From NCBI GenBank assembly GCA_003222155.1, contig QHUU01000068.1, positions 1 to 64,000 of the forward strand: a stretch of DNA of 64,000 nt. The letters run 5' to 3'. The notes beneath the pieces were generated by a model that saw nothing but the letters and a program-made list of their open reading frames with translations, did no database searches and was not told where the DNA came from. The stretch's first letter is position 1. Every line of letters starts with the position of its first letter. Position numbers and translations under genes: made by a program. Source of the stretch: Gemmatimonadota bacterium. GTDB lineage: Bacteria > Gemmatimonadota > Gemmatimonadetes > Gemmatimonadales > GWC2-71-9. Below, one piece after another: positions 1 to 64,000 of the stretch.

Positions 1-690
1 ATCACTTTGTGCACCGTCGCCGCGCGACCGGCGGCGGCGCAGACTTCGTATCGCGTCGCCTGGTGGGATGCGGCGTCGGTCGTGGCTGCCGGCGGGTTGT
101 CCGTCATCCCCGACGCTGCGGGGCTCCCCCACGGCCCGCCGCCGTGCGCGCTGCCGTGTGATCCCGCCTCGCTCCCCGGCATCGATCACGTGGCGCTGCA
201 CACGTTCTCCGGGTCCGCCGCGACCGCGAGCAGCGTGCTGCTCGCGAGCGTGGTCGTCTCCTCGGGACTCGCGTCTCTCGCAGGTGCCACGCCCGCCCAA
301 GTGCGGGGCCATGCGGCGGTGTACGCCAACGCGCTCACGTGGACGTTGGCGGCGTCGCAATGGCTCAAGGTGCTGGCGCACCGCAGCCGGCCGGTGCTCT
401 ACACGGCCGAGGCAGCCGCGGCGGCCTCCGACCGCGAGAACCGGCGCTCCTTCCCCTCTTCGCACGCGGCCCTCGCTTTTTCGGCGGCGGCGGCGTATGT
501 CGCGATGGCAGGGCGGGAGCGGTTGCCCCACCGCACCCGCAACGCCGTATTGCTGTATGCGGCGTCGCTCGGCGTTGCCATGCTGCGCGTTTCCGCCGGC
601 CAGCACTTCCCGACGGACGTCGCGGGTGGGGCGGCGCTCGGCACGGGAATCGGCTGGCTGGCGGCGCGCGTGCACCCCACCGGGCCGTGA
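1..690 (+). CDS. PAP2-family phosphatase (5' end outside window)
   Basis: Membrane-associated or exported type 2 phosphatidic acid phosphatase. Numbering from the TTG at 7, all three family motifs are visible: K121-x6-R128-P129, the P-S-S-H motif around H153, and R194...H200...D204 (GQHFPTD). H200 is the expected phosphoenzyme nucleophile and H153 the second catalytic histidine. The frame is open to the left edge and the first residues (CTVAARPAAAQ) look like the end of a signal peptide, so the true start probably lies upstream of the window. Several hydrophobic stretches follow. Substrate is unknown: lipid phosphate, undecaprenyl pyrophosphate or a soluble phosphoester are all possible. The next gene starts 1 bp after the stop. 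Confidence 0.85.
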   Translation: MTLCTVAARPAAAQTSYRVAWWDAASVVAAGGLSVIPDAAGLPHGPPPCALPCDPASLPGIDHVALHTFSGSAATASSVLLASVVVSSGLASLAGATPAQVRGHAAVYANALTWTLAASQWLKVLAHRSRPVLYTAEAAAAASDRENRRSFPSSHAALAFSAAAAYVAMAGRERLPHRTRNAVLLYAASLGVAMLRVSAGQHFPTDVAGGAALGTGIGWLAARVHPTGP

Positions 691-691
691 C

Positions 692-2080
692 ATGAGCCAG
701 CAGCTCCCCCGGGTGATGCGGTTGCGCGACGTGGTGCTCTTCAACATCAGCGCCATCGTGGGGCTGCGCTGGCTCACCACCGCCGCGAGCCAGTTCGGGC
801 TCGCCAGTCTGGGACTGTGGCTCCTCGCCATGGTCGTGTTCTTCCTGCCCTCGGCCGTCGCGGTACGGGAGCTGGCCGACATCGATCCCGCGGCGGGCGG
901 TATCTACCGCTGGGTGCGACGGGCATTCGGGCCGCTGCACGCCTTCGTGGCGGGGTGGGGATATTGGGTGAACAACCTGTTTTACTTTCCTTCGCTGCTC
1001 GTCGCCACGGCGGCGATCGCCGCCTACGCCGCCGGCCCGCGCTTCGTGCGACTGGGCGACGACACCCGGTTCGTCGCGGCGCTGTCGCTCGCGGGACTGT
1101 GGCTCGCCGTGGGCGTGAACGTGGTCGGCCTGCGCGTCGGGAAGCGGCTGCAGAACCTGGGAGGCTACGGCACCTGGCTCCCGGCGCTCATCTTCGTGCT
1201 GCTGGCGGTCTGGTCCGTCGTCACGCGCGGCAGCGCGACGCCGGTCACCGCGCGCGCGCTCGTCCCCGCGCGATTCGACCTCCCGTCGATCAACCTGTTC
1301 GCGACCATGACGTTCGCCTTCGCGGGACTCGAGCTCGCCCCCACGCTGGGCGACGAGATTCACGACGCCGCGCCGACGCTGCGCCGCGGCGTTCTCCTCT
1401 CCGGATTTGCGATCGTGGCGATGTACGTGCTCGGCACCGCCGCGATGCTCGTCGCCCTGCCTGCGGACACCGTAAGCATCACCAACGGCATGCCCCAGGC
1501 GACCGCCGCTCTCGTGGAGCGGCTCGGCGTGGCGTGGCTCGCGCCGGTGGCGGGCGCGGTGGCGATCCTCCTGGTGCTCGGCAATCTTGGGGGCGTCGGG
1601 GCGTGGCTCGCGGGCTCGGCCCGGCTGCCCTACGTCGCCGGCGTGGACGGGGTGCTGCCCCCGGCGTTCGGCCGGATCCATCCGCGGTGGCAAACGCCGT
1701 ACGTTGGATTGCTGATGCAGGGCGCGATCGCGACCGTCTTCGTCATCGCGAGCCTGGTGGGCTCGAGCGTCAGGAGCGCCTACTTGGTGCTCACGCAGAC
1801 GACGCTCGTCCTGTTTTTCATTCCGTATCTCTACCTGTTCGCGACGTATCTGCGGCTGCGTCGCGACCGGACGCTCGGTACCGGGGTGGTGGGAGTAGTC
1901 GGTCTCGCCGCGGTCCTCTTGTCCATCGTGCTCGGCTTTGTGCCTCCCGCCGACGAGGCCCACGCGTTGCTGTACGAGGGAAAGGTCGTCGGGGGCGTGA
2001 TCGGATTCATGCTGCTCGGTGTAGTACTCGCCAGGCGCGGGGTGAGGCGTCGCACAGCCGCCCACTCGGCCGCGCTGTAG
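692..2080 (+). CDS. APC-superfamily amino acid/amine permease
   Basis: A 462-residue inner-membrane transporter of the APC superfamily. The N-terminal segment (RLRDVVLFNISAIVGLRWL) matches the first helix of APC permeases, followed by the family-typical E-L-A-D...P-A-A-G-G-I-Y-R-W-V stretch at about residues 65-80. About twelve hydrophobic segments run to the end. The ATG at 692 was chosen because it lies 1 bp after the upstream stop, suggesting coupling; in-frame sequence further upstream lies inside the phosphatase gene and has no permease character. Substrate cannot be read from sequence; an amino acid or polyamine is usual. Weakly related to the second APC permease at 26650, so not a recent duplicate. 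Confidence 0.85.
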   Translation: MSQQLPRVMRLRDVVLFNISAIVGLRWLTTAASQFGLASLGLWLLAMVVFFLPSAVAVRELADIDPAAGGIYRWVRRAFGPLHAFVAGWGYWVNNLFYFPSLLVATAAIAAYAAGPRFVRLGDDTRFVAALSLAGLWLAVGVNVVGLRVGKRLQNLGGYGTWLPALIFVLLAVWSVVTRGSATPVTARALVPARFDLPSINLFATMTFAFAGLELAPTLGDEIHDAAPTLRRGVLLSGFAIVAMYVLGTAAMLVALPADTVSITNGMPQATAALVERLGVAWLAPVAGAVAILLVLGNLGGVGAWLAGSARLPYVAGVDGVLPPAFGRIHPRWQTPYVGLLMQGAIATVFVIASLVGSSVRSAYLVLTQTTLVLFFIPYLYLFATYLRLRRDRTLGTGVVGVVGLAAVLLSIVLGFVPPADEAHALLYEGKVVGGVIGFMLLGVVLARRGVRRRTAAHSAAL

Positions 2081-2128
2081 AGTGGAACGTCGCGTCCATC
2101 GTTTTTTCAAGGACCCGGGAGTTCTCTC

Positions 2129-4225
2129 GTGAGGCCTCGTCGCTCGCAGTTTTTGGCAGTGGTCGCCGTCGTGTGCCTGCCCGCCGCCAGCCGGGCCCAG
2201 CAGGACCCACCACGCGTACGTCGCGAGATTCGCGGGTTCGACTTCCGCAAGGACGGGGTGTGGCGCAAACAGGTGCGCGCCGTGCGGAGCGCCCGCCATC
2301 AACTGCTGCGACAGCGGAATTTTCCGGCGCTGAATGCCCCGCTCGTGAGCGGGAGCCGCGCCCCGCTGTCGCTGGGCGCGCCGCTCGGGGCCGCGCCCGC
2401 CGTATCCGGCGTGCTGCGCGTGCCGGCCATCCTGTTCACGTTCAAGAACACTCCGCCGAGCCAGGTCCGTCCCACCAGCCAGTTCGACGACGTCCTGTTC
2501 GCGCCATCACCCACCGGCGCGTCCGCCGGCCGGCCCTATACGTACAGGTCCTACTACACGGAGCTGTCCAACGGCCTGCTCACCGTGCAGGGTCAGACGT
2601 ACGGCTACGCCGCGCTCGACTCCAACGAAGTGACCTACACCGGGGTCCCGGGCACCTGCACCGGAAACCCGTATACCGGCTCGACGGACTGCAACGGCCT
2701 GTTCTCGCCCAGCGCGCAGGCGCGGATGCAGAGGGCCCTCGCCGAAGCGCTGGGTAAGGTCGACAGCCTGATCGACTGGACGCAGTACGATGGCGACGGC
2801 GACGGTTTCGTCGACTTGGTGGCGTTCATTCAACCGGCGCTCGACGGCGCGTGCGGCCCCCTCGGGAACAATCATCTGTGGGCGCACCGCTTCTTCCTGC
2901 AGCCGCCGTACTATGCCACGCACTCGACCACCGTGGTGAACGGGCAGACGGTGAACGTAAGGGTGGCCGACTACATCCTGGAGAGCGGCGTGGGCGGCGC
3001 GAGCGGCTGCGACACGACCGCGATCATGCCGATCGGCACGGTGGCCCACGAGACCGGACACGGATTCGGGCTCCCCGATCTATACGACACCGACGGGGCG
3101 AGCGAGGGCGTCGGCGAGTTCAGCTTGATGGGGAGCGGGAACTACACGTCACCGTTCAGTCCCTCGCGCATGGATGTGTGGTCCCTCAACGAGCTGGGCT
3201 GGGTGATCGTCACGCCGCTCACCACCGCCGGGGCGTACACCTTCGGCCCGGCGAAGCTGCCCGTTGACACCGCCCTGTTCGTCCCCGTCACCGGATCGAA
3301 CCCGCGCGGTGAATACTTCCTGCTGGAAAACCGCCAGGGTGTGCTGTCGGACAGCGCGATGATTCGCTATCACTGCCGGGTCTGGTTCGCCTCCGCGAAT
3401 CCGCCCGCGTCGTGCAGCGGCGGGTTGATCGTCTGGCACGTGGATTCACTGCAGATCGCGCGGCCCGGGAATAGCGTGAACACGGGCCCGATTCACGGCC
3501 TCGAGGCGATCCAGGCGGATGCGTTCGGCAACCTCGACGCGGACCCCGCGCGTCGCTGCTATCCGGGGGCCCCGGCGGTCGGCTGCTCGAATCGCGGCGA
3601 TGCGGGCGATCTCTATCCCGGGACGACCGGGAACGCGACGCTCTCGATCGCCACGCTGCCGAGCGACGGTCTCAACGCGACGGGCTGCCCGGGTTTCAGC
3701 CTGGACACGATCAGCCAGGTGGTGCTCAACGGGGCGGTACGCTTCGTGTTGAACACGGGAGCGCAGACGCTGGCCGTAACGACAGCGCCGCAGCTCCCCG
3801 GTGGCAAGTGGGGATACTCCTATAACACGGTCCTGACCGCTGCGTGTGGCGGCGGCAACTACCAGTGGAGCGTCGTGTCTGGGACGCCGCCTCCGGGGGT
3901 GGCGTTGTCGCCTGGCGGCGTGTTGAGCGGGTGGCCGACCGATACAGGCACCTACACTTTCCAGGTCCGTGTGATCGACGGGACGCAGACCGCGGGGCGG
4001 GGGATGACCCTCCACGTCGTGGAGCCGTCCCTCACGCTGCAGCAGGTCCTGAGTCTCGAGTTCCAGGGCCCGGCGCTCGCGAATGACGATCAGAAGCGCT
4101 ACCTCGATTTCCAGGGCAATCACAACGACACCTTCGACATCGGTGACTTTTTGCGCTGGCTCGGGCGCACCGGGCAGGTGGCGCCCGTGACCGCACCGGT
4201 GGCGGCCACGAGGGCACGACCATGA
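2129..4225 (+). CDS. secreted M6-family metalloprotease
   Basis: A 698-residue zinc endopeptidase of the M6 (immune inhibitor A-like) type, expected to be exported. Residues 1-24 form a signal peptide ending A-S-R-A-Q. The zinc motif is H307-E-T-G-H311-GFGLPDLYD, the extended form characteristic of M6 proteases. Around residues 550-640 lies a putative Ig-like (He_PIG) domain, with the phrase 'YQWSVVSGTPPPGV' and 'GTYTFQVRV'. The C-terminus has a D-x-x-G-N-x-x-x-x-F-D-I-G-D-F-L pattern resembling half a dockerin/EF-hand repeat. GTG start at 2129 fits the signal peptide. The stop overlaps the next start by 4 bp (ATGA), so the small gene downstream is probably co-translated. Confidence 0.88.
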   Translation: MRPRRSQFLAVVAVVCLPAASRAQQDPPRVRREIRGFDFRKDGVWRKQVRAVRSARHQLLRQRNFPALNAPLVSGSRAPLSLGAPLGAAPAVSGVLRVPAILFTFKNTPPSQVRPTSQFDDVLFAPSPTGASAGRPYTYRSYYTELSNGLLTVQGQTYGYAALDSNEVTYTGVPGTCTGNPYTGSTDCNGLFSPSAQARMQRALAEALGKVDSLIDWTQYDGDGDGFVDLVAFIQPALDGACGPLGNNHLWAHRFFLQPPYYATHSTTVVNGQTVNVRVADYILESGVGGASGCDTTAIMPIGTVAHETGHGFGLPDLYDTDGASEGVGEFSLMGSGNYTSPFSPSRMDVWSLNELGWVIVTPLTTAGAYTFGPAKLPVDTALFVPVTGSNPRGEYFLLENRQGVLSDSAMIRYHCRVWFASANPPASCSGGLIVWHVDSLQIARPGNSVNTGPIHGLEAIQADAFGNLDADPARRCYPGAPAVGCSNRGDAGDLYPGTTGNATLSIATLPSDGLNATGCPGFSLDTISQVVLNGAVRFVLNTGAQTLAVTTAPQLPGGKWGYSYNTVLTAACGGGNYQWSVVSGTPPPGVALSPGGVLSGWPTDTGTYTFQVRVIDGTQTAGRGMTLHVVEPSLTLQQVLSLEFQGPALANDDQKRYLDFQGNHNDTFDIGDFLRWLGRTGQVAPVTAPVAATRARP

Positions 4226-4626
4226 ACCGGTACCTGACGACGTTCGGCGTGGCTTGCGGCATCACCGCCGGCGCATGCAGCGAACCGCCCGCCGCCCCCA
4301 CGTCGCTGACCCTCTCCGCGCAGCTCACCAACGCGGGGTCGACGGATCGGGCGATCCTCGTGGAGATCGCCGGAGCCGACACGAGCGCACGGATCGACAG
4401 CGTGCTGGCGCCCGCCGGCTCGAGCTATCGGCTGTTCACGGAACGGCTGTCCGTTACCCAGTGGCGTGCCATCGTCACGGGGAATCTGTCGGACGGAGTC
4501 TTGCTGCGGCTCGCCGTACCGGGCAGGAGCCGGGCGAGCGCCTACACGGCCGCGATCCTGGACGTGGCGGACGCCTCGTTTGCCGATCTGCCGCCCGGAA
4601 GCCGGGCCGTCACCATTGCCCGGTAG
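4222..4626 (+). CDS. small exported hypothetical protein, M6 protease partner
   Basis: A 134-residue protein of unknown function. The N-terminus is hydrophobic and ends T-A-G-A-C20, a weak lipobox, so it may be a lipoprotein or simply exported. The remainder looks like one beta-sandwich domain (alternating hydrophobic strands around residues 30-125). The start overlaps the protease stop by 4 bp, implying co-expression with the M6 protease; a protease-binding or surface-anchoring role is possible but only inferred. Its 3' end overlaps the convergent TupA-like gene by 17 bp. Confidence 0.6.
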   Translation: MNRYLTTFGVACGITAGACSEPPAAPTSLTLSAQLTNAGSTDRAILVEIAGADTSARIDSVLAPAGSSYRLFTERLSVTQWRAIVTGNLSDGVLLRLAVPGRSRASAYTAAILDVADASFADLPPGSRAVTIAR

Positions 4627-5413
4627 CGCTCCCCGCGCACCCGCCAGCTAGGGCAGCGAAGGCCGGTGTGCCGTCGGGGAGACGCAGTCCAGCGATTGCG
4701 GCCCGGCCTGCCTGCGTCACCCATCGAGCGAACGCGCCTGCCGCCGCTGGGGCGCCGGGATGGCGCACGACGTACAGCGTGTAGGGATTGGTGAGCGCCG
4801 TGTCGGCCACGAACAGGATCCGCAGGCTCAAGCCCCGGAGCGTGGCATACGTGGGCAGATCGGCGAGGGCATACGCGTCGCGCTCGTCGGCGAGGTGGAG
4901 CGTGGCTGCCTGGTCGGCCCCCGACTCGATACGCCAGCGTGACACGGGCGTCATACCCGCCGCCTGCCACAAGGCCAGCTCCTTGACATGCGTTCCGGAC
5001 GAGTCGCCGCGCGACACGAACGGACCGCCCACCGCGGCGATCCGACGGAATGCCGCCGCCGCCGCCGGCGCCGTGGCCACTCGAGCGGGATCAGCCGCGG
5101 GTCCGACGATGGCAAACCGGCTCGCGACGAGCGGGCAGCGGAGCAGGGCGTGCCCGGGTTCGACCAGCAGACGCTGCTCCAGCGCCGGGGCGTGCGTGAT
5201 CACCACGTCGAGATCGCCGCTCGCGGCGGCACGCAGGATCTGCCCCGAGGGCGCGACGACGGTCGTGAAGCGCGGGCCCGTCCAGAGCGACTCGAGCACG
5301 GAAAGGACGCCGGATTGTTGGACGGTGTAGGTCGTGCCGAGACGGAGGGGGGAAGGACCCGAGTGACATGCCGCCAGCCAGCCGCAGACCAGCACTGCGT
5401 GCGCTCGGTGCAT
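4610..5413 (-). CDS. TupA-like tungstate/molybdate-type substrate-binding protein
   Basis: A 267-residue periplasmic solute-binding protein. Family marks: 'TTYTVQQSGVLSVLE' near the N-terminus (TupA proteins have TTTSTQDSGLL), 'DLDVVITHAP', and 'FVSRGDSSGTHVKELALW' near residue 130, which is strongly characteristic of TupA-type oxyanion-binding proteins. The signal peptide contains A-A-C-H-S, so lipid anchoring is possible. The usual TupB permease and TupC ATPase are not adjacent: the neighbours are the convergent protease operon and a repeat region, so the gene looks orphaned here. Tungstate is the best guess, given the family; molybdate or another oxyanion cannot be excluded. Confidence 0.75.
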   Translation of the reverse strand: MHRAHAVLVCGWLAACHSGPSPLRLGTTYTVQQSGVLSVLESLWTGPRFTTVVAPSGQILRAAASGDLDVVITHAPALEQRLLVEPGHALLRCPLVASRFAIVGPAADPARVATAPAAAAAFRRIAAVGGPFVSRGDSSGTHVKELALWQAAGMTPVSRWRIESGADQAATLHLADERDAYALADLPTYATLRGLSLRILFVADTALTNPYTLYVVRHPGAPAAAGAFARWVTQAGRAAIAGLRLPDGTPAFAALAGGCAGSATGQW

Positions 5414-5436
5414 GGCGTAGGGTAGTAACGGAGCGG

Positions 5437-5563
5437 CCAGACGGCTAGGCAGACGGCTAGACGGCTAGACGTCCAGCGGGCGTGAGGTCTCAGTTCGTAG
5501 GCAGACCTATACACTCGATCCTCCAGACCGCTAGCCGTCTCGACGTCTAGGCGTCTGTCTAGC
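5437..5563. repeat. imperfect inverted array of short tandem repeats
   Basis: Between the tupA-like gene and tRNA-Ala. The left arm carries GACGGCTA units in tandem (5440-5470). The right arm (5527-5563) carries degenerate reverse complements (CTAGCCGTCT, GACGTCTAGGCGTCTGTCTA). A further small inverted pair, AGGTCT/AGACCT, sits in the middle. The whole could fold into a long cruciform or RNA hairpin. No open frame of note is present. Confidence 0.7.
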
Positions 5564-5608
5564 CACCTGCTCACTTTCTGCTCAATCCCCGGCTAGTTTG
5601 TAAGTCGC

Positions 5609-5681
5609 GGGGCGGTAGCTCAGCTGGGAGAGCACCTGGTTTGCAACCAGGGGGTCGTGGGTTCGAATCCCATCCGCTCCA
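5609..5681 (+). tRNA. tRNA-Ala (TGC)
   Basis: Complete 73-nt cloverleaf: acceptor stem GGGGCGG pairs with CCGCTCC (one G-U), D-arm with AGCTCAGCTGGGAGAGC, anticodon stem CCTGG/CCAGG around loop TTTGCAA with anticodon TGC at 5642-5644, and T-arm GTGGGTTCGAATCCCAT. Discriminator base A; CCA is not encoded. TAGTTT at 5594-5599 may be its -10 box. Confidence 0.97.
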
Positions 5682-5701
5682 CGTTCACGGGGGTGACGAC
5701 C

Positions 5702-6280
5702 ATGCTGCCGAGGACGAGTGGCGCCGCGCGCGGGTGGCTGGCGCTGATCCTGTTGAGTGCCGCCGCCGCACACGCGCAAACGGCTGCCGCCCCGGCGCGA
5801 TCGAGAGGATGGAATCCCATGGATTTCAAGAAAGCGGCCGACAGCGAGCTGCGACGCGCGCTCACGCCGCTGCAATACGAGGTGACGCAGCACGACGCCA
5901 CCGAGCGGGCGTTCAACAACGAGTACTGGGACAACCACCAGCCCGGGATCTACGTGGACGTAGTCTCGGGCGAGCCGCTGTTCAGCTCGCTCGACAAGTA
6001 CGATTCCGGAACCGGCTGGCCGAGCTTCACGCAGCCGCTCGCGCCCGGCAACATTCGCGAGAAGACGGATCGGTCCCTGTTCATGGTGCGCACCGAAGTC
6101 CGCTCCGCGCATGCGGACTCGCACCTCGGCCACGTGTTCGACGACGGACCGCCCCCGACCGGGTTGCGCTACTGCATGAACTCCGCGGCGCTGCGGTTCA
6201 TTCCGCTCGAGCGACTCGAGGCGGAGGGGTACGGGCAGTTCCTGCAGCGCTTCGAGGCGGCGAAGCTCCATCGCCCCTGA
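5702..6280 (+). CDS. msrB: exported peptide-methionine (R)-S-oxide reductase
   Basis: Reduces methionine-R-sulfoxide in proteins. 192 residues; residues 1-26 form a signal peptide ([14 protein letters not shown]), so it acts outside the cytoplasm. Family motifs: S-G-T-G-W-P-S-F at 102-109 and R-Y-C158-M-N-S-A-A-L-R-F with catalytic C158. The position often occupied by the resolving cysteine (S-G-C-G-W) is Thr104, and the usual zinc-binding CxxC pairs are absent (V-D-V-V-S-G where many have C-x-x-C). It therefore belongs to the zinc-free, single-catalytic-cysteine type and must be recycled by an external reductant. The ATG at 5702 lies 20 bp after tRNA-Ala; the frame also runs open back into the tRNA, which I discount. 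Confidence 0.9.
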
Positions 6281-6284
6281 CCCG

Positions 6285-7073
6285 GTGCCGCCCCCGCCCG
6301 TCGATTGGCTCCCACTGCTCGGCGACATCGCCGATCGCGCGGACGAGATCGCGCTCACGTTTTTCGGCGCCAAGCGACTGCGGGTCGACGAGAAGCCCGA
6401 CTCGAGTCCGGTGACCGAAGCCGACCAGGCGATCGAGACGATGGCGCGGGCGCTCGTGCGACAGCGGCAGCCGGCGCTGGGCCTGCTGGGCGAGGAGCAG
6501 GGTGAGGTGGCCGGCGCCGCCGGCACCCGACTGATCATCGATCCCATCGACGGCACGCGTAACTTCGTGCGGGGGATTCCCGTGTTCGCGACGCTCATGG
6601 CAATCGAAACGGAGGGGGAGGTCGTGGCGGGCGTCGCCAGCGCTCCCGCGCTGCGTGCGCGCTGGCGCGCCGCCCGCGGCGCCGGCGCCTTTCGCGACAC
6701 GCGGCGGCTGCGGGTATCGGGCACGCGCTCGTTCGCCGAAGCCCTGCTGTTCCACGGCAATCTCGGTCTCGGAGAGGGTGGCCCGCCGCCCGGCTTCGCG
6801 CAGCTCGTCGGCCGCATCGGCCACACACGGGGGTTCGGAGACTTCTATCAGCACATGCTGGTGGCGGAAGGAGCTGGAGAAGTCGCGATCGATCCCGTGA
6901 TGCATCCCTGGGACATCGCCGCGCTGCAGGTGATCGTGGAGGAGGCGGGCGGCCGCGCCACCAGCCTCGGCGGTGAGCGCTCTATCTATGCGGGCAGCCT
7001 CGTGACCTCGAACGGCGCGCTGCACGAGGCGATGTTGGACACGCTTTCCCGCGCCACGGAAGGAGTCGCATGA
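6285..7073 (+). CDS. inositol-phosphatase-family protein, probable histidinol-phosphatase
   Basis: A 262-residue Mg-dependent phosphomonoesterase. Metal ligands appear in L-G-E70-E and in D86-P-I-D89-G-T-R-N-F, with the C-terminal H-P-W-D-I-A-A motif. The sequence 'FVRGIPVFATLMA' after the DPIDGT box and 'TRGFGDFYQHMLVAEG' later match the HisN-type histidinol-phosphatases better than true inositol monophosphatases. Since an inositol-phosphate synthase is encoded at 39130, dephosphorylation of inositol phosphate is an alternative role. GTG start at 6285, 4 bp after msrB; the stop overlaps the next gene by 4 bp. Confidence 0.8.
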   Translation: MPPPPVDWLPLLGDIADRADEIALTFFGAKRLRVDEKPDSSPVTEADQAIETMARALVRQRQPALGLLGEEQGEVAGAAGTRLIIDPIDGTRNFVRGIPVFATLMAIETEGEVVAGVASAPALRARWRAARGAGAFRDTRRLRVSGTRSFAEALLFHGNLGLGEGGPPPGFAQLVGRIGHTRGFGDFYQHMLVAEGAGEVAIDPVMHPWDIAALQVIVEEAGGRATSLGGERSIYAGSLVTSNGALHEAMLDTLSRATEGVA

Positions 7074-7516
7074 CTCGTCGACGCCCCTGGGGCGCTCTGG
7101 TGCTCGCCGCGACCGTTGCCGGCTTCGCCATCGCGGCGCCGGCGCCCGGACCAGAAGTCGCCGTATACAAGAGCCCGACCTGCGGCTGCTGCAAGAAGTG
7201 GGTGGAGCACGTGCAGGCCGCGGGATTCCGCGTGACGGTGCACGACACGTCCAGCCTCGCCGGTGTGATGGAGCACTACGGTGTGCCCCATAAACTGACG
7301 GCGTGCCACACGGCCGTCGTGGACGGCTACGTCGTCGAAGGGCACGTCCCCGCCGACGTGATCCAGCGCCTGCTCAAGGAGCGCCCCGGAATCGCGGGGG
7401 TCGGCGTCGCCGGCATGCCCGCGGGGTCGCCGGGGATGGAGTCGGACACACCGGCGCGGTATTACATCCTGACGTTCGACAAGAACGGTACGACGTCGGT
7501 GTACGGCGCGCGGTGA
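7070..7516 (+). CDS. DUF411 exported metal-binding protein
   Basis: A 148-residue protein with an N-terminal signal segment and the DUF411 signature S-P-T-C38-G-C40-C41-K-K-W-V-E-H, followed by 'GVPHKLTACHTAVVDGYVVEGHVP'. The family has a thioredoxin-like fold and often occurs with copper-resistance genes; a role in copper binding or delivery is inferred from family context only, as the copper genes of this window are 33 kb away. It is translationally coupled at both ends: ATG overlaps the upstream stop and the downstream GTG overlaps its TGA. Confidence 0.8.
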   Translation: MTRRRPWGALVLAATVAGFAIAAPAPGPEVAVYKSPTCGCCKKWVEHVQAAGFRVTVHDTSSLAGVMEHYGVPHKLTACHTAVVDGYVVEGHVPADVIQRLLKERPGIAGVGVAGMPAGSPGMESDTPARYYILTFDKNGTTSVYGAR

Positions 7517-7770
7517 CGCTTCTCCCGGAGCCGCCGGACGATCCGCTCGACGAGGACGACTTCCCGCTCGGCGACGGCACGGCCGAGAGCGAGGTGCTGG
7601 TGGTGTGCCCCCACTGCGGCGAGGCGAACGAGCTCGCGCTCGACCCCGGGGGCGGGTCGGTGCAGGAGTACGTAGAGGATTGTCAGGTCTGCTGTCGTCC
7701 CTGGCGCGTCACGGTGCGCTACGCGGAGGATGGGACAGCCGACGTGTTCACCGAGGCGCTCGACGAGTGA
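7513..7770 (+). CDS. CPXCG-motif cysteine-rich zinc ribbon protein
   Basis: An 85-residue protein with an acidic N-terminus and two cysteine knuckles: C32-P-H-C35-G-E and C57-Q-V-C60-C61-R-P-W. This is the CPXCG cysteine-rich family, a probable zinc ribbon of unknown role. GTG at 7513 overlaps the upstream TGA (GTGA). Last gene of the block starting at 5702; a strong hairpin follows the stop. Confidence 0.75.
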   Translation: MTLLPEPPDDPLDEDDFPLGDGTAESEVLVVCPHCGEANELALDPGGGSVQEYVEDCQVCCRPWRVTVRYAEDGTADVFTEALDE

Positions 7771-7772
7771 CG

Positions 7773-7806
7773 ACGAGGGGCCAGGAACGCCTTCCTGACC
7801 CCTCGT
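7773..7806 (+). terminator. hairpin terminator between convergent genes
   Basis: Immediately after the stop at 7770: arms ACGAGGGG-C-CAGGAA and TTCCTG-A-CCCCTCGT, loop CGCC, one internal mismatch. There is no U-run, but the hairpin sits exactly between convergent genes (7770 and 7850) and could serve both. Confidence 0.65.
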
Positions 7807-7849
7807 ACTGTTCACCCTTGTGCGTGTGTGCGTCTAGCCGTTGCTGGTC

Positions 7850-8470
7850 CTACTTTCTGGCCGCCTCGTATCTTTTTCCCACCTCAGACCAGTTCACCAC
7901 GTTCCACCACGCCGCCACGTAGTCGGGCCGCCGGTTCTGGTACTTGAGGTAGTACGCGTGCTCCCACACATCGAGCCCGAGCACCGGAATCTTGCCGTCC
8001 ATCAGCGGGCTGTCCTGATTCGCCGTGCTGAACAGCTCGAGCTTGCCGCCCGCGAGGGCGAGCCAAGCCCAGCCGCTGCCGAACCGCGTGGTCGCGGCGG
8101 TCGCCAGCTGCTCCTTGAACTTGGCGAAGTCGCCGAAGGTCTTCTTGATCGCATCGGCCAGGGCGCCGCTCGGCTCGCCGCCGCCGCCCTTGCCGGCCGG
8201 TGCCATGATCGTCCAGAATAGCGAGTGGTTGTGATGGCCGCCGCCGTTGTTGCGCACTGCCATGCGGATGTCCTCGGGGATGCCGTTGATCCCGCGCAGC
8301 AAATCGTCCAGCGTCTTCTTGTGCAGCTCGGGGTGCTTGTCGAGCGCGGCATTGAGGTTGTTGACGTACGCCTGGTGATGTTTTCCGTGGTGGATCTGCA
8401 TCGTCTGGGCGTCGATGTGGGGTTCGAGCGCCGCGAAATCGTACGGCAGTGGCGGCAGGGAATGCGCCAT
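7850..8470 (-). CDS. superoxide dismutase, Mn/Fe family
   Basis: Dismutates superoxide. 206 residues, the normal family length. Metal ligands H27 (QIHHGKHH), H82 (HHNHSLFW), D167 and H171 ([11 protein letters not shown]). Gly at the GGGHHNH position and Gln in 'ANQDSPL' favour the manganese or cambialistic type. The start at 8470 has an upstream AAGGAGCG ribosome site and gives the standard N-terminus [12 protein letters not shown]; an in-frame ATG at 8524, also with AGGAG, would add 18 residues. No signal peptide with the chosen start. Divergent from a peroxiredoxin at 8713, so the shared 240-bp region probably carries oxidative-stress promoters. Confidence 0.95.
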
Positions 8471-8626
8471 GGTCCGCTCCTTGGCGGTCTGACCGGTCGT
8501 GCGATCCTTTACGCTCTGTGCCATAGGTCGGCCACTCCTTTCGCTGCGGGGTGGCGGGCCGCGGGAAACATGCACGGCCCGCGCGCCGATTTCAAACCGG
8601 CACGCCCGCGGGTTGCCCACCGAGTC

Positions 8627-8655
8627 TTGCGCGATGACATTGTGTACTGTGCTAA
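8627..8655 (+). promoter_or_regulatory. possible promoter of the peroxiredoxin gene
   Basis: TTGCGC (8627-8632), 17 bp, TGCTAA (8650-8655) in the divergent sod/prx region. It is about 57 bp ahead of the peroxiredoxin start. A modest match to a sigma-70 promoter. Confidence 0.3.
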
Positions 8656-8712
8656 CCCCGGAGGGCCGCGATCCGTTCCGCGCCCCCGACTCGAAGCCAA
8701 GGAGCACGCGCT

Positions 8713-9189
8713 GTGACCGTCACCGCCTCCGCGGGCGGCCCCCGTGTGGGCGCCGCCGCCCCCGACCTCACGCTCCCGTCCACGGCCGGGACGGACGTCA
8801 CGCTCTCGAGCTTCCGTGGCCGGCGCCACGTGCTGCTCGCATTCTTCCCGCTCGCGTTTACGAGCACCTGCACGGCGGAGAATTGTGCGTTCAGCGAGGA
8901 TTACGGGGCCTTCGAGCGCGCGGACACGGTGGTGCTGCCAATCAGTGTGGACTCGGTGCCCACGCTCAAGGAGTACAAGGCGAAATACGCGCTGCGTCAG
9001 GATCTCCTGAGTGATTTCAAGCGGGACGTGAGCCGGGCCTATGGAACGCTGCTCGCGGACCGCTTCTTCTCGACGCGCGCCTACTTCCTGATCGACAAGC
9101 AGGGAATCCTGCGCTGGCAGCACGTCGAGGCCGAGCTCGGCGCCAGGCGCCACGACGCCGAGCTGCTGCGTCAGATCGAGTCGCTGTGA
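8713..9189 (+). CDS. peroxiredoxin (AhpC/TSA family)
   Basis: A 158-residue cytosolic thiol peroxidase. Catalytic segment P-L-A-F-T50-S-T-C53-T-A-E-N-C58: C53 is the peroxidatic cysteine and C58, five residues on, fits the resolving-cysteine spacing of Bcp/PrxQ-type enzymes, though the overall N-terminus ([15 protein letters not shown]) is also AhpE-like. GTG at 8713 is preceded by AAGGAG. Divergent from superoxide dismutase: the pair would remove superoxide and then peroxide. Contrast with the second peroxiredoxin at 48819, where the catalytic cysteine codon is TGA. Confidence 0.9.
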
Positions 9190-9218
9190 GCGGCGGGCCG
9201 AGCCGGCACTAGGGTCGC

Positions 9219-10285
<1,067 letters not shown>

Positions 10286-10289
<4 letters not shown>

Positions 10290-11572
10290 GGCGCGTCGTC
10301 GCGCTGTGTCTCGCGTGCTGGGCGTGCGGCGGCAGTCGAGAAGACGGAGGACGGGGCGCGCTCGCGCTGGCCGATCGCATCGATTCGGGCGCCGGCGCGG
10401 CCGAGCTCCAGGAGCGGCTGGTGACACCCTATCTCGCCCGCCATCCCGGCCTCGAGCTCGTGCGGCAGTCGATCGCGGCGCGGGACGAGTACCACCGCGT
10501 GCTGCTCACGTCGCTCGCCGGCGATGATCCTCCCGACGTGTTCCTGCTCGACGCCGAGGACGTGCCGCGAGTCGTGGACCGGGGGGTAGCCCTCGACCTC
10601 GTTCCGTACCTCGCACGAATCGGTGTCGACCCGGCGCGTTACGACCCGGCGCTCCTCGCCGTGTTCCGCCGCGGGGCCGGGATCTACGGGCTCCCGCGGG
10701 GCTATACGCCCGTGGTGATCGCCTACAATAAGGACCTGCTGGATCGTGCCGCGGTCCCCTACCCGACGGACGACTGGACGTGGGACGACTTTCTCCGTGT
10801 CGCGAAACGGCTCACCCGGGACACGGACGGCGATGGGTCGATCGATCAGTGGGGCAGCGCCTTCGACGGGCGCCTGGCCCTCTGGCTGCCGTGGATCTGG
10901 TCGGGCGGCGGCGACGTGTTGTGCGCGGATGGTCGGCGCGCATCGGGGTGTCTCGACTCGCGGGCCACGGTCGAGGCGCTGCGCTGGTATGCCGGTTTGG
11001 CCACGAGCGAGGAGCTAGGGCCGCGAATCCGCGACGCCCGTGACGCGCCCGGGGCCATCGCCCGTCTGTTCGCGAGCGGCCGGCTCGCGTTCATGACGAC
11101 GGGTCACTGGGCGATTCCCGGCCTGCGTGCGATCGTCGCGGCCGGCCGGCTGCACGTGGGATTCGTGGCGATCCCGCACCGCGAGGGCGTCCCGTCCGCC
11201 ACCGTGCTGTACGTGTCGGGCTACGCCGTCCCGGCTATGACGCTGCGGCGCAAGGCCGCCGTGGAGCTCGCAGCCGAGCTCACGGATTCCGCCGCCGCCG
11301 CGGCACGGGGAGAGACCGGGCTGGAGCTGCCGGCCGTCGCGGCGGCGGCGCGGGCCGTGGCGACGGCGGATGCGCTCGGGTGGGACGCGGCGTTTCTGCG
11401 CGCCGCCGCGCGGGGGCGGCCGTCCTGGAGCGCGCGCGTCGGGCCGTGGCGCGACGTTGCCGAACGGCTCGCCGATCTCATGGACCGCGTCGTGAGCACC
11501 CATGAGGACCCGGTGCGTGCGGCGGGTGCCACGGCGCGCGAGCTGGACCGGCTGCTGGGCGCCACGCGATGA
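10286..11572 (+). CDS. sugar ABC importer substrate-binding lipoprotein
   Basis: A 428-residue extracellular solute-binding protein of family 1. GTG at 10286 overlaps the upstream stop and gives a signal peptide with C14 in C-W-A-C-G-G as likely lipidation site. Landmarks: 'DPPDVFLLDAEDVPRVVDRG', 'GLPRGYTPVVIAYNKDLLDRAAV' and 'WTWDDFLRVAKRLT', all typical of oligosaccharide-binding proteins. It delivers sugar to the two permeases downstream. The convergent alpha-glycosidase suggests an alpha-galactoside or related oligosaccharide as ligand (inference). Confidence 0.9.
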
Positions 11573-13428
11573 CAGCGCGCGCGCGCGGCCGGTGGGCGGC
11601 ACTCGTCGCCCTCGCGGCGGCCACCCTGCTCCCGCTCACTGCCGCGCGCCGGGTGCGCGCTCGGTGGGACCGGGGGCTCGCCGCGCGCGACGCGTCCGCC
11701 GCCGCCGGGTACCTGGCGATCGTCACACCCATGGCGCGGAGTGGCGGCGGGTACGACCTGCCGCAGCTCTTGATCCGCGCGCGGGCGCTCGCCGGGCTTC
11801 CGGGACTCGCGGTCGACTTCGAGATCTACGACCGCACCGCACCCCTGGTGCACGCCACGGCGCCCCCGCTTCTCCCCGCGGTGCTCGAGCAGCTGCGTCG
11901 CGAGGTCGCCGTGCGCTGGACGGGGGAGGCGATGCTCGCGCCCCTGCTCGATCGTGACGGCTGGGATGTCGTGGGCGCGGTCGCGGCCCAGCCGCAAGGG
12001 GCAGGCTGGCCCGTGTCGCCGTGGTCCTTCGCCGCGTTGCTGCTGTTTGTAGCGGCCGGCGTGCAGGCGGTGCGCGCGATGGGGGTGACGGGCGAGCCGT
12101 GGCGCCAGGCGCTGGGGCGCTACGGCGCGGCCGCCGGCCTGTTCGGCGTGGCGATGTTTGCCGACGTTCGCCTGGCCGGCCGCGGGGCCACGGATCAGTG
12201 GCTCTCCGATGCACGGCTGCTCATGCAGGAGGCAATGGCCCGAGTCCCCGAGACTCGCGCCGCGCCCGCCAGCCTCGCGCCCATCGCTCGCGGCGCCGAG
12301 CTGGCGCCGGCGGACTCGCTCGGGTCGGGCGTCGTGCGACGCGATGTCGCCGGTCTCGTGCGCGCCGTGGTTGCCGTGCGGCTGGGGCCCGGACGCTGGG
12401 TCGAGCTGAGGGCCCGCCCCCTGGAAGCCGGCACGGCGCCCTGGCTCGCGGTCGTGCTCGGCCTGGCCGCGCTCGGTCCGCTGGGTGCGCTCCTGGCCGG
12501 CTGGAGCCTCGCCGCATCGCCGCGGCAGCGGCGCGAGACCGTGGCGGCGTGGGGCTTTCTGGCACCGTCGGCGCTGCACCTCGTCGCCTTCACGGTGGGC
12601 CCGCTGCTGTTCGCCCTGTACCTGTCCGTGCACCGGTTCAGCCCCGTCGAGCCGGCCCGGCCGCTCATCGGGCTGGCCGGTTACGCGCAGGCGCTGGGGA
12701 ACCCCCTCGTCTGGGCGGCGCTCGGGCGTACGCTGCTCTACGCCTGCTACGTCCCGGTCTCCGTGGCGTTGGCGCTCGCTCTCGCGCTGCTGCTCCGCGG
12801 CCGATCGCGGGGCGCGAGGCTCGCGCGGACGCTGTTCTTCCTGCCCGCCGTCTCGTCGGTGGTGGCGGTCGCCCTCGTGTGGCGGTGGATGTATCAGCCG
12901 GACGTCGGGCTCGTCAATCACCTGCTTGGGCACCTGCTTGGGCACCCGTTTGGGCAGCTGCTCACGCGCGCAGGATTGGGACGGGTGGACTGGGTGGGCG
13001 ATCCCGCAATCGCGCTCATCGCGGTGATGATCGTCTCCGTGTGGACGCAGCTCGGGTATCAGATGGCCGTGTTTCACGCCGGGCTCGAGAGTATCCCTCG
13101 GGCGTACGTCGATGCCGCCCGCGTGGACGGCGCGAACGCGTGGCAGCGGTTCCGGCGCGTGACGCTCCCGCTGCTCCGGCCGGTGATCCTGTTCGTGCTG
13201 GTGACCGGGATCCTCGGCGCGTGCCAGGTGTTCGCTCTGGTCGCGGTTCTCACGGGGGGAGGTCCCGTCAGCGCCACGGACGTGGCGGTGTATCGGATTT
13301 ACCGGACCGCCTGGGAGCAGCTCCAGTTCGGCGATGCCAGCGTACTCTCTGTCCTGCTCTTCGTGCTCCTGCTTGCGGCTACACGGGCCCAGCTGAAGCT
13401 CCTCGACCGGCGAGTAGAGCATGCGTAG
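11569..13428 (+). CDS. sugar ABC importer permease (MalF type) with large N-terminal extension
   Basis: A 619-residue inner-membrane subunit. The C-terminal ~300 residues are a standard MalF/UgpA permease, with the ATPase-coupling loop Y-V-D-A-A-R-V-D-G-A-N-A-W-Q-R-F at about 500-516. The first ~315 residues are extra: an N-terminal hydrophobic segment (residues 10-25), an extracytoplasmic-looking region, hydrophobic segments near 150-165 and 185-200, another soluble stretch, then a helix near 290. Sugar permeases are normally about 290-310 residues. The insert has no motif I recognise. A 15-bp tandem repeat at 12914-12955 encodes the H-L-L-G repeats. Start and stop both overlap neighbours. 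Confidence 0.85.
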   Translation: MTARARGRWAALVALAAATLLPLTAARRVRARWDRGLAARDASAAAGYLAIVTPMARSGGGYDLPQLLIRARALAGLPGLAVDFEIYDRTAPLVHATAPPLLPAVLEQLRREVAVRWTGEAMLAPLLDRDGWDVVGAVAAQPQGAGWPVSPWSFAALLLFVAAGVQAVRAMGVTGEPWRQALGRYGAAAGLFGVAMFADVRLAGRGATDQWLSDARLLMQEAMARVPETRAAPASLAPIARGAELAPADSLGSGVVRRDVAGLVRAVVAVRLGPGRWVELRARPLEAGTAPWLAVVLGLAALGPLGALLAGWSLAASPRQRRETVAAWGFLAPSALHLVAFTVGPLLFALYLSVHRFSPVEPARPLIGLAGYAQALGNPLVWAALGRTLLYACYVPVSVALALALALLLRGRSRGARLARTLFFLPAVSSVVAVALVWRWMYQPDVGLVNHLLGHLLGHPFGQLLTRAGLGRVDWVGDPAIALIAVMIVSVWTQLGYQMAVFHAGLESIPRAYVDAARVDGANAWQRFRRVTLPLLRPVILFVLVTGILGACQVFALVAVLTGGGPVSATDVAVYRIYRTAWEQLQFGDASVLSVLLFVLLLAATRAQLKLLDRRVEHA

Positions 13429-14227
13429 GCCGAAAGCGCGACGAGTGAAGCGAAGGGATTGGCCTGCTTACGCACTCGGCCTCCCGATGGCCCTCCTCAT
13501 GGTTGCACCATTCCTTTATATGGTCGCCACGGCGCTGCTGGGAGAGGGGGACACGCTGCGCCGCGTGCATCCCGAAAACTTCGCCGCCGCGCTCGCTGCC
13601 GCGCCGTTCGGCCGGTTCTTCCTCAACAGCGCGATCTTCTCGGTCGCCGTGGCTCTGGGGCAGGTGCTCACCAGTACCACTGCCGCCTACGCCTTCGCAC
13701 GGCTGCGATTCCCCGGACGCGACCGCGTGTTCACCTTGTATCTTTCGGCGCTCATGCTTCCGGTCGTCCTGCTCCTCGTCCCCCGCTTCCTGCTCATCAG
13801 CGCGCTCGGCTGGGCGGACACCTACCAGGGATTGATCTCGACGGAGCTGGTATCCGTCAGCGGGATCTTCCTCTTGCGGCAGTTCTTTCTCGCCATTCCA
13901 CGGGATCTCGAAGACGCCGCGCGGCTGGAAGGTGCGGGGGAATGGACGGTCTTCCGGCGCGTGGTCCTGCCGCAGTCCGGGCCGGCGCTCGCCACGCTGG
14001 GCGTGCTGGCGCTCGCCGACCAGTGGAAGAGCTTCTTCTGGCCGCTCGTCGCCACGTCCTCCGCCGACATGCAGGTGTTGGAAGTGGGTATCGCGCGCCT
14101 GCACGGCGCGTACGACCTGAACTGGCCGTATCAAATGGCGGCGGCGACGGCGGCGGTGGTCCCGATGATGGTCCTGTACTGGGTCGCACACAAGTACTTC
14201 ATGCGCGGGATTCAGTTGCGCGTCTAG
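13421..14227 (+). CDS. sugar ABC importer permease (MalG type)
   Basis: A 268-residue inner-membrane subunit, normal length. Six hydrophobic segments and the coupling motif L-E-D-A-A-R-L-E-G-A-G-E-W-T-V-F-R-R at about 165-182, followed by V-V-L-P-Q-S-G-P-A-L. ATG at 13421 overlaps the MalF-type gene by 8 bp. Completes a canonical importer (ATPase, binding protein, two permeases). Its TAG stop shares a CTAG with the stop of the convergent glycosidase gene, so no intergenic terminator exists. Confidence 0.92.
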   Translation: MRRPKARRVKRRDWPAYALGLPMALLMVAPFLYMVATALLGEGDTLRRVHPENFAAALAAAPFGRFFLNSAIFSVAVALGQVLTSTTAAYAFARLRFPGRDRVFTLYLSALMLPVVLLLVPRFLLISALGWADTYQGLISTELVSVSGIFLLRQFFLAIPRDLEDAARLEGAGEWTVFRRVVLPQSGPALATLGVLALADQWKSFFWPLVATSSADMQVLEVGIARLHGAYDLNWPYQMAAATAAVVPMMVLYWVAHKYFMRGIQLRV

Positions 14228-16980
14228 TCTTTGCGTTTCCTCGTTGTCGGGGTTGATCGGAAGCTCAACTCCCACTTGATGTCCCGTCCGTCTCCCCCGG
14301 CGGCCCATTCAATCACCGCGTGTCCCGTTTCCAGGCTCCTTACCGTGCAAGGCACGTCGGCCTTGCACGTCCCGGGCCGCAGCCCTTTCGGGACGGCGAC
14401 GGTGACGGCATAGGCACGAGCGTCGAGATTTACCGACTTCGCGGCGAGCGTACGCGCCGCGGCATCCCACGTCTCCTCCGTGATGTCGACGGCACCCTGC
14501 ACGACGTGTCGCGTCGTCCCGATCACCAGCGGGCGCGCCGCGGCGGGCCGCACCCCGAGTGTGAGGGTGCTGCGCGCCTCGAGCGTGACCGTGACCGTGT
14601 CTTTGAGATCGGCGAGTGGTGCGTCGCGCCACACGTCATAGGCGGTGAACCGCGCGCCCGCGATGCCGAGCGCGCCGAGGGAGAGCGACGTGGGGAGCGG
14701 CTCGTCGTCCCAATTCACCAGCACCACGGTCCACCAGCGCGGCGCACCCTCGACCACCCAGGCGCGCGGCGGCGCATCCCGGTGTACGCTCCAGAGGCCG
14801 CCACTCCCTCCCGTGCCGCCGAACACCCGCACGGCGAGCACATTGTCCCCGCCCCAGTTCAGGGTGTCGGAGGCGATGCGATAGCGGCGGTACGCCTGCG
14901 ACACCGCGCGGTCGCCGGGTGGCAAGTCTCCGGTCCCGCCCACTCTCACGCCGTTCAAGAACGCCTCGTCGGCATCGGCGATCTTCCCGAGCTCGAGGTA
15001 CACTGGCCGCGCGGGGACGAGTGGCGGGAGCGAGAATCGCGTCCGGTACCAGCCAAACCCGGTGTAGTCCCGATGCCCCGCCTCGTTCCAGCGCTGGGGC
15101 ACCGGGATCGTCTCCCACGCCGCTTCGTCGAAGTCACGGGTGCGGTACGCGGCGTCGTCTCCGGTTCGGAAGCGCCAGGGCCCCTTGAGCGGGACCACGT
15201 CGTCGCCGGCGACGATCGCCGGCGCGACGTCGCGCTCCACCACGGCGGCATCGATCGGGCGGGCCCCCACCGGCGCGACCGGGAGCGTGCGTTGCAGCAG
15301 GGCGAGTCGCTCGGGTGGGAGCTTCGGGAGGTTGTCCGAGAAGAGGGTGAGCCCGCCCGTCACCGCGACGAGGGACGCCCACGCCCGCGCTTCGGCCGGT
15401 GTGAGCGGGGGCCGCACCACGAGGCAGTCGGGATCGTTGAGCCAGGCCGAGCGCTGGTAGAAGCTGCGCAGCCCCGCCGCGCGCGCCGCAGGCTGGAGCC
15501 CGCCCCAGCTGGCGGCAACGTCCGGAGCGATCCGCATCCCGTTCACGAGTCCGACGGCGTGCTGCAGCGGCGCGGCGCTCCCCACCACGAACGCCTCGGT
15601 GCCGAGTCCGTCGCGAATCGCGCCCAGCCCGCCGCGGTACGCTTCCGCGTGCGTCAGGCCGCCGTAATGACCCGTCCCCAGCGTGGCCCAGCGGAGCGCG
15701 TCGATTCTGAGATAATCGTAGCCCCAGTCGCGCACGACGCGGCGGGCCAGGTCGAACAGCCATTGCTGGACCTTGGGATGCGCGCCGTCGAGCGCGTAGA
15801 TCTGGCCGCCCCACGACTCGCGCGTGTCGCACGCCACGGGGCCGCTGGCGTCGCGCAGCAGCCAGTCGGGGTGCTCGGCGGGGACGCCCGACCGCTCCGC
15901 GACAGCGAACGGCGCCAGCCACAGACCGGCCTTGAACCCCTTCGCGTGGATCTGATCGGTCAGCCAGGCGTGTCCGTGGGGAAACTTGTCGTTGGTGTCC
16001 CACGCGCCGGCCGCCCGCTGATATCCGTCGTCGAGCTCGATGTAACGGAAGAACCTGCGGTCGAAGCTGGCGGCGCAGAATTCCGTGTTCGCCACCACGT
16101 CCGTTTCATTGACGCCGCCCGCCAGCTCTTGCCGCGAGCACCAGCCCGCGGGTGCCACCGCCTGTGCCAGCCGGTCCTGATCGACCGGCGAGGAGGGGAT
16201 GAACAAGGCGCGCAGCGCGGTCAGGCCGTCGCCCTGGGGATCGAACGCCAGTCGCATGCGGGAGGCGTCCCCCTCGGGCCGGAGCGGTCGTGTCGGGAAC
16301 CATTCGCTTGCCGCCTCGAGCCCCTGCGGTCCCAGCTGGACGCGGGCCTCGCCGGGCTCCCCGGCATCAAAGGCGATCGCCAGGCCTCGGCCCCCGCGTG
16401 TGAGTCCGAGCGCCCCGTGACTCGTCAGACCCGATGCCTCCGCCCCACCCACGGCTACCACCCGGCACGGGTCGAGAGACTGATACCCGTTCACGAGGGC
16501 GACCAGCGGGCCGGGTCCGCCCAGCACGCCGGACTCGGGGAGCTGGAAGAAGCGTATTCCTTTCACGCTGGGGAGGTAGCGATCGGGGAACACGGTGACG
16601 GTGACGACGGCCTGCGGGGCCTCGGCCGCGCCCGCCGTGAGAAACTCCGCCTCCACCCACACGCCGGCGGCACGGCCGCGCACCACGACGGCGTCGCCGC
16701 CGGGGGGGCGACGGCTGCCGACCGTGCTATCTTCCAAGTCGGCGAGGCCGAGGGGGCGGTCGGCGAGCCAGGTCACCATTTCCGCGTCGCGGATGAGCGG
16801 AACGGGAGCGCCGTCCCCGTAGTACCACAGTGACCAGCGGCGGCGCTCGTCCAGCTCGAAGCGTAACCTCCCCGTCCCCGCCACCCCGGACGGTCGAGGG
16901 CGGTGGAGGGCGGTCGAGGGCGGGGCGATCAGGCCGCTGGAAACCCCGCCGGTGAGGAGAACGAACGTGCGTCGGTCCAT
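14224..16980 (-). CDS. GH36-type alpha-galactosidase-like enzyme with inserted GH2-like domain
   Basis: About 918 residues. The N-terminus (DRRTFVLLTGG) is Tat/Sec signal-like. Residues ~40-290 form a beta-sandwich and ~300-560 a TIM barrel: 'ELDDGYQ', 'GFKAGLWLAPFAV', nucleophile candidate D427 in Y-L-R-I-D-A-L-R-W and acid/base candidate D487 in R-I-A-P-D, as in GH36/GH27 alpha-galactosidases. Residues ~580-700 resemble the galactose-binding domain of GH2 enzymes ('PWRFRTGDDAAY...DFDEAAW...W-Y-R-T-R-F'), an unusual insertion. ATG at 16980 preferred; a GTG at 16986 is also possible. Convergent with the sugar importer, so alpha-galactoside degradation is likely. Three CGGTSGAGGG decamers encode residues ~20-30. 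Confidence 0.82.
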   Translation of the reverse strand: MDRRTFVLLTGGVSSGLIAPPSTALHRPRPSGVAGTGRLRFELDERRRWSLWYYGDGAPVPLIRDAEMVTWLADRPLGLADLEDSTVGSRRPPGGDAVVVRGRAAGVWVEAEFLTAGAAEAPQAVVTVTVFPDRYLPSVKGIRFFQLPESGVLGGPGPLVALVNGYQSLDPCRVVAVGGAEASGLTSHGALGLTRGGRGLAIAFDAGEPGEARVQLGPQGLEAASEWFPTRPLRPEGDASRMRLAFDPQGDGLTALRALFIPSSPVDQDRLAQAVAPAGWCSRQELAGGVNETDVVANTEFCAASFDRRFFRYIELDDGYQRAAGAWDTNDKFPHGHAWLTDQIHAKGFKAGLWLAPFAVAERSGVPAEHPDWLLRDASGPVACDTRESWGGQIYALDGAHPKVQQWLFDLARRVVRDWGYDYLRIDALRWATLGTGHYGGLTHAEAYRGGLGAIRDGLGTEAFVVGSAAPLQHAVGLVNGMRIAPDVAASWGGLQPAARAAGLRSFYQRSAWLNDPDCLVVRPPLTPAEARAWASLVAVTGGLTLFSDNLPKLPPERLALLQRTLPVAPVGARPIDAAVVERDVAPAIVAGDDVVPLKGPWRFRTGDDAAYRTRDFDEAAWETIPVPQRWNEAGHRDYTGFGWYRTRFSLPPLVPARPVYLELGKIADADEAFLNGVRVGGTGDLPPGDRAVSQAYRRYRIASDTLNWGGDNVLAVRVFGGTGGSGGLWSVHRDAPPRAWVVEGAPRWWTVVLVNWDDEPLPTSLSLGALGIAGARFTAYDVWRDAPLADLKDTVTVTLEARSTLTLGVRPAAARPLVIGTTRHVVQGAVDITEETWDAAARTLAAKSVNLDARAYAVTVAVPKGLRPGTCKADVPCTVRSLETGHAVIEWAAGGDGRDIKWELSFRSTPTTRKRKD
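16891..16920 (+). repeat. three tandem decamers inside the glycosidase N-terminus
   Basis: CGGTCGAGGG, CGGTGGAGGG, CGGTCGAGGG in perfect 10-bp register, coding (on the minus strand) for a low-complexity stretch just after the signal peptide. Same consensus as the repeats at 46394, 57628 and 59122. Confidence 0.85.
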
Positions 16981-17521
16981 GGTCACAATGTTGGCGGCCC
17001 TCGCCGGTTTGTCTACGCCGCTGGTCGCGCAGGAGACGCGCGGCGGGCTGTTGACGCTCGGGCTCGCCTACACGGTCGGCAGCGGTTGGCAAATCCAAGG
17101 CTTCGACGTCGGCTACGGGCGCGGGCTGCCCTCCGGACCGATTGCGGCGGTGTCGCTCGGTGCGCGCCTCGGCGAATTCATCGACCAGCGGGCGATCATC
17201 GGCGGCTCGCAGGGGTTTGTCTTCGGCGCCACCCTCGGCGCGCGGACCCGCGCCCTGACCGTCGCCGAGTTCGGGTCGGACACGGCGCCGAGCCGCGTGG
17301 GACTCGACGTCACCGTCGAGACGACGGGCTACGCCGGCGCGCACTCGCCGCTCGGGATCGGGTCGCCGTGGGGTGCGGTCTCCGTCCTCCCCGGCCTGCG
17401 GGTCGGCGGTTTCGGGCTCGTGTTCGGCCCCACGGCATTTTTCGGCACCGCTACCCTCGTCCGGCCGTTCTTGGGCGTGCGCTTCGACGTGCCGCTGGCG
17501 CGGCGGGAGCGCCATCCCTAG
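16967..17521 (+). CDS. exported hypothetical protein
   Basis: About 184 residues of unknown function. GTG at 16967 is favoured because GAGGAG lies 7 bp upstream; it yields V-R-R-S-M-V-T-M-L-A-A-L-A-G-L with a cleavage site after V-A-Q. ATGs at 16979 and 16988 are alternatives. The mature part is rich in Gly and alternating hydrophobic residues ('LTLGLAYTVGSGWQI', 'FGLVFGPTAFFGTATLVRPFLGVRFDVPL'), suggestive of a small beta-barrel or beta-rich surface protein. With this start the gene overlaps the 5' end of the divergent glycosidase. Confidence 0.6.
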   Translation: MRRSMVTMLAALAGLSTPLVAQETRGGLLTLGLAYTVGSGWQIQGFDVGYGRGLPSGPIAAVSLGARLGEFIDQRAIIGGSQGFVFGATLGARTRALTVAEFGSDTAPSRVGLDVTVETTGYAGAHSPLGIGSPWGAVSVLPGLRVGGFGLVFGPTAFFGTATLVRPFLGVRFDVPLARRERHP

Positions 17522-17524
17522 TTT
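17519..17524 (+). promoter_or_regulatory. possible -10 box for a leaderless transcript
   Basis: TAGTTT followed by exactly 7 nt and then the ATG at 17532 of the histidine kinase. That spacing would put +1 on the start codon. No clear -35 box and no ribosome-binding site precede the ATG. Confidence 0.3.
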
Positions 17525-17531
17525 AGCGCCG

Positions 17532-19088
17532 ATGGCGGTCCCTTCCCTCGATACCGAGCACCCCGGTATCCGGGTCATCGCGGAAGTAGCGTCGGTGCTG
17601 CAGGCGGGCCTCGCGTCCGGCGAGGCCCTGCACGGCGTGGTGAGTGCGCTGCGGCGCGGGCTCAACCTGCGCCGCTGCCGCCTCTGGCTCCGCACACCCG
17701 ACGGCTCGCGCTTCGCATCGGTCACCACGTCCGGGGACGAGGAGGACGTGCCGGGCTACCCGCAGCCGGTGGCCGAGTGGGTGCGGCACGGGCCGCAGCG
17801 CGAGGGTGTCCCGGGCGGCTCGGTCGTGCGGCTGCCGCTGATCCACGACGACGAGCCCCTCGGAGCGCTCGAGGTCGTCATCCCCACTGGTCGCTACGAA
17901 GGAATCGCGCACGACGTGGTGGTCGTAGTGGCCCGTATTCTCGCCCCCATGATCGCCGCGACGGAGCTGTCCCAGGACCTCGCCTCCGAGGTGGCGCTGC
18001 GCACCCACGAGATGGAGGCGCAGCGCAGCTTCGCCGCCCAGATCGTCGACTCCCTCCCCGTCGGGCTGTACGTGATCGACCGCACCTATCGGATCCGCGC
18101 CTGGAACCGCAAGCGCGAGACGGGGACGCAGGGCGTGTCGCGCGAGGACGCCGTGGGGCGCGAGATCTTCGACGTGCTCGACCGCCAGCCGCGCGACCTC
18201 CTGAAACGGGAGTTCGACCGCGTCTTCGACACCGGCGAGCTGCAGCAGGTCGAAATGGAGTCGCAGGCGACGGGCGAGGCGCGCCATTACCGCATCACCA
18301 AGATTCCGATGCATCAGGACGGCGGCGTCATCTCGCACGTCATTACCATCGGCGAGGACATCACCGAGTGGCGTCAGGCCCAGCAGCGTCTCACGGAGAC
18401 GGAGAAGCTCGCCGCGGTGGGCCAACTCGCGGCCGGCGTGATGCACGAGATCAACAACCCCCTGGCGACGATCCTCGCCTGCTGCGAGGCGCTGGCTCTC
18501 CGGACGGCGGACCTGGCGCCGCCGGACCGCCACGGCTACGACGAGTACCTGAAGATCATCGACACCGAGGTCCAGCGCTGCCGTCGCATCGTAGAGAGCC
18601 TGTTGGACTTCTCGCGCCCCAAGGGCGGTGACAAGAAGCCCACGGACGTGAACGGCGTGGTGGAGCGCACGCTGTTCCTCCTCAAGCACCACGCGCGGTT
18701 CAAACGGTTGACCGTGGTGCGCGAGCTGGCGACGGGCCTGCCGGCGGTGCTCGCCGACCACGAGCGCTTGATCCAGAGCTTCATGGCGCTCATGCTCAAC
18801 GCGCTGGACGCGATGGACTCGCGCGGCACGCTCACCGTGCGGAGCCGGATCAACCCGGACCGTGGCGACGAGATCCTGCTCGAGTTCATCGACACGGGCA
18901 CGGGGATCAAGCGGGAGGACCTCCCCAAAATCTTCGAGCCTTTCTTCACCACCAAACCCCAGGGACGCGGCACCGGCCTGGGTCTTTCCATCTGCTACGG
19001 CATCATCGCCGAGCACCGGGGGCGGATCGACGTCGAATCGCAGGTGGGCGTCGGTTCGAACTTCAGGGTATATCTCCCCATCGGCTGA
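17532..19088 (+). CDS. GAF-PAS sensor histidine kinase (NtrB-like)
   Basis: A 518-residue cytosolic kinase with no membrane segments. Order: GAF-like domain (~20-150), short coiled region (~150-175), PAS domain (~176-285: 'IVDSLPVGLYVIDRTYRIRAWNRKRE'), HisKA with phospho-acceptor H305 in A-G-V-M-H-E-I-N-N-P, and HATPase_c with N-box 'LMLNALDAMD', G1 'DTGTGI' and G2 'GRGTGLGLSI'. The HEINNP form is typical of NtrB/AtoS-like kinases. The signal sensed by the GAF and PAS domains is unknown. The stop overlaps the response-regulator start. Confidence 0.9.
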   Translation: MAVPSLDTEHPGIRVIAEVASVLQAGLASGEALHGVVSALRRGLNLRRCRLWLRTPDGSRFASVTTSGDEEDVPGYPQPVAEWVRHGPQREGVPGGSVVRLPLIHDDEPLGALEVVIPTGRYEGIAHDVVVVVARILAPMIAATELSQDLASEVALRTHEMEAQRSFAAQIVDSLPVGLYVIDRTYRIRAWNRKRETGTQGVSREDAVGREIFDVLDRQPRDLLKREFDRVFDTGELQQVEMESQATGEARHYRITKIPMHQDGGVISHVITIGEDITEWRQAQQRLTETEKLAAVGQLAAGVMHEINNPLATILACCEALALRTADLAPPDRHGYDEYLKIIDTEVQRCRRIVESLLDFSRPKGGDKKPTDVNGVVERTLFLLKHHARFKRLTVVRELATGLPAVLADHERLIQSFMALMLNALDAMDSRGTLTVRSRINPDRGDEILLEFIDTGTGIKREDLPKIFEPFFTTKPQGRGTGLGLSICYGIIAEHRGRIDVESQVGVGSNFRVYLPIG

Positions 19089-19753
19089 AGATTCTCGTCG
19101 TCGAGGACGACAAGACCGTCGGCCAATACGTCAAGCGCGGCCTGACCGAAGCCGGGTTCACCGCGGACCTGGTGGGCGACGGTGCCGAGGGGCTCCGCCT
19201 CTCGACGGGCGGGCACTACGACATGCTGGTGCTCGATCTGCGGTTGCCCGCGCTGTCCGGGCTCGAGGTGCTGCGCACGCTGCGTGATCGGGGCGAGGGG
19301 ATCCCGGTGCTGGTGCTCACCGCGCAGGACGCGGTGGACTTCAAGGTCCAGGCGCTCAAGATGGGCGCCGACGATTACGTGACGAAGCCCTTTTCCCTGG
19401 AAGAGTTGCTCGCCCGAGTGGAGGCGCTGGGCCGGCGTCCCAAAGCGATCGCGCCCCCGGTGCTGCGGATCGCGGACCTGACACTCGACACCGGGAGCCG
19501 CGAAGTGCGGCGCGGTGGCCGGCTCATCGACCTCACGCCCAAGGAATACGCGGTGCTCGAGTATCTGATGCGCCACCACGGACGCGTCATGTCGCGGACG
19601 CTCATCACGGAGTACGCCTGGGACTATCACTTCGATCCCGGCACCAACATCGTGGATGTCGTGATCACGCGGCTGCGCAAGAAGATCGACCACGCGCGCG
19701 AGCCGAAGCTGATTCACACAGTGCGTGGCGTGGGCTACGTCGTGAAGGCCTGA
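19085..19753 (+). CDS. OmpR/PhoB-family response regulator, CTG start
   Basis: A 222-residue DNA-binding regulator. Receiver domain begins K-I-L-V-V-E-D-D-K, with phospho-acceptor D51 in L-V-L-D-L-R-L-P and lysine in D-Y-V-T-K-P-F. The C-terminal winged helix ('LTPKEYAVLEYLM', 'VDVVITRLRKKID', 'IHTVRGVGYVVKA') is standard OmpR type. No ATG, GTG or TTG is available at the right place: the only sensible start is CTG at 19085, which overlaps the upstream TGA (CTGA) and would depend on translational coupling. Starting later would delete the acidic pocket. Lies between two kinases. Confidence 0.9.
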   Translation: MKILVVEDDKTVGQYVKRGLTEAGFTADLVGDGAEGLRLSTGGHYDMLVLDLRLPALSGLEVLRTLRDRGEGIPVLVLTAQDAVDFKVQALKMGADDYVTKPFSLEELLARVEALGRRPKAIAPPVLRIADLTLDTGSREVRRGGRLIDLTPKEYAVLEYLMRHHGRVMSRTLITEYAWDYHFDPGTNIVDVVITRLRKKIDHAREPKLIHTVRGVGYVVKA

Positions 19754-19754
19754 C

Positions 19755-21212
19755 ATGCAGACGATCCGCGGTCGCCTCACCGCCTGGTACTCGGCGGCCC
19801 TCGCGCTCACCCTCGCCGCGTTCGCCGCCGTGCTCTACCTGGACCGGCGCAGCGCCTCCTACCAGGACCTGGACCAACGGATGCGCTCGGAGGCGTCGCT
19901 CACCGCGGGCATCCTGGCGGAGAGCTACCGGGCCCGCGGCGTGCTGGTGCGGGCGGACACCGCCGGGCGGCCGGTGCTCATCCCCGACGTCGCCGCGCTG
20001 CTCGAAGCGGTGCCCGAGATCCTGATCGTCACCGCGCGCGACGGCAGTCTGCTGTTCGCGTCGTCGGATGCCCGGGCGCTCACGTTCCAGCAGGTGGAGC
20101 AGTTGCGCCGCATCGCGACCGCCCCCGGGTCCGGCCAGCCTCCCGGGAGCTTCCGCATCGAGCCCGACGGCCCCACGATTCGCTACGCGGTCCGCTACCT
20201 CACCGACGCGGGTCCCCAGTTCGGCGCCATCCTCGCCGGGGCGAACGTCCGCTCGGCCGAGCTGGGTCCCGATCAGCTGCTCTCTACCTTCGCGCTCGTC
20301 CTGCCCTTTGGCGTCGCCGTGGCCCTGCTCATGGGCTCCTGGATCTCACGCCGCGCGCTCGGCCCGGTGGACCAGATCATCACCGAGGTGCGCGAGATCA
20401 CGGACGGGCGGAGCCTGCATCGCCGGCTGGCCGAGCCGCTGGTGAAGGACGAGCTCGGCCGCCTCGCCGAAACGCTGAACCAGATGATGACCCGGCTGGA
20501 ACGGAGCTTCGCCGCTTTGAGACGCTTTACCGCCGACGCCAGTCACGAGCTCAAGACGCCGCTGACCGTGCTGCGCGCCGGTGTGGAGCGCGCCATCACC
20601 ACGCCCAACCTCCCGCAGGACACCCTCGCGACGCTGGAGGAGACCCTGCAGGAGATCAAGCGCATGACCGAGCTCGTGGAGGCGCTGCTCACGCTGGCGC
20701 GCGCGGACGAGGGGATCGCGCCGCTGCACCGCGAGCCCGTCGATCTGCGCGGGATCGTCGAGGAGGCGCGCGAGACGGGTGAGCTGCTCGCCGAGGAGGC
20801 GGGGGTGCAGATGGAAGTGACGACGCCCGCCGACCCGGTGGTGGTGTCGGTCGACGCGACCCGGATTCGCCAGCTGATCCTCAATCTTCTCACCAACGCC
20901 GTGAAGTACACGCCGGCGGGCGGGAGCGTGCGCCTGCAGCTCGGGCCCGCCAACGGCAAACTCACCCTCAGCGTCGCCGACACCGGAATCGGCATCGCAC
21001 CCGGCGACCTGCCCCACATCTTCGACCGGTTCTGGCGCGCCGACTCGGCACGCACTCGCACCGGCGAACGGCCGGGGGCGGGCCTGGGGCTCGCCATTTG
21101 CAAGTGGATCGCCGAAGCGCACGGCGGGCGGATCGACGTCGTGAGCCGCCCGGGACGCGGCACCACGTTCATCGTCACCCTGCCGTGGGAAGCGCCCGCT
21201 GCAAAGTCCTAG
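19755..21212 (+). CDS. membrane sensor histidine kinase with HAMP domain
   Basis: A 485-residue inner-membrane kinase. TM1 ~8-28, extracytoplasmic sensor ~30-175, TM2 ~176-196 ('LLSTFALVLPFGVAVALLMG'), HAMP ~197-250, HisKA with H264 in F-T-A-D-A-S-H-E-L-K-T-P, HATPase_c with 'LILNLLTNAVKYTP', 'DTGIGIAPGDLPHIFDRFWR' and 'GAGLGLAICKWI'. This is the usual partner of an OmpR-type regulator, and it starts 1 bp after one. The sensor region has no motif I recognise. The flanking NtrB-like kinase may feed the same regulator. Confidence 0.92.
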   Translation: MQTIRGRLTAWYSAALALTLAAFAAVLYLDRRSASYQDLDQRMRSEASLTAGILAESYRARGVLVRADTAGRPVLIPDVAALLEAVPEILIVTARDGSLLFASSDARALTFQQVEQLRRIATAPGSGQPPGSFRIEPDGPTIRYAVRYLTDAGPQFGAILAGANVRSAELGPDQLLSTFALVLPFGVAVALLMGSWISRRALGPVDQIITEVREITDGRSLHRRLAEPLVKDELGRLAETLNQMMTRLERSFAALRRFTADASHELKTPLTVLRAGVERAITTPNLPQDTLATLEETLQEIKRMTELVEALLTLARADEGIAPLHREPVDLRGIVEEARETGELLAEEAGVQMEVTTPADPVVVSVDATRIRQLILNLLTNAVKYTPAGGSVRLQLGPANGKLTLSVADTGIGIAPGDLPHIFDRFWRADSARTRTGERPGAGLGLAICKWIAEAHGGRIDVVSRPGRGTTFIVTLPWEAPAAKS

Positions 21213-21383
21213 CCCGCTCGGCCGGGCGGAGCGCGCCGCGGCGGACGCCGGGGGTGCTGAGGCAGGGGCGCATCAATGTTCACCCGGCTGTCATCGTTTT
21301 GTAATGCCCGCTCCCCTAGCGTCCAACGCGACGTGGCCAATATTTCATATGGAGACACCGATCACGCCGGAGGGCGACTACTT

Positions 21384-22061
21384 GTGTTCGACCATCTGAT
21401 CGAGTCCAAGCGCACCAAGAACCGCAAACGGACGTTCGGCCTGAACGCCGTGTCCTTGGTGGCGCACACCGTCGTTATCGCGGCGGCCGTGTACGCGACC
21501 TTGAACGCCGGCCAGACCGACAACTCCGTCAAGGTCGACACGGCGCTCGTGTTCGTCGACCAACCGAAGCAGGAGAAGCCACCCGAGCAGCAGCCGGTCC
21601 AGCTCGACGTCCCGCTGAAGGGATTCCAGACTGTGGTCGCGCCGGATGTGATCCCCACCAACATTCCTCCCGTGAACCTGCAGGAGCACTTCGATCCGAA
21701 GGACTACTCCGGTACGGGCGTGGAGGGCGGGGTCGCGACCGGGATCGTGCCCACGGGCAATGAAGTGTTCATGGAAGCGATCGTCGAAGAGAAGCCGGCG
21801 GTGCTGTCGGGGCCGACCATCGTGTTCCCCGAGCTGCTCAAACAGGCGCAGATCACCGGCCGGGTGCTGGTGCAGGCGATCGTCGACACCTTGGGTCGCG
21901 CCGAGGCGAACTCTGTGAAGGTGTTGCAGAGCCCGAACCCCGGGTTCGATCAGTCCGCGAAAAACTACGTGCTCAAGTGTTTGTTCCGCCCGGCGCGCGT
22001 GCACGGCCGCGCCGTCCGGGTGCTGGTGCAGATCCCCATCGACTTCCGCCTGAAACAGTAG
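21384..22061 (+). CDS. tonB: TonB-family energy transducer
   Basis: A 225-residue periplasmic-spanning protein that couples the ExbB/ExbD motor to outer-membrane receptors. Short cytosolic N-terminus (VFDHLIESKRTKNRKR), TM ~22-42, a Pro/Glu-rich region ('QPKQEKPPEQQPVQLDVP') and C-terminal TonB domain ~145-225 ('GRVLVQAIVDTLGRAEANSVKVLQSPNPGFDQSA...FRPARVHGRAVRVLVQIPIDF'). GTG at 21384 is preferred, with GGAGGG about 9 bp upstream; an earlier in-frame start at 21276 would add residues lacking family character. Heads a tonB-exbB-exbD-exbD-tonB-like cluster. Confidence 0.88.
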   Translation: MFDHLIESKRTKNRKRTFGLNAVSLVAHTVVIAAAVYATLNAGQTDNSVKVDTALVFVDQPKQEKPPEQQPVQLDVPLKGFQTVVAPDVIPTNIPPVNLQEHFDPKDYSGTGVEGGVATGIVPTGNEVFMEAIVEEKPAVLSGPTIVFPELLKQAQITGRVLVQAIVDTLGRAEANSVKVLQSPNPGFDQSAKNYVLKCLFRPARVHGRAVRVLVQIPIDFRLKQ

Positions 22062-22082
22062 CGCCCAAAGGAGCCTGCGCAC

Positions 22083-22832
22083 ATGAGTCTCTCGCTTTAC
22101 GACCTGTTCGTGACGATGGGTCCGTTCGCGAAATTCATCGTCGTCGTCTTGGCGGTCATGTCCGTCATCTCGTGGGCGAACGCCGTCCAGAAACTGGTCC
22201 AGATCATACGGTCGGAGCGGCAGACGCGGAAATTCGCGCCTGAGTTCTCGCGCTTCCTCCAGGAGGAGCAGCTCGACGGCGCGATCAAGCTCGCCGAGAA
22301 GCAGAACCGGAGTCACGTGGCGCGCGTGGTCGGCGAGGCCCTCTCCGAGGTGAAGCCGCTGCTGCGCGATCGCGCCACGATCACCGCGGCCGACATCAAC
22401 TCGGTGGAGCGCGCCGTGGAGCGCGAGATTCTCATCGTGGCGGCCGAGCTCAAGCGCGGCCTCGGCATCCTGGCCACCACCGGCTCCACGGCGCCGTTCG
22501 TCGGACTGCTAGGCACGGTGATGGGGATCGTGAACGCGTTCACCGGCATGGCGGCGTCGGGCGGCGGCGGCTCGCTTGCCTCGGTGTCGGCCGGTATCGC
22601 CGAGGCCCTGATCACCACGGCGTTCGGACTCATCGTCGCCATTCCGGCGGTATGGCTCTACAACTACTTCACCACCAAGATCGACTTCCTCTCCGTCGAA
22701 ATGACCTACACCTCGAAAGAGCTGATCGACTACCTGATCAAGAGCGTCGGGTCGGAGTTCGGCCGCTCGATCTTCACCAAGGAATTCCAGACGCAGAAGG
22801 CGTCGCAGACCAGTGGCCCTGTCAGCCACTAG
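22083..22832 (+). CDS. exbB: ExbB/TolQ-family motor protein
   Basis: A 249-residue inner-membrane channel subunit of the TonB motor. Three hydrophobic segments (~12-32, ~140-165, ~180-205); the second carries the family signature 'LATTGSTAPFVGLLGTVMGIVNAF' and the third 'EALITTAFGLIVAIPAVWLYNYF'. Preceded by AAAGGAG. Overlaps the first exbD by 20 bp, consistent with strict co-expression. Confidence 0.93.
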   Translation: MSLSLYDLFVTMGPFAKFIVVVLAVMSVISWANAVQKLVQIIRSERQTRKFAPEFSRFLQEEQLDGAIKLAEKQNRSHVARVVGEALSEVKPLLRDRATITAADINSVERAVEREILIVAAELKRGLGILATTGSTAPFVGLLGTVMGIVNAFTGMAASGGGGSLASVSAGIAEALITTAFGLIVAIPAVWLYNYFTTKIDFLSVEMTYTSKELIDYLIKSVGSEFGRSIFTKEFQTQKASQTSGPVSH

Positions 22833-23268
22833 CGCCCGCGCGGCCGTCAAGGCCGACATCAACGTCACGCCGCTCATCGACGTGATGCTGGTACTGCTGA
22901 TCATCTTCATGATCGTCACACCCCTGATCGCCGCCGGGTTCCAGGCCACCATCCCCCGCTCGCAGAACCCGGAGAACCGTCCGGAAGGGACGGACGAGGT
23001 CAAGCTCGGGATCGACAAGGACGGCAAGTTCTGGCTGGACTTGGGACCGGGACCGAGGCAGATCCCGGACGACCAGCTGCCCGAGCGACTGCAGTCGATC
23101 TATGAGAGCCGCACCAAGGACAAGATCCTGTTTCTGAAAGCCGACCAGAACATCGAGTTCGGTCGCGTACAGCAGGCCATCGAACTCGCCCGGCGGGCTG
23201 GTGTGCGTGTGGTCGGCGCCATCACCGAGCAGAAACAGACGCTCACGAAGAAGAAAGAAGGGAGCTGA
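22813..23268 (+). CDS. exbD: ExbD/TolR-family protein, copy 1
   Basis: A 151-residue inner-membrane protein with one N-terminal helix. Signature D-I-N-V-T-P-L-I-D-V-M-L-V-L-L-I-I-F-M-I at ~15-34, including the conserved membrane aspartate that carries protons. The periplasmic domain ends 'LARRAGVRVVGAITEQ'. GTG at 22813 lies inside exbB. Paired with a second, divergent ExbD immediately downstream. Confidence 0.93.
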   Translation: MALSATSARAAVKADINVTPLIDVMLVLLIIFMIVTPLIAAGFQATIPRSQNPENRPEGTDEVKLGIDKDGKFWLDLGPGPRQIPDDQLPERLQSIYESRTKDKILFLKADQNIEFGRVQQAIELARRAGVRVVGAITEQKQTLTKKKEGS

Positions 23269-23271
23269 CCG

Positions 23272-23691
23272 ATGGCGATGGGATCCTCCGGCGGGGGCGA
23301 GGGCCTCAGCTCCGACATCAATGTCACTCCGCTGATCGACGTGCTGCTCGTGCTGTTGATCATTTTCATGATCACGCAGCCCCTGTCGCGCAAGGCGTTC
23401 GACGTTCAGGTCCCGCCCGAGCAGCAGAGCAAGCAGAAGCAGCAGCAGTCGAGCCAGATCGTCCTCGAGCTCAAGGCCGACGGCTCGTACGCGATCAACG
23501 GCCAGCCGTACAGCGTGAGTCAGCTGGACCAGGCGTTCCATCAGATCTACGACCCGCGGCCGGCCAAGCTGCTGTTCATCAAGGCGGCGCCGACGCGCAA
23601 GTACGTCGACGTGATGCAGGCGATGGACATCGCGCACGGCGCGGGCGTCCAGGTGATCGGCTTCACGCCGCCCGAGCAAGCCAAGAAATAG
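23272..23691 (+). CDS. exbD: ExbD/TolR-family protein, copy 2
   Basis: A 139-residue second ExbD. Signature S-D-I-N-V-T-P-L-I-D-V-L-L-V-L-L-I-I-F-M-I at ~14-34; periplasmic part Gln-rich ('PEQQSKQKQQQ') then 'MDIAHGAGVQVIGFTPPEQ'. Starts 3 bp after copy 1. The two copies share the helix but diverge outside it, so they may form a heteromeric ExbD pair. Confidence 0.93.
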   Translation: MAMGSSGGGEGLSSDINVTPLIDVLLVLLIIFMITQPLSRKAFDVQVPPEQQSKQKQQQSSQIVLELKADGSYAINGQPYSVSQLDQAFHQIYDPRPAKLLFIKAAPTRKYVDVMQAMDIAHGAGVQVIGFTPPEQAKK

Positions 23692-23692
23692 G

Positions 23693-23710
23693 CCCGCCCG
23701 TGTGGGCGGG
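23693..23710 (+). terminator. GC hairpin after exbD2
   Basis: CCCGCCC, loop GTGT, GGGCGGG directly after the stop at 23691. No U-run. A near-identical hairpin follows the next gene at 24484. Confidence 0.5.
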
Positions 23711-23716
23711 GGATCG

Positions 23717-23744
23717 GTAGGGGCGCTGCATGCTGCGCCCCTAC
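23717..23744. repeat. REP-like 28-bp palindrome, copy 1
   Basis: Arms GTAGGGGCGC and GCGCCCCTAC around an 8-nt centre TGCATGCT. Intergenic, between exbD2 and a TonB-like gene. A perfect-palindrome relative lies at 29470 and a degenerate one inside a coding region at 60816. Confidence 0.9.
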
Positions 23745-23772
23745 ATTCGTTTCGGGGTATACCCCAGGCATC

Positions 23773-24483
23773 GTGAACGCACCTTCCAACGCCCGCCCCC
23801 CACTCCCCGGGCTGCGCCTGCCCCTCCCCTCCCGGGGCGTGGCGCCGGGCGCGGCCTTCGCCGTCCTGGTCCACGTGGGCATCATCGGCGTCCTCCTCGC
23901 CGGGGGGCGTGAGCTGACCGGCCGGGTCACGGCGACGCCCGCGTCCGACGCCGTGAACTTCTTCGTTCTGCCACGGGCGACGCCGGCGTCGGTCGATGTC
24001 GCTCTCGCGCCCCACGTGCCGCTTGTCGATCTGTCCGGGCTACGCCGCATCGCCATCGAGCTGCCACCCGTCGACCTCCCACGCGCGACCCTGCCGCTTC
24101 CCGTGGTGCCGGTGTCCGGTGGCACGGGTGGTGCTGAGGGAGCGCGGGCGGGTGGTGGCCCGGCAAGCGGGGCGGGGGCGGGGGCGGGGCCTGGAACGGG
24201 CGACGAAGGCGGTTACATTCTTCACGCCGCGCCGCGGACGGCGATTCTTCCGCCGCTGGCGCAGGTGCCCGGATCAGTGGCCGGCCGCACCCTGCGGGTG
24301 TCGTTCTGGGTGGCGGCCGACGGACGCGTCACACGCGTGGAAGTCGACCCCCCGATCGCCGACGCGGCGTACAACCGGGAGTTCGAACGGCGCATGATGG
24401 CGTACCAGTTCTACCCGGCGCACACCCGGGGCGGGCGCACCCTGGCGGATGTCGTCACCGTCCCTCTGCGAATCGGCAACTGA
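23773..24483 (+). CDS. TonB-like protein
   Basis: A 236-residue protein with TM ~27-45 ('AAFAVLVHVGIIGVLLAGG'), a Pro/Ala-rich stretch (~85-125), a Gly/Ala low-complexity stretch (~115-145) and a C-terminal domain ('TLRVSFWVAADGRVTRVEVDPPIADAAYNREFERRMMAYQFYPA') resembling the TonB C-terminal domain. It ends the TonB cluster, separated from exbD2 by a hairpin and a REP palindrome. Probably a second transducer for a subset of receptors. GTG start at 23773; TATACC sits about 9 nt upstream. Confidence 0.72.
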   Translation: MNAPSNARPPLPGLRLPLPSRGVAPGAAFAVLVHVGIIGVLLAGGRELTGRVTATPASDAVNFFVLPRATPASVDVALAPHVPLVDLSGLRRIAIELPPVDLPRATLPLPVVPVSGGTGGAEGARAGGGPASGAGAGAGPGTGDEGGYILHAAPRTAILPPLAQVPGSVAGRTLRVSFWVAADGRVTRVEVDPPIADAAYNREFERRMMAYQFYPAHTRGGRTLADVVTVPLRIGN

Positions 24484-24499
24484 CCCGCCCTTGGGCGGG
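24484..24499 (+). terminator. GC hairpin before the pyrophosphatase gene
   Basis: CCCGCCC and GGGCGGG with a 2-nt centre, directly after the stop at 24483. It ends about 22 bp before the ATG of hppA, whose ribosome site AAGGAG follows. No U-run, so it may only attenuate. Confidence 0.4.
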
Positions 24500-24521
24500 C
24501 TCCAAGGAGTCACAACTCATT

Positions 24522-26657
24522 ATGCTCATTGCTCTCGTCCTGGGCCTCTCGGTCCTCGCCCTGGTCGTCGCCTGGGGCCTGCGGCGCTACGTGCTGCGGC
24601 AGGACACCGGCACCGCCGACATGCGCAAGATCTCCGACGCGATCCAGGAAGGCGCCGAAGCGTTCCTGCGGCGGCAGTACCGCACGATCGGTCTCCTGAG
24701 CGTCGCGCTCGGCGTGCTCATCTACGTGCTGTACGCCTTTTTCCGCAAACCGCACGCTGGCGAACCCGCCGCCGCGACGCTGGCGCTCACCACGACCCTG
24801 TCGTTCCTGTTCGGCGCCCTCTGCTCAGGGATAGCCGGCATCGTCGGCATGTACGTCGCCGTGCGGTCGAACATCCGCACTGCGAGCGCGGCGCGCTCGA
24901 GCCTCAACAAGGCGCTGCAGATCGCGCTGCGGGGCGGCGCGGTGAGCGGGTTGTTCGTGGTCGCCATGAGCCTGTTCGGCGTCGGCCTGCTCTACACCGT
25001 GCTCGAGGCGCTGCACTTCGAGCCGACCAAGATTCCTCTCATGATCGTGGGCTATGGCTTCGGCGCATCGTTCGTCGCGCTGTTCGCACAGCTGGGCGGT
25101 GGCATTTACACGAAGGCCGCCGACGTCGGCGCCGACCTGGTCGGCAAGGTCGAGGCGGGGATCCCGGAGGACGACCCCCGCAACCCCGCCGTGATCGCCG
25201 ATCTGGTGGGCGACAACGTGGGCGACTGCGCCGGGCGCGGCGCCGACCTGTTCGAGTCCACGGCCGCGGAGAATATCGGCGCCATGATTCTGGGGTCGGG
25301 CCTGGCGCTCGCGAACCCCGGCGTGTTCAACGCGGCGCAGGTGGTGGGTCTGATGCTCTTCCCCCTCGTGGCGCGGGCGTTCGGGCTGGTGGCGTCGATC
25401 ATCGGCGTGCTGCTCGTGAAGGCTCGCGAGGACGAAGACCCGATGCACGCACTCAACCGCGGCTACATGTGGACCGCGGTGCTCGCGGCGGCCGGGTTCG
25501 TGGGGGGGACCTACTGGCTCCTCAATCCGACCGCCCATCCCGCCGCCTGGTGGCACTTCGCCCTGTGCGGCGTGATCGGCATCGTCACCTCCATCGCCTT
25601 CGTCTACATCACCCAGTACTACACGGAATACCGCTACCGCCCCGTGAAGTCGATCGCGGCGGCTTCGGTGACCGGGCCGGCGACCAACATCATCGCGGGA
25701 TTCGCCGTGGCGCTCGAGTGCACCGCGTTGCCGACGTTCACCATCTCGGCCGCCATCATCGCCTCGTACAAGCTCGGCGCCTCGAGCGGCCTCGCCCACT
25801 CGGGGCTGTTCGGCACCGCGGTGGCGACCATGGGCATGCTCGGCACCGCGGCCTATATCCTCGCGATGGACACCTTCGGCCCCATCACCGACAACGCCGG
25901 CGGCATCATCGAGATGTCGCACCAACCCGAGGACATCCGCCGGCGCACCGATCGGCTCGACGCCGTCGGCAACACCACCAAGGCGCTCACCAAAGGGTAC
26001 GCCATCGGCTCGGCGGCGCTGGCTGCGTTCCTGCTGTTCTCCGCGTACCTGGACGAAGTTGCGGCCCTGGGCTCGCCGCTCGCCTCCGTCGACATCTCGA
26101 AGCCCGAAGTGTTCGTGGGCGGTCTGCTGGGCGCCATGCTGGTGTTCTGGTTCTCGGCGCTCGCGATCAGCGCCGTGACCAAGGCCGCGGTCAGCGTCAT
26201 TCAGGAGGTGCGGCGCCAGTTCCAGGCCGATCCCGGCATCCTCAAGGGGACGTCGCGTCCCGACTACGGCCGGGCGGTGGACATCGTGACGGTTGGCGCG
26301 CTCAAGGCGATGGTGGCTCCCGGTCTGCTCGCCGTCGGCATGCCGATCGTGGTGGGCCTGGTCTTCAAGGTGCTGTTTCACGTCGGCGCCGAGACGGTCG
26401 CGTCGTTCCTGATGGTCGGCACGATCGGAGGCATTCTCATGGCGACGCTGCTGAACAACGGCGGTGGGGCCTGGGACAACGCCAAGAAGTTCATCGAGAC
26501 CGGGGAGTACGGCGGGAAAGGCAGTCCGGCGCACAAGGCGGGCGTGGTGGGCGACACGGTGGGTGACCCGTTCAAGGACACGGCCGGTCCATCGCTGCAT
26601 GTGCTCATCAAGCTCCTGAGCACGGTCACGCTGGTGCTGGCGCCGCTGTTTGTCTAG
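24522..26657 (+). CDS. hppA: K+-independent, proton-pumping membrane pyrophosphatase
   Basis: A 711-residue inner-membrane pump that hydrolyses pyrophosphate and exports protons. About 16 hydrophobic segments. Substrate motif 'GGGIYTKAADVGADLVGKVEAGIPEDDPRNPAVIADLVGDNVGDCAGRGADLFES' (read in parts, near 190-245) and 'VGDTVGDPFKDTAGPSLH' near the C-terminus. K487 in N-T-T-K-A-L-T-K-G-Y is the residue that marks the potassium-independent class (potassium-dependent enzymes have Ala there), which are proton pumps. Preceded by AAGGAG. Overlaps the next gene by 8 bp. Confidence 0.95.
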   Translation: MLIALVLGLSVLALVVAWGLRRYVLRQDTGTADMRKISDAIQEGAEAFLRRQYRTIGLLSVALGVLIYVLYAFFRKPHAGEPAAATLALTTTLSFLFGALCSGIAGIVGMYVAVRSNIRTASAARSSLNKALQIALRGGAVSGLFVVAMSLFGVGLLYTVLEALHFEPTKIPLMIVGYGFGASFVALFAQLGGGIYTKAADVGADLVGKVEAGIPEDDPRNPAVIADLVGDNVGDCAGRGADLFESTAAENIGAMILGSGLALANPGVFNAAQVVGLMLFPLVARAFGLVASIIGVLLVKAREDEDPMHALNRGYMWTAVLAAAGFVGGTYWLLNPTAHPAAWWHFALCGVIGIVTSIAFVYITQYYTEYRYRPVKSIAAASVTGPATNIIAGFAVALECTALPTFTISAAIIASYKLGASSGLAHSGLFGTAVATMGMLGTAAYILAMDTFGPITDNAGGIIEMSHQPEDIRRRTDRLDAVGNTTKALTKGYAIGSAALAAFLLFSAYLDEVAALGSPLASVDISKPEVFVGGLLGAMLVFWFSALAISAVTKAAVSVIQEVRRQFQADPGILKGTSRPDYGRAVDIVTVGALKAMVAPGLLAVGMPIVVGLVFKVLFHVGAETVASFLMVGTIGGILMATLLNNGGGAWDNAKKFIETGEYGGKGSPAHKAGVVGDTVGDPFKDTAGPSLHVLIKLLSTVTLVLAPLFV

Positions 26658-28158
26658 CGCGCGGCAGCTCTTTCGCCGCAAGCCGATCGCCGAGCTGCTC
26701 GTCGAGGGCGAGAGTCCGTACGCTCTCAAGCGGGCGCTCGGCGCCGGCGATCTCATCATGCTCGGCATCGGCGCCGTGATCGGCGCCGGGATCTTCGGGG
26801 CAATCGGGACGGCGGCAGCAGGGCAATACGATGCCGCCGGACATCTCGTACGCAGCGGTGCCGGACCCGCGCTCGTCCTGTCATTCCTGTTGCTCGGTGT
26901 GTGCTGCGCGCTCGCCGGTCTGTGCTACGCCGAGCTCGCGGCGATGATTCCCCAGGCGGGAAGCGCGTATGCCTATTCCTACGCGACCCTCGGAGAGCTG
27001 GTCGCCTGGGTGATTGGATGGGATCTGATCCTCGAGTACGCCGTCGGCAACGTCGCCGTGGCCATTTCCTGGGCGGACTATTTCACGTCGCTGCTCCGGA
27101 GCTTCGACGTTCACCTGCCGGTTTGGCTCACGACGGGATACCGGACGGCGCTCCTCGCCCCCGACGCCGCGGTCCATGGCCTGCTCCAGACCGCGCCCCA
27201 CGTCGCCGGCATCCCGATCCTCGTCAATGTGCCCGCCTTCCTGATCGTCGCGGCGATCACGTGGCTGCTGCTGCTCGGTGTTCGCGAGAGCGCCACGGTA
27301 AACAACGTCATGGTCACGATCAAGCTCCTGGTGCTCGGTCTGTTCATCGTCGCGGGCCTCACTCACCTCAACGCGGCGAACTATCATCCGTTCGCTCCGA
27401 ACGGCTTCCGCGGCGTGCATCAGGGGGCGGCGATCGTATTCTTCGCGTACATCGGGTTCGACGCGATCTCGACGGCCGCCGAGGAGACGAAGAACCCGCA
27501 GCGTAGCCTGCCCATCGGGATCCTGGGCGGGCTCGCCATCTGCACGGTCATCTACATGATCGTGGGCGCCGTGCTCACGGGGATGGTGCCGTACACCGAG
27601 CTCGGCGTCGCCGACCCGCTCGCCAAGGCCCTGAACAGCGCGGGATTTACGACGGTGGGGTGGATCGTCGCGCTGGGTGCGATCGTCTCGATGTCCGCGG
27701 TGCTGCTCGTGTTTCAGTACGGGCAGCCCCGCATCTTCTTCGCGATGGGGCGCGACGGCCTGCTGCCGCCGTGGGCGGCCAAGGTGCACGCCAGGACCCG
27801 CGTGCCCTATATCACCACGCTGATCACCGGTGTCTTTGTGGGCCTGTGGTCGCTCATCGGAGACGCGGGCGAGACCTACAACCTCACCAACATCGGCACG
27901 CTGTTCGCGTTCGTGCTCGTGTGCGTGGGCGTGCTGGTGCTGCGCCACACCGACCGCGACCGCCACCGACCGTTCCGGGTGCCGTTCGTGTGGCTCGTTG
28001 CGCTCACGGGCGCGGCACTGTGCCTGTTAGTCATGCTCGGTCTGCCGCTGGAGACGTGGGTACGGTTCGCGGTGTGGCTCGTGATTGGCCTCATGCTCTA
28101 CTTGTTCTATGGTTACCGTCACAGTCGGTTGCACCGGGCGGCCATGCACCTGCCGTGA
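26650..28158 (+). CDS. APC-family amino acid permease (CAT-like)
   Basis: A 502-residue, roughly 12-13 TM transporter. The N-terminus 'LKRALGAGDLIMLGIGAVIGAGIFGAIGTAAAG' and 'YIGFDAISTAAEETKNPQRSLPIGI' are hallmarks of the cationic-amino-acid-transporter branch of APC permeases (YfnA/YhdG-like). TTG start at 26650 overlaps hppA by 8 bp; the stop overlaps the next gene by 4 bp, so the three form one unit. Substrate specificity not determinable. Confidence 0.9.
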   Translation: MSSARQLFRRKPIAELLVEGESPYALKRALGAGDLIMLGIGAVIGAGIFGAIGTAAAGQYDAAGHLVRSGAGPALVLSFLLLGVCCALAGLCYAELAAMIPQAGSAYAYSYATLGELVAWVIGWDLILEYAVGNVAVAISWADYFTSLLRSFDVHLPVWLTTGYRTALLAPDAAVHGLLQTAPHVAGIPILVNVPAFLIVAAITWLLLLGVRESATVNNVMVTIKLLVLGLFIVAGLTHLNAANYHPFAPNGFRGVHQGAAIVFFAYIGFDAISTAAEETKNPQRSLPIGILGGLAICTVIYMIVGAVLTGMVPYTELGVADPLAKALNSAGFTTVGWIVALGAIVSMSAVLLVFQYGQPRIFFAMGRDGLLPPWAAKVHARTRVPYITTLITGVFVGLWSLIGDAGETYNLTNIGTLFAFVLVCVGVLVLRHTDRDRHRPFRVPFVWLVALTGAALCLLVMLGLPLETWVRFAVWLVIGLMLYLFYGYRHSRLHRAAMHLP

Positions 28159-29459
28159 AGCTTCACACCAAGATCGTGCTGGGGCTCGTGCTCGGGGCCG
28201 GGTCCGGCCTCGCGGCGAATGTATGGGCCGGGACCCCGTGGGTCCACTGGGTGACCACGAACCTGGCGGGCCCCGCAGGGCAAATCGTCGGGCAGATCTT
28301 CTTGCGGCTGCTGTTGATGACGGTCGTGCCGCTCGTGTTCACGTCGATCACGCTGGGTGTCGCGCAGCTCGGCGACGTTCGCAAGGTCGGACGCGTGGGA
28401 GCCCGCTCGCTTGCCTACTTCCTCGTGTCCACGGTGATCTCGGCCATCATCGGCATCGTCCTGGTCAACCTCGTGCGCCCTGGTGTCGGGGTGCCGGTCG
28501 CGGTACGGGAGCAGCTACTCGAGGCGTATCGCGGACAGGTTGCGGGCCTGCAGGCCGGTGGCACGACGAAGTTCGGGGTCGATCTGTTCGTGAACATCGT
28601 GCCGCGCAACCCATTCCAGGCCGCCGCGAATCTCGACATGCTCGGCGTGCTCTTCTTCTCGCTGGTGTTCGGTGCGGCGTTGACCCTCATCCCCGCCGAG
28701 AAGACGCGCGCCCTGGTTGTGCTGCTCGACGCCGTCGGCGACGCGATCATCAAGATCATCGGGATGGCGATGCAGCTCGCTCCCTACGGCGTGTTCGGTC
28801 TGATCTTCGTGGTCACCTCGCTCCTGGGGTGGGACATCCTGCAGAAGCTGCTCGGGTACGTCTTGGTGGTGCTGGTCGGCCTGCTGCTCCACGGCGCGGT
28901 GAGCCTGTCGTTGCTGGTTCGCTTTCTCGGAGGCCTGAGCCCGTTGACATTCTGGCGGCGCATCGGCCCCAGCATCGTCACCGCGTTCTCCACGAGCTCG
29001 AGCAACGCCACGCTCCCGACGAATATTGCGGTCGCCGAGCGGGAGCTGAAGATCCCGCCCCGGATCGCCGGATTCGTCTTGCCCCTGGGCTCGACGATGT
29101 GCCACAACGGGACGGCCCTCTACGAGGGCGTCACCGTGCTGTTCCTCGCCCAACTGTTCGGCGTGCACCTCACGCTCGGCCAGCAGGTGATCGCCGTCGT
29201 CCTGAGCGTCATCACGGCCGTCGGCACGGCCGGCGTGCCGGGGGGTTCGCTCCCGCTCCTCATGGTGGTGTGCGCGGCGGTGGGTGTCCCGCCCGAGTTG
29301 GTCGGCGTCGTCTACGGGGTGGAACGCATCCTCGACATGACGCGCACCACACTGAACGTGTGTGGCGATCTCACCGCTGCTGTGTACGTCGCGAGAACCG
29401 AAAGTGACTGGGATCCGCGCCTCATCACCGGGGACGTGAGCCTGGTGCCGGCGGCGTAG
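28155..29459 (+). CDS. dicarboxylate/amino acid:cation symporter (DAACS, GltP/DctA-like)
   Basis: A 434-residue symporter for glutamate, aspartate or C4-dicarboxylates. Family motifs: 'TSSSNATLPTN' (serine-rich reentrant loop, ~280), 'PLGSTMCHNGTALYEG' (~310), 'GVPGGSLPLLMVVCAAVGVP' (~360) and 'DMTRTTLNVCGDLTAAVYVAR'. GTG at 28155 overlaps the upstream TGA. Last gene of the hppA-led unit: pyrophosphate-driven proton motive force could support such symport (inference). Confidence 0.93.
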   Translation: MKLHTKIVLGLVLGAGSGLAANVWAGTPWVHWVTTNLAGPAGQIVGQIFLRLLLMTVVPLVFTSITLGVAQLGDVRKVGRVGARSLAYFLVSTVISAIIGIVLVNLVRPGVGVPVAVREQLLEAYRGQVAGLQAGGTTKFGVDLFVNIVPRNPFQAAANLDMLGVLFFSLVFGAALTLIPAEKTRALVVLLDAVGDAIIKIIGMAMQLAPYGVFGLIFVVTSLLGWDILQKLLGYVLVVLVGLLLHGAVSLSLLVRFLGGLSPLTFWRRIGPSIVTAFSTSSSNATLPTNIAVAERELKIPPRIAGFVLPLGSTMCHNGTALYEGVTVLFLAQLFGVHLTLGQQVIAVVLSVITAVGTAGVPGGSLPLLMVVCAAVGVPPELVGVVYGVERILDMTRTTLNVCGDLTAAVYVARTESDWDPRLITGDVSLVPAA

Positions 29460-29469
29460 CGGGCGCGAC

Positions 29470-29497
29470 GTAGGGGCGTAGCATGCTACGCCCCTAC
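29470..29497. repeat. REP-like 28-bp perfect palindrome, copy 2
   Basis: Each half reads GTAGGGGCGTAGCA on its own strand. It separates two convergent genes; the stop codon of the minus-strand kinase (29494-29496) lies within it, so it may act as a bidirectional terminator. Confidence 0.92.
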
Positions 29498-30432
29498 ACG
29501 AGCTCCGCTGCCAGCTTCAGCGCCCCGAGCGCGGCATCGATCCGCTCGGGCACGAGGCGCGCTCGTTTGAACCCGACGGCCAGCCGGTCGCGGAATGCGG
29601 CGGTGAGGGGTGACTGCGGCAGGAGCAGGCCGCCTGTGATCGCGACCGGGACGGGGCCCGCGGCGGGAAAATGGCGCCCCAGCATGACGACCAGCTCGAC
29701 GAGCTCGCGCGCCGCCTCGTCCACCGCCCGCTGCGCCACCACCTCGCCCTCCCGCGCGGCGTTGAGCACGTGCGGCGCGAGCGCCGCCACCTGAGCCGGC
29801 GTCGCCGTCGCCGCCCATCGCACCAGATCGTCGAACCGCTGTAGACCCAGTGCCCCGAGCAGCCGGGCCAGGAGGGTGGAGCCCTCGCCGCGGCCGTCCT
29901 GCGCTCGCCCTGCCAGGTCGAGCGCGCGGCGACCGAGCCAGTATCCCCCGCCTTCATCGCCCAGCTGCCACCCGTAGCCGCCCGCGCGGTGGATCTCGCC
30001 GCCCGGCAGGCGCGCGTAGGCGATCGACCCGGTGCCGGAGTTCACGAGCACGCCCGGGCCGTGCGCGAAGGCCGTGGTCAACGCGACCTCGCCGTCCGCA
30101 AGCACGCGCACGCGGCCGGCGATGCCGGCGTCGACCAGCGCCGCTTCGAGCTCGGCCTGCTCTTGCCGCCGCCCGGCGCCGGCCGCCCCGACGACCGCGG
30201 CTTGCACGGGCAGCTCGATACCCGCCTGGACCGCCGCGCGCCGGGCCGTCTCCGCGAGCACGGCGGCCGCCCCCGCCGCTCCCGCCGGCCGCATGGCGGC
30301 GCCCGGCCCGTCCGCTCTGCCAAGGACCTTCGTCGGCTGGCCGACCACCACGGTGGAGTGCGATCCACCGGCGTCGGCTCCCAGAAAGAGGGCGGTCGGG
30401 CGAACTGGCGGACGGGCGGAAGGTGGGGTCAC
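29494..30432 (-). CDS. BadF/BadG-type sugar kinase (GlcNAc/MurNAc kinase-like)
   Basis: A 312-residue ASKHA-fold ATPase of the BadF/BadG/BcrA group, which includes N-acetylglucosamine and MurNAc kinases. Phosphate-1 motif G-A-D-A-G-G-S-H-S at 18-26, 'GTGSIAYAR' and 'GGYGWQLGDEGGGYWLG' near 150-175, and 'ITGGLL' near 270. GTG at 30432 overlaps the upstream symporter stop (GTGA), implying co-expression with that transporter. Neighbouring NagZ- and NamZ-like genes suggest GlcNAc or MurNAc as substrate. The first ~12 residues are a Pro-rich stretch encoded by short GC repeats. Confidence 0.82.
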   Translation of the reverse strand: MTPPSARPPVRPTALFLGADAGGSHSTVVVGQPTKVLGRADGPGAAMRPAGAAGAAAVLAETARRAAVQAGIELPVQAAVVGAAGAGRRQEQAELEAALVDAGIAGRVRVLADGEVALTTAFAHGPGVLVNSGTGSIAYARLPGGEIHRAGGYGWQLGDEGGGYWLGRRALDLAGRAQDGRGEGSTLLARLLGALGLQRFDDLVRWAATATPAQVAALAPHVLNAAREGEVVAQRAVDEAARELVELVVMLGRHFPAAGPVPVAITGGLLLPQSPLTAAFRDRLAVGFKRARLVPERIDAALGALKLAAELV

Positions 30433-31886
30433 GCGGGCAGCGTGTGCGATCCGCCGGTCCGCTCGTCCCGCTGTCCGACGAGCGACGAGGCCACTCCCAC
30501 CAGCATCGTCACCGCCGTCCCCAGCGGCACGTACCACGGCCAGGCGAGCCCCGGCAGCCAGCGCCACGGCACCCCCAGCACCACGGGAGTCATCACGAGC
30601 ACGCTCACGACGATGGCCATGATAACGTCGCGCTGGCGCGCGCGCGGCCAGAATCCGCCCAGCAGATAGGTGCCGAGCAGGCCGCCGTACGTGATCGATG
30701 CGATACTGAGCGCCAGCTGCACGACGGGTGTGTTCTGGTTGCGAAACGCGATCGCGCCGCCGACGAGCACCGCCGTCCACACGAGCGTGAGCCAGCGGCC
30801 CACCCAGAGAAGATGCGTCGGCTCCTGGCGACCCGAGAGTGGCGCATAGAAATCGTGGGTGGACGCGGAGGCGAGCGAGTTGACGGCCGACGCGTGGCTG
30901 CTCATGGCCGCGGCCAGGATCCCCGCGACGACGAGCCCGGCGAGCCCGGCCGGCAGGCGTGTGATCACGAAGGTCGGGTAGATGGCGTCGCTGCGCCCTC
31001 CCTGATCCGCGCCGGCCAGCCACAGGCTCGTGCCCACGAGCAGGAACAGCGCGAACTGGGCGATGATGAATACGCCCGATCCGATGAGCGCGCGCCGGGC
31101 GTCCGCGAGCCCGCGAGCGGCGAGCAGACGCTGCACGATCAGATGGTCGGTGCCGTGCGACGCGCCGGCGAGCAGCGCGCCGCCCAGGACCCCGCCCCAA
31201 AACGTGTACAGCACCTTGAACGACGGTGTGAAGTCGAGCGCGACGAGCTTCCCGGCGTCCCAGGCCCGCGCGAACGCACCGGCGCCTCCCGCGAGCTGGG
31301 TCGCGACGAGCAGCGTGGCCACGCCGCCCAGCAGATAGACGCCCAGCTGGATCACGTCCACCCAGACGACGGCCCGCAGCCCGCCGACCCACGTGTAGAT
31401 CACGGTGACGAGGCCGATGGCGAGGATCCCGGCGGGCATGCTCCAGTGAGTGATGATGGCGAGGGGGATGGCCGTGGCGAAGATCCGGACGCAGTCGGCG
31501 AGGGCGCGCGTGAGCAGGAACACGCCCGATGCGGCGCGCCGCGCCCCCGGCCCGAAGCGGCGCTCCAGTCGCTGATACGCCGTGTCCTGGGTGCCTTCGA
31601 AATACCCGGGCAAGAGCAGCGCGGCGACGCCGACTCGCCCCGCCAGGTAGCCGAACGCGAGCTGCAGAAAGGTGAGGTCGCTGCGGGCGGCGATCCCGGG
31701 GATCGAGATCACCGTCAGGGCCGACGTCTCGGTGGCGACGATCGACAGCATGATGGCCCACCAGGGCAGCCCGCGGTGGCCGAGGAAGTAGTCGCTCGCG
31801 TCGCGCTGGCGCCCCGAGAGCGCCAGGCCGAAGACGACGACGGCGGCGCAATAGGCCGCGATGACGGCTACGTCGAGCGCACGCAC
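30429..31886 (-). CDS. sodium:solute symporter (SSS family) 1
   Basis: A roughly 485-residue, 13-TM Na+-coupled symporter. Landmarks: 'DASDYFLGHRGLPWWAIMLSIVATETSALTVISIPG' at the N-terminus, 'TWVGGLRAVVWVDVIQLGVYL', 'GASHGTDHLIVQRLLAARG' and 'ILAAAMSSHASAVNSLASASTHDFY', all typical of SSS proteins. I prefer GTG at 31886; an ATG at 31919 would place the start inside a transcription terminator hairpin. Co-translated with the sugar kinase, so an amino sugar is the plausible cargo. Confidence 0.87.
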   Translation of the reverse strand: MRALDVAVIAAYCAAVVVFGLALSGRQRDASDYFLGHRGLPWWAIMLSIVATETSALTVISIPGIAARSDLTFLQLAFGYLAGRVGVAALLLPGYFEGTQDTAYQRLERRFGPGARRAASGVFLLTRALADCVRIFATAIPLAIITHWSMPAGILAIGLVTVIYTWVGGLRAVVWVDVIQLGVYLLGGVATLLVATQLAGGAGAFARAWDAGKLVALDFTPSFKVLYTFWGGVLGGALLAGASHGTDHLIVQRLLAARGLADARRALIGSGVFIIAQFALFLLVGTSLWLAGADQGGRSDAIYPTFVITRLPAGLAGLVVAGILAAAMSSHASAVNSLASASTHDFYAPLSGRQEPTHLLWVGRWLTLVWTAVLVGGAIAFRNQNTPVVQLALSIASITYGGLLGTYLLGGFWPRARQRDVIMAIVVSVLVMTPVVLGVPWRWLPGLAWPWYVPLGTAVTMLVGVASSLVGQRDERTGGSHTLPA

Positions 31887-31903
31887 CGGCGGAGCGGCGC
31901 AAC

Positions 31904-31928
31904 AAAAAGCCCGCGACATGCGCGGGCT
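31904..31928 (-). terminator. intrinsic terminator after the IscA/ErpA gene
   Basis: On the minus strand: AGCCCGCG, loop CATGT, CGCGGGCT, then TTTTT. An 8-bp perfect stem plus U-run, placed 32 bp after the iscA-like stop (31960). Confidence 0.85.
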
Positions 31929-31959
31929 CGGGAATCCGATGGGAAGAGGGCCAACCGCT

Positions 31960-32319
31960 TCAGACCGTGAAGGACGATCCGCAGCCGCACCCGCCGGTGG
32001 CGTTCGGGTTCTCGAAGGCGAACCCGGACTCCTGGAAGTTGCTCTTGTAGTCCAGGGTGACGCCGTTCAGGTACTGCGCACTGAAGCCGTCGACGAAGCA
32101 GCGCACGCCGGCGCTCTCGATGACGATGTCGTCCTCGGCCGGTTTGTCTTCGATGCTGAGGCTGTACCGGAACCCCGAGCACCCGCCCGGCAGCACGCCG
32201 ATCCGGAGCCCGGCGGTCTCGGGGGAGACCTTCTCCTCCGCCATGGACTTGCGCACCTCCACCGCTGCCTGGTCGGTCAGGGTCAAGGTGATGGGAGCTG
32301 AACGTTGCGTCGTCGCCAT
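31960..32319 (-). CDS. A-type iron-sulfur carrier (IscA/ErpA family)
   Basis: A 119-residue Fe-S scaffold/carrier. The three cluster ligands are present: C47 in P-G-G-C-S-G-F and C111-G-C113 in G-G-C-G-C-G-S-S-F, with the usual C-terminal spacing. Also 'KPAEDDIVIESAGVRCFVDGFSAQYLNG', typical of ErpA. ATG at 32319 has GGAGGA 7 bp upstream. Monocistronic: own terminator downstream, divergent from a symporter upstream. No isc or suf partner is adjacent. Confidence 0.93.
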   Translation of the reverse strand: MATTQRSAPITLTLTDQAAVEVRKSMAEEKVSPETAGLRIGVLPGGCSGFRYSLSIEDKPAEDDIVIESAGVRCFVDGFSAQYLNGVTLDYKSNFQESGFAFENPNATGGCGCGSSFTV

Positions 32320-32397
32320 TGCGATCCTCCAGTCACATGCGAACTTAGAAAGTCCCGACGGCTCTGTCAACTCTCGCCACGCGAGGACCGCGCGCTC

Positions 32398-34152
32398 ATG
32401 CGACTTACGCTCGCCGATTGGTTGGTCGTCGCGCTGTACTTCCTCTTCAATATTGGCGTCGGCCTCTATTACAAGCGTCGGGCCGGTCGCAGTACCGCGG
32501 AGTACTTTCTTTCCGGTCGGAACGTGCCGTGGTGGCTCGCCGGCACGTCCATGGTCGCCACTACCTTCGCCGCGGACACACCCCTCGTCGTCACGGGCCT
32601 GGTGGCGCGCAACGGCGTGGCGGGGAACTGGCTGTGGTGGAACCTGCTCGCGAGCGGCATGCTGACGGTCTTCTTCTACGCCCGCCTGTGGCGGCGCGCC
32701 GGCGTGATGACCGACATCGAGTTCTCCGAGATCCGCTACGCCGGTCCGCCGGCCGCCTTTCTGCGGGGCTTCCGGGCCCTCTACTTGGGCCTGCTCATCA
32801 ACTGCATCATCCTCGGCTGGGTCAACCTGGCGATGGCGAAGATCCTCCAGCTGGTCTTCGGCATCTCGAAAGGCCAAGCGCTGTGGATCGTGGTCGGGCT
32901 GATCGTCCTGACGTCCGCGATCTCGACGCTCTCGGGCCTGTGGGGCGTGCTGGTGACCGACCTGTTCCAGTTCGTCATCAAGATGGGCATGGTGATCGTG
33001 CTGGCGGTGGTCGCGGTGCAGGCGGTCGGGGGCATCGAGGCGATGAAGGCGAAGCTCGCGAGCGGCGGTCAGGGGTCGGTCTTGAGCTTCGTCCCCGATG
33101 TGGGGTCAGCGTGGATGCCGATGCTCACCTTCTTCGTCTATATCGCCGTGAACTGGTGGGCGACGTGGTACCCCGGGGCCGAGCCCGGCGGCGGGGGCTA
33201 CGTGGCGCAACGGATGCTCAGCGCGAAAGACGAGCGACACTCGTTGCTCGCCACGCTGTGGTTCAACATCGCACACTATGCCGTGCGCCCCTGGCCGTGG
33301 ATCCTCGTGGCGCTGGCGTCGCTGATCCTGTTCCCGGGGCTTCCGGACCCGGAGACCGGCTACATCCGGGTGATGATCGACTACCTCCCGTCGTCACTCC
33401 GCGGGCTGATGGTCGCCGCGTTCGCGGCGGCCTTCATGTCGACGATCGCCACCCAGCTCAACTGGGGCGCCAGCTACCTCGTGAACGATTTCTATCGCCG
33501 CTTCGTGCGCCGCGAGGCAGGCGAGCCGCATTACGTGCTGGCGTCGCGCGTCGCCACGGCCCTGCTCACGGTGTTCTCCGCCGCCGTGGCCTTTCGCATC
33601 GAGTCGATCGGGGGGGCCTGGAAACTGCTGATCATCACCGGCGCCGGAACGGGCGCCGTGCTGCTGCTGCGCTGGTACTGGTGGCGCATCAACGCGTGGA
33701 GCGAAGTCTCCGCGATGATCGCCGCGTTCGTCGTATCGGTCCTGCTGCAGACCGTGGGCGGGCTCGACAGCGACCGGCCGCTCGACTTCGCACACATCGT
33801 GCTCATCACTGTCGCCGTCACGACCGTGGTCTGGCTCGCCGTCACATTCCTCACGCGTCCCGAATCGGAGTCGACGCTCGTCGCGTTCTACCGTCGCACC
33901 CGGCCGTCGCGCACGGGGTGGGGGCCCGTCGCCGCGCGTGCGCCCGACGTTCGGCCGTCGACCGACGGGCTCGCCAACCTGCTCGACTGGGTAGCCGGAT
34001 GCGTGCTGGTGTACGGCGCGCTGTTCGGTGTGGGCAAGCTGCTGCTGCACGAGACACGGCCGGGCCTGCTGCTGCTCGGTCTCAGCGCCCTCGCCGGCGG
34101 CGTCATCTACCGTGACCTGTCGCGCCGCGGTTGGAAAACGGTGGTGGAGTGA
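32398..34152 (+). CDS. sodium:solute symporter (SSS family) 2
   Basis: A 584-residue symporter. Starts 'ADWLVVALYFLFNIGVGLYYKRRAGRSTAEYFLSGRNVPWWLAGTSMVATTFAADTP', a strong SSS N-terminus; later 'AAFAAAFMSTIATQLNWGASYLVNDFYRRF', the TM9-like helix. The C-terminal ~80 residues extend beyond shorter family members and include two further hydrophobic segments. Not closely similar to symporter 1. It lies next to the serine hydrolase, NagZ-like and NamZ-like genes, so uptake of cell-wall-derived sugar or peptide is possible but unproven. Confidence 0.88.
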   Translation: MRLTLADWLVVALYFLFNIGVGLYYKRRAGRSTAEYFLSGRNVPWWLAGTSMVATTFAADTPLVVTGLVARNGVAGNWLWWNLLASGMLTVFFYARLWRRAGVMTDIEFSEIRYAGPPAAFLRGFRALYLGLLINCIILGWVNLAMAKILQLVFGISKGQALWIVVGLIVLTSAISTLSGLWGVLVTDLFQFVIKMGMVIVLAVVAVQAVGGIEAMKAKLASGGQGSVLSFVPDVGSAWMPMLTFFVYIAVNWWATWYPGAEPGGGGYVAQRMLSAKDERHSLLATLWFNIAHYAVRPWPWILVALASLILFPGLPDPETGYIRVMIDYLPSSLRGLMVAAFAAAFMSTIATQLNWGASYLVNDFYRRFVRREAGEPHYVLASRVATALLTVFSAAVAFRIESIGGAWKLLIITGAGTGAVLLLRWYWWRINAWSEVSAMIAAFVVSVLLQTVGGLDSDRPLDFAHIVLITVAVTTVVWLAVTFLTRPESESTLVAFYRRTRPSRTGWGPVAARAPDVRPSTDGLANLLDWVAGCVLVYGALFGVGKLLLHETRPGLLLLGLSALAGGVIYRDLSRRGWKTVVE

Positions 34153-34162
34153 CGGCCGGCTG

Positions 34163-34223
34163 GTGCCGTTCCAACTCGATGGGAAAGCGCGACCGGACCG
34201 GGGAGAGATAGTTGGAACGGTAC
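34163..34223. terminator. inverted repeat between convergent genes
   Basis: Arm GTGCCGTTCCAACT (34163-34176) and its complement AGTTGGAACGGTAC (34210-34223), 14 bp with one wobble position, 33-nt loop. Lies between the symporter 2 stop and the serine hydrolase stop. Confidence 0.6.
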
Positions 34224-35431
34224 TAGAGCTCGGGGTGCGTGAGCGCGTCGACCACGAGGTCCGCCACCTGTGACCGGACCTGGAGGATCGCGCTGTTGGC
34301 GCGCGTGGGGTTGACGCGGTTCGTGAGCAGGATGATGAACAGGTCGCGCTCCGGGTCCAACCAGATCGACGTTCCCGTAAAGCCGGTGTGGCCGAACGCG
34401 CGGCGCGACAGCCGGGTCCCGGCGCTCGAGTACCCGGAGTCCGAGGGCGTGTCCCAGCCGAGCGCGCGCGTCGAGCCCGGAACGACGTGCTGGCGCCGCG
34501 TGAACTCGGCGATCGTCTCGGCGCGGATCAGCTGCAGCGTGTCCCAGGCGCCCCCATTCAGCAGCAGCGCCGCGAAGCGCGACAGGTCGAGGGCGTTCGA
34601 GAACAGCCCGGCGTTGCCCGACACGCCGCCCAGCCGCGCCGCACTCTCGTCATGGACCTCGCCCACGAGCAGGCGATGACGGAAGACCGTGTCGTTCTCG
34701 GTCGGCGCGATCCGGTCCCGCCACGCCGCCGGGGGAAGGAATCGAGTCCACGGCATGGCGAGCGGTCCGAACACCCGCCTGGCGAGGAAGCGGTCGAGCG
34801 GCTCGCCGGCGAGCCGTTCGACCACCTGCATCAGAACGATGGCGCTCAGGTCGGAGTAGCGGTACGTCGTTCCGGGCGGCGCGAGCAGCGTGGTCGTGTC
34901 CACGGCGTGGAGCGCGGCCGCGCGCGTCGTCGTCGAGTCGTACAGCGGCAGGTCCGCGGCCAAGCCGGCGGAATGGGTGAGCAGGTGCCGGATCGTCACG
35001 CGGTCTTTCATCGGCCCGGCAAACTCGGGCACGTAACGCTGCACCGGCGCGTCGAGCGCGAGCTTCCCCTCATCCACCAGCACCATGCACGCGGTCGTCA
35101 GGCCGACGACCTTGGTGAGCGAGGCGAGGTCGTAGATCGTGCCCACTTGCACGGGGCGGTGGTCGCTCACCCCGTAGGCCCCCACGGCCTCGAGCAGCGC
35201 CAGCCGGCCATGTCGACCGACCGCGAGCACCGCGCCGGGAAAGGCACCGCTGTCGGCTTCGACCCGGAGATAATCGACCACGCTCGCCAGGCGCACGCTG
35301 TCGAAGCCGAGCGATGTCGGTGCCGCCGCCGGGATCGTGGCGCTCCGCGGCGCCGGCGGTGCCGCCGAGCCGCCGCAGCCGGCGGCGAGCCCTCCGACCC
35401 AGACGACCGCCAGTATGGCGCGCCGCGTCAC
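34223..35431 (-). CDS. serine hydrolase, class C beta-lactamase family (AmpC/YbbE-like) lipoprotein
   Basis: A 402-residue exported hydrolase. Lipobox L-A-A-G-C19. Catalytic S104-L-T-K107 in 'DLASLTKVV', a second-motif Y-S-D near 195 ('YRYSDLSAIVLMQ'), and third-motif-like H-T-G in 'FGHTGFTGTSIWLDP'. GTG at 35431 overlaps the stop of the GH3 gene upstream (GTGA). In Bacillus subtilis the homologous neighbour (YbbE/AmiE) removes muramyl peptides in the operon with NagZ and NamZ, which is the likely role here; esterase activity is an alternative. Confidence 0.87.
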   Translation of the reverse strand: MTRRAILAVVWVGGLAAGCGGSAAPPAPRSATIPAAAPTSLGFDSVRLASVVDYLRVEADSGAFPGAVLAVGRHGRLALLEAVGAYGVSDHRPVQVGTIYDLASLTKVVGLTTACMVLVDEGKLALDAPVQRYVPEFAGPMKDRVTIRHLLTHSAGLAADLPLYDSTTTRAAALHAVDTTTLLAPPGTTYRYSDLSAIVLMQVVERLAGEPLDRFLARRVFGPLAMPWTRFLPPAAWRDRIAPTENDTVFRHRLLVGEVHDESAARLGGVSGNAGLFSNALDLSRFAALLLNGGAWDTLQLIRAETIAEFTRRQHVVPGSTRALGWDTPSDSGYSSAGTRLSRRAFGHTGFTGTSIWLDPERDLFIILLTNRVNPTRANSAILQVRSQVADLVVDALTHPEL

Positions 35432-37179
35432 GGCTGTGCGTCGGGTATTACGACGCCCCAGCCCAAGGGATAGGCCGGGGGGATGCGGATCGGGAGATGT
35501 CCCGTGATCGGGACCCTGCCGAGCAACGCGAGCGCCACGGCACGCTCCGACGCCTTCACTCCGCTCCATGCCACGAGATACGACTTCACCGCGGGCGCCT
35601 GATTCAGCAGGTAAGGGCTGCCGAGCGATACGAGGACGGTGGGGCGCGTGGAGTCGGTGGCGCTGATCAGGGCGGCGAGCGAGTCGGGGAGGGCGATGGT
35701 GCCGCGCCCGGAGAGGGGGCGTACGTTCGCGGCGAACACCGTCCCCGGTGCCCGCGCGATCACGGCGCGCGCGGAATCGTAGGAGAGCGTGCCCGACATC
35801 GGCCACAGGCGGAAGTATTCGACCGTGTCGCCCCCCTGGCGCAGCAGCTGCGCCAGGGTCTGTCCCACACCCCCGTTGGCCTCGTCGGCGTAGGCGATCA
35901 GCGCCAGGCGGCTGCGGTGCGCGCGCAGCGCGTGCAGCCGTCCTCCCACGTCGCGCACCAGCGTCAGGGCGCGCGCGGCGACGTCGTCCGCCTGGTCCTG
36001 GAACCGCCTGGCGCCGACCACGAGCATGATCGAATCGAGCGACACCGTGCGGCCCTGGAACAGCCGGAGGCGATGCTTGATCTCGAGCACGCGGCGCACC
36101 GATTGCTCGAGCCGCTGCGGCGTGATGCGGCCCGACGCCACAGCCGTCGTCATGGCGGCGACCGCGGAATCGGCATCGGCCGGCATCAGCAGGACGTCGG
36201 AGCCGGCGAGAAACGCTCGCACGGTGGCCTCGCCGGCGCCGTACTTCGCCACGATGGCGCCCATCGTCAGCGCATCGGTCGCCACGAGGCCGGCGAAGCG
36301 CAGCGAGTCGCGCAGCAGGCCGGTGAGCACCGCCGCCGAGAGGGTGCCCGGCTCATCCGAGCCGGTGAAGGCGGGAAACGCGATGTGCGCGCTCATCACC
36401 ACGTCCGCCCCGGCGGCGATGCCGGCACGGAACGGCACGAGCTCGATGGAGTCGAGCCGCGCGTACCCCGACGGGATTAACGGGAGACCGATGTGCGAGT
36501 CGATCTGGGTGTCGCCGTGGCCGGGGAAGTGCTTGAGGGTGGCGAGCATCCCGTGATCGTGCAGCCCGCGTACGTACTCCGTCACGAGCCGCGACACCGT
36601 GCGTGGGTCCTCCCCGAACGAGCGGATGTTGATGATCGGGTTGGCGGGATTGTTGTTGACGTCCGCGTCGGGCGCGAAATTGACGTGGATGCCGACCGCG
36701 CGGCCTTCCACGGCGGCGGCGGCACCGATGGTGTAGGCGTCGCGCGGTTCGCCGGTGGCGCCGACCGCCATGATCTGCGGGAATGCCGTAGCGCCCACCA
36801 CGCGCATCCCGGCGCCCCACTCGAGATCCGCCGAGACGAGCAGCGGCAGCCGGGAGCGCTGCTGCAGGGCGTTCAGCTTGGCCGCGATGTCGAGCGGCGA
36901 CCCGACCGAGATGATCAGGCCGCCGACCTCGAGGGAGTCGACCCAGCGCGCCGCGACTTGGAAGAGCGAATCGTCGAATGCGGTGTAACTTCCCGAGAGC
37001 CACGGGACGACGACCTGTCCGATCCGCTGGCGAACGGTGAGGGTGGCGAGCAGCGAATCGACGAAAGCCGCGGGGACTGGGGACGAGGGACGAGGGATGA
37101 GCTGGGCCGTCCGACCGACCGCTTGACCGCCGGCACAGCCGAGCACCGCCGTAAGGATCAGGAGTCTATGCGCTCGCAT
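35428..37179 (-). CDS. nagZ: GH3 beta-N-acetylhexosaminidase (NagZ-like), two-domain form
   Basis: A 583-residue exported enzyme releasing GlcNAc from peptidoglycan fragments. The bacterial NagZ signature K216-H-F-P-G-H-G-D-T-Q-I-D-S-H229 supplies the Asp/His acid-base pair; nucleophile candidate D302 in V-A-T-D-A-L-T-M-G. A C-terminal GH3_C-like domain (~390-583) makes it the two-domain YbbD type. N-terminus has a signal with V-L-G-C15, a possible lipid anchor. The ATG at 37179 lies within the coding start of the divergent NamZ gene: the two start codons fall inside the same 12 bp. Confidence 0.9.
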   Translation of the reverse strand: MRAHRLLILTAVLGCAGGQAVGRTAQLIPRPSSPVPAAFVDSLLATLTVRQRIGQVVVPWLSGSYTAFDDSLFQVAARWVDSLEVGGLIISVGSPLDIAAKLNALQQRSRLPLLVSADLEWGAGMRVVGATAFPQIMAVGATGEPRDAYTIGAAAAVEGRAVGIHVNFAPDADVNNNPANPIINIRSFGEDPRTVSRLVTEYVRGLHDHGMLATLKHFPGHGDTQIDSHIGLPLIPSGYARLDSIELVPFRAGIAAGADVVMSAHIAFPAFTGSDEPGTLSAAVLTGLLRDSLRFAGLVATDALTMGAIVAKYGAGEATVRAFLAGSDVLLMPADADSAVAAMTTAVASGRITPQRLEQSVRRVLEIKHRLRLFQGRTVSLDSIMLVVGARRFQDQADDVAARALTLVRDVGGRLHALRAHRSRLALIAYADEANGGVGQTLAQLLRQGGDTVEYFRLWPMSGTLSYDSARAVIARAPGTVFAANVRPLSGRGTIALPDSLAALISATDSTRPTVLVSLGSPYLLNQAPAVKSYLVAWSGVKASERAVALALLGRVPITGHLPIRIPPAYPLGWGVVIPDAQP

Positions 37180-38394
37180 TCTCTCTCGCTGTTGCTGGGG
37201 CTGGTGTGCGCTACGCCCGCGGCCGCGCAGGTGCGGCCGGGGATCGAGGTGCTGCTCTCGGATTCGATCGGTCTCGTGGCCGGCAAGCGCGTCGCGCTGC
37301 TCACGAACCAAACCGGGGTGGACCGCCTGGGTCAGCGCGACATCGATCTGGTGCGCGGGACCCCCGGAGTGCATCTCCTGGTGATTCTCAGCCCCGAGCA
37401 CGGGTTGCGCGGAACGGAGGACCGCCCGGGGCTCCCGGACGCGGTCGACTCCGCGTCCGGCCTACCAATCTACAGCCTCTACGGCGGAACGCCCCTGTCT
37501 TCGATCGCGGCGCTGGACAGCGTCGACGTGGTGCTCGTGGACCTGCAGGACATCGGCGCCCGCTACTACAGCTATCCGACTACCGCCGTCTTGCTGCTGC
37601 AGGAGGCGTCGCGCCGCGGCAAGGCGATGGTGGTGCTCGACCGCCCCAATCCCATCGGCGGTGTCGCCGTGCAGGGGAACGCACCGGCGGCGGCCCGGAC
37701 GGTGGAGCGCGTCGGAGATTTTCTCCCGGTTCCCATGCGCCATGGGATGACGATGGGCGAGGTGGCGCGGCTCGCCAACGACGTGTTCGGCATTCACGCC
37801 CGGCTCACGGTCGTGCCGGCGGCGGGGTGGCGGCGCGCGATGTATTACGACGACACCGGCCTGCCCTGGGTGCGCCCGTCGCCGAACATGCCGGATCTGG
37901 AGAGCGCCCTGCACTATCCCGGGACCTGCCTGTTCGAGGGCACGAATCTGTCGGTAGGACGCGGCACGGCGCTCGCGTTCAAGGTGATCGGCGCCCCCTG
38001 GCTCGACACCGGTGCGGTGTTGCCCCGGCTGCGGGGCGCGGGGCGGTGGGCCCAGGAAGGATTGAACGGCGTGGAGGTATCCGGTGTGGTGTTCACGCCG
38101 AGAACGCCCACCGACGGGAAGTACGACGGAGTGGAAGTGCGGGGTATCCGGCTGCGGGTGACGGACCGGCGTCGCTACGATCCGACGCGCGCCGCCGTAC
38201 TGGTGCTCACGGCGATCGAGGCAGCCCACCGGGACTCGCTGCGCTTCGACGCGGCGCGCTTCGACCGGTTGGCCGACGGTGGCGAGCTGCGGCGCGCGAT
38301 CCTCGCCGCGCGCGCGGCGGACGCCGTGTGGCGGGGTTGGGTGCCGGCGCTCGCGCGGTTCCGGCGGCTGCGCGCCAAGTACTTGCTCTATTGA
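37168..38394 (+). CDS. namZ: exo-beta-N-acetylmuramidase-like protein (NamZ, DUF1343)
   Basis: A 408-residue exported protein; signal peptide 1-21 (LSLLLGLVCATPAAAQ). Family motifs: 'VALLTNQTGVDRLG', 'LSPEHGLRGTEDRPG', 'LVDLQDIGARYYSYPTT', 'VVLDRPNPIGG' and 'YPGTCLFEGTNLSVGRGT'. The family member NamZ/YbbC of B. subtilis removes terminal MurNAc from peptidoglycan chains. Together with the divergent NagZ-like enzyme it would take glycan chains apart alternately. ATG at 37168 is preceded by AGGAG-like sequence. Confidence 0.9.
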   Translation: MRSHSLSLLLGLVCATPAAAQVRPGIEVLLSDSIGLVAGKRVALLTNQTGVDRLGQRDIDLVRGTPGVHLLVILSPEHGLRGTEDRPGLPDAVDSASGLPIYSLYGGTPLSSIAALDSVDVVLVDLQDIGARYYSYPTTAVLLLQEASRRGKAMVVLDRPNPIGGVAVQGNAPAAARTVERVGDFLPVPMRHGMTMGEVARLANDVFGIHARLTVVPAAGWRRAMYYDDTGLPWVRPSPNMPDLESALHYPGTCLFEGTNLSVGRGTALAFKVIGAPWLDTGAVLPRLRGAGRWAQEGLNGVEVSGVVFTPRTPTDGKYDGVEVRGIRLRVTDRRRYDPTRAAVLVLTAIEAAHRDSLRFDAARFDRLADGGELRRAILAARAADAVWRGWVPALARFRRLRAKYLLY

Positions 38395-38428
38395 GACTCC
38401 GGCCCCCTCCCGCTAGCTTCTCCCGGCT

Positions 38429-39127
38429 ATGATCGTGATCCCGCAGAAGGCGCGTGACGGCTTTGGGAAGTTGCTCGACCCGCTCGCCCTGCGACTGATT
38501 CGCCTGCACGTTCGGCCCAACCTCATCACCACGCTGGGCACGCTGGTGATCGTGGCGTCGGCCGTCGCGTTCGCGCTCGGCCGGGCACACTGGGGCGGGT
38601 TGCTCCTGCTCTTGTCCGGCTTGTGCGACATGGTGGACGGCCGCGTGGCGCGGCGCGGGGGCATGGTCACGACCTTCGGCGCCTTCTTCGACTCGACGCT
38701 CGACCGCGTCGGCGAAGCAGCCCTGTTCTCCGGGATAGCGATCTATTTCCTCCGGGGCGGCGTCGCCCCCGGCCGAGTCACCCTGGCCGTGGCCGCATGC
38801 ATCGTCGCCCTCACGGCCTCGCTGCTCGTGTCGTACACGCGGGCCCGGGCCGAAGGCCTGGGGCTGAGCGTGAAGGTGGGCATCGCGCAGCGCGCCGAGC
38901 GGGTGCTGCTGCTCGGCGCTCCGACCATGTTTTTCGGAGCCGGGAACCGTGGGGCGTTGCTGTTCTGGATCGTTGTGGTGCTGGCGCTCGCCACCACGGT
39001 GACGGTCGTGCAGCGCGTGCTGTACGTGGCGCGAGTCGCCCGGGAGCCGGCCATGCCGCGGCCGCCGCGCTCGCGGGACACGCTTCCCGGGCATGCGCCC
39101 GCCCTGCAAACTCGGAAAGGACCGTAA
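38429..39127 (+). CDS. CDP-alcohol phosphatidyltransferase (phosphatidylinositol-phosphate synthase-like)
   Basis: A 232-residue, about 6-TM enzyme that joins CDP-diacylglycerol to an alcohol. Complete signature D67-x2-D70-G-x2-A-R-x8-G84-x3-D88-x3-D92. The gene directly upstream of an inositol-1-phosphate synthase, with a 2-bp gap, makes inositol-1-phosphate the likely acceptor, giving phosphatidylinositol phosphate; phosphatidylglycerophosphate synthase is the main alternative. The C-terminal ~30 residues are Pro/Arg-rich and probably disordered. Confidence 0.83.
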   Translation: MIVIPQKARDGFGKLLDPLALRLIRLHVRPNLITTLGTLVIVASAVAFALGRAHWGGLLLLLSGLCDMVDGRVARRGGMVTTFGAFFDSTLDRVGEAALFSGIAIYFLRGGVAPGRVTLAVAACIVALTASLLVSYTRARAEGLGLSVKVGIAQRAERVLLLGAPTMFFGAGNRGALLFWIVVVLALATTVTVVQRVLYVARVAREPAMPRPPRSRDTLPGHAPALQTRKGP

Positions 39128-39129
39128 TC

Positions 39130-40458
39130 GTGGTACAGCAGTCCGGCCGGGACATCGCGCCCGCCAGTGGAAGGCTCGGGGTCATGCTGGTGGGGCTCGG
39201 CGCCGTCTCGACGACCTTCGTGGCGGGGGTCGAGACCGTGCGCCGCGGCGCGGGGCTGCCGATCGGATCGCTGTCGCAGATGGGGACCATCCGGCTCGGC
39301 AAGCGCACCGAGAAGCGCAGCCCCAAGATCAAGGAATTCGTGCCCATCGCCGATTTGAAAGATCTGGTGTTCGCCGCCTGGGACCCGATTCCGGACGATG
39401 CCTTCGCCGCCGCGGTGAAGGCGGGCGTGCTGGACCGGCACGAGCATCTGGAGCCGATCAAGGATTTCCTCCAGGGAATCAAGCCGCTGCCCGCTGCCTT
39501 CGACCAGCACTACGTGAAGCGGCTGCACGGCACCAACGTCAAGACCGGCAAGACCAAGCGCGATCTCGCCGAGCAGCTGCGAGGGGACATCCGCGATTTC
39601 AGGAAGCGCTCGGCGTCCGACCGCCTGGTGATGATTTGGGCGGCCTCGACCGAGGTGTTCCTCACCCCCGGGCCGGCGCACCAGAGTCTGCAGGCGTTCG
39701 AGAAGGCGATGGAGCAGAACGACCCCGCCATCGCGCCGTCGATGCTGTACGCATACGCGGCGCTGATGGAGGACGTGCCGTTCGCGAACGGGGCTCCCAA
39801 TCTCACGGTCGACATTCCGGCGCTTCAGCGCCTGGCGGAGGAGCGCAGGCTCCCGATCGGCGGCAAGGACTTCAAGACCGGCCAGACGATGATGAAGACC
39901 GTGCTGGCGCCCGCGTTCAAGGCGCGCATGCTGGGCCTGGCCGGCTGGTACTCGACCAACATCCTCGGCAATCGGGACGGCGAAGTCCTGGACGATCCCG
40001 AGTCGTTCAAGACCAAGGAGGAATCGAAGCTCGGGGTGCTCGAGTACATCCTCCAGCCCGACCAGTATCCCGAGCTGTACGGGAACGTGTTTCACAAGGT
40101 GCGGATCAATTACTACCCGCCGCGGGGGGACAACAAGGAGGGCTGGGACAACATCGACATCTTCGGGTGGCTCGGCTACCCGATGCAGATCAAGGTCGAC
40201 TTCCTGTGCCGTGATTCGATCCTCGCGGCGCCCATCGTCCTCGACCTGGCGCTGTTCTTCGATCTGGCGCAGCGGGCGCGGCTGTCGGGCATCCAGGAGT
40301 GGCTCTCGTTCTACTTCAAGAGTCCCCACACCGCGCCGGGACTGTATCCCGAGCACGATCTGTTCATCCAGCAGACCAAGCTGAAGAACACCCTCCGCTG
40401 GCTCATGGGCGAGGAGCAGATCACCCATCTCGGCATCGAGTACTACGAAAAGGCGTGA
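39130..40458 (+). CDS. inositol-3-phosphate synthase
   Basis: A 442-residue NAD-dependent enzyme that isomerises glucose-6-phosphate to inositol phosphate. Rossmann segment 'LGVMLVGLGAVSTTFVAGVE' at ~18-37, then 'GSLSQMGTIRLGKRTEKRSPKIKEFVPI', 'DFKTGQTMMKTVLAPAFKARMLGLAGWYSTNILGNRDG' and 'KVDFLCRDSILAAPIVLDLALF' (each a family landmark). GTG at 39130 with AAAGGA 8 bp upstream gives the normal N-terminus. Co-transcribed with the CDP-alcohol phosphatidyltransferase and followed, by 4-bp overlap, by a cupredoxin gene. Confidence 0.94.
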   Translation: MVQQSGRDIAPASGRLGVMLVGLGAVSTTFVAGVETVRRGAGLPIGSLSQMGTIRLGKRTEKRSPKIKEFVPIADLKDLVFAAWDPIPDDAFAAAVKAGVLDRHEHLEPIKDFLQGIKPLPAAFDQHYVKRLHGTNVKTGKTKRDLAEQLRGDIRDFRKRSASDRLVMIWAASTEVFLTPGPAHQSLQAFEKAMEQNDPAIAPSMLYAYAALMEDVPFANGAPNLTVDIPALQRLAEERRLPIGGKDFKTGQTMMKTVLAPAFKARMLGLAGWYSTNILGNRDGEVLDDPESFKTKEESKLGVLEYILQPDQYPELYGNVFHKVRINYYPPRGDNKEGWDNIDIFGWLGYPMQIKVDFLCRDSILAAPIVLDLALFFDLAQRARLSGIQEWLSFYFKSPHTAPGLYPEHDLFIQQTKLKNTLRWLMGEEQITHLGIEYYEKA

Positions 40459-40880
40459 GCGCCGCGCAGTACGCCGTCACAGCCGCCGGGCTCGCCGCCA
40501 TCGTGTGGGTCCTGCGGTATTTCCTGTTCTCCAAGGGCGCCGCTGCGCCCGCGGCCACCGTCGAGGGCGTACAGGAGGTGCGGATCACGGTCAAGGGCGG
40601 CTATACACCGGATACCGTCGTGGTCCAGGCGGGGAAGCCGGTGCGTCTCCAGTTCTACCGCGACGAGACCGCCGACTGCTCGGAGCGCATCGTGCTCGAG
40701 GATTTCGGGATCGACGCCGCGCTGCCTGCGTTTCAGACCACCGCCATCGAGTTCACGCCCGCGCAGCCGGGCGAATTCCGCTTCCGCTGCGGCATGAACA
40801 TGCTGAAAGGCCTGCTGGTGGTCGAGCCGGCGACCACGGATCGCCGCCCCTCCGCGTCGCCGCATCAGTTCCATGAGTAA
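40455..40880 (+). CDS. membrane-anchored cupredoxin-domain protein
   Basis: A 141-residue protein: one TM (~8-24), then a cupredoxin fold ('[45 protein letters not shown]...[18 protein letters not shown]', read in parts). Possible copper ligands are Cys in D-C-S-E and in R-C-G-M-N-M. It overlaps the CopA gene by 8 bp, and such small cupredoxins are common partners of copper ATPases, probably as periplasmic copper acceptors. Confidence 0.8.
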
Positions 40881-43422
40881 GGCCCGCATTCTCCTCCCGA
40901 TCGAGGGCATGAGTTGCGCCGCGTGCGCCGCCACCGTGCAGGAAGCGCTGGGCGGCGCGGACGGCGTCACGAGCGCGGCCGTGAATTACGCCACCGGCAA
41001 GGCGGCCGTGGACTACGACGATGCCCGGACGCACGTCGCCGGGCTGATCCAGACCGTCCGGGCCGCGGGCTACGACTGCGGCCAGGCGAGCGTCACGTTC
41101 GCGGTCGACCAGCTCCACTACGCGCCCAGCGTCGCCCCGCTGGAGCAGGCGCTGCGACGCGTGCCCGGCGTGGTCCGCGCCGCCGCCAACCAGGCGACCG
41201 AAACGGTGGCCGTGGACTATATCCCCGGCGCGACGACGGCGGAGGACCTCGAGCGTGCGGTGGCGGCAGCCGGGTTCCAGGTCGCCGAGCCGATCGCGGC
41301 GGAGGATCCGTTGGAGCGCGAGCGGCTGGCGCGCCAGCGCGAGATCCGCACCCTCACGGGGAAGTTCACGGTGGCGGCCGTCGCGACAGGGGTGACCATG
41401 CTCGGATCCATGCTCCTCATGACCGGTCACGCGGACGCGACGCTCGGGAACGTCGATCTCCTGGGACGGCTGCTGCTGCCGTTGGCACTGCGGGTTCAGG
41501 AGGCGGTCCCCGGCATGCGCGCGATCGATCCGTACTGGATCAAGCTGGCGCTCGCAGTGGCGACGCTGCCGGTCGTCGTCTGGTCCGGGCGGCAGTTCTA
41601 TCGCGGCACGTGGAGCGGGTTCAAGCACCGCACCGCCGACATGAACACGCTCATCGGCGTCGGCACCGGCGCGGCGTACCTGTATTCGCTCGTGGCCACG
41701 CTCGCCCCGGGCTGGTTCGCGACCGCGTGGCGCGAGGCGGACGTGTACTTCGAGTCGGTGTGCGCGATCATCGCCCTGATCCTCCTGGGCCGGCTGCTCG
41801 AAGCGCGGGCCAAGGGGCGCACGTCGCAAGCGATCCGCCGCCTCGCCGGGCTGCGAGCCAAGACGGCCTACGTCGTGCGCGACGGCAAGGAGTCCGAGAT
41901 CGCGGTCGAGGCGCTGGTGCCGGGCGATCTCGTGATCGTCAAGCCGGGGGGGAAAATCCCGGTCGACGGCGTGGTGACGGAAGGCGCCTCGGCGGTGAAC
42001 GAGTCGATGATCACGGGCGAGCCGATGCCGGTCGGGAAAAAGATCGGCGACGAGGTCATCGGGGCGACCCTGAACACCACCGGGAGTATCACGTTCCGGG
42101 CGACGCGCGTCGGGAAGGACTCCGCCCTGGGCCAGATCGTCCAACTCGTCGAGGACGCGCAGGCGACCAAGGCCCCGATTCAGCGACTCGCGGACCGGGT
42201 GGCGGGGGTGTTCGTCCCGGTCGTCATCGCCCTGGCGATCGCGGCGTTCGTGCTCTGGTTCGATGTCGGCCCCGAGCCCGCGCCGGTGTTCGCGACGGTG
42301 GCGCTCGTGACGGTGCTCATCATCGCCTGCCCGTGCGCACTGGGGCTCGCGACGCCCACCGCCATCCTCGTGGCGACGGGGAAGGCCGCCGAGCACGGTA
42401 TTCTCATCCGCTCGGGCGAAGCGCTCGACCGGCTGTCGGGCGTGCGCGCCGTGCTGCTCGACAAGACGGGGACTCTCACGGAAGGACGGCCCACCGTCAC
42501 GCACGTCATCACCGCCAAGCGGCCCGACGGCACACCGCTCTCTCCCACCGAAGTGCTGAAATGGGCGGCGTCCGTCGAGCAGCGCTCGGAGCATCCGCTC
42601 GCGGTCGCCGTCACCAAAGCGGCCAAGGACCGCCAGGTCGAAGTGTTACCCGTCGAGAAGTTCGCGGCCATGGAAGGACGGGGCGTGCGTGGCACGGTCG
42701 ACCGGCGTATCATCGAGGTGATCTCGCTGCGGCACGCCCGGGAGCGCACCCTGGAGCTCGGCACGCTGGGGCAGGATGCCGACCGGCTGGCGGCGCAGGC
42801 ACGCACGCCGGTGATCGTCGTCGTCAACAACACGGTCCACGCCGTGATCGCCGTTTCCGACCCGATCCAGCCGACCGCCAAGGACGCGATTGCTTACTTG
42901 AAAGCGATGGGCCTCGACGTGTGTATGATTTCGGGAGACTCGAGGCGCGGCGCCGACGCCGTGGCGCGCGAGGTCGGGATCGACGAGGTGGTGGCGGAAG
43001 TGCTGCCGTCGCAGAAGGCGGACATCGTGAAGAAGCGCCAGCGCCAGGGCCAGCGCGTGGCCATGGTGGGCGACGGCATCAATGACGCGCCCGCGCTCGC
43101 GCAGGCCGATGTAGGGATCGCGATCGGGACCGGCACGGACGTGGCCATGGAAGCGTCGGACGTCACGCTGATCCGCGGCGATCTGCGCGGCGTGGTCACG
43201 GCGATTCGGCTCTCGCGCCGCACCATGCGGACCATCAAATTGAATCTCTTCTGGGCCTTCGTGTACAACGTGGTCGGCATCCCCATCGCCGCGGGGGCGC
43301 TGTATCCCGCGTTCCACGTGCTGCTCTCGCCCGTGCTCGCGAGCGCGGCGATGGCGTGGTCGAGCCTGAGCGTGGTGCTGAGCAGCCTGACGCTGCGGCG
43401 CTTCAAACCGGCGTGGGCATGA
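40873..43422 (+). CDS. copA: copper-translocating P-type ATPase
   Basis: An 849-residue P1B ATPase that exports Cu(I). First HMA domain has G-M-S-C15-A-A-C18; a second HMA-like domain (~75-140) has lost its CxxC ('[19 protein letters not shown]'). Membrane copper motif C486-P-C488, phosphorylation site D530 in D-K-T-G-T-L-T, H-P locus 'SEHPLAVAV', hinge '[32 protein letters not shown]'. Flanked by a cupredoxin, a small protein and a convergent CopZ-like chaperone. Confidence 0.95.
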
Positions 43423-43709
43423 GATACTTCCATCGAACGACGCTGAGTCCGCAGGACGTGCTGGCGCAGGCCAAGGCGTTCTTCGGCACCCGCCTGGCAC
43501 CGGCCGACGAAGGCGCGCGGCGGCGTGGTTACGCCGGCGCGCTGGGCCGCATCACCATCGCGGCCCGGCCCGAAGGCGGGCACTATACGCTGGTGCAGGT
43601 CACGACCGATCAGGTGGGCGAATCGGAGCTCGACCGGCTCGCCAAGCGGTTTCTCGCCGAGGTGCACAAGCAGGTCGAGCCGGGTCACGAACTGCGCGGC
43701 GCGTACTAG
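43419..43709 (+). CDS. small hypothetical protein after copA
   Basis: A 96-residue soluble protein without recognised motif. Residues ~40-85 alternate as beta strands and a helix ('[40 protein letters not shown]'). ATG at 43419 overlaps the copA TGA, so it is expressed with CopA. Its TAG stop shares CTAG with the stop of the convergent copZ-like gene. Confidence 0.6.
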
Positions 43710-43921
43710 CCCGCCACGCGCGCGCCGTATCCCGCCCGCTCGATCGCCGCAATCAGCTGGTCGGTCGTCGCCGCGTCGTCGTCGAAGTCCACCTCGGCCT
43801 CCCCGGCCTGGAGATCCACGACGGCGGAATACACACCGCCCGCCCGCTTGAGCGCCTGCTCGACCTTCGCCTGGCAATGCCCGCACGTCATGCCGCTCAC
43901 GCGCAGTTTCAACGTCGCCAT
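43706..43921 (-). CDS. CopZ-like heavy-metal-associated chaperone
   Basis: A 71-residue HMA-domain protein with the Cu(I) motif G-M-T-C13-G-H-C16 and the standard beta-alpha-beta-beta-alpha-beta pattern ending 'LIAAIERAGYGARV'. ATG at 43921 has AGGAGA 6 bp upstream. Convergent with the copA operon; probably hands copper to CopA or buffers it. Confidence 0.9.
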   Translation of the reverse strand: MATLKLRVSGMTCGHCQAKVEQALKRAGGVYSAVVDLQAGEAEVDFDDDAATTDQLIAAIERAGYGARVAG

Positions 43922-43970
43922 ACGGTCTCCTGCGTCACCCCAGGGCATGGCCCCGGGGTTCGACGCCCAC

Positions 43971-43976
43971 TACAAT
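43971..43976 (+). promoter_or_regulatory. -10 box for a probable leaderless dehydrogenase transcript
   Basis: TACAAT, 7 nt, then the ATG at 43984 of E1 alpha. No ribosome-binding site lies before the ATG and no good -35 box is visible. Confidence 0.4.
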
Positions 43977-43983
43977 TTACGTC

Positions 43984-45039
43984 ATGGTATCCCGCGCCGC
44001 TCCGACGACCCAGGCCCCGCCAGCGCCGGCCGGTCTCACCCGCGACCAGCTGCTCGAAATCTATCGCTATCTGCGGCTCACTCGGACCCTGGAGGAGCGG
44101 CTGGTGGCCCTGTATCGCCAGAGCAAGGTCATCGGGGGCTTGTTCCGCTCGCTCGGCCAGGAGGGGGAATCGGTCGCGTCGGCGTACGCCCTCCAGCGCG
44201 GGCGCAACCGGGACATCCTCTCACCCCTGATCCGCAACCTGGGCTCGATGCTGGTGATGGGGGCGCAACCGATCCAGATCCTGCGCCAGTACATGGCCAA
44301 AGCCGAGGGCCCGACGCGCGGGCGCGAGCTGAACGTCCATTTCAACGACCTCGAGCGGGGCTATCTGGGTCAGATTTCGCACCTGGGCGACATGGTCCCC
44401 GTCATGGCGGGCATCGCCCTGACGTTCAAGCTGCGGGGCGAGCCGCGGGTGGGGCTCGTCTACATCGGGGATGGGGCGACCTCCACCGGTACCTTCCACG
44501 AGGGCCTGAACTTCGCGGCCGTGCAGCGGGTGCCCCTGGTCGTGATCGCGGAATACAACCGCTGGGCGTATTCGACTCCCCCGGAGAAACAGTTCGCCGT
44601 CCGGGACCTGGCGGAGAAGGCAAAGGCATACGGCGTTCCGGGCGTGACGGTGGACGGGAACGACGTGCTCGCGGTGTACGAGGCGACCCGGTTCGCCGTC
44701 GAGCGGGCGCGCGGCGGCCACGGTGTGCACGTCATCGAGGTGAAGACGTACCGCCGCAAGGGCCACGCCGAGCACGACGACCAGCACTACGTGCCGAAGG
44801 ACGAGCTGGATTGGTGGGCCAAGGAAAACGATCCGGTCGACCGATACGTGAAGCGCCTGCTGCAGGGGGAATGGGCCGAGGAGCGCGAGCTGCGGACGAT
44901 CGACGCGCAGGTCAAGACGGAGATCGACGAGGCCACCGACGCTTGCGTTGACGAGCCGCTGCCGAGCCCCGAGTCGGCGCTGACGGGCGTGTACGCGGAC
45001 CCGCCGGGGACTCCGCGGCACTGGTACAGGAATCTCTGA
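43984..45039 (+). CDS. 2-oxoacid dehydrogenase E1 component, alpha subunit
   Basis: A 351-residue thiamine-diphosphate enzyme subunit. ThDP motif 'YIGDGATSTGTFHEGLNFAAV' (~160-180), phosphorylation-loop-like region 'VKTYRRKGHAEHDDQHYVP' (~257-275). Either pyruvate or branched-chain 2-oxoacids could be the substrate; the E-H-D-D form of the loop resembles acetoin/branched-chain enzymes. Overlaps the beta subunit by 1 bp (TGATG). No E3 gene is in the window. Confidence 0.9.
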   Translation: MVSRAAPTTQAPPAPAGLTRDQLLEIYRYLRLTRTLEERLVALYRQSKVIGGLFRSLGQEGESVASAYALQRGRNRDILSPLIRNLGSMLVMGAQPIQILRQYMAKAEGPTRGRELNVHFNDLERGYLGQISHLGDMVPVMAGIALTFKLRGEPRVGLVYIGDGATSTGTFHEGLNFAAVQRVPLVVIAEYNRWAYSTPPEKQFAVRDLAEKAKAYGVPGVTVDGNDVLAVYEATRFAVERARGGHGVHVIEVKTYRRKGHAEHDDQHYVPKDELDWWAKENDPVDRYVKRLLQGEWAEERELRTIDAQVKTEIDEATDACVDEPLPSPESALTGVYADPPGTPRHWYRNL

Positions 45040-46019
45040 TGGCCGACGTCACGTACCTCGAAGCGCTGCGCCAGGGGTTGTGGGAGGAGATGGAGCGCGA
45101 TCCCAGCGTGTTCATCCTGGGGGAGGACGTGGGGGCGTACGGCGGCGCGTTCAAGGTGACCGAAGGATTCGCGAAGCAGTTCGGCGAGGAGCGCGTGATC
45201 GACACGCCGATCTCGGAAGCGGCGATCGTCGGCGCGGCGGCGGGCGCGGCTCACATGGGGATGCGGCCCGTCGCGGAGATGCAGTTCATCGATTTCATCT
45301 CGTGCGCCTACGACATGCTGACCAACTACGTGGCGACCGCGCGCTATCGCGCCGGGCTCGCGACCCCGATCGTGGTGCGGGGGCCGTGCGGCGGCTACGT
45401 GCGGGGCGGCCCGTTCCATTCGCAGAACCCGGAGGCCGCGTTCTTCCACACGCCGGGCCTGAAAATCGTCTATCCGGCCACCGCTCGCGATGCGAAAGGC
45501 CTGATCAAGGCCTCGATCCGCGACGACGACCCCGTGATCTATCTCGAGCACAAATGGCTCTACCGCCGCATCAAGGAGCAGCTCCCGGAAGGGGAGGACC
45601 TCCTCACGCCGATCGGCCAGGCGCGACTCGCCCGCGAAGGGAAGGACCTGTCGATCGTCACCTACGGGGCGACCGTGTGGAAGGCGCTCGAGGCGGCCGA
45701 GCAGCTCGCCAAGGACGACCGCCTGTCGGTCGAGGTGCTCGACCTGCGGACGCTGTTGCCGATGGATGACGCCGCGATCATGCGGACGGTCCAAAAGACG
45801 AACAAGGTGGTGATCGTGCACGAAGACACCCGCACCGGGGGCATCGCCGGCGAGATCGCGGCGCGCATCAACGAGCAGGCCTTCGAGTGGCTCGACGGCC
45901 CGATCATGCGCGTGACGGCGCACGACGTGCCCCTGCCGTACGCGCCGACGCTCGAGGACTTCGTGCTGCCGCAGACGGAGGATATCGTCAAGGCGGCGCG
46001 ATGGCTCGCGGCGTATTGA
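45039..46019 (+). CDS. 2-oxoacid dehydrogenase E1 component, beta subunit
   Basis: A 326-residue subunit. 'YLEALRQGLWEEMERDPSVFILGEDVG' and 'RVIDTPISEAAIVGAAAGAAHMGMRPVAEMQFIDF' are the classic beta-subunit motifs, with 'YPATARDAKGLIKASIRDDDPVIYLEHKWLYR' in the middle (read in parts). Forms the alpha2-beta2 E1 with the preceding gene and is followed after 9 bp by E2. Confidence 0.94.
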   Translation: MADVTYLEALRQGLWEEMERDPSVFILGEDVGAYGGAFKVTEGFAKQFGEERVIDTPISEAAIVGAAAGAAHMGMRPVAEMQFIDFISCAYDMLTNYVATARYRAGLATPIVVRGPCGGYVRGGPFHSQNPEAAFFHTPGLKIVYPATARDAKGLIKASIRDDDPVIYLEHKWLYRRIKEQLPEGEDLLTPIGQARLAREGKDLSIVTYGATVWKALEAAEQLAKDDRLSVEVLDLRTLLPMDDAAIMRTVQKTNKVVIVHEDTRTGGIAGEIAARINEQAFEWLDGPIMRVTAHDVPLPYAPTLEDFVLPQTEDIVKAARWLAAY

Positions 46020-46028
46020 GGAGACTGC

Positions 46029-47372
46029 ATGGCTCGTATTGACGTGTTGATGCCCCAGATGGGCGAATCGATCGCCGAGGGCACGCTCAGCAAGTGGCTC
46101 AAGCAGCTCGGCGACGAGGTGAAGCGCGACGAGCCGCTGTTCGAGATCTCCACCGACAAGGTGGACGCGGAGATACCTGCGCCGCAGGCCGGCGTGCTCG
46201 CCGAGATCAAGGTGCAGGAAGGGCAGACGGTCCCGGTGCAGACGCTCGTGGCCGTGATCGAGACCGATAAGGCGGCGGCGAAGGCGCCCAAGGCCGCAGC
46301 TGTCATGGCGCCTCCCGTCGCAGCAGCCCAGCGGGCGCCCGCTGCTTCGGGGGCTGCGGTCGCGTCGTCGCCGCCGGCTGCCACTGCCCCTTCCCGCCCT
46401 CTACCGCCTTCTACCGCCCCGGTGAAGGGCGGGGACGGGGCAGAGACCGCCGAAGAGCGCCTCCGCCGCAAGTCCACGCCCCTGGTGCGCAAGATCGCCG
46501 CCGAGCACCGCGTCGACATCTCGACGATTCCGGGAACGGGCTTCGCGGGCCGGGTCACCAAGCAGGACATCCTGGGCGTCATCGAGCGCGGGGCGCCTGC
46601 CGCCCCCCGCGCCCCCGGCCCCCAGCCCCTCGGCCCCACGGTCGAGCACCCCGTCGTCACGCCCTGGCCCGGCGACCGGGTCGAGCCGTTCTCCAAGATC
46701 CGCAAGATCACGGCCGATCACATGATCATGTCGCGGCGCGTGTCGGCGCACGTGACGAGCTTCTTCGAGGTCGATTACAGTCGCGTCGCCGAGCTGCGCC
46801 GCAAACACAAGGCGGCCAACGCGGAGCGCGGTGTGAACCTCACGTACCTCGCGTTCATCGCGAAAGCGTGCGCCGAGAACCTGCGGAAACACGCCGTCGT
46901 GAACGCGGCGGTCTCGGGCGACAGCATCATCTACCGCCAGGACGTGAACATCGGGATCGCGGTGGCGCTCGATTGGGGGCTGATCGTCCCGGTGGTGAAG
47001 CGCGCGGACGAGCTGTCGCTGTCGGGACTGGCGCGCGCGATCAGCGATATGGGCGAGCGGGCCCGCACCAAGAAGCTGTCGCCCGACGAGATCCAGCGCG
47101 GCACCTTCACCATCACCAATCCCGGCGTGTTCGGATCGTACGCCGGCGCCCCTATCATCAATCAGCCGCAGGTGGCGATCCTCGGGGTCGGCGCGATCGA
47201 GAAGCGTCCCAAGGTCGTCACGTTGCCCGACGGCACGGACACGATCGCGATCCGCACCATGGGAATGGTATCCATGTCCTACGACCACCGCGTGGTGGAC
47301 GGCGCCGACGCGGATCGGTTCCTCGCCGACGTGAAGCGGACGCTCGAGAACTTCCCCGAGGGAGCGATCTAG
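46029..47372 (+). CDS. 2-oxoacid dehydrogenase E2 acyltransferase
   Basis: A 447-residue acyltransferase core. One lipoyl domain (~1-78) with lipoyl-lysine K44 in S-T-D-K-V; Ala/Pro linker (~85-140); peripheral-subunit-binding domain (~150-187: 'TPLVRKIAAEHRVDISTIPGTG'); catalytic domain (~215-447) ending 'MSYDHRVVDGADADRFL' with the active histidine. Part of the linker is coded by CCGCCYTCTA decamers (46394-46418), the reverse complement of a repeat seen elsewhere in the window. Confidence 0.94.
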   Translation: MARIDVLMPQMGESIAEGTLSKWLKQLGDEVKRDEPLFEISTDKVDAEIPAPQAGVLAEIKVQEGQTVPVQTLVAVIETDKAAAKAPKAAAVMAPPVAAAQRAPAASGAAVASSPPAATAPSRPLPPSTAPVKGGDGAETAEERLRRKSTPLVRKIAAEHRVDISTIPGTGFAGRVTKQDILGVIERGAPAAPRAPGPQPLGPTVEHPVVTPWPGDRVEPFSKIRKITADHMIMSRRVSAHVTSFFEVDYSRVAELRRKHKAANAERGVNLTYLAFIAKACAENLRKHAVVNAAVSGDSIIYRQDVNIGIAVALDWGLIVPVVKRADELSLSGLARAISDMGERARTKKLSPDEIQRGTFTITNPGVFGSYAGAPIINQPQVAILGVGAIEKRPKVVTLPDGTDTIAIRTMGMVSMSYDHRVVDGADADRFLADVKRTLENFPEGAI

Positions 47373-47373
47373 C

Positions 47374-47688
47374 ATGCCCAAGGTGCTCACCGCCGCGCGC
47401 GTACGCGTGCCCCCGACCAACGAGGCCGACTACCTCGCCACCTTGCGCGAGCTGTGCCAGTTCGCCGAGGCGCGGGGCCAACGCATCTGGGTGTTCCGCA
47501 ACGCCAAGGATCCGCAGCTGTTCACCGAATTCTCCGAGAGCCAGACGGAGATGTCGCACCGGGCCCAGGCGTCCCGGCTCCCCGAGGAGATCAAGCTCGA
47601 AAAGCGGCTGCAGGGCCTCGGCAGGTACGCTCCCGACGCTTGGGAGCTGTGGACCGAAGTGTCGCTCGCGGCGGCGGCGGAGGCATAG
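47374..47688 (+). CDS. hypothetical protein, possible dimeric alpha/beta barrel
   Basis: A 104-residue protein starting 1 bp after E2. 'AARVRVPPTNEADYLATLRELCQFAEARGQRIWVFRNAKDPQLFTEFSES' has the strand-helix-strand pattern of ABM-like ferredoxin folds, but no functional residue stands out. Co-transcribed with the dehydrogenase genes. Confidence 0.6.
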   Translation: MPKVLTAARVRVPPTNEADYLATLRELCQFAEARGQRIWVFRNAKDPQLFTEFSESQTEMSHRAQASRLPEEIKLEKRLQGLGRYAPDAWELWTEVSLAAAAEA

Positions 47689-47696
47689 GCGGGGCG

Positions 47697-47966
47697 ATGG
47701 CGCGGCGCGAGATCGTGGTGGATGGTGGGACTTGGGACGTGTCTCCGTCGGGCCGCGTCAGCGTGTACGGGCGCGACCAGTTCGGGATCGTGTTCCAGCA
47801 GGGGACGGGGCCGGAACGCCGCCGCCGGTTCACCCGCTTCGCGCCGGTCGGCCACCGCAGCCCCGACGCGGCGCTGGCCGAGCTGTCCGAACGGGACCTG
47901 GTGCAGCTGTTTCACCAGTCGCAACCGGCGTGGACGGCGCCGGAGAGTGCCTACGGCGCACGTTGA
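47697..47966 (+). CDS. small hypothetical protein
   Basis: An 89-residue protein: beta-rich N-terminal half ('REIVVDGGTWDVSPSGRVSVYGRDQFGIVFQ') and a helical C-terminal segment ('SPDAALAELSERDLVQLFHQS'). Not recognised. It overlaps the PHP gene by 20 bp. Confidence 0.5.
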   Translation: MARREIVVDGGTWDVSPSGRVSVYGRDQFGIVFQQGTGPERRRRFTRFAPVGHRSPDAALAELSERDLVQLFHQSQPAWTAPESAYGAR

Positions 47967-48822
47967 TCTGCACTGTCACTCCACGGCGTCGGATGGAGAG
48001 TATCCTCCGGCCGAGGTGGCGCAGCGCGCCCACGGGGCGGGTCTCGTCGCCATCGCGCTGACCGATCACGACACCACCGGCGGCGTTCCCGAAGCCGCGC
48101 ACGCGGGCGCGGCGCTCGGCGTCCGCGTCGTGTCGGGGTGCGAGTTCAGCGTCAAGGCGCCCTGGGGCGAGCTGCACCTGCTCGGCTACTTCCTGCCGCC
48201 CGGGCACCCGCGGCTCGAGGAGTTTCTCGCCGGCACGCGGGCGGCGCGCCAACGCCGCGCCGAGCAGATCGTCGCACACCTGCGCCGGCTCGGCGTGGTC
48301 ATCGACCTGGCGGACGTGATGGCGGCGGCGGACGGCGGCGCGCTGGGCCGCCCGCACGTGGCTCGGGTGCTGGTCGAGCGCGGCGTGAGCAGCGATATCA
48401 ACGAGGCGTTCGGACGCTACCTGGGTCGTGGCCGGCCGGCGTACGTCGAGAAGCCCCTGCCGACGCTGCGCCAGGTCACCGACCTGCTTCACGCGGTGGG
48501 CGGCCTCGCCGTGGCGGCGCATCTGGGCGACCGCGGCAGCGAGGGCCAGATTCGGCAGTTTCAAGCGGATGGCCTCGACGGGCTCGAGGTGCGCCACCCC
48601 AGCCATTCGGAGGCGACCGAGCGGCGGCTCGCCGCGCTGGCCGAGCGCCTCGGGCTCGTCATCAGCGGCGGCTCGGATTGGCACGGCGACACGGAGCTGG
48701 GCGACTCACACGCCGGGCTGGGCGACATGGACGTCCCGCTCGAATGGCTTGAAAAACTCGAACAGCGTCGAGCGACGGCGTCTCGCGAAACCGTCGCGCA
48801 GAACCGTAAGGACGACTCATGA
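47947..48822 (+). CDS. PHP-domain phosphoesterase
   Basis: A 291-residue metal-dependent phosphoesterase of the PHP family (YciV/RNase AM-like length). Metal motifs: V-D-L-H-C-H-S-T-A-S-D-G at the N-terminus, A-L-T-D-H-D-T, 'GCEFSV', 'AAHLGDRG' and the C-terminal S-D-W-H-G-D. Likely acts on nucleoside 3',5'-bisphosphates or short RNA; not decidable here. GTG at 47947 gives the first metal motif with four residues to spare. Its stop overlaps the next ATG. Confidence 0.83.
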   Translation: MPTAHVDLHCHSTASDGEYPPAEVAQRAHGAGLVAIALTDHDTTGGVPEAAHAGAALGVRVVSGCEFSVKAPWGELHLLGYFLPPGHPRLEEFLAGTRAARQRRAEQIVAHLRRLGVVIDLADVMAAADGGALGRPHVARVLVERGVSSDINEAFGRYLGRGRPAYVEKPLPTLRQVTDLLHAVGGLAVAAHLGDRGSEGQIRQFQADGLDGLEVRHPSHSEATERRLAALAERLGLVISGGSDWHGDTELGDSHAGLGDMDVPLEWLEKLEQRRATASRETVAQNRKDDS

Positions 48823-49259
48823 GCGAGCTGTTGGCAATCGGCAGCAACGCACCCGCGTTCACCGCCCCGGCCTCGGACGGCAAGACCTATCGTCTGGCGG
48901 ACGTTCTCAAGGGCGCGCACGTCGCCTTGGTGTTCTATCCGGGAAACAACACCCCCGGCTGAAACCGCCAACTCTCCGCCGTGCGCGACGAGATGGCCAA
49001 GTTCCAGACAGCCGGGATCCAGCCCTTCGGCGTGAACCCCGCCGGCGTGGACAGCCATGCCGGCTACGTCCGCAAGCTGGCATTCAATTTTCCGCTGCTC
49101 TCCGATCCGGAACGCGCGATCGCGCGCGCGTACCACGCGCTCAAGGACGACGGCAAAGGGATCCAGCGCACCGTGTACGTCGTGAGCAAGGACGGGACGA
49201 TCGCGTTCGCGCAGCGCGGCGCACCGCCGGTCGACGAGATCGTCGCCAGTGCCCCCTGA
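48819..49259 (+). CDS. peroxiredoxin (PrxQ/Bcp-like), predicted selenoprotein with Sec48
   Basis: A 146-residue thiol/selenol peroxidase interrupted by an in-frame TGA at 48960-48962. Before it: A-L-V-F-Y-P-G-N-N-T-P-G; after it, same frame: N-R-Q-L-S-A-V-R-D-E. Bcp/PrxQ enzymes read F-Y-P-x-x-x-T-P-G-C here, so the TGA sits exactly on the peroxidatic cysteine. The remainder (V-N-P-A-G-V-D-S-H, 'FPLLSDPERAIARAYHALKDD', 'TVYVVSKDGTIAF') is intact Prx. A hairpin suited to SECIS follows. No resolving cysteine near Sec. ATG overlaps the PHP stop; the end overlaps the SDR gene. A broken gene is the alternative reading, weakened by the second case at 53735. Confidence 0.85.
48967..48997 (+). promoter_or_regulatory. 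predicted bacterial SECIS hairpin of the peroxiredoxin mRNA
   Basis: Starts 4 nt after the TGA. Stem GCCA/TGGC, 2-nt bulge AC, TCTC/GAGA, opposite bulge AC, CGC/GCG, apical loop CGTGC. Eleven base pairs in all. The loop begins 17 nt after the TGA and has G as its second base, within the known range for SelB-binding bacterial SECIS elements. Confidence 0.65.
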
Positions 49260-49974
49260 CTTTCGGGGCAAGGTGGCGCTCGTGACGGGCGTCGGCCGGG
49301 TGGGCCAGATCGGTCACGCCGTCGCCACCGGGTTCGGCCGGGCCGGCGCGCAGCTCGTCATCGCAGACGTGAACGCGCCCGGACTCGCCGTGCGCGCGCA
49401 GGAGTTCGCGGCCCAGGGATTCCCAGTCCAGGCCGCGGCGGGCGACTTGACGACGCCCGAGGCGGCGCGCCGCGCCGTAGCCGCGGCGCGGGAGGGGTTC
49501 GGCGGGCTCGACGTCGTGGTGAACGTGGCGGGTGGGCTCCTCAACTACGGTCCGGTGCTCGACCTCGCGCCCGAGCAGCTCGAGCGCGAGCTCGCCGTCA
49601 ACATCAAGACGACGTTCTTCGTGTCGCAGGCGGCCATCCCGCGCCTGCGGGAGCGGCGCGGCGGCGCCATCGTGAACTTCGCCTCGATGGCCGTGCTGAA
49701 GCCCCAGGCCCAGATGGCCGGCTACATCGCGGCCAAGGCCGCCGTCGCGGGGCTCACCCGCGCCCTGGCGCGCGAGCTCTCGGGCGACCGCATCCGTGTG
49801 AACGCAGTGGCGCCCGGGACCATGCGGACCGCCGACAACCTCGCACAGATGAAGGACGCGAAGGTGCGCTGGGTGGAGCTCGACGATCTGGTCGCCGCGG
49901 TGCTGTACCTGGCGAGCGACGAGGCGCGGGCCGTGAGCGGCGAGATCCTCCCCGTGGCCGGAGGGGACGTCTGA
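49249..49974 (+). CDS. short-chain dehydrogenase/reductase
   Basis: A 241-residue NAD(P)-dependent SDR. Cofactor motif T-G-V-G-R-V-G-Q-I-G at ~14-23 (an insertion relative to TGxxxGIG), 'VVNVAGGLL' for NNAG, catalytic S in N-F-A-S-M and Y-x-x-x-K in G-Y-I-A-A-K. The C-terminus 'SDEARAVSGEILPVAGGDV' is typical. GTG at 49249 overlaps the peroxiredoxin end by 11 bp. Substrate unknown. Confidence 0.88.
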   Translation: MPPDFRGKVALVTGVGRVGQIGHAVATGFGRAGAQLVIADVNAPGLAVRAQEFAAQGFPVQAAAGDLTTPEAARRAVAAAREGFGGLDVVVNVAGGLLNYGPVLDLAPEQLERELAVNIKTTFFVSQAAIPRLRERRGGAIVNFASMAVLKPQAQMAGYIAAKAAVAGLTRALARELSGDRIRVNAVAPGTMRTADNLAQMKDAKVRWVELDDLVAAVLYLASDEARAVSGEILPVAGGDV

Positions 49975-49988
49975 GCGCTCCAGTCGTG

Positions 49989-50750
49989 ATGCGCGACGTC
50001 ATCGTGGTCGGGGGAGGCTGCTACGGCAGCTTCTACGCCACCCAGCTCGCCCGGGCCAAAGAGCGGGGCAAGGCCCGCTTCCGGCGCGTGGTGGTGGTGG
50101 ATCGGGAGCCGGAGTGCCGCGCCCGTCGCGAGCTGGGTGACGCACCGGACCGCGCGTTCGTGGTGGGCGACTGGGGCGCCTACTTCCACGAGTTCCTCGG
50201 CGCGGCCGCTCCCGCGCGCTCCACCGAGCCACAGGACTACATCGTCCCGTCGCCGCTCATGCCGCATCTCATGTTCGAGTGGGTGCGCGATCGTGCGCGC
50301 GAGCGGTGGCCCGGACGCCCGGTCGAGGTCGCCCCGGTCCCCGACACTCTGGGCACGCCGTACGATCGCACGGCCCCCGCCCCCGACCATACGCGCTATG
50401 TGTCATTCGCGGACTGGATCTGCCCCACGCATTGCATCGAGCCCGCCATCTGTCCGGCGATCGGCGGCTCGCGGACCTGGGAGATGGGTGACGCCGTGCG
50501 CGCGCTCGCCGGGCGGCTACGCACGGCCGGCCAGCCGGTCCACGGGCCGGTGTTGTTCGTATGTCGCCATCACGTGTTCGGCGTCGGCACGTTCGCGGTG
50601 GAGACGGTGCTGGCAGGGGATGAGATCGTACGGGGGGCGGGGGAGACCGGGGCGGAGGCCGCCGTGTTGGTCGGGACGATCTCGAGCTGCCACGGAGCGG
50701 TGAACCTGTTGCGAATCGGGGCGGCAAGGACGGCAAGGGTGCCGCCTTGA
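49989..50750 (+). CDS. Rossmann-fold protein with cysteine-rich segment, unknown function
   Basis: A 253-residue protein. The N-terminus M-R-D-V-I-V-V-G-G-G-C-Y-G-S-F-Y-A is a dinucleotide-binding motif with a following basic/acidic strand end ('VVVVDREPECRA'). A segment near 155-175 reads D-W-I-C-P-T-H-C-I-E-P-A-I-C-P-A, three cysteines spaced like an iron-sulfur or zinc site. I do not recognise the family. It is co-transcribed with an SDR and a thioredoxin reductase, which favours a redox role. A GTG at 49986 is an alternative start. Confidence 0.6.
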   Translation: MRDVIVVGGGCYGSFYATQLARAKERGKARFRRVVVVDREPECRARRELGDAPDRAFVVGDWGAYFHEFLGAAAPARSTEPQDYIVPSPLMPHLMFEWVRDRARERWPGRPVEVAPVPDTLGTPYDRTAPAPDHTRYVSFADWICPTHCIEPAICPAIGGSRTWEMGDAVRALAGRLRTAGQPVHGPVLFVCRHHVFGVGTFAVETVLAGDEIVRGAGETGAEAAVLVGTISSCHGAVNLLRIGAARTARVPP

Positions 50751-51124
50751 GCCGCCCTCTGCCGCCCATGACTCCCGACGACCGCCGAGCGAGCCTCCTG
50801 CGTGCTCGCGATTTGTTCAACGCCGGCGAGTATTGGCTCGCCCACGAGGCGCTGGAAACCGTGTGGCGTTCTATTATTAGCGACGGGAACCGCGATGCGG
50901 CACGCGTTTGGCAGGGGCTCATCCAGGCGGCCGCGGCGCTGCTGCACCAGCGCCGTGGCAACCGGCACGGCGTTGCGGCGGTGGGCCGGGCCGCGCTCGA
51001 CAAGCTGGCAGGCGCTCAGCGGTCCGACGTGGAATTCGAAACGGAGCGGTTCCGCGCGCACCTGGAGCGGGCGCTCGCGGGCGAAGCCGAGCCGCCGCGA
51101 CTCGAGTTGCAGACGGAGGCCTGA
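50747..51124 (+). CDS. DUF309 protein
   Basis: A 125-residue helical protein with the DUF309 pattern 'LFNAGEYWLAHEALETVWR' ... 'WQGLIQAAAALLHQRRGN'. Function unknown. TTG at 50747 overlaps the upstream stop (TTGA); ATG at 50768 is an alternative that would remove the short Pro-rich start, itself coded by GC-rich near-repeats. Confidence 0.78.
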   Translation: MSRPLPPMTPDDRRASLLRARDLFNAGEYWLAHEALETVWRSIISDGNRDAARVWQGLIQAAAALLHQRRGNRHGVAAVGRAALDKLAGAQRSDVEFETERFRAHLERALAGEAEPPRLELQTEA

Positions 51125-51130
51125 GGACCG

Positions 51131-52099
51131 ATGACTCCCAACCGTGCCAACGGATACGACGTGATCATCGTCGGTGCGGGGCCCGCAGGGTTGTGCGCCG
51201 CGATGTACGCCGGGCGGGGCATGCTGAAGGCGCTCACGATCGAGCGGGGCGCGCCCGGCGGCGAGCTCTTGAACACGGACCTGATCGAGGACTACATCGG
51301 GTTCGAGAGCATCAAGGGCTGGGAGCTGGCCCAGAAGATGACCGAGCACGCCAAGAAGTTCGGTGCGGAGATCATCACCGACACGGTGGAGCGAATCCGC
51401 CGCGGTGCGGATGGCCGGTTCGACGTCGCGACCACGCGGGGCACCACGTATCGTGCGCCCGCCGTGATCCTCACCGCCGGCGGCACGCCCGTGAAGCTCG
51501 GGGTGCCGGGGGAGAAGGAGCACGCGGGAAAGGGTGTGTCGTACTGCGCGGTGTGCGACGGCGCGTTCTTCAAAGGTGAAGTGCTCGCCGTCGTGGGCGG
51601 CGGCGACGCGGCCGTGGAGGAGGCGGACTATCTCACGCGCTACGCGACCAAGGTGTACATCGTCCATCGGCGCGACCAGCTGCGGGCGTCCAGGATCATT
51701 CAGGAGCGCGCCTTCGCGAACCCCAAAATCGAGATGGTCTGGAACAAGCGCGTGCTCGAGATCGGGGGCACGGAGCGCGGGACCGATCGCCTCGTCCTCG
51801 AGGACACGCTGACGGGAGGGCGCGCCACGCTGGCGGTCGGGGGCGTCTTCATCTTCGTCGGCTTCAAGCCCAACTCCGGACTGGTCGAGGGGCACGCGAA
51901 GCACGACGCGGCCGGGTACTTCATCACCGACGAACGAATGATGACCTCCATCCCGGGGCTGTTCGCCGCGGGCGACGTGCGCAGCCAGCTCACGCGCCAG
52001 ATCACCACGGCGGTGGGCGATGCGACCACCGCGGCGATCGCCGTGGAGAAGTATCTCGCGGGCTTGCGGGAGCGCGCGAAGGCGGGCGTCGCCTCATGA
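51131..52099 (+). CDS. trxB: thioredoxin-disulfide reductase
   Basis: A 322-residue FAD/NADPH flavoenzyme. FAD motif G-A-G-P-A-G at 15-20, redox pair C139-A-V-C142-D, NADPH motif 'VVGGGDAAVEEADYL' (~155-169), 'VHRRDQLRA' and C-terminal FAD motif 'GLFAAGDVRSQLTRQ'. It lies between the two predicted selenoprotein genes in the same operon and is the obvious source of electrons for them through a thioredoxin. No thioredoxin gene is in the window. Confidence 0.94.
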   Translation: MTPNRANGYDVIIVGAGPAGLCAAMYAGRGMLKALTIERGAPGGELLNTDLIEDYIGFESIKGWELAQKMTEHAKKFGAEIITDTVERIRRGADGRFDVATTRGTTYRAPAVILTAGGTPVKLGVPGEKEHAGKGVSYCAVCDGAFFKGEVLAVVGGGDAAVEEADYLTRYATKVYIVHRRDQLRASRIIQERAFANPKIEMVWNKRVLEIGGTERGTDRLVLEDTLTGGRATLAVGGVFIFVGFKPNSGLVEGHAKHDAAGYFITDERMMTSIPGLFAAGDVRSQLTRQITTAVGDATTAAIAVEKYLAGLRERAKAGVAS

Positions 52100-52734
52100 A
52101 GGTCGTGCCGATCCCGAACGGCCAGTTCGTCGAGAACTGCTATCTCGTCATCGACGAAGCCGGCGGTGAATGCGCGGTCATCGACCCTGGGGAGGAGGCG
52201 GGCTTGATCGCCCACAAGGTGGCGGCGGCGGGCGTACACCCCGTCGCGATCTGGCTGACCCACGCCCACATCGATCACGTCGTCGGCGTCCCTCGGCTCA
52301 AGGCCGACACCGGAGCGCCCGTCTACCTCCACCCCGGCGACCGGATGCTCTACGATCATGTGCCGGACCAGGCGGCGGCCTTCGGCCTGCGGGCCGCTCC
52401 GCTGCCTGCGCCCGATCACACCCTCGTGCACGGCGATGTGTTGCGGGTGGGCGCGCTCGAGTTCCGGGTGCGACACGCCCCCGGTCACTCGCCGGGAAGC
52501 GTCGTGTTCGAAGGACAGGGCGTCGCGTTCAGCGGGGACGTGCTGTTCCAGGGCTCGATCGGACGGACCGACCTGCCCGGAGGAGACTTCGAGACGCTGA
52601 TGCGCAGCATCGAGCGCGAGTTGCTTACGCTGCCCGATTCGACCATCGTGTACTGCGGGCATGGACCGGAAACCACCGTGGGACGCGAGCGCCGAGCCAA
52701 CCCCTTCCTCACCGGCGCCCATCGGCTCGGCTAG
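52096..52734 (+). CDS. MBL-fold hydrolase (glyoxalase II-like)
   Basis: A 212-residue metallo-beta-lactamase-fold hydrolase. Zinc motif L-T-H56-A-H58-I-D60-H61, further ligands in 'HAPGHSPGS', 'FSGDVLF' and 'VYCGHGPET'. Resembles YcbL/glyoxalase II proteins that hydrolyse thioesters. ATG overlaps the trxB stop by 4 bp. Confidence 0.9.
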   Translation: MKVVPIPNGQFVENCYLVIDEAGGECAVIDPGEEAGLIAHKVAAAGVHPVAIWLTHAHIDHVVGVPRLKADTGAPVYLHPGDRMLYDHVPDQAAAFGLRAAPLPAPDHTLVHGDVLRVGALEFRVRHAPGHSPGSVVFEGQGVAFSGDVLFQGSIGRTDLPGGDFETLMRSIERELLTLPDSTIVYCGHGPETTVGRERRANPFLTGAHRLG

Positions 52735-52852
52735 AGCGCCGCGACCGACCTGCCTGCGTTGCGGGGTCGAAGTCCGGCCCCGGCCGTGGGGCTGCCGGAA
52801 CCCGTGCCCCAACTGCGGCTTCAATTATCCGCTGGGCGACTGTTCCGACTGA
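52661..52852 (+). CDS. small zinc-ribbon protein
   Basis: Up to 63 residues. The C-terminal half is a compact cysteine-rich unit: C31-L-R-C34-G, C45-R-N-P-C49-P-N-C52-G-F-N-Y-P-L-G-D-C61-S-D. The ATG at 52661 lies inside the MBL gene, giving a 74-bp overlap, so a later start is possible, although no ATG or GTG is obvious before the first cysteine pair. Conserved-looking cysteine spacing argues for a real gene. Confidence 0.55.
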   Translation: MDRKPPWDASAEPTPSSPAPIGSARAPRPTCLRCGVEVRPRPWGCRNPCPNCGFNYPLGDCSD

Positions 52853-52862
52853 GCCGGGCGGC

Positions 52863-53738
52863 ATGATCAACCACCTGCTGGCACTGGCGCTCCTGGGAGT
52901 GGACTGCGTCGTCCGCGCCTGGCGCATCCAGCTCGTGACCTGGACGGCGGGTGGCCGGCTGTCGTTCGGCGACGCGTTCCGCCTCAATCTGTACGGCGAA
53001 GCCGCTTCGCAGCTCACCCCCAACCGCCTGGGAGGCGAGCCGGCGCGGTTCCTCGGCCTCACCGAAGCGGGGCTGCGACCCGTCACCGGCATCGTGGCGA
53101 TCGGCGTCGAAGTCGCGTGCGAGTGGCCGGTGTTCCTGCTGGCGGGGGCGGCGCTGTTCGCCTACTACGTGCCCGATTGGCGGGACGCCGCCCGGACCTG
53201 GCTGCACCGCCACCGGGCGGGTGAGCTCGTCACCGTCGAGATCATCGCGCTCATCGTCCTCGTGACGGCGTATCTATTGCAGCGGCTGGCGCGTGCGGGG
53301 TTCATCCGCCACCGGGTGCGCCGCCAGTGGCGCGTCGCGTGGGCGCACGTGCGCCGCGCCCCGCGGTGGGCGCTGGGCGCGGGGGCGCTCCTCACCGTGG
53401 TGAGCATCGTCGCGCGGGCGCTCATCCTGCCGGCGCTCGCGTGGGGCATGCCGGGCCGACCCCCGTTCGCGGAGATGTTCTACGGCGCGCTGGCGCTGCT
53501 GCACGCGCCCCTGGTGGTGCCGCTCCCATCCGGTGGCGGCGGCCTCGAGGTTGCCTTCCTGAACGGTTTCGCCGGAGATTTCGGTGCGCGCCAGGTGACG
53601 ATGCTGTTGCTGTGGCGGTTCTACACGGCCATCCTCCTGACCGGGCTCGGCGTCTACGCTCTGGTCCGGTCCATTGGTTATCGGGCCGCCGTCGAGGTGT
53701 TCAAGATCGGTTGGGGCAAGCGAAGAGAGGCACAATGA
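52863..53738 (+). CDS. flippase-like integral membrane protein (UPF0104/LPG synthase TM family)
   Basis: A 291-residue protein with about seven TM segments. 'FRLNLYGEAASQLTPNRLGGEPARFLGLTEAGL' is the conserved core of the lysylphosphatidylglycerol-synthase TM region family, and 'VPLPSGGGGLEVAFLNGFAG' matches its second motif (P-x-P-G-G-x-G-x-x-E). The N-terminus is shorter than usual by roughly one helix. Function in lipid or polyprenyl-sugar handling is inferred. Its stop overlaps the next ATG. Confidence 0.8.
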   Translation: MINHLLALALLGVDCVVRAWRIQLVTWTAGGRLSFGDAFRLNLYGEAASQLTPNRLGGEPARFLGLTEAGLRPVTGIVAIGVEVACEWPVFLLAGAALFAYYVPDWRDAARTWLHRHRAGELVTVEIIALIVLVTAYLLQRLARAGFIRHRVRRQWRVAWAHVRRAPRWALGAGALLTVVSIVARALILPALAWGMPGRPPFAEMFYGALALLHAPLVVPLPSGGGGLEVAFLNGFAGDFGARQVTMLLLWRFYTAILLTGLGVYALVRSIGYRAAVEVFKIGWGKRREAQ

Positions 53739-54277
53739 CCAATCCGCGGATCACGCCGCTGACGCCGGATCAAGCTGCACCCGAGGTGCAGCCTATTTTC
53801 GAGACCTACCTGCGGGAGCGCGGCAACATCCCCAACATGTTCCGCACAGTGGCGCTGCGCCCGGGGCACCTGCGGACCATGATCGCGCACTTCCGCACGG
53901 TCATGAACGAAGGCACCGTGCCGCCCCTGCTCAAGGAGCTGTTGTGGGTGCGGATCTCGCACCTGAACCGCTGCCGCTACTGACTCGGCTCCCACACTGT
54001 CTTGGCAAGACAGCGGGGAGCGAGCGCCGAGCTGGTGGACGCGATCCAGGACCGGGGCGCGCACGAGGCGATCGCGCGCCTCGAGCCCGGCTGGCGGGCG
54101 GCGCTCGAGTACGCCGACGTGATCCATCGCTCGGGGCACGAGGTCACGGACGAGCTGTACGGGCGGCTGCGCGCCGCGTGGGACGAGGGACAGATCGTCG
54201 AGATCACCCTGGTGATCGGGATGACGGAGTACTTCAATCGTTTCAACGACAGCCTGCGGGTGGAGCCGACGAAGTGA
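53735..54277 (+). CDS. AhpD/carboxymuconolactone-decarboxylase-family protein, predicted selenoprotein with Sec83
   Basis: A 180-residue AhpD-like peroxidase/reductase crossed by an in-frame TGA at 53981-53983. The AhpD catalytic pattern is E...C-x-x-C...H; here E68 ('LLKELLWVRISHLNRC'), C80-R-Y-[TGA 83]-L-G-S-H87. The TGA replaces the second, peroxide-reactive cysteine, and the frame continues with family sequence ('VLARQRGASAELVDAI', 'EVTDELYGRLRAAWDEGQIVEITLVIGMTEYFNRFND', read in parts). A strong SECIS hairpin follows directly. ATG overlaps the flippase stop. Probably reduces peroxides, or an organic hydroperoxide, with electrons from thioredoxin or a lipoyl donor. Confidence 0.92.
53984..54024 (+). 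promoter_or_regulatory. predicted bacterial SECIS hairpin of the AhpD-like mRNA
   Basis: Begins at the base after the TGA. Stem CTC/GAG, bulged G, GCTCCC/GGGAGC, small internal loop ACA/CG, then a perfect 7-bp stem CTGTCTT/AAGACAG capped by loop GGC. Sixteen base pairs; the apical loop opens with GG 20 nt after the TGA, just as SelB-dependent SECIS elements do. Confidence 0.85.
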
Positions 54278-54604
54278 TCACGGCGCCGGCGTGATCGCGA
54301 CGAGCAGCACAGTACGCTCCAGCGCGTGCTGGATTCCGTGCGGCACGGCGGCGGGCGCCAGTACCAGGTCCCCGGCGCGGGCATCGATGGCCCGGTCGCC
54401 GAGTGTGAACCTCGCCTTTCCACTGACAACGAAATAGAATTTGTCGGCGCCGGGATGGGCGTGCACCGGCTGCGTCTGGCCCGGCTCGAAGCAATTGAGA
54501 CCGACGAGGAGCCGCTCGGAGCGGAAGCAGTCGATCTTCGTCATCTTGGTGGCCGAAAAGCGGGCGTGCTCGGACAGACGTTGCAGCAGATCGTGGGGAT
54601 CCAT
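54278..54604 (-). CDS. cupin-domain protein
   Basis: A 108-residue single-domain cupin. Motif 1 H48-A-H50-P-G-A-D-K-F-Y-F-V-V-S-G; the acidic metal ligand expected 4 residues on is shifted or lost (D53-K54). Motif 2 has 'RAGDLVLAPAAVPHGI'. Probably a metal-binding or sensor protein of unknown ligand. Start at 54604 has AGGA about 8 bp upstream. Its stop abuts the AhpD-like stop: the two share TGATCA. Confidence 0.8.
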   Translation of the reverse strand: MDPHDLLQRLSEHARFSATKMTKIDCFRSERLLVGLNCFEPGQTQPVHAHPGADKFYFVVSGKARFTLGDRAIDARAGDLVLAPAAVPHGIQHALERTVLLVAITPAP

Positions 54605-54656
54605 GGGCGATTCCTGGTTCGAGACCGACGGCGCCGTCACCGAAGGGACGGAGGCG

Positions 54657-56063
54657 ATGAGCGCGACCCGTATCGAGCGTGATCCGCTGGGCGAGCTGGC
54701 GGTGCCGGCCGAAGCGCTGTACGGCATCCAGACCGAGCGCGCCCGCCGCAACTTCCCCATCTCCCAGCTCGCTCCCCTGGCTCCGTTCGTCGACGCCGTC
54801 ATCCGGATCAAGAAAGCGGCCGCGCTGACGCACAAGGAGACGAAGCGCCTCGATCCGAAGCTCGCCGACGCGATCGTGCGGGCGGCGGACGAACTGCTGG
54901 CCGGGCAGCACCGCGACCAGTTCGTCGTCGACCCCTACCAGGCGGGGGCGGGGACCTCGCACAACATGAACTGTAACGAGGTGCTCGCCAATCGCGCGAA
55001 CGAGCTGTTGGGCGGCAAGCGCGGCGCGTACCAGCCGGTGCATCCCAACGATCACGTGAACATGGCCCAGTCCACGAACGACGTGATCCCGACCGCCATC
55101 CGGCTCGCGGCGCTGGCCGAGCTGCCCGCGCTGCTCGATGCCCTGGACCGGCTCGCCGCCGCCTTCCTCGCGAAGGGCCGCGCATTCGACGGCATCCTCA
55201 AGTCCGGCCGGACGCATCTGCAGGACGCGACGCCGATCCGCCTCGGGCAGGAGTTCACCGCCTACGGCCACACCGTCGCGCGCAACCGCGACCGCGTCGC
55301 CCACGCGGCGGACGCCCTGCGCGACCTCGGGATCGGCGGCACGGCCGTCGGGACGGGGTTGAACGCCGAGCCCGAGTATCCGGCGCTGATGGTGAAACAC
55401 CTGCGGGCGATCACTGGGCTCGACCTCCGCGTGGGGAAAGACCGCGTGCAGCTGATGCAGTCGATGGGAGATGCGGCCGCCTGCTCCGGCGCGCTGCGCA
55501 CCTACGCGATGGACCTCGGGAAGATCGCGAGCGACCTGCGCCTGCTCGCGTCCGGACCGCGGACCGGACTCGCGGAGATCGCGCTGCCGCCGGTGCAACC
55601 CGGGTCGAGCATCATGCCGGGCAAGGTCAACCCGTCGATCCCCGAAATGGTGAACCTGGTGTGCTTCCAGGTGCTCGGGAATGACGTGACGGTCGCGACC
55701 GCAGCGGAGGCGGGGCAGCTGGAGCTCAACGTGATGATGCCGGTGATCGCGCACAACCTGCTGTTCTCGATGCGGATTCTCACGAACGCCTCGGGCGTGC
55801 TGGCCGAGCGCTGCGTGGCGGGGATCGAAGCCGATCGCGCCCAGTGCGAGCACTGGCTCGAGCGCAGCCCCGCGCTCGTGACGGCGCTGGCCCCGAAAAT
55901 CGGGTACGCCGAGGCCGCGAAGCTCGCCAAGGAGGCGGTGGCGAAGAACGTCACCGTGCGTCAGCTGGTGATGGAGAAGGGGGTGCTCAGGGGCAAGGAT
56001 CTCGACGAGGTGCTGGACCTGCTCGCCATGACCGAGCTGGGAGTGCCGGGGCAGCGGAAGTAG
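54657..56063 (+). CDS. aspA: aspartate ammonia-lyase (aspartase)
   Basis: A 468-residue member of the fumarase/aspartase superfamily converting aspartate to fumarate and ammonia. 'ERDPLGELAVPAEALYGIQTERARRNFPIS' at the start and 'QAGAGTSHNMNCNEVLANRA' favour aspartase over class II fumarase (which has GSGTQTNMN). Signature loop G-S-S-I-M-P-G-K-V-N-P near 320, 'SGRTHLQDATPIRLGQE' near 185. ATG at 54657 preceded by GGAGG. Fumarase cannot be fully excluded by eye. Confidence 0.87.
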   Translation: MSATRIERDPLGELAVPAEALYGIQTERARRNFPISQLAPLAPFVDAVIRIKKAAALTHKETKRLDPKLADAIVRAADELLAGQHRDQFVVDPYQAGAGTSHNMNCNEVLANRANELLGGKRGAYQPVHPNDHVNMAQSTNDVIPTAIRLAALAELPALLDALDRLAAAFLAKGRAFDGILKSGRTHLQDATPIRLGQEFTAYGHTVARNRDRVAHAADALRDLGIGGTAVGTGLNAEPEYPALMVKHLRAITGLDLRVGKDRVQLMQSMGDAAACSGALRTYAMDLGKIASDLRLLASGPRTGLAEIALPPVQPGSSIMPGKVNPSIPEMVNLVCFQVLGNDVTVATAAEAGQLELNVMMPVIAHNLLFSMRILTNASGVLAERCVAGIEADRAQCEHWLERSPALVTALAPKIGYAEAAKLAKEAVAKNVTVRQLVMEKGVLRGKDLDEVLDLLAMTELGVPGQRK

Positions 56064-56112
56064 CCGAGGACGGCCGTCTGCAGGGCACACTCTATATCCC
56101 GGAGGAGCACGT

Positions 56113-56535
56113 ATGCATTGGATCGTCGCGGGGCTGATCGCAGGCGTCGGCGCGTTCTTCGCAGATTACGTGATGTGGGGGAAGGTCTTCACCGGTCCGG
56201 AAATGCGCGCCTTCGGCACCATGCCGCCCACGCCCGCGGAGCAAAAAAAACTGATGGCGGCGAACATGCCGAAGGCGGCCCTCTTGGCACTGGCCTTCGG
56301 CGTGGTGCTGGCGTGGTTTTATCATCAGCTCAAGGCCGGGCTGTGGGCCAAGGGCGGGGGTCCCCTGGCGGGGATGGAGTTCGCCACGATGCTCTGGCTG
56401 TGCACCATCGCCCTCTCGACGCTCGGCAGCGGCGTGTGGTATGACAAAGTCCGGCCGCTGCTCAAAGCGACCTTCTGGTCGTGGCTCGTGCGCCTGAACG
56501 TCGCGGGGTTCATCGTCGGATTGCTCGTCAAGTAA
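56113..56535 (+). CDS. hypothetical 4-TM membrane protein
   Basis: A 140-residue protein with hydrophobic segments ~1-20, ~55-72, ~87-105 and ~118-138. The first loop 'YVMWGKVFTGPEMRAFGTMPPTPAEQKKLMAANMPKA' (read in parts) is reminiscent of DUF1761-like proteins. Preceded by GGAGGAGC. Function unknown. Confidence 0.65.
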   Translation: MHWIVAGLIAGVGAFFADYVMWGKVFTGPEMRAFGTMPPTPAEQKKLMAANMPKAALLALAFGVVLAWFYHQLKAGLWAKGGGPLAGMEFATMLWLCTIALSTLGSGVWYDKVRPLLKATFWSWLVRLNVAGFIVGLLVK

Positions 56536-56604
56536 GCGCCGCCACGCGATGGGCCGTGATTCGAGTCACCGAATCCGGCCCCTCTCGCTCGTTATCCGTT
56601 CCCC

Positions 56605-57633
56605 ATGCGCACGACCTCATGGCTCATCGCCGCGCTGTGGCTCGCCGGTAGCTCCTCGGCGCACGCGCAGCGGCGGTTTCGCATCGGACCGACATACTCG
56701 TCGCTCGGCTTGGAAGATGCCTCCGGCTCGAGCCACAGCTTCTCGTCGTTCGGGGGCACGCTGGTCGTCGTCACCGGCGACGAGGGTGAGGCCGGCGTCT
56801 CCGTGACGCGCTACCACGACCTGTCGACCGACAACCGCGTCCGGCGACTCACCCTGTACGGGCTTGACTCGTACTACTATCCCGTCGGGATGCGGGGCGT
56901 GATTGCGCCGTTCGCGGCGACGACGCTCGGGCTGGCGCGGGTCGCCGAGTCGGCGTCGCTGTGCCTGCTCCTGACGTGCCGGGACACCGTGTCCACGACG
57001 AGTCAACTCGCGCTCGGCTTCGGGCTCGGCGTGCGCGTGAATGTCGGCGACGCCGTGGTTGCGAATATCGCGGGGCGGTTCCTCGAGGTGCCGGGCAGTC
57101 AGATCCAGGCGCTCGAAGCGGTAGCGAACGCGTCGGTGGCGTTCGGCGCGGTCCGTAAGGGCGAGTTCCTCGAGGGAACCGTGGGACCGGCGGCGAGCTT
57201 CCTGATTCCGATCTCGGGAGAGCTGCGCGCGCGCGCGCCGTTCATCGGCGCGCGGTTCCGGCGGGAGACGAAGAAGGTGGGGACCCTCGGCCTGCAGATC
57301 GACTTCGCTCCCCTGAAACTGACGGCCGCTTGCCCGCCCACCGGATGCGAGGAAGACGCCATTCTCTTCGCCCCCGGCTACGAGAAGTCGGCCCGTCTTG
57401 CGTGGGGGCGGCTATACGGCGAGTTGGGCTTCGTGCTCGGCGGCGTGTACTCTCAGGGACCGGACCGGGGCATCGCCCAGGGGGCGCACGGCGGCTTGGG
57501 AGTGGATTTGTATGGCGGCGCCGTCATGTGGAACCTGAATTCCCGCCTGCTGTGGCTGCAGCGCAACTCCGGCGACAATGTGTTCGGCGTGCAGGTGGGG
57601 GTGAGCGTGAGTCCGAGAATCGGGCGGCGGTAG
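56605..57633 (+). CDS. exported hypothetical protein, probable outer-membrane beta-barrel
   Basis: A 342-residue protein with signal peptide 1-22 (LIAALWLAGSSSAHAQ). The mature part alternates Gly/aromatic-rich strands ('LYGLDSYYYPVGMRGVIAPFAATTLGLARV', 'NVFGVQVGVSVSPRIG') and ends in R-I-G-R-R after a beta segment, as expected for a barrel. Four cysteines occur as two local pairs (CLLLTC and CPPTGC). No family recognised. TTATCC 7 nt before the ATG may be a -10 box. Confidence 0.6.
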   Translation: MRTTSWLIAALWLAGSSSAHAQRRFRIGPTYSSLGLEDASGSSHSFSSFGGTLVVVTGDEGEAGVSVTRYHDLSTDNRVRRLTLYGLDSYYYPVGMRGVIAPFAATTLGLARVAESASLCLLLTCRDTVSTTSQLALGFGLGVRVNVGDAVVANIAGRFLEVPGSQIQALEAVANASVAFGAVRKGEFLEGTVGPAASFLIPISGELRARAPFIGARFRRETKKVGTLGLQIDFAPLKLTAACPPTGCEEDAILFAPGYEKSARLAWGRLYGELGFVLGGVYSQGPDRGIAQGAHGGLGVDLYGGAVMWNLNSRLLWLQRNSGDNVFGVQVGVSVSPRIGRR

Positions 57634-57690
57634 AAGACGGTAGAGGACGGTAGATGGGGCGCTTACGACCTCTACCGTCCTCTACCGCCC
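57628..57690. repeat. inverted pair of decamer repeats downstream of the barrel gene
   Basis: Left arm: CGGTAGAAGA, CGGTAGAGGA, CGGTAGATGG in 10-bp register. Right arm: the exact reverse complement of 17 bp of it (57671-57687). The 17-bp perfect stem with a 16-nt loop starts at the stop codon and may also terminate transcription. Confidence 0.88.
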
Positions 57691-57699
57691 GGGGCGGGG

Positions 57700-57729
57700 T
57701 TGGGCGGGGCGGGGGTGCCGCCCTATATT
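57700..57729 (+). promoter_or_regulatory. promoter of the Rrf2-led sulfur operon
   Basis: TTGGGC (57700-57705), 18 bp, TATATT (57724-57729). The -10 box ends 6 nt before the ATG at 57736, so transcription would begin at or next to the start codon (leaderless). No ribosome-binding site is present. Confidence 0.55.
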
Positions 57730-57735
57730 ACACCC

Positions 57736-58188
57736 ATGCGCGTCACCACCTGGGCCGAATACGGGCTGATCGTCTCGCTCAACCTCGCGAAGCGTGCGGG
57801 GCAGGGTCCGGTCGCGGCGCGCGAGCTCGCCGAGCAGGAGCGGCTACCGCACGACTACGTCGAGCAGATCCTGCTGCGCCTGCGCCGCGCAGGCCTCGTC
57901 GACTCGGTGCGCGGCGCCAAAGGCGGCTACCACCTCGCCCGTGAGCCGCAGGCCATCTCGGTCAAGGACGTGATCGAGGCCTCGGAGCACGTCACCTTCG
58001 AAGTCAACTGCGATCTCCATCCGGTCGATCCCCAGCGATGTAGTCCGGAGGCGTCGTGCAGCATCCGGCCCGTCTGGCGAATGCTGGAACAACGGATCAA
58101 TGATCTGTTGGCCGGCATTTCGCTGGCGGACTTGACGCACGACGAGCCCGAGCTGTACCACATCGCCGGGGTCTTGGCCGGGAACTAG
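57736..58188 (+). CDS. Rrf2-family regulator with three cysteines
   Basis: A 150-residue winged-helix regulator ('TTWAEYGLIVSLNLAKRAGQGPVAARELAEQERLPHDYVEQILLRLRRAGLVDSVRGAKGGYHLARE' is the Rrf2 DNA-binding domain, read in parts). C92, C102 and C108 in the C-terminal part (C-x9-C-x5-C) resemble the Fe-S ligands of IscR/NsrR-type members rather than cysteine-free CymR. It heads a sulfur-mobilisation and cysteine-biosynthesis operon, so sensing of sulfur, Fe-S status or redox state is likely. Confidence 0.9.
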   Translation: MRVTTWAEYGLIVSLNLAKRAGQGPVAARELAEQERLPHDYVEQILLRLRRAGLVDSVRGAKGGYHLAREPQAISVKDVIEASEHVTFEVNCDLHPVDPQRCSPEASCSIRPVWRMLEQRINDLLAGISLADLTHDEPELYHIAGVLAGN

Positions 58189-58218
58189 TCCCGCCTTCCC
58201 GTTCGTTTTTTTGAACTG

Positions 58219-58248
58219 AAACCCGACCGGCACCGTCGGGTTTAAACC
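58219..58248 (+). promoter_or_regulatory. hairpin plus palindrome between Rrf2 and sulfurtransferase genes
   Basis: Perfect 9-bp stem AAACCCGAC/GTCGGGTTT with loop CGGCACC (58219-58243), immediately followed by palindrome GGTTTAAACC (58239-58248) and the ribosome site GGAGGAAA. Could be an attenuator or an operator for the upstream regulator. Confidence 0.4.
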
Positions 58249-58262
58249 GATTGGAGGAAAGT

Positions 58263-59114
58263 GTGGCATACGCACATCCCGACGTGCTCGTTTCCACCGA
58301 CTGGGTGGCGGGGCATCTCGCGGACCAGGCCATTCGCCTGATCGAAGTCGACGTGGACACCACGGCCTACGACTCGGGGCACATCGCCGGCGCGGTCGGC
58401 TGGAACTGGCAGTCGCAGCTCAACGATCCCGTGCGGCGCGACATTCCCGACAAGAAAGCGTTCGCGAAGCTGCTGTCGGAGGCGGGTGTGACTCCCAAGA
58501 CGACCGTCGTGCTGTACGGCGACAACAACAACTGGTTCGCGGCGTTCGCGTTCTGGCTGCTGCAGCTGTACGGCCACACGGGGGTCAAGCTGATGAACGG
58601 CGGGCGGGCGAAGTGGGTCGCCGAGGGACGGCCGCTCGTGACCGAGCGGGCGGGCGTTCGCGCCACGAACTACCCCGTCCCCAAGAAGGTGAACGCCGCG
58701 ATCCGCGCCAAGCGCCCCGACGTCGAGAAGGCGCTGAAGACCAAGCAGACCGCCCTGGTGGACGTGCGGTCGACACCGGAGTTCGTCGGCGAGATCATCG
58801 CGCCCCCCGGTATGACGGAGACCGCGCAGCGCGCGGGGCACATCCCCGGTGCCAAGAATGTTCCCTGGAGTAAGGCCGTCGCGACCGACGGCACATTCAA
58901 GCGGTACGACGAGCTGGTGCAGCTCTACAGGGGTGCGAAGGTGATCGACGGAAAGAACGAGGTGATCGCCTATTGTCGCATCGGAGAGCGCTCGAGCCAC
59001 ACGTGGTTCGCCCTCAAATACCTGCTCGGCGTGAAAAAGGTGCGTAACTACGACGGCTCGTGGACGGAGTGGGGGAATCTGGTCGGCGCGCCGATCGCGA
59101 AGGGAGCGGAGTGA
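58263..59114 (+). CDS. thiosulfate/3-mercaptopyruvate sulfurtransferase (two-domain rhodanese)
   Basis: A 283-residue enzyme moving sulfane sulfur from thiosulfate or mercaptopyruvate to an acceptor. Two rhodanese domains: ~10-130 (inactive copy, 'YDSGHIAGAVGWNW') and ~150-283 with active cysteine in A-Y-C-R-I-G-E-R-S-S-H. The loop CRIGERSSH is typical of thiosulfate-preferring enzymes. GTG at 58263 preceded by GGAGGAAA. Co-expressed with CysM, JAMM protease and the MoaD-MoeB-rhodanese fusion, where it may load sulfur onto the system. Stop overlaps the next GTG. Confidence 0.92.
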   Translation: MAYAHPDVLVSTDWVAGHLADQAIRLIEVDVDTTAYDSGHIAGAVGWNWQSQLNDPVRRDIPDKKAFAKLLSEAGVTPKTTVVLYGDNNNWFAAFAFWLLQLYGHTGVKLMNGGRAKWVAEGRPLVTERAGVRATNYPVPKKVNAAIRAKRPDVEKALKTKQTALVDVRSTPEFVGEIIAPPGMTETAQRAGHIPGAKNVPWSKAVATDGTFKRYDELVQLYRGAKVIDGKNEVIAYCRIGERSSHTWFALKYLLGVKKVRNYDGSWTEWGNLVGAPIAKGAE

Positions 59115-60100
59115 AAGTGAAGTCGGTGGAGGTTGGTGAAGGTCGGTGGAGGACGGTGGAGGTTGCCCGCCAAGAGCCTGCGTTGTGGGGCTTGGTGGGG
59201 AACACGCCCCTGATTCCCTTCACAACCTCCACCAACCTCCACCGTCCTTCACCGACCTTGCTTCTCAAGGCCGAGTGGCTCAACCCCGGCGGCTCCGTGA
59301 AGGACCGGCCCGCGCTGTTCATCTTGCGCGACGGCATCGCGCGCGGCGAGCTGCCGGCCAAGCGCCTGCTGGACGCGTCCAGCGGCAACACCGCCATCGC
59401 GTATGCGATGCTCGGGGCTGCGGCGGGGATCGGGGTCACGGTGTGCGTGCCCGCGAACGCGAGCGTCGAGCGCAAGGCCCTGCTCGAGGCCTACGGCGCC
59501 GAGGTGGTCTTCACCGACCCGCTCGACGGGTCGGACGGGGCGATCCGCCGGGCTCGGCAGCTCGCCGCGGCGCACCCGGAGCGCTACTGGTACGCGGACC
59601 AGTACAATCATCCGGCCAATCCGCGGGCGCACTACCTCACGACCGCCGACGAGATCTGGCACCAGACCGGCGGCCGGGTCACCCACCTCGTGGCCGGGCT
59701 GGGCACGACGGGGACCCTGATGGGAACCGGTCGGCGTTTGAAGGAGCGAAACGAGGCCATCGAGCTGATTGCGGTACAGCCCGACGGACCGTTTCACGGA
59801 TTGGAGGGCTTGAAGCACCTCGCGACTGCGCTCGTGCCGGGCATCTACGATCCGGTCCTGTTGAACCGGACGGAGTTCGTGGCCACGGAGGACGCAGAGG
59901 AGGCCGTGCGACACTTGGCGAAGCAGACGGGATTGTTCGTAGGGTGGTCTGCTGGAGCCGCCATCGTGGCGGCGGAGCGGATTCTCACTGCCCGCGACCG
60001 CCCGCGACCGCCCGCGACCGCCGTAGTCGTCGTCATCGCCCCCGATTCGGGGGACCGCTACGTGAGCGAGCAGGGGCGGCTCGCGGGGGAGCGTCGATGA
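59111..60100 (+). CDS. cysM: cysteine synthase, CysM-like (thiocarboxylate-dependent type)
   Basis: A 329-residue PLP enzyme. PLP lysine in N-P-G-G-S-V-K-D-R-P-A, phosphate-binding and substrate loops 'SSGNTAIAYAML' and 'AGLGTTGTLMGTGRRL'; 'NASVERKALLEAYGAEVVF' and 'YNHPANPRAHY' resemble mycobacterial CysM, which uses O-phosphoserine and CysO thiocarboxylate. The neighbouring JAMM and CysO-like genes support that. GTG at 59111 overlaps the rhodanese stop. Odd: residues ~4-18 and ~37-50 are coded by the two arms of a decamer inverted repeat, and residues ~294-303 by three CCCGCGACCG decamers. Confidence 0.87.
   Translation: MKVKSVEVGEGRWRTVEVARQEPALWGLVGNTPLIPFTTSTNLHRPSPTLLLKAEWLNPGGSVKDRPALFILRDGIARGELPAKRLLDASSGNTAIAYAMLGAAAGIGVTVCVPANASVERKALLEAYGAEVVFTDPLDGSDGAIRRARQLAAAHPERYWYADQYNHPANPRAHYLTTADEIWHQTGGRVTHLVAGLGTTGTLMGTGRRLKERNEAIELIAVQPDGPFHGLEGLKHLATALVPGIYDPVLLNRTEFVATEDAEEAVRHLAKQTGLFVGWSAGAAIVAAERILTARDRPRPPATAVVVVIAPDSGDRYVSEQGRLAGERR
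59122..59260. repeat. decamer inverted repeat inside the cysM coding region
   Basis: Left arm (59122-59165) has four-plus units of GGTCGGTGGA/GGACGGTGGA type. Right arm (59221-59260) is their reverse complement. Over 27 bp (59139-59165 against 59233-59259) the arms differ at one base. Both arms are translated in frame. Confidence 0.9.
59991..60020 (+). repeat. three identical tandem decamers near the cysM 3' end
   Basis: CCCGCGACCG repeated exactly three times, coding for an Arg/Pro-rich loop (A-R-D-R-P-R-P-P-A-T) in CysM. Confidence 0.9.
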
Positions 60101-60540
60101 CTCTCGTGCTCGACCCCCGGCAGCTGGCGGCGATCCGCCGCCACGGCGAGGCGGATTACCCGGCCGAGGCGTGCGGCCTGATCGGCGGAGCGGTCGAGGG
60201 CGACCGCAAAGTCGCGCTGCAGCTCGTCCCGCTGGCCAACCAGCGGACCGACTCGGCGCGCAACCGCTACCTGATCGACCCGACGTCGTTCCGGCGCGCG
60301 CAGGAGCGTCTGGATCGGGACGGACTCGAGGTGATCGGCGTGTATCATTCACACCCGGACCACGCGCCCGCACCGTCGGCGTTCGATCGCGACCATGCGT
60401 GGCCGTGGCTCTCGTACGTCATCGTCGGCGTCGACGCCGGGCGCGCCGGCGACGCGAAGAGCTGGGTCCTCGCGGACGATCGCGGGGTGTTCGACGAGGA
60501 GTCCATCACCATTCAGGAACGGAAGGCCGTATGGCAGTGA
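60097..60540 (+). CDS. JAMM/MPN+ metalloprotease (Mec/M67-like)
   Basis: A 147-residue zinc peptidase. Complete JAMM site: E24 in P-A-E-A-C-G-L-I-G-G, then H84-S-H86-P...S94-A-F-D97. In mycobacteria the homologue Mec+ cuts cysteine from the CysO C-terminus after CysM action. Here it lies between cysM and the CysO/MoaD-like fusion, so it may do this and may also cut after the internal Gly-Gly of the fusion. ATG overlaps the cysM stop; its end overlaps the fusion gene by 10 bp. Confidence 0.92.
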   Translation: MTLVLDPRQLAAIRRHGEADYPAEACGLIGGAVEGDRKVALQLVPLANQRTDSARNRYLIDPTSFRRAQERLDRDGLEVIGVYHSHPDHAPAPSAFDRDHAWPWLSYVIVGVDAGRAGDAKSWVLADDRGVFDEESITIQERKAVWQ

Positions 60541-61979
60541 CGATATTGATTCCCACGCCGCTGCGCCCCTACGTGGGCGGTCGCGACGCGCTCGAGCTCG
60601 AAGGCGGGAGCGTCGGCGAGTTGCTGGAGCAGCTCGCCGGCGAGCATGCCGGCCTCAAGCGGCATCTGTTTGCGGAGGACGGCCGGCTGCGCAGCTTCGT
60701 GAATGTGTACGTGAACGATCGCGACATCCGGCAGCTCGCGCAGCGCGAAACGCCGGTGAAGGCGGGCGACACGGTTTCCATCATCCCGAGTATTGCCGGG
60801 GGAACGGCGGTGCATGTAGGGGTGCAGCCTGCGGCGCCCCAGCTTCCGAAACTGTCGCACGAAGAGATCCTGCGTTATTCACGTCACCTCATCCTTCCGG
60901 ACGTGGGCGTCGAGGGACAGAAGAAGCTCAAGGCGGCGCGTGTGCTGCTCGTGGGCGCGGGCGGGCTCGGCTCGCCGGCCGCGCTGTATCTCGCCGCGGC
61001 GGGCGTCGGGACCCTGGGCATCGTGGACTTCGACGTCGTCGACAAGACCAATCTCCAGCGCCAGGTGCTGCACGGCACGTCCACCGTCGGCATTCCCAAG
61101 CTCGAGTCCGCCAAGCAGCGCATCTCCGACTTGAACCCGAACGTCCGGGTGGAGACGTTCGAAACGCGGCTGACCGCGGAGAATGCCCTCGACATCATTC
61201 GCGACTTCGACATCGTCGCGGACGGGACCGACAACTTCCCCACGCGCTACCTCGTGAACGACGCGTGCGTGCTGCTCGGCAAGCCCAACGTGTACGGCTC
61301 GATCTTCCGGTTCGAGGGCCAGGCCTCGGTGTTTCATGCGAAGCAGGGCCCCTGCTACCGCTGCCTCTACTCGGAGCCGCCGCCTCCGGGGCTCGTGCCC
61401 TCGTGCGCCGAAGGGGGCGTGCTCGGCGTGCTGCCCGGCATCATCGGGTCGATTCAGGCAATGGAGACCATCAAGCTGATTCTGGGCGTGGGCGAGCCCT
61501 TGATCGGGCGCCTCGTGTTGTTCGATGCGCTGAAACTGCAATTCCGCGAGCTCAAGCTCGAGAAGGACCCCGATTGCCCGGTGTGCGGGACCCATCCGAC
61601 CGTCACCGAGCTGATCGACTACGAGGCGTTCTGCGGCATCGGCGCCGAGCCTTCGTACGATGGCGCGGAGATCACGGCGCAGGACTTGAAAACGGAGTGG
61701 GACCGGAGCGCCGATCTGCTCGTGATCGACGTGCGCGAGCCGCACGAGTACGAGATCGCCCACATCGACGGGGCCGTGCTGATTCCGCTCTCCGAGCTGC
61801 CAACCCGTCTGGGGGAGTTCGACGGTCACCGCGAGATCGTGACGCACTGCCATCACGGGGCGCGCTCGCTCAAGGCGCTCGAGATCCTGAAGGCGGCGGG
61901 TTTCTCGAAGGTGCGCAGCCTGCGCGGCGGGATCGATGCGTGGGCCGTGAACGTGGATCCGAGTCTGCCGAGATACTAG
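60531..61979 (+). CDS. MoaD/CysO-like - MoeB-like E1 - rhodanese fusion protein
   Basis: A 482-residue cytosolic sulfur-carrier/activating fusion. Residues 1-91: ubiquitin-like MoaD/CysO domain ending S-I-A-G90-G91. Residues 92-107: linker. Residues 108-365: MoeB/ThiF E1 with nucleotide motif V-G-A-G-G-L-G-S (141-148), 'NLQRQVLHG', zinc pairs C275/C278 and C349/C352, and conserved C292. Residues 380-482: rhodanese with active C440 in T-H-C-H-H-G-A-R-S. The E1 would adenylate the Gly-Gly end and the rhodanese supply sulfur, but the Gly-Gly is internal. Linker residues 96-104 are coded by a REP-like sequence. ATG at 60531 chosen for the intact MoaD start. Confidence 0.93.
   Translation: MAVTILIPTPLRPYVGGRDALELEGGSVGELLEQLAGEHAGLKRHLFAEDGRLRSFVNVYVNDRDIRQLAQRETPVKAGDTVSIIPSIAGGTAVHVGVQPAAPQLPKLSHEEILRYSRHLILPDVGVEGQKKLKAARVLLVGAGGLGSPAALYLAAAGVGTLGIVDFDVVDKTNLQRQVLHGTSTVGIPKLESAKQRISDLNPNVRVETFETRLTAENALDIIRDFDIVADGTDNFPTRYLVNDACVLLGKPNVYGSIFRFEGQASVFHAKQGPCYRCLYSEPPPPGLVPSCAEGGVLGVLPGIIGSIQAMETIKLILGVGEPLIGRLVLFDALKLQFRELKLEKDPDCPVCGTHPTVTELIDYEAFCGIGAEPSYDGAEITAQDLKTEWDRSADLLVIDVREPHEYEIAHIDGAVLIPLSELPTRLGEFDGHREIVTHCHHGARSLKALEILKAAGFSKVRSLRGGIDAWAVNVDPSLPRY
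60816..60842. repeat. degenerate REP-like palindrome, copy 3, within coding sequence
   Basis: GTAGGGGTGCAGC followed by CTGCGGCGCCCC: the same palindrome as at 23717 and 29470 with a few changes, in frame in the linker between the MoaD-like and MoeB-like domains. Confidence 0.6.
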
Positions 61980-61993
61980 GCGTCTGGCCCTCG

Positions 61994-62082
<89 letters not shown>

Positions 62083-62100
62083 GAGGGTGCGGAACGGCGA

Positions 62101-62129
62101 ATCTAAGGCGCGGTATAACCCCAAGTCAA
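62101..62129 (-). promoter_or_regulatory. promoter of tRNA-Leu
   Basis: On the minus strand TTGACT (62129-62124), 17 bp, TTAGAT (62106-62101), placing +1 about a dozen bases before the tRNA 5' end. A strong sigma-70-type match. Confidence 0.75.
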
Positions 62130-62137
62130 CTCTTGGC

Positions 62138-62166
62138 TTGACCGCTTCTACCGTGGTTTCTATCTT
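62138..62166 (+). promoter_or_regulatory. promoter of smpB
   Basis: TTGACC (62138-62143), 17 bp, TATCTT (62161-62166), ending 12 bp before the GTG of smpB. Divergent from the tRNA-Leu promoter 9 bp away. Confidence 0.7.
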
Positions 62167-62178
62167 GCCCTGGCTCGA

Positions 62179-62634
62179 GTGGACAAAGTCTCAATCGCCC
62201 GCAACCCGCGGGCGCGACATGACTACCACCTCCTGGAGACTTGGGAGGCCGGCCTCGTGCTCACGGGAACGGAAGTCAAGTCGCTGCGAGCCGGCAAGGC
62301 CAGCCTGGGAGAGGCGTACGCCCACGTCCGCAACGGCGAGGTGTGGCTCGAGGGAATGAGCATCTCGGCCTACCTCCCCGGGAGCTACAACAACCCGCCG
62401 CCCGCCCGCTCCCGCAAGCTGCTGCTGCACGCACACCAGATCCGCAAGCTCATCGGCGGCACCAGCCGCAAAGGCCTCACGCTCGTCCCACTCGAGCTGT
62501 ACTTCAAGGACGGCACCGCCAAGGTGGCGATCGCGCTCGCCAAGGCCAAGAAGCTGCACGACAAGCGGGAAGACTTGAAACGCCGGGTGGCGGAGCGGGA
62601 GCTGGCCCGCGGCATCAAGGGCAAGCGCCCATGA
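62179..62634 (+). CDS. smpB: SsrA-binding protein SmpB
   Basis: A 151-residue partner of tmRNA in rescue of stalled ribosomes. Family landmarks: 'HDYHLLETWEAGLVLTGTEVKSLRAGKASLGEAYA', 'SRKLLLHAHQIRKLIG', 'GLTLVPLELYFKDGTAKVAIALAKAKKLHDKRE' (read in parts) and a basic C-terminal tail. GTG start at 62179, close to its promoter, with little or no ribosome-binding site. The tmRNA gene is not in the window. Stop overlaps the amidase ATG. Confidence 0.96.
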   Translation: MDKVSIARNPRARHDYHLLETWEAGLVLTGTEVKSLRAGKASLGEAYAHVRNGEVWLEGMSISAYLPGSYNNPPPARSRKLLLHAHQIRKLIGGTSRKGLTLVPLELYFKDGTAKVAIALAKAKKLHDKREDLKRRVAERELARGIKGKRP

Positions 62635-63845
62635 TCGGGCTGCTGCTGCTCGCGCTCGCGAGCCCGGCGCAGGCCGTCGTCATCGCCACGCCGCGCGGCC
62701 AGACGACCATTCCGGTGACGACGGAGCGCGGTCAGGCCGCGGTGGCGGCATCCCGGCTCGTGGCGCCGCTCGAATTGACGGTGGCGCTCGACGGGCCGCG
62801 CGTCACGGTCGGGCTCGGGGGGGCGGTGTTCGTGTTCCAGCTGGGAGCCCCCTTCGTGCGCGCCGGCGCGGTCGTCTGCGCGCTCGTGGGAGAGCCGTAC
62901 CTGACGCGGGACACCTTGTTCCTGCCCCTCAGCTGGCTCGCCGACTGCGTCCCGCGGGCGCTGGGGGCGCGCTACCGCTGGGACCCCGTCCCCCCCCGGC
63001 TCGAAGAGCTGCCGGTCGCGGGGCCCGTGGCGGCCGCGCGGCCTGCCGGAGGGGGGGCGCCACCCGCCGCCGGGACGGTGCACGCGGCGGCGCCGAACCC
63101 CCTGACGGGGTTACGGCTGCGCCACGTCGTCGTGATCGATCCGGGACACGGGGGCGTCGATCCGGGAAACCCGGGACGCTACTTCCCCGACGGCCTCGTC
63201 GAAAAGGACATCACCCTCGCTATCGCGCGCCTGCTCCGGGCCGAGCTCGTCCGCCGCGGCATCGGGGCGCTGCTCACCCGCGCGACCGACACCCTGATCG
63301 ACCTGGCAGATCGCGGAGCGTTCTGCAAGGCGCAGTGCGATCTGTTCATCAGCATTCACGTGAACTCCATGCCCGCGGGACGGCGTGCGGACCGGGCGAG
63401 CGGGGCCGAGACCTACTTCCTCTCGGATGCGAAGACCGAAGACCAGGAGCGGGTGGCCAACATGGAAAACGAGGTCATCCGGTTCGAGACGGGCCCGCCG
63501 ACGAGCGCGACCGGGCCGCTCGGCTACATCCTGCGCGATCTGCAGCTCAACGAATACCTGCGGGAGTCCGCCCAGCTGGCGGCCCTGGTGCAGGACTCCG
63601 TCACCAAGGTCCATCCGGGCGGCGATCACGGTGTGCAGCAGGCGGCCTTCATGGTGCTCACGACCGCGCGGCGACCCGCGATTCTGGTCGAAACCGGCTT
63701 TGCTACGAACCGCACCGACGGCGCGTTCCTCGCCTCGAGCCTGGGCCAGCACAAGCTCGCCAGCGCGATCGCCGAGGGGATCGTGGCCTACCTGCTCGAA
63801 TTCGAGCGCAAGCTCGCGGTCGTGGCGCCGGCGGGCGGTCGGTGA
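62631..63845 (+). CDS. N-acetylmuramoyl-L-alanine amidase (Amidase_3)
   Basis: A 404-residue exported zinc amidase that cleaves the MurNAc-peptide bond. Signal peptide 1-15 (IGLLLLALASPAQA), an N-terminal beta domain of ~140 residues resembling a copper-amine-oxidase-N/AMIN-like region, a Pro/Ala linker, and the catalytic domain from ~160: 'VVIDPGHGGVDPG', catalytic E in 'LVEKDITL', 'DLFISIHVNSMP' and 'ILVETGFATN'. ATG overlaps the smpB stop by 4 bp; stop overlaps the pyrD-like GTG. Confidence 0.93.
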   Translation: MIGLLLLALASPAQAVVIATPRGQTTIPVTTERGQAAVAASRLVAPLELTVALDGPRVTVGLGGAVFVFQLGAPFVRAGAVVCALVGEPYLTRDTLFLPLSWLADCVPRALGARYRWDPVPPRLEELPVAGPVAAARPAGGGAPPAAGTVHAAAPNPLTGLRLRHVVVIDPGHGGVDPGNPGRYFPDGLVEKDITLAIARLLRAELVRRGIGALLTRATDTLIDLADRGAFCKAQCDLFISIHVNSMPAGRRADRASGAETYFLSDAKTEDQERVANMENEVIRFETGPPTSATGPLGYILRDLQLNEYLRESAQLAALVQDSVTKVHPGGDHGVQQAAFMVLTTARRPAILVETGFATNRTDGAFLASSLGQHKLASAIAEGIVAYLLEFERKLAVVAPAGGR

Positions 63846-64000
63846 CGCCGGTCCAGCTGTTCGGCGTCTCGTTTCAAAACCCCGTGCTGCTCGCCTCCGG
63901 CACCGCCGGCTTCGGCCGCGAGGTGTGCGGCGTGATCGACCTCGACGCGCTGGGCGGCATCGTGTCCAAGGCGGTCACGCCGGAGGCGCGGCGCGGGCAC
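63842..64000 (+). CDS. pyrD: dihydroorotate dehydrogenase, class 1 (3' end outside window)
   Basis: First 53 residues: L-F-G-V-S-F-Q-N-P-V-L-L-A-S-G-T-A-G-F-G-R-E, then 'LDALGGIVSKAVTPEARRGH', the FMN-binding start of class 1B PyrD, a step of pyrimidine synthesis. GTG at 63842 overlaps the amidase stop. Continues past the right edge. Confidence 0.85.
   Translation, partial: MTPVQLFGVSFQNPVLLASGTAGFGREVCGVIDLDALGGIVSKAVTPEARRGH

Follow-up and report, generated by a model that had tools for sequence, protein, structure and literature searches.

An AhpD-like gene of Gemmatimonadota with an in-frame TGA, predicted to encode a selenoprotein and linked to a peroxiredoxin gene of the same kind

Does the TGA that interrupts an AhpD-like gene in the genome of a soil-dwelling Gemmatimonadota bacterium end translation, or is it read as selenocysteine (Sec)? 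The gene lies on the forward strand of the 64,000-nt stretch of DNA analyzed here, referred to as the window, and a first-pass annotation made from the letters of this stretch had proposed the second answer. The TGA stands in frame as U83 of the motif C80-R-Y-U83-L-G-S-H87 (Table 1). When it is read through, the frame encodes 180 residues, with the sequence ...HLNRC80RYU83LGSH87TVL... around the TGA, followed by 97 more codons of AhpD/CMD-family sequence and a TGA stop at 54275-54277. In the sequence ATGA, its start codon shares bases with the stop codon of the membrane-protein gene that precedes it. The frame, together with the family sequence beyond the TGA, bears out the proposal that this codon takes the place of the second cysteine in the AhpD motif C-x-x-C...H. 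As detailed below, the predicted SelB-dependent insertion of selenocysteine at U83 is very strongly supported by computation.

Table 1. Features of the window discussed in the text, with the evidence for each.
Feature	Position	Strand	Evidence
PrxQ/BCP-like peroxiredoxin selenoprotein gene (predicted), U48 = TGA 48960-48962	48819..49259	+	TGA scan, homologue survey
Thioredoxin reductase, candidate electron source	51131..52099	+	TIGR01292, 356 bits, over cut-off; conserved neighbour
MBL-fold hydrolase (glyoxalase II-like)	52096..52734	+	Profile matches; conserved neighbour
Upstream LPG_synthase_TM (YbhN-like) membrane protein, true start inside span	52170..53738	+	PF03706, E=2.2e-20
AhpD-like (CMD domain, peroxidase-related) selenoprotein gene (predicted), Sec at 83	53735..54277	+	Frame, PF02627, AlphaFold2 model
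Active-site stretch C80-x-x-U83-x-x-x-H87	53972..53995	+	Alignment; M. tuberculosis AhpD residues from PMC3141380
Predicted Sec codon TGA (U83), replacing the second Cys of CxxC	53981..53983	+	Homologue comparison
Full predicted SECIS hairpin, outer part weakly conserved	53984..54024	+	Folding, pairing counts
Upper stem-loop of the predicted SECIS (7-bp stem, GGC loop), conserved, with covariation	53997..54013	+	Folding, covariation

A covarying hairpin directly after the TGA

Folding confirms the SECIS hairpin described in the first-pass annotation. Its upper stem, CTGTCTT/AAGACAG (53997-54003 paired with 54007-54013), closes the loop GGC (54004-54006), while the lower stems GCTCCC/GGGAGC and CTC/GAG extend the structure to its full length. 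The 50 nt from the TGA have a minimum free energy (MFE) of -24.5 kcal/mol and a z-score of -3.46, with one of 200 shuffled sequences equally stable. Published constraints on bacterial SECIS elements (PMC13188914) specify a loop of 3-9 nt with a G within its first two positions, an upper stem of 4-16 bp, 16-37 nt from the UGA to the loop, and an MFE of -7.5 or lower. The hairpin lies within all of these limits, its 3-nt loop beginning with G, its upper stem having 7 bp, its loop standing 20 nt from the TGA and its MFE being the value given above. An Rfam scan of the 64,000-nt window returned tRNAs only, a result that says little against a bacterial SECIS because such elements vary by gene.

Comparison among relatives, which the annotation had proposed as a source of support, revealed the compensatory changes that it anticipated, including stems that have been rewritten. 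The upper 7-bp stem is paired in 99.4% of cells and the inner CCC/GGG segment in 89%, whereas the outer lower stem (GCT/AGC and CTC/GAG) is much less conserved, at 65%. Among 24 near sequences, both sides have changed with pairing retained at three pairs (alignment columns 18-32, 20-30 and 22-28). The resulting covariation score is 0.361, compared with 0.198 in shuffles (none of 500 as high) and at most 0.17 in slid controls. Several of these compensatory changes are also visible in the encoded residues, as V to A, Q to R and R to G. All seven stem pairs are present in 35 of 36 distinct 3' flanks of the TGA type, in which the loop is GGC or GUC and is kept even where the stem has been replaced, for instance by CCGCGCU/AGCGCGG or CGCAGCU/AGCUGCG. 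The 7-pair stem was found in none of the six flanks of orthologues with cysteine at this codon, where at most two of the seven pairs form. Plain-shuffle z-scores discriminate poorly between Sec forms (mean -1.7, widely spread) and Cys forms, whereas register-specific pairing does discriminate.

Third codon positions provide a further line of evidence. They differ in 9% of cases across codons 87-94, compared with 35% upstream and 34% far downstream. The frequent changes downstream show that selection acts on the residues encoded after the TGA, and the drop in codons 87-94 points to extra constraint on the hairpin; this is the pattern expected for an RNA element within a coding region. During translation, SelB carrying Sec-tRNA-Sec(UCA) would bind the hairpin immediately 3' of the UGA, and the bound complex would then place selenocysteine at residue 83.

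Exchange of Sec and Cys across the phylum and the decoding machinery

The codon at U83 is TGA in all 23 Gemmatimonadota homologues drawn from other assemblies of the GTDB collection (54-92% identity) and TGT in a Spirochaetales outlier. In a tree with six changes of the Sec/Cys label, the fragment L039 stands as Cys despite its TGA, so that this number is an overestimate and carries no weight here. We then consider the survey of 395 genomes of the phylum, in which an orthologue clade defined by E below 1e-40 comprises 38 sequences. Of these, 32 contain a single TGA inside the frame, in one case together with an additional TAG, and six contain no internal TGA. Read directly, all six carry TGC at the U83 codon; together with the TGT of the outlier, they supply the cysteine that the annotation expected homologues to show in this column. 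The annotation would also have been refuted by TGC or TGT at 53981 on resequencing, a prospect contradicted by the independent relatives that carry TGA. A plasmid search yielded distant relatives only (<60% identity).

The machinery for selenocysteine is present in the host genome, which spans 3.45 Mb in 130 contigs and is 95% complete. The tRNA-Sec scores 80.9 bits and has the anticodon TCA, selA scores 554 bits, selB 351 bits when counted with a neighbouring piece, and selD 396 bits. The selD gene (L042, G000 contig 93, 86883-87815) contains one in-frame TGA, so that the selenophosphate synthetase it encodes is probably a selenoprotein itself. All four of selA, selB, selC and selD, whose absence the annotation had named as evidence against its proposal, were found. 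Across the 38 genomes, tRNA-Sec is over its cut-off in 30 of 32 TGA-type and one of six Cys-type genomes (Fisher p = 2e-4, in a test that treats related genomes as independent), selA in 25 of 32 and one of six, and selB in 27 of 32 and one of six, respectively. None of the TGA-type genomes lacks all three. Of the six Cys-type genomes, five have none of them over the cut-off, among them one with an estimated completeness of 100% (G033); the exception (G213) has Cys at the codon and has kept the Sec machinery. The clade represents an unusually clean natural experiment, in which Sec with a hairpin and Cys without one are matched to the retention and loss of the Sec machinery.

These data allow other readings of the codon to be weighed. 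The TGA might specify an amino acid other than selenocysteine, through an altered genetic code or a tRNA for cysteine with the anticodon UCA, and because homologues have Cys in this column, insertion of cysteine would also yield a working protein. This is very improbable, as the Cys forms lack the hairpin and the genome encodes a canonical tRNA-Sec as well as selA, selB and selD; moreover, TGA serves as an ordinary stop in the same genes, the AhpD-like gene itself included, and with the Sec machinery present a change of genetic code was rejected. Hardly credible at all is a real stop, produced in an otherwise normal AhpD-like gene of the CxxC type by a recent nonsense mutation or by a sequencing or assembly error: it agrees with the output of a gene caller, and is opposed by the identical TGA in dozens of other genomes (on which sequencing error and pseudogene were both rejected), by the coding constraint downstream and by the covarying hairpin.

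Decoding as selenocysteine, the central claim of the first-pass annotation, is thus backed by the cysteine column of homologues, the compensatory stem changes and the presence of selA, selB, selC and selD. Its warning that standard callers would split the gene also holds: with TGA treated as a stop, a caller would divide it into one ORF on the 5' side, which ends at 53983, and another on the 3' side, which begins at 54002. A caller that knows TGA only as a stop ends the gene at residue 82, and the enzyme would consequently be missed in a widespread soil phylum.

Protein family, fold and probable chemistry

The CMD domain (PF02627) matches residues 44-128, a span that includes the TGA, with E=9.5e-12 and 45.2 bits against a gathering threshold of 23, and the AhpD core model TIGR00778 scores 46.5 bits over a cut-off of 27.8. 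Two further models match along the full length at scores below their curated cut-offs, and for this reason no exact subfamily name is given. The first, TIGR01926 (peroxid_rel), reaches 69.7 bits against 81.8; the Gemmatimonadota clade resembles the AhpD-like selenoproteins of TIGR01926/COG2128 in its fold family, its CxxU motif, the position of Sec at the second Cys and the SECIS right after the UGA, but differs in this score. The second, NF053654 (GroundWater_YciW, YciW-related (seleno)protein), is the best NCBIfam match (positions 5-177) and has a name that allows for Sec; at 77.1 bits against 310, our protein is a relative of this family and not a member.

An AlphaFold2 model built with 23 homologues has a mean pLDDT of 93.5, and its best match in the PDB is 6k40, an AhpD-family protein of D. 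radiodurans (TM about 0.86), with other peroxidase-related proteins similar. E68, C80, U83 and H87 are invariant in the alignment of near homologues. In M. tuberculosis AhpD, a five-residue proton relay has been described that includes Glu118, Cys130, Cys133 and His137 (PMC3141380), and the spacing of the four residues here (12, 3, 4) is the same. The protein thus shares with M. tuberculosis AhpD and 6k40 both the fold and the layout Glu-x11-Cys-x2-Cys/Sec-x3-His, although those two proteins have Cys in place of Sec. Another difference concerns His132 of M. tuberculosis AhpD, whose position is occupied here by Tyr82, as in PA0269, a replacement that, it has been suggested, may weaken peroxidase activity (PMC3141380).

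Peroxidase or disulfide-reductase chemistry is probable for this protein. Judging from AhpD chemistry, Sec83 would be the attacking (peroxidatic) residue on a peroxide or disulfide, activated by His87 and Glu68, and Cys80 would resolve it through a selenenylsulfide. A thiol or thioredoxin-type donor would then reduce the selenenylsulfide, with electrons that the linked thioredoxin reductase may supply via thioredoxin.

Proteins with the CMD fold can have functions other than peroxidase. One such function, compatible with a selenoprotein, is quite conceivable here, if short of probable: the protein may act mainly as a disulfide/selenenylsulfide oxidoreductase or adaptor, perhaps reducing the peroxiredoxin encoded nearby. 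The tyrosine at position 82 would fit this role, as would the conserved neighbours, a putative Sec-peroxiredoxin and a thioredoxin reductase, and AhpD of M. tuberculosis is itself an adaptor for AhpC (PMC3141380). Against it stands the survey of the phylum, in which homologues of the peroxiredoxin occur in many genomes without this AhpD orthologue, which indicates that the peroxiredoxin does not need it. Furthermore, enzymes of the PrxQ type are usually reduced by thioredoxin.

A linked peroxiredoxin gene with its own TGA

Coding-like read-through of TGA was sought throughout the window, and 15 sites were listed, including the one at 53981 and another at 48960; on inspection by eye, the remaining candidates resemble gene junctions or non-coding frames. 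The frame around the latter site reads FYPGNNTPG-U-NRQLSAVRDE, with the motif T-P-G-U, and its matches to PrxQ/BCP-type profiles are below the cut-offs. Among the best 56 homologues in the phylum survey, 53 have the TGA and three are free of stops, one of which was read and has TGC (L120); 12 weaker homologues lack the TGA. In 27 TGA-type copies, third positions immediately after the TGA change in 9% of cases, compared with 38% at equally conserved codons elsewhere. A hairpin is predicted after the TGA in most copies, and it is shorter than that of the AhpD-like gene.

In a large part of the phylum, this gene is tied to the AhpD-like gene through the thioredoxin reductase and the MBL hydrolase. 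These two lie upstream of the AhpD-like gene, and a fumarase/aspartase-type lyase downstream of it, in most relatives, Cys types included. In one relative (L026, QHUD01000014.1), the AhpD-like gene is inverted with respect to its neighbours and has retained both TGA and hairpin. In 17 of the genomes listed, the AhpD-like and peroxiredoxin genes share a contig and lie no more than a few kb apart: 14 pairs have TGA in both genes, three in neither, and none is mixed. The three pairs without TGA belong to one genus, g45 (L067, L068, L070 and L120; G329, G033 and G313), where searches for tRNA-Sec and selA gave no matches. A coordinated change of both genes from Sec to Cys with loss of the Sec trait is likely in this genus.

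The linkage tentatively suggests a partly selenium-based, peroxide-reducing relay of AhpD, thioredoxin reductase and Sec-peroxiredoxin, in which the AhpD-like selenoprotein may also reduce the linked peroxiredoxin, in the way that AhpD serves AhpC in mycobacteria. It is possible, though doubtful, that electrons pass from NADPH through thioredoxin reductase and the AhpD-like selenoprotein to the peroxiredoxin in one dedicated pathway, with both terminal catalysts retained as selenoenzymes throughout Gemmatimonadota and converted to Cys forms jointly in lineages that lost the Sec machinery. The Sec-peroxiredoxin encoded nearby opens the way to testing at the level of a pathway.

As the first-pass annotation stated, AhpD-like C-x-x-U selenoproteins have been described in other bacteria, and they have been a listed family since 2005, when they were reported from the Sargasso Sea (PMC1088965). 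They were among the most abundant selenoproteins in the GOS data in 2008 (PMC2398784) and a review from 2026 places them under TIGR01926 (PMC13188914). Peroxiredoxin selenoproteins with TxxU are equally known already. A single GOS read bears neighbouring genes for a peroxiredoxin-like and an AhpD-like selenoprotein (PMC2398784), and compared by kind of gene, the two lie near each other there as they do here; in Gemmatimonadota, however, the linkage recurs in many genomes and takes in thioredoxin reductase as well. What is new is the clade-wide occurrence in Gemmatimonadota, and a search of the open-licence literature found no paper on this AhpD-U clade or on its conserved linkage to the peroxiredoxin.

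More distant CMD/AhpD-like sequences with an in-frame TGA also occur in the same phylum (L087, L088, L089, L090 and others). Their families show the motifs CRYUIRAH, CRYULRSH and CFYUINHH, and Gemmatimonadota seem to be rich in AhpD-like selenoproteins.
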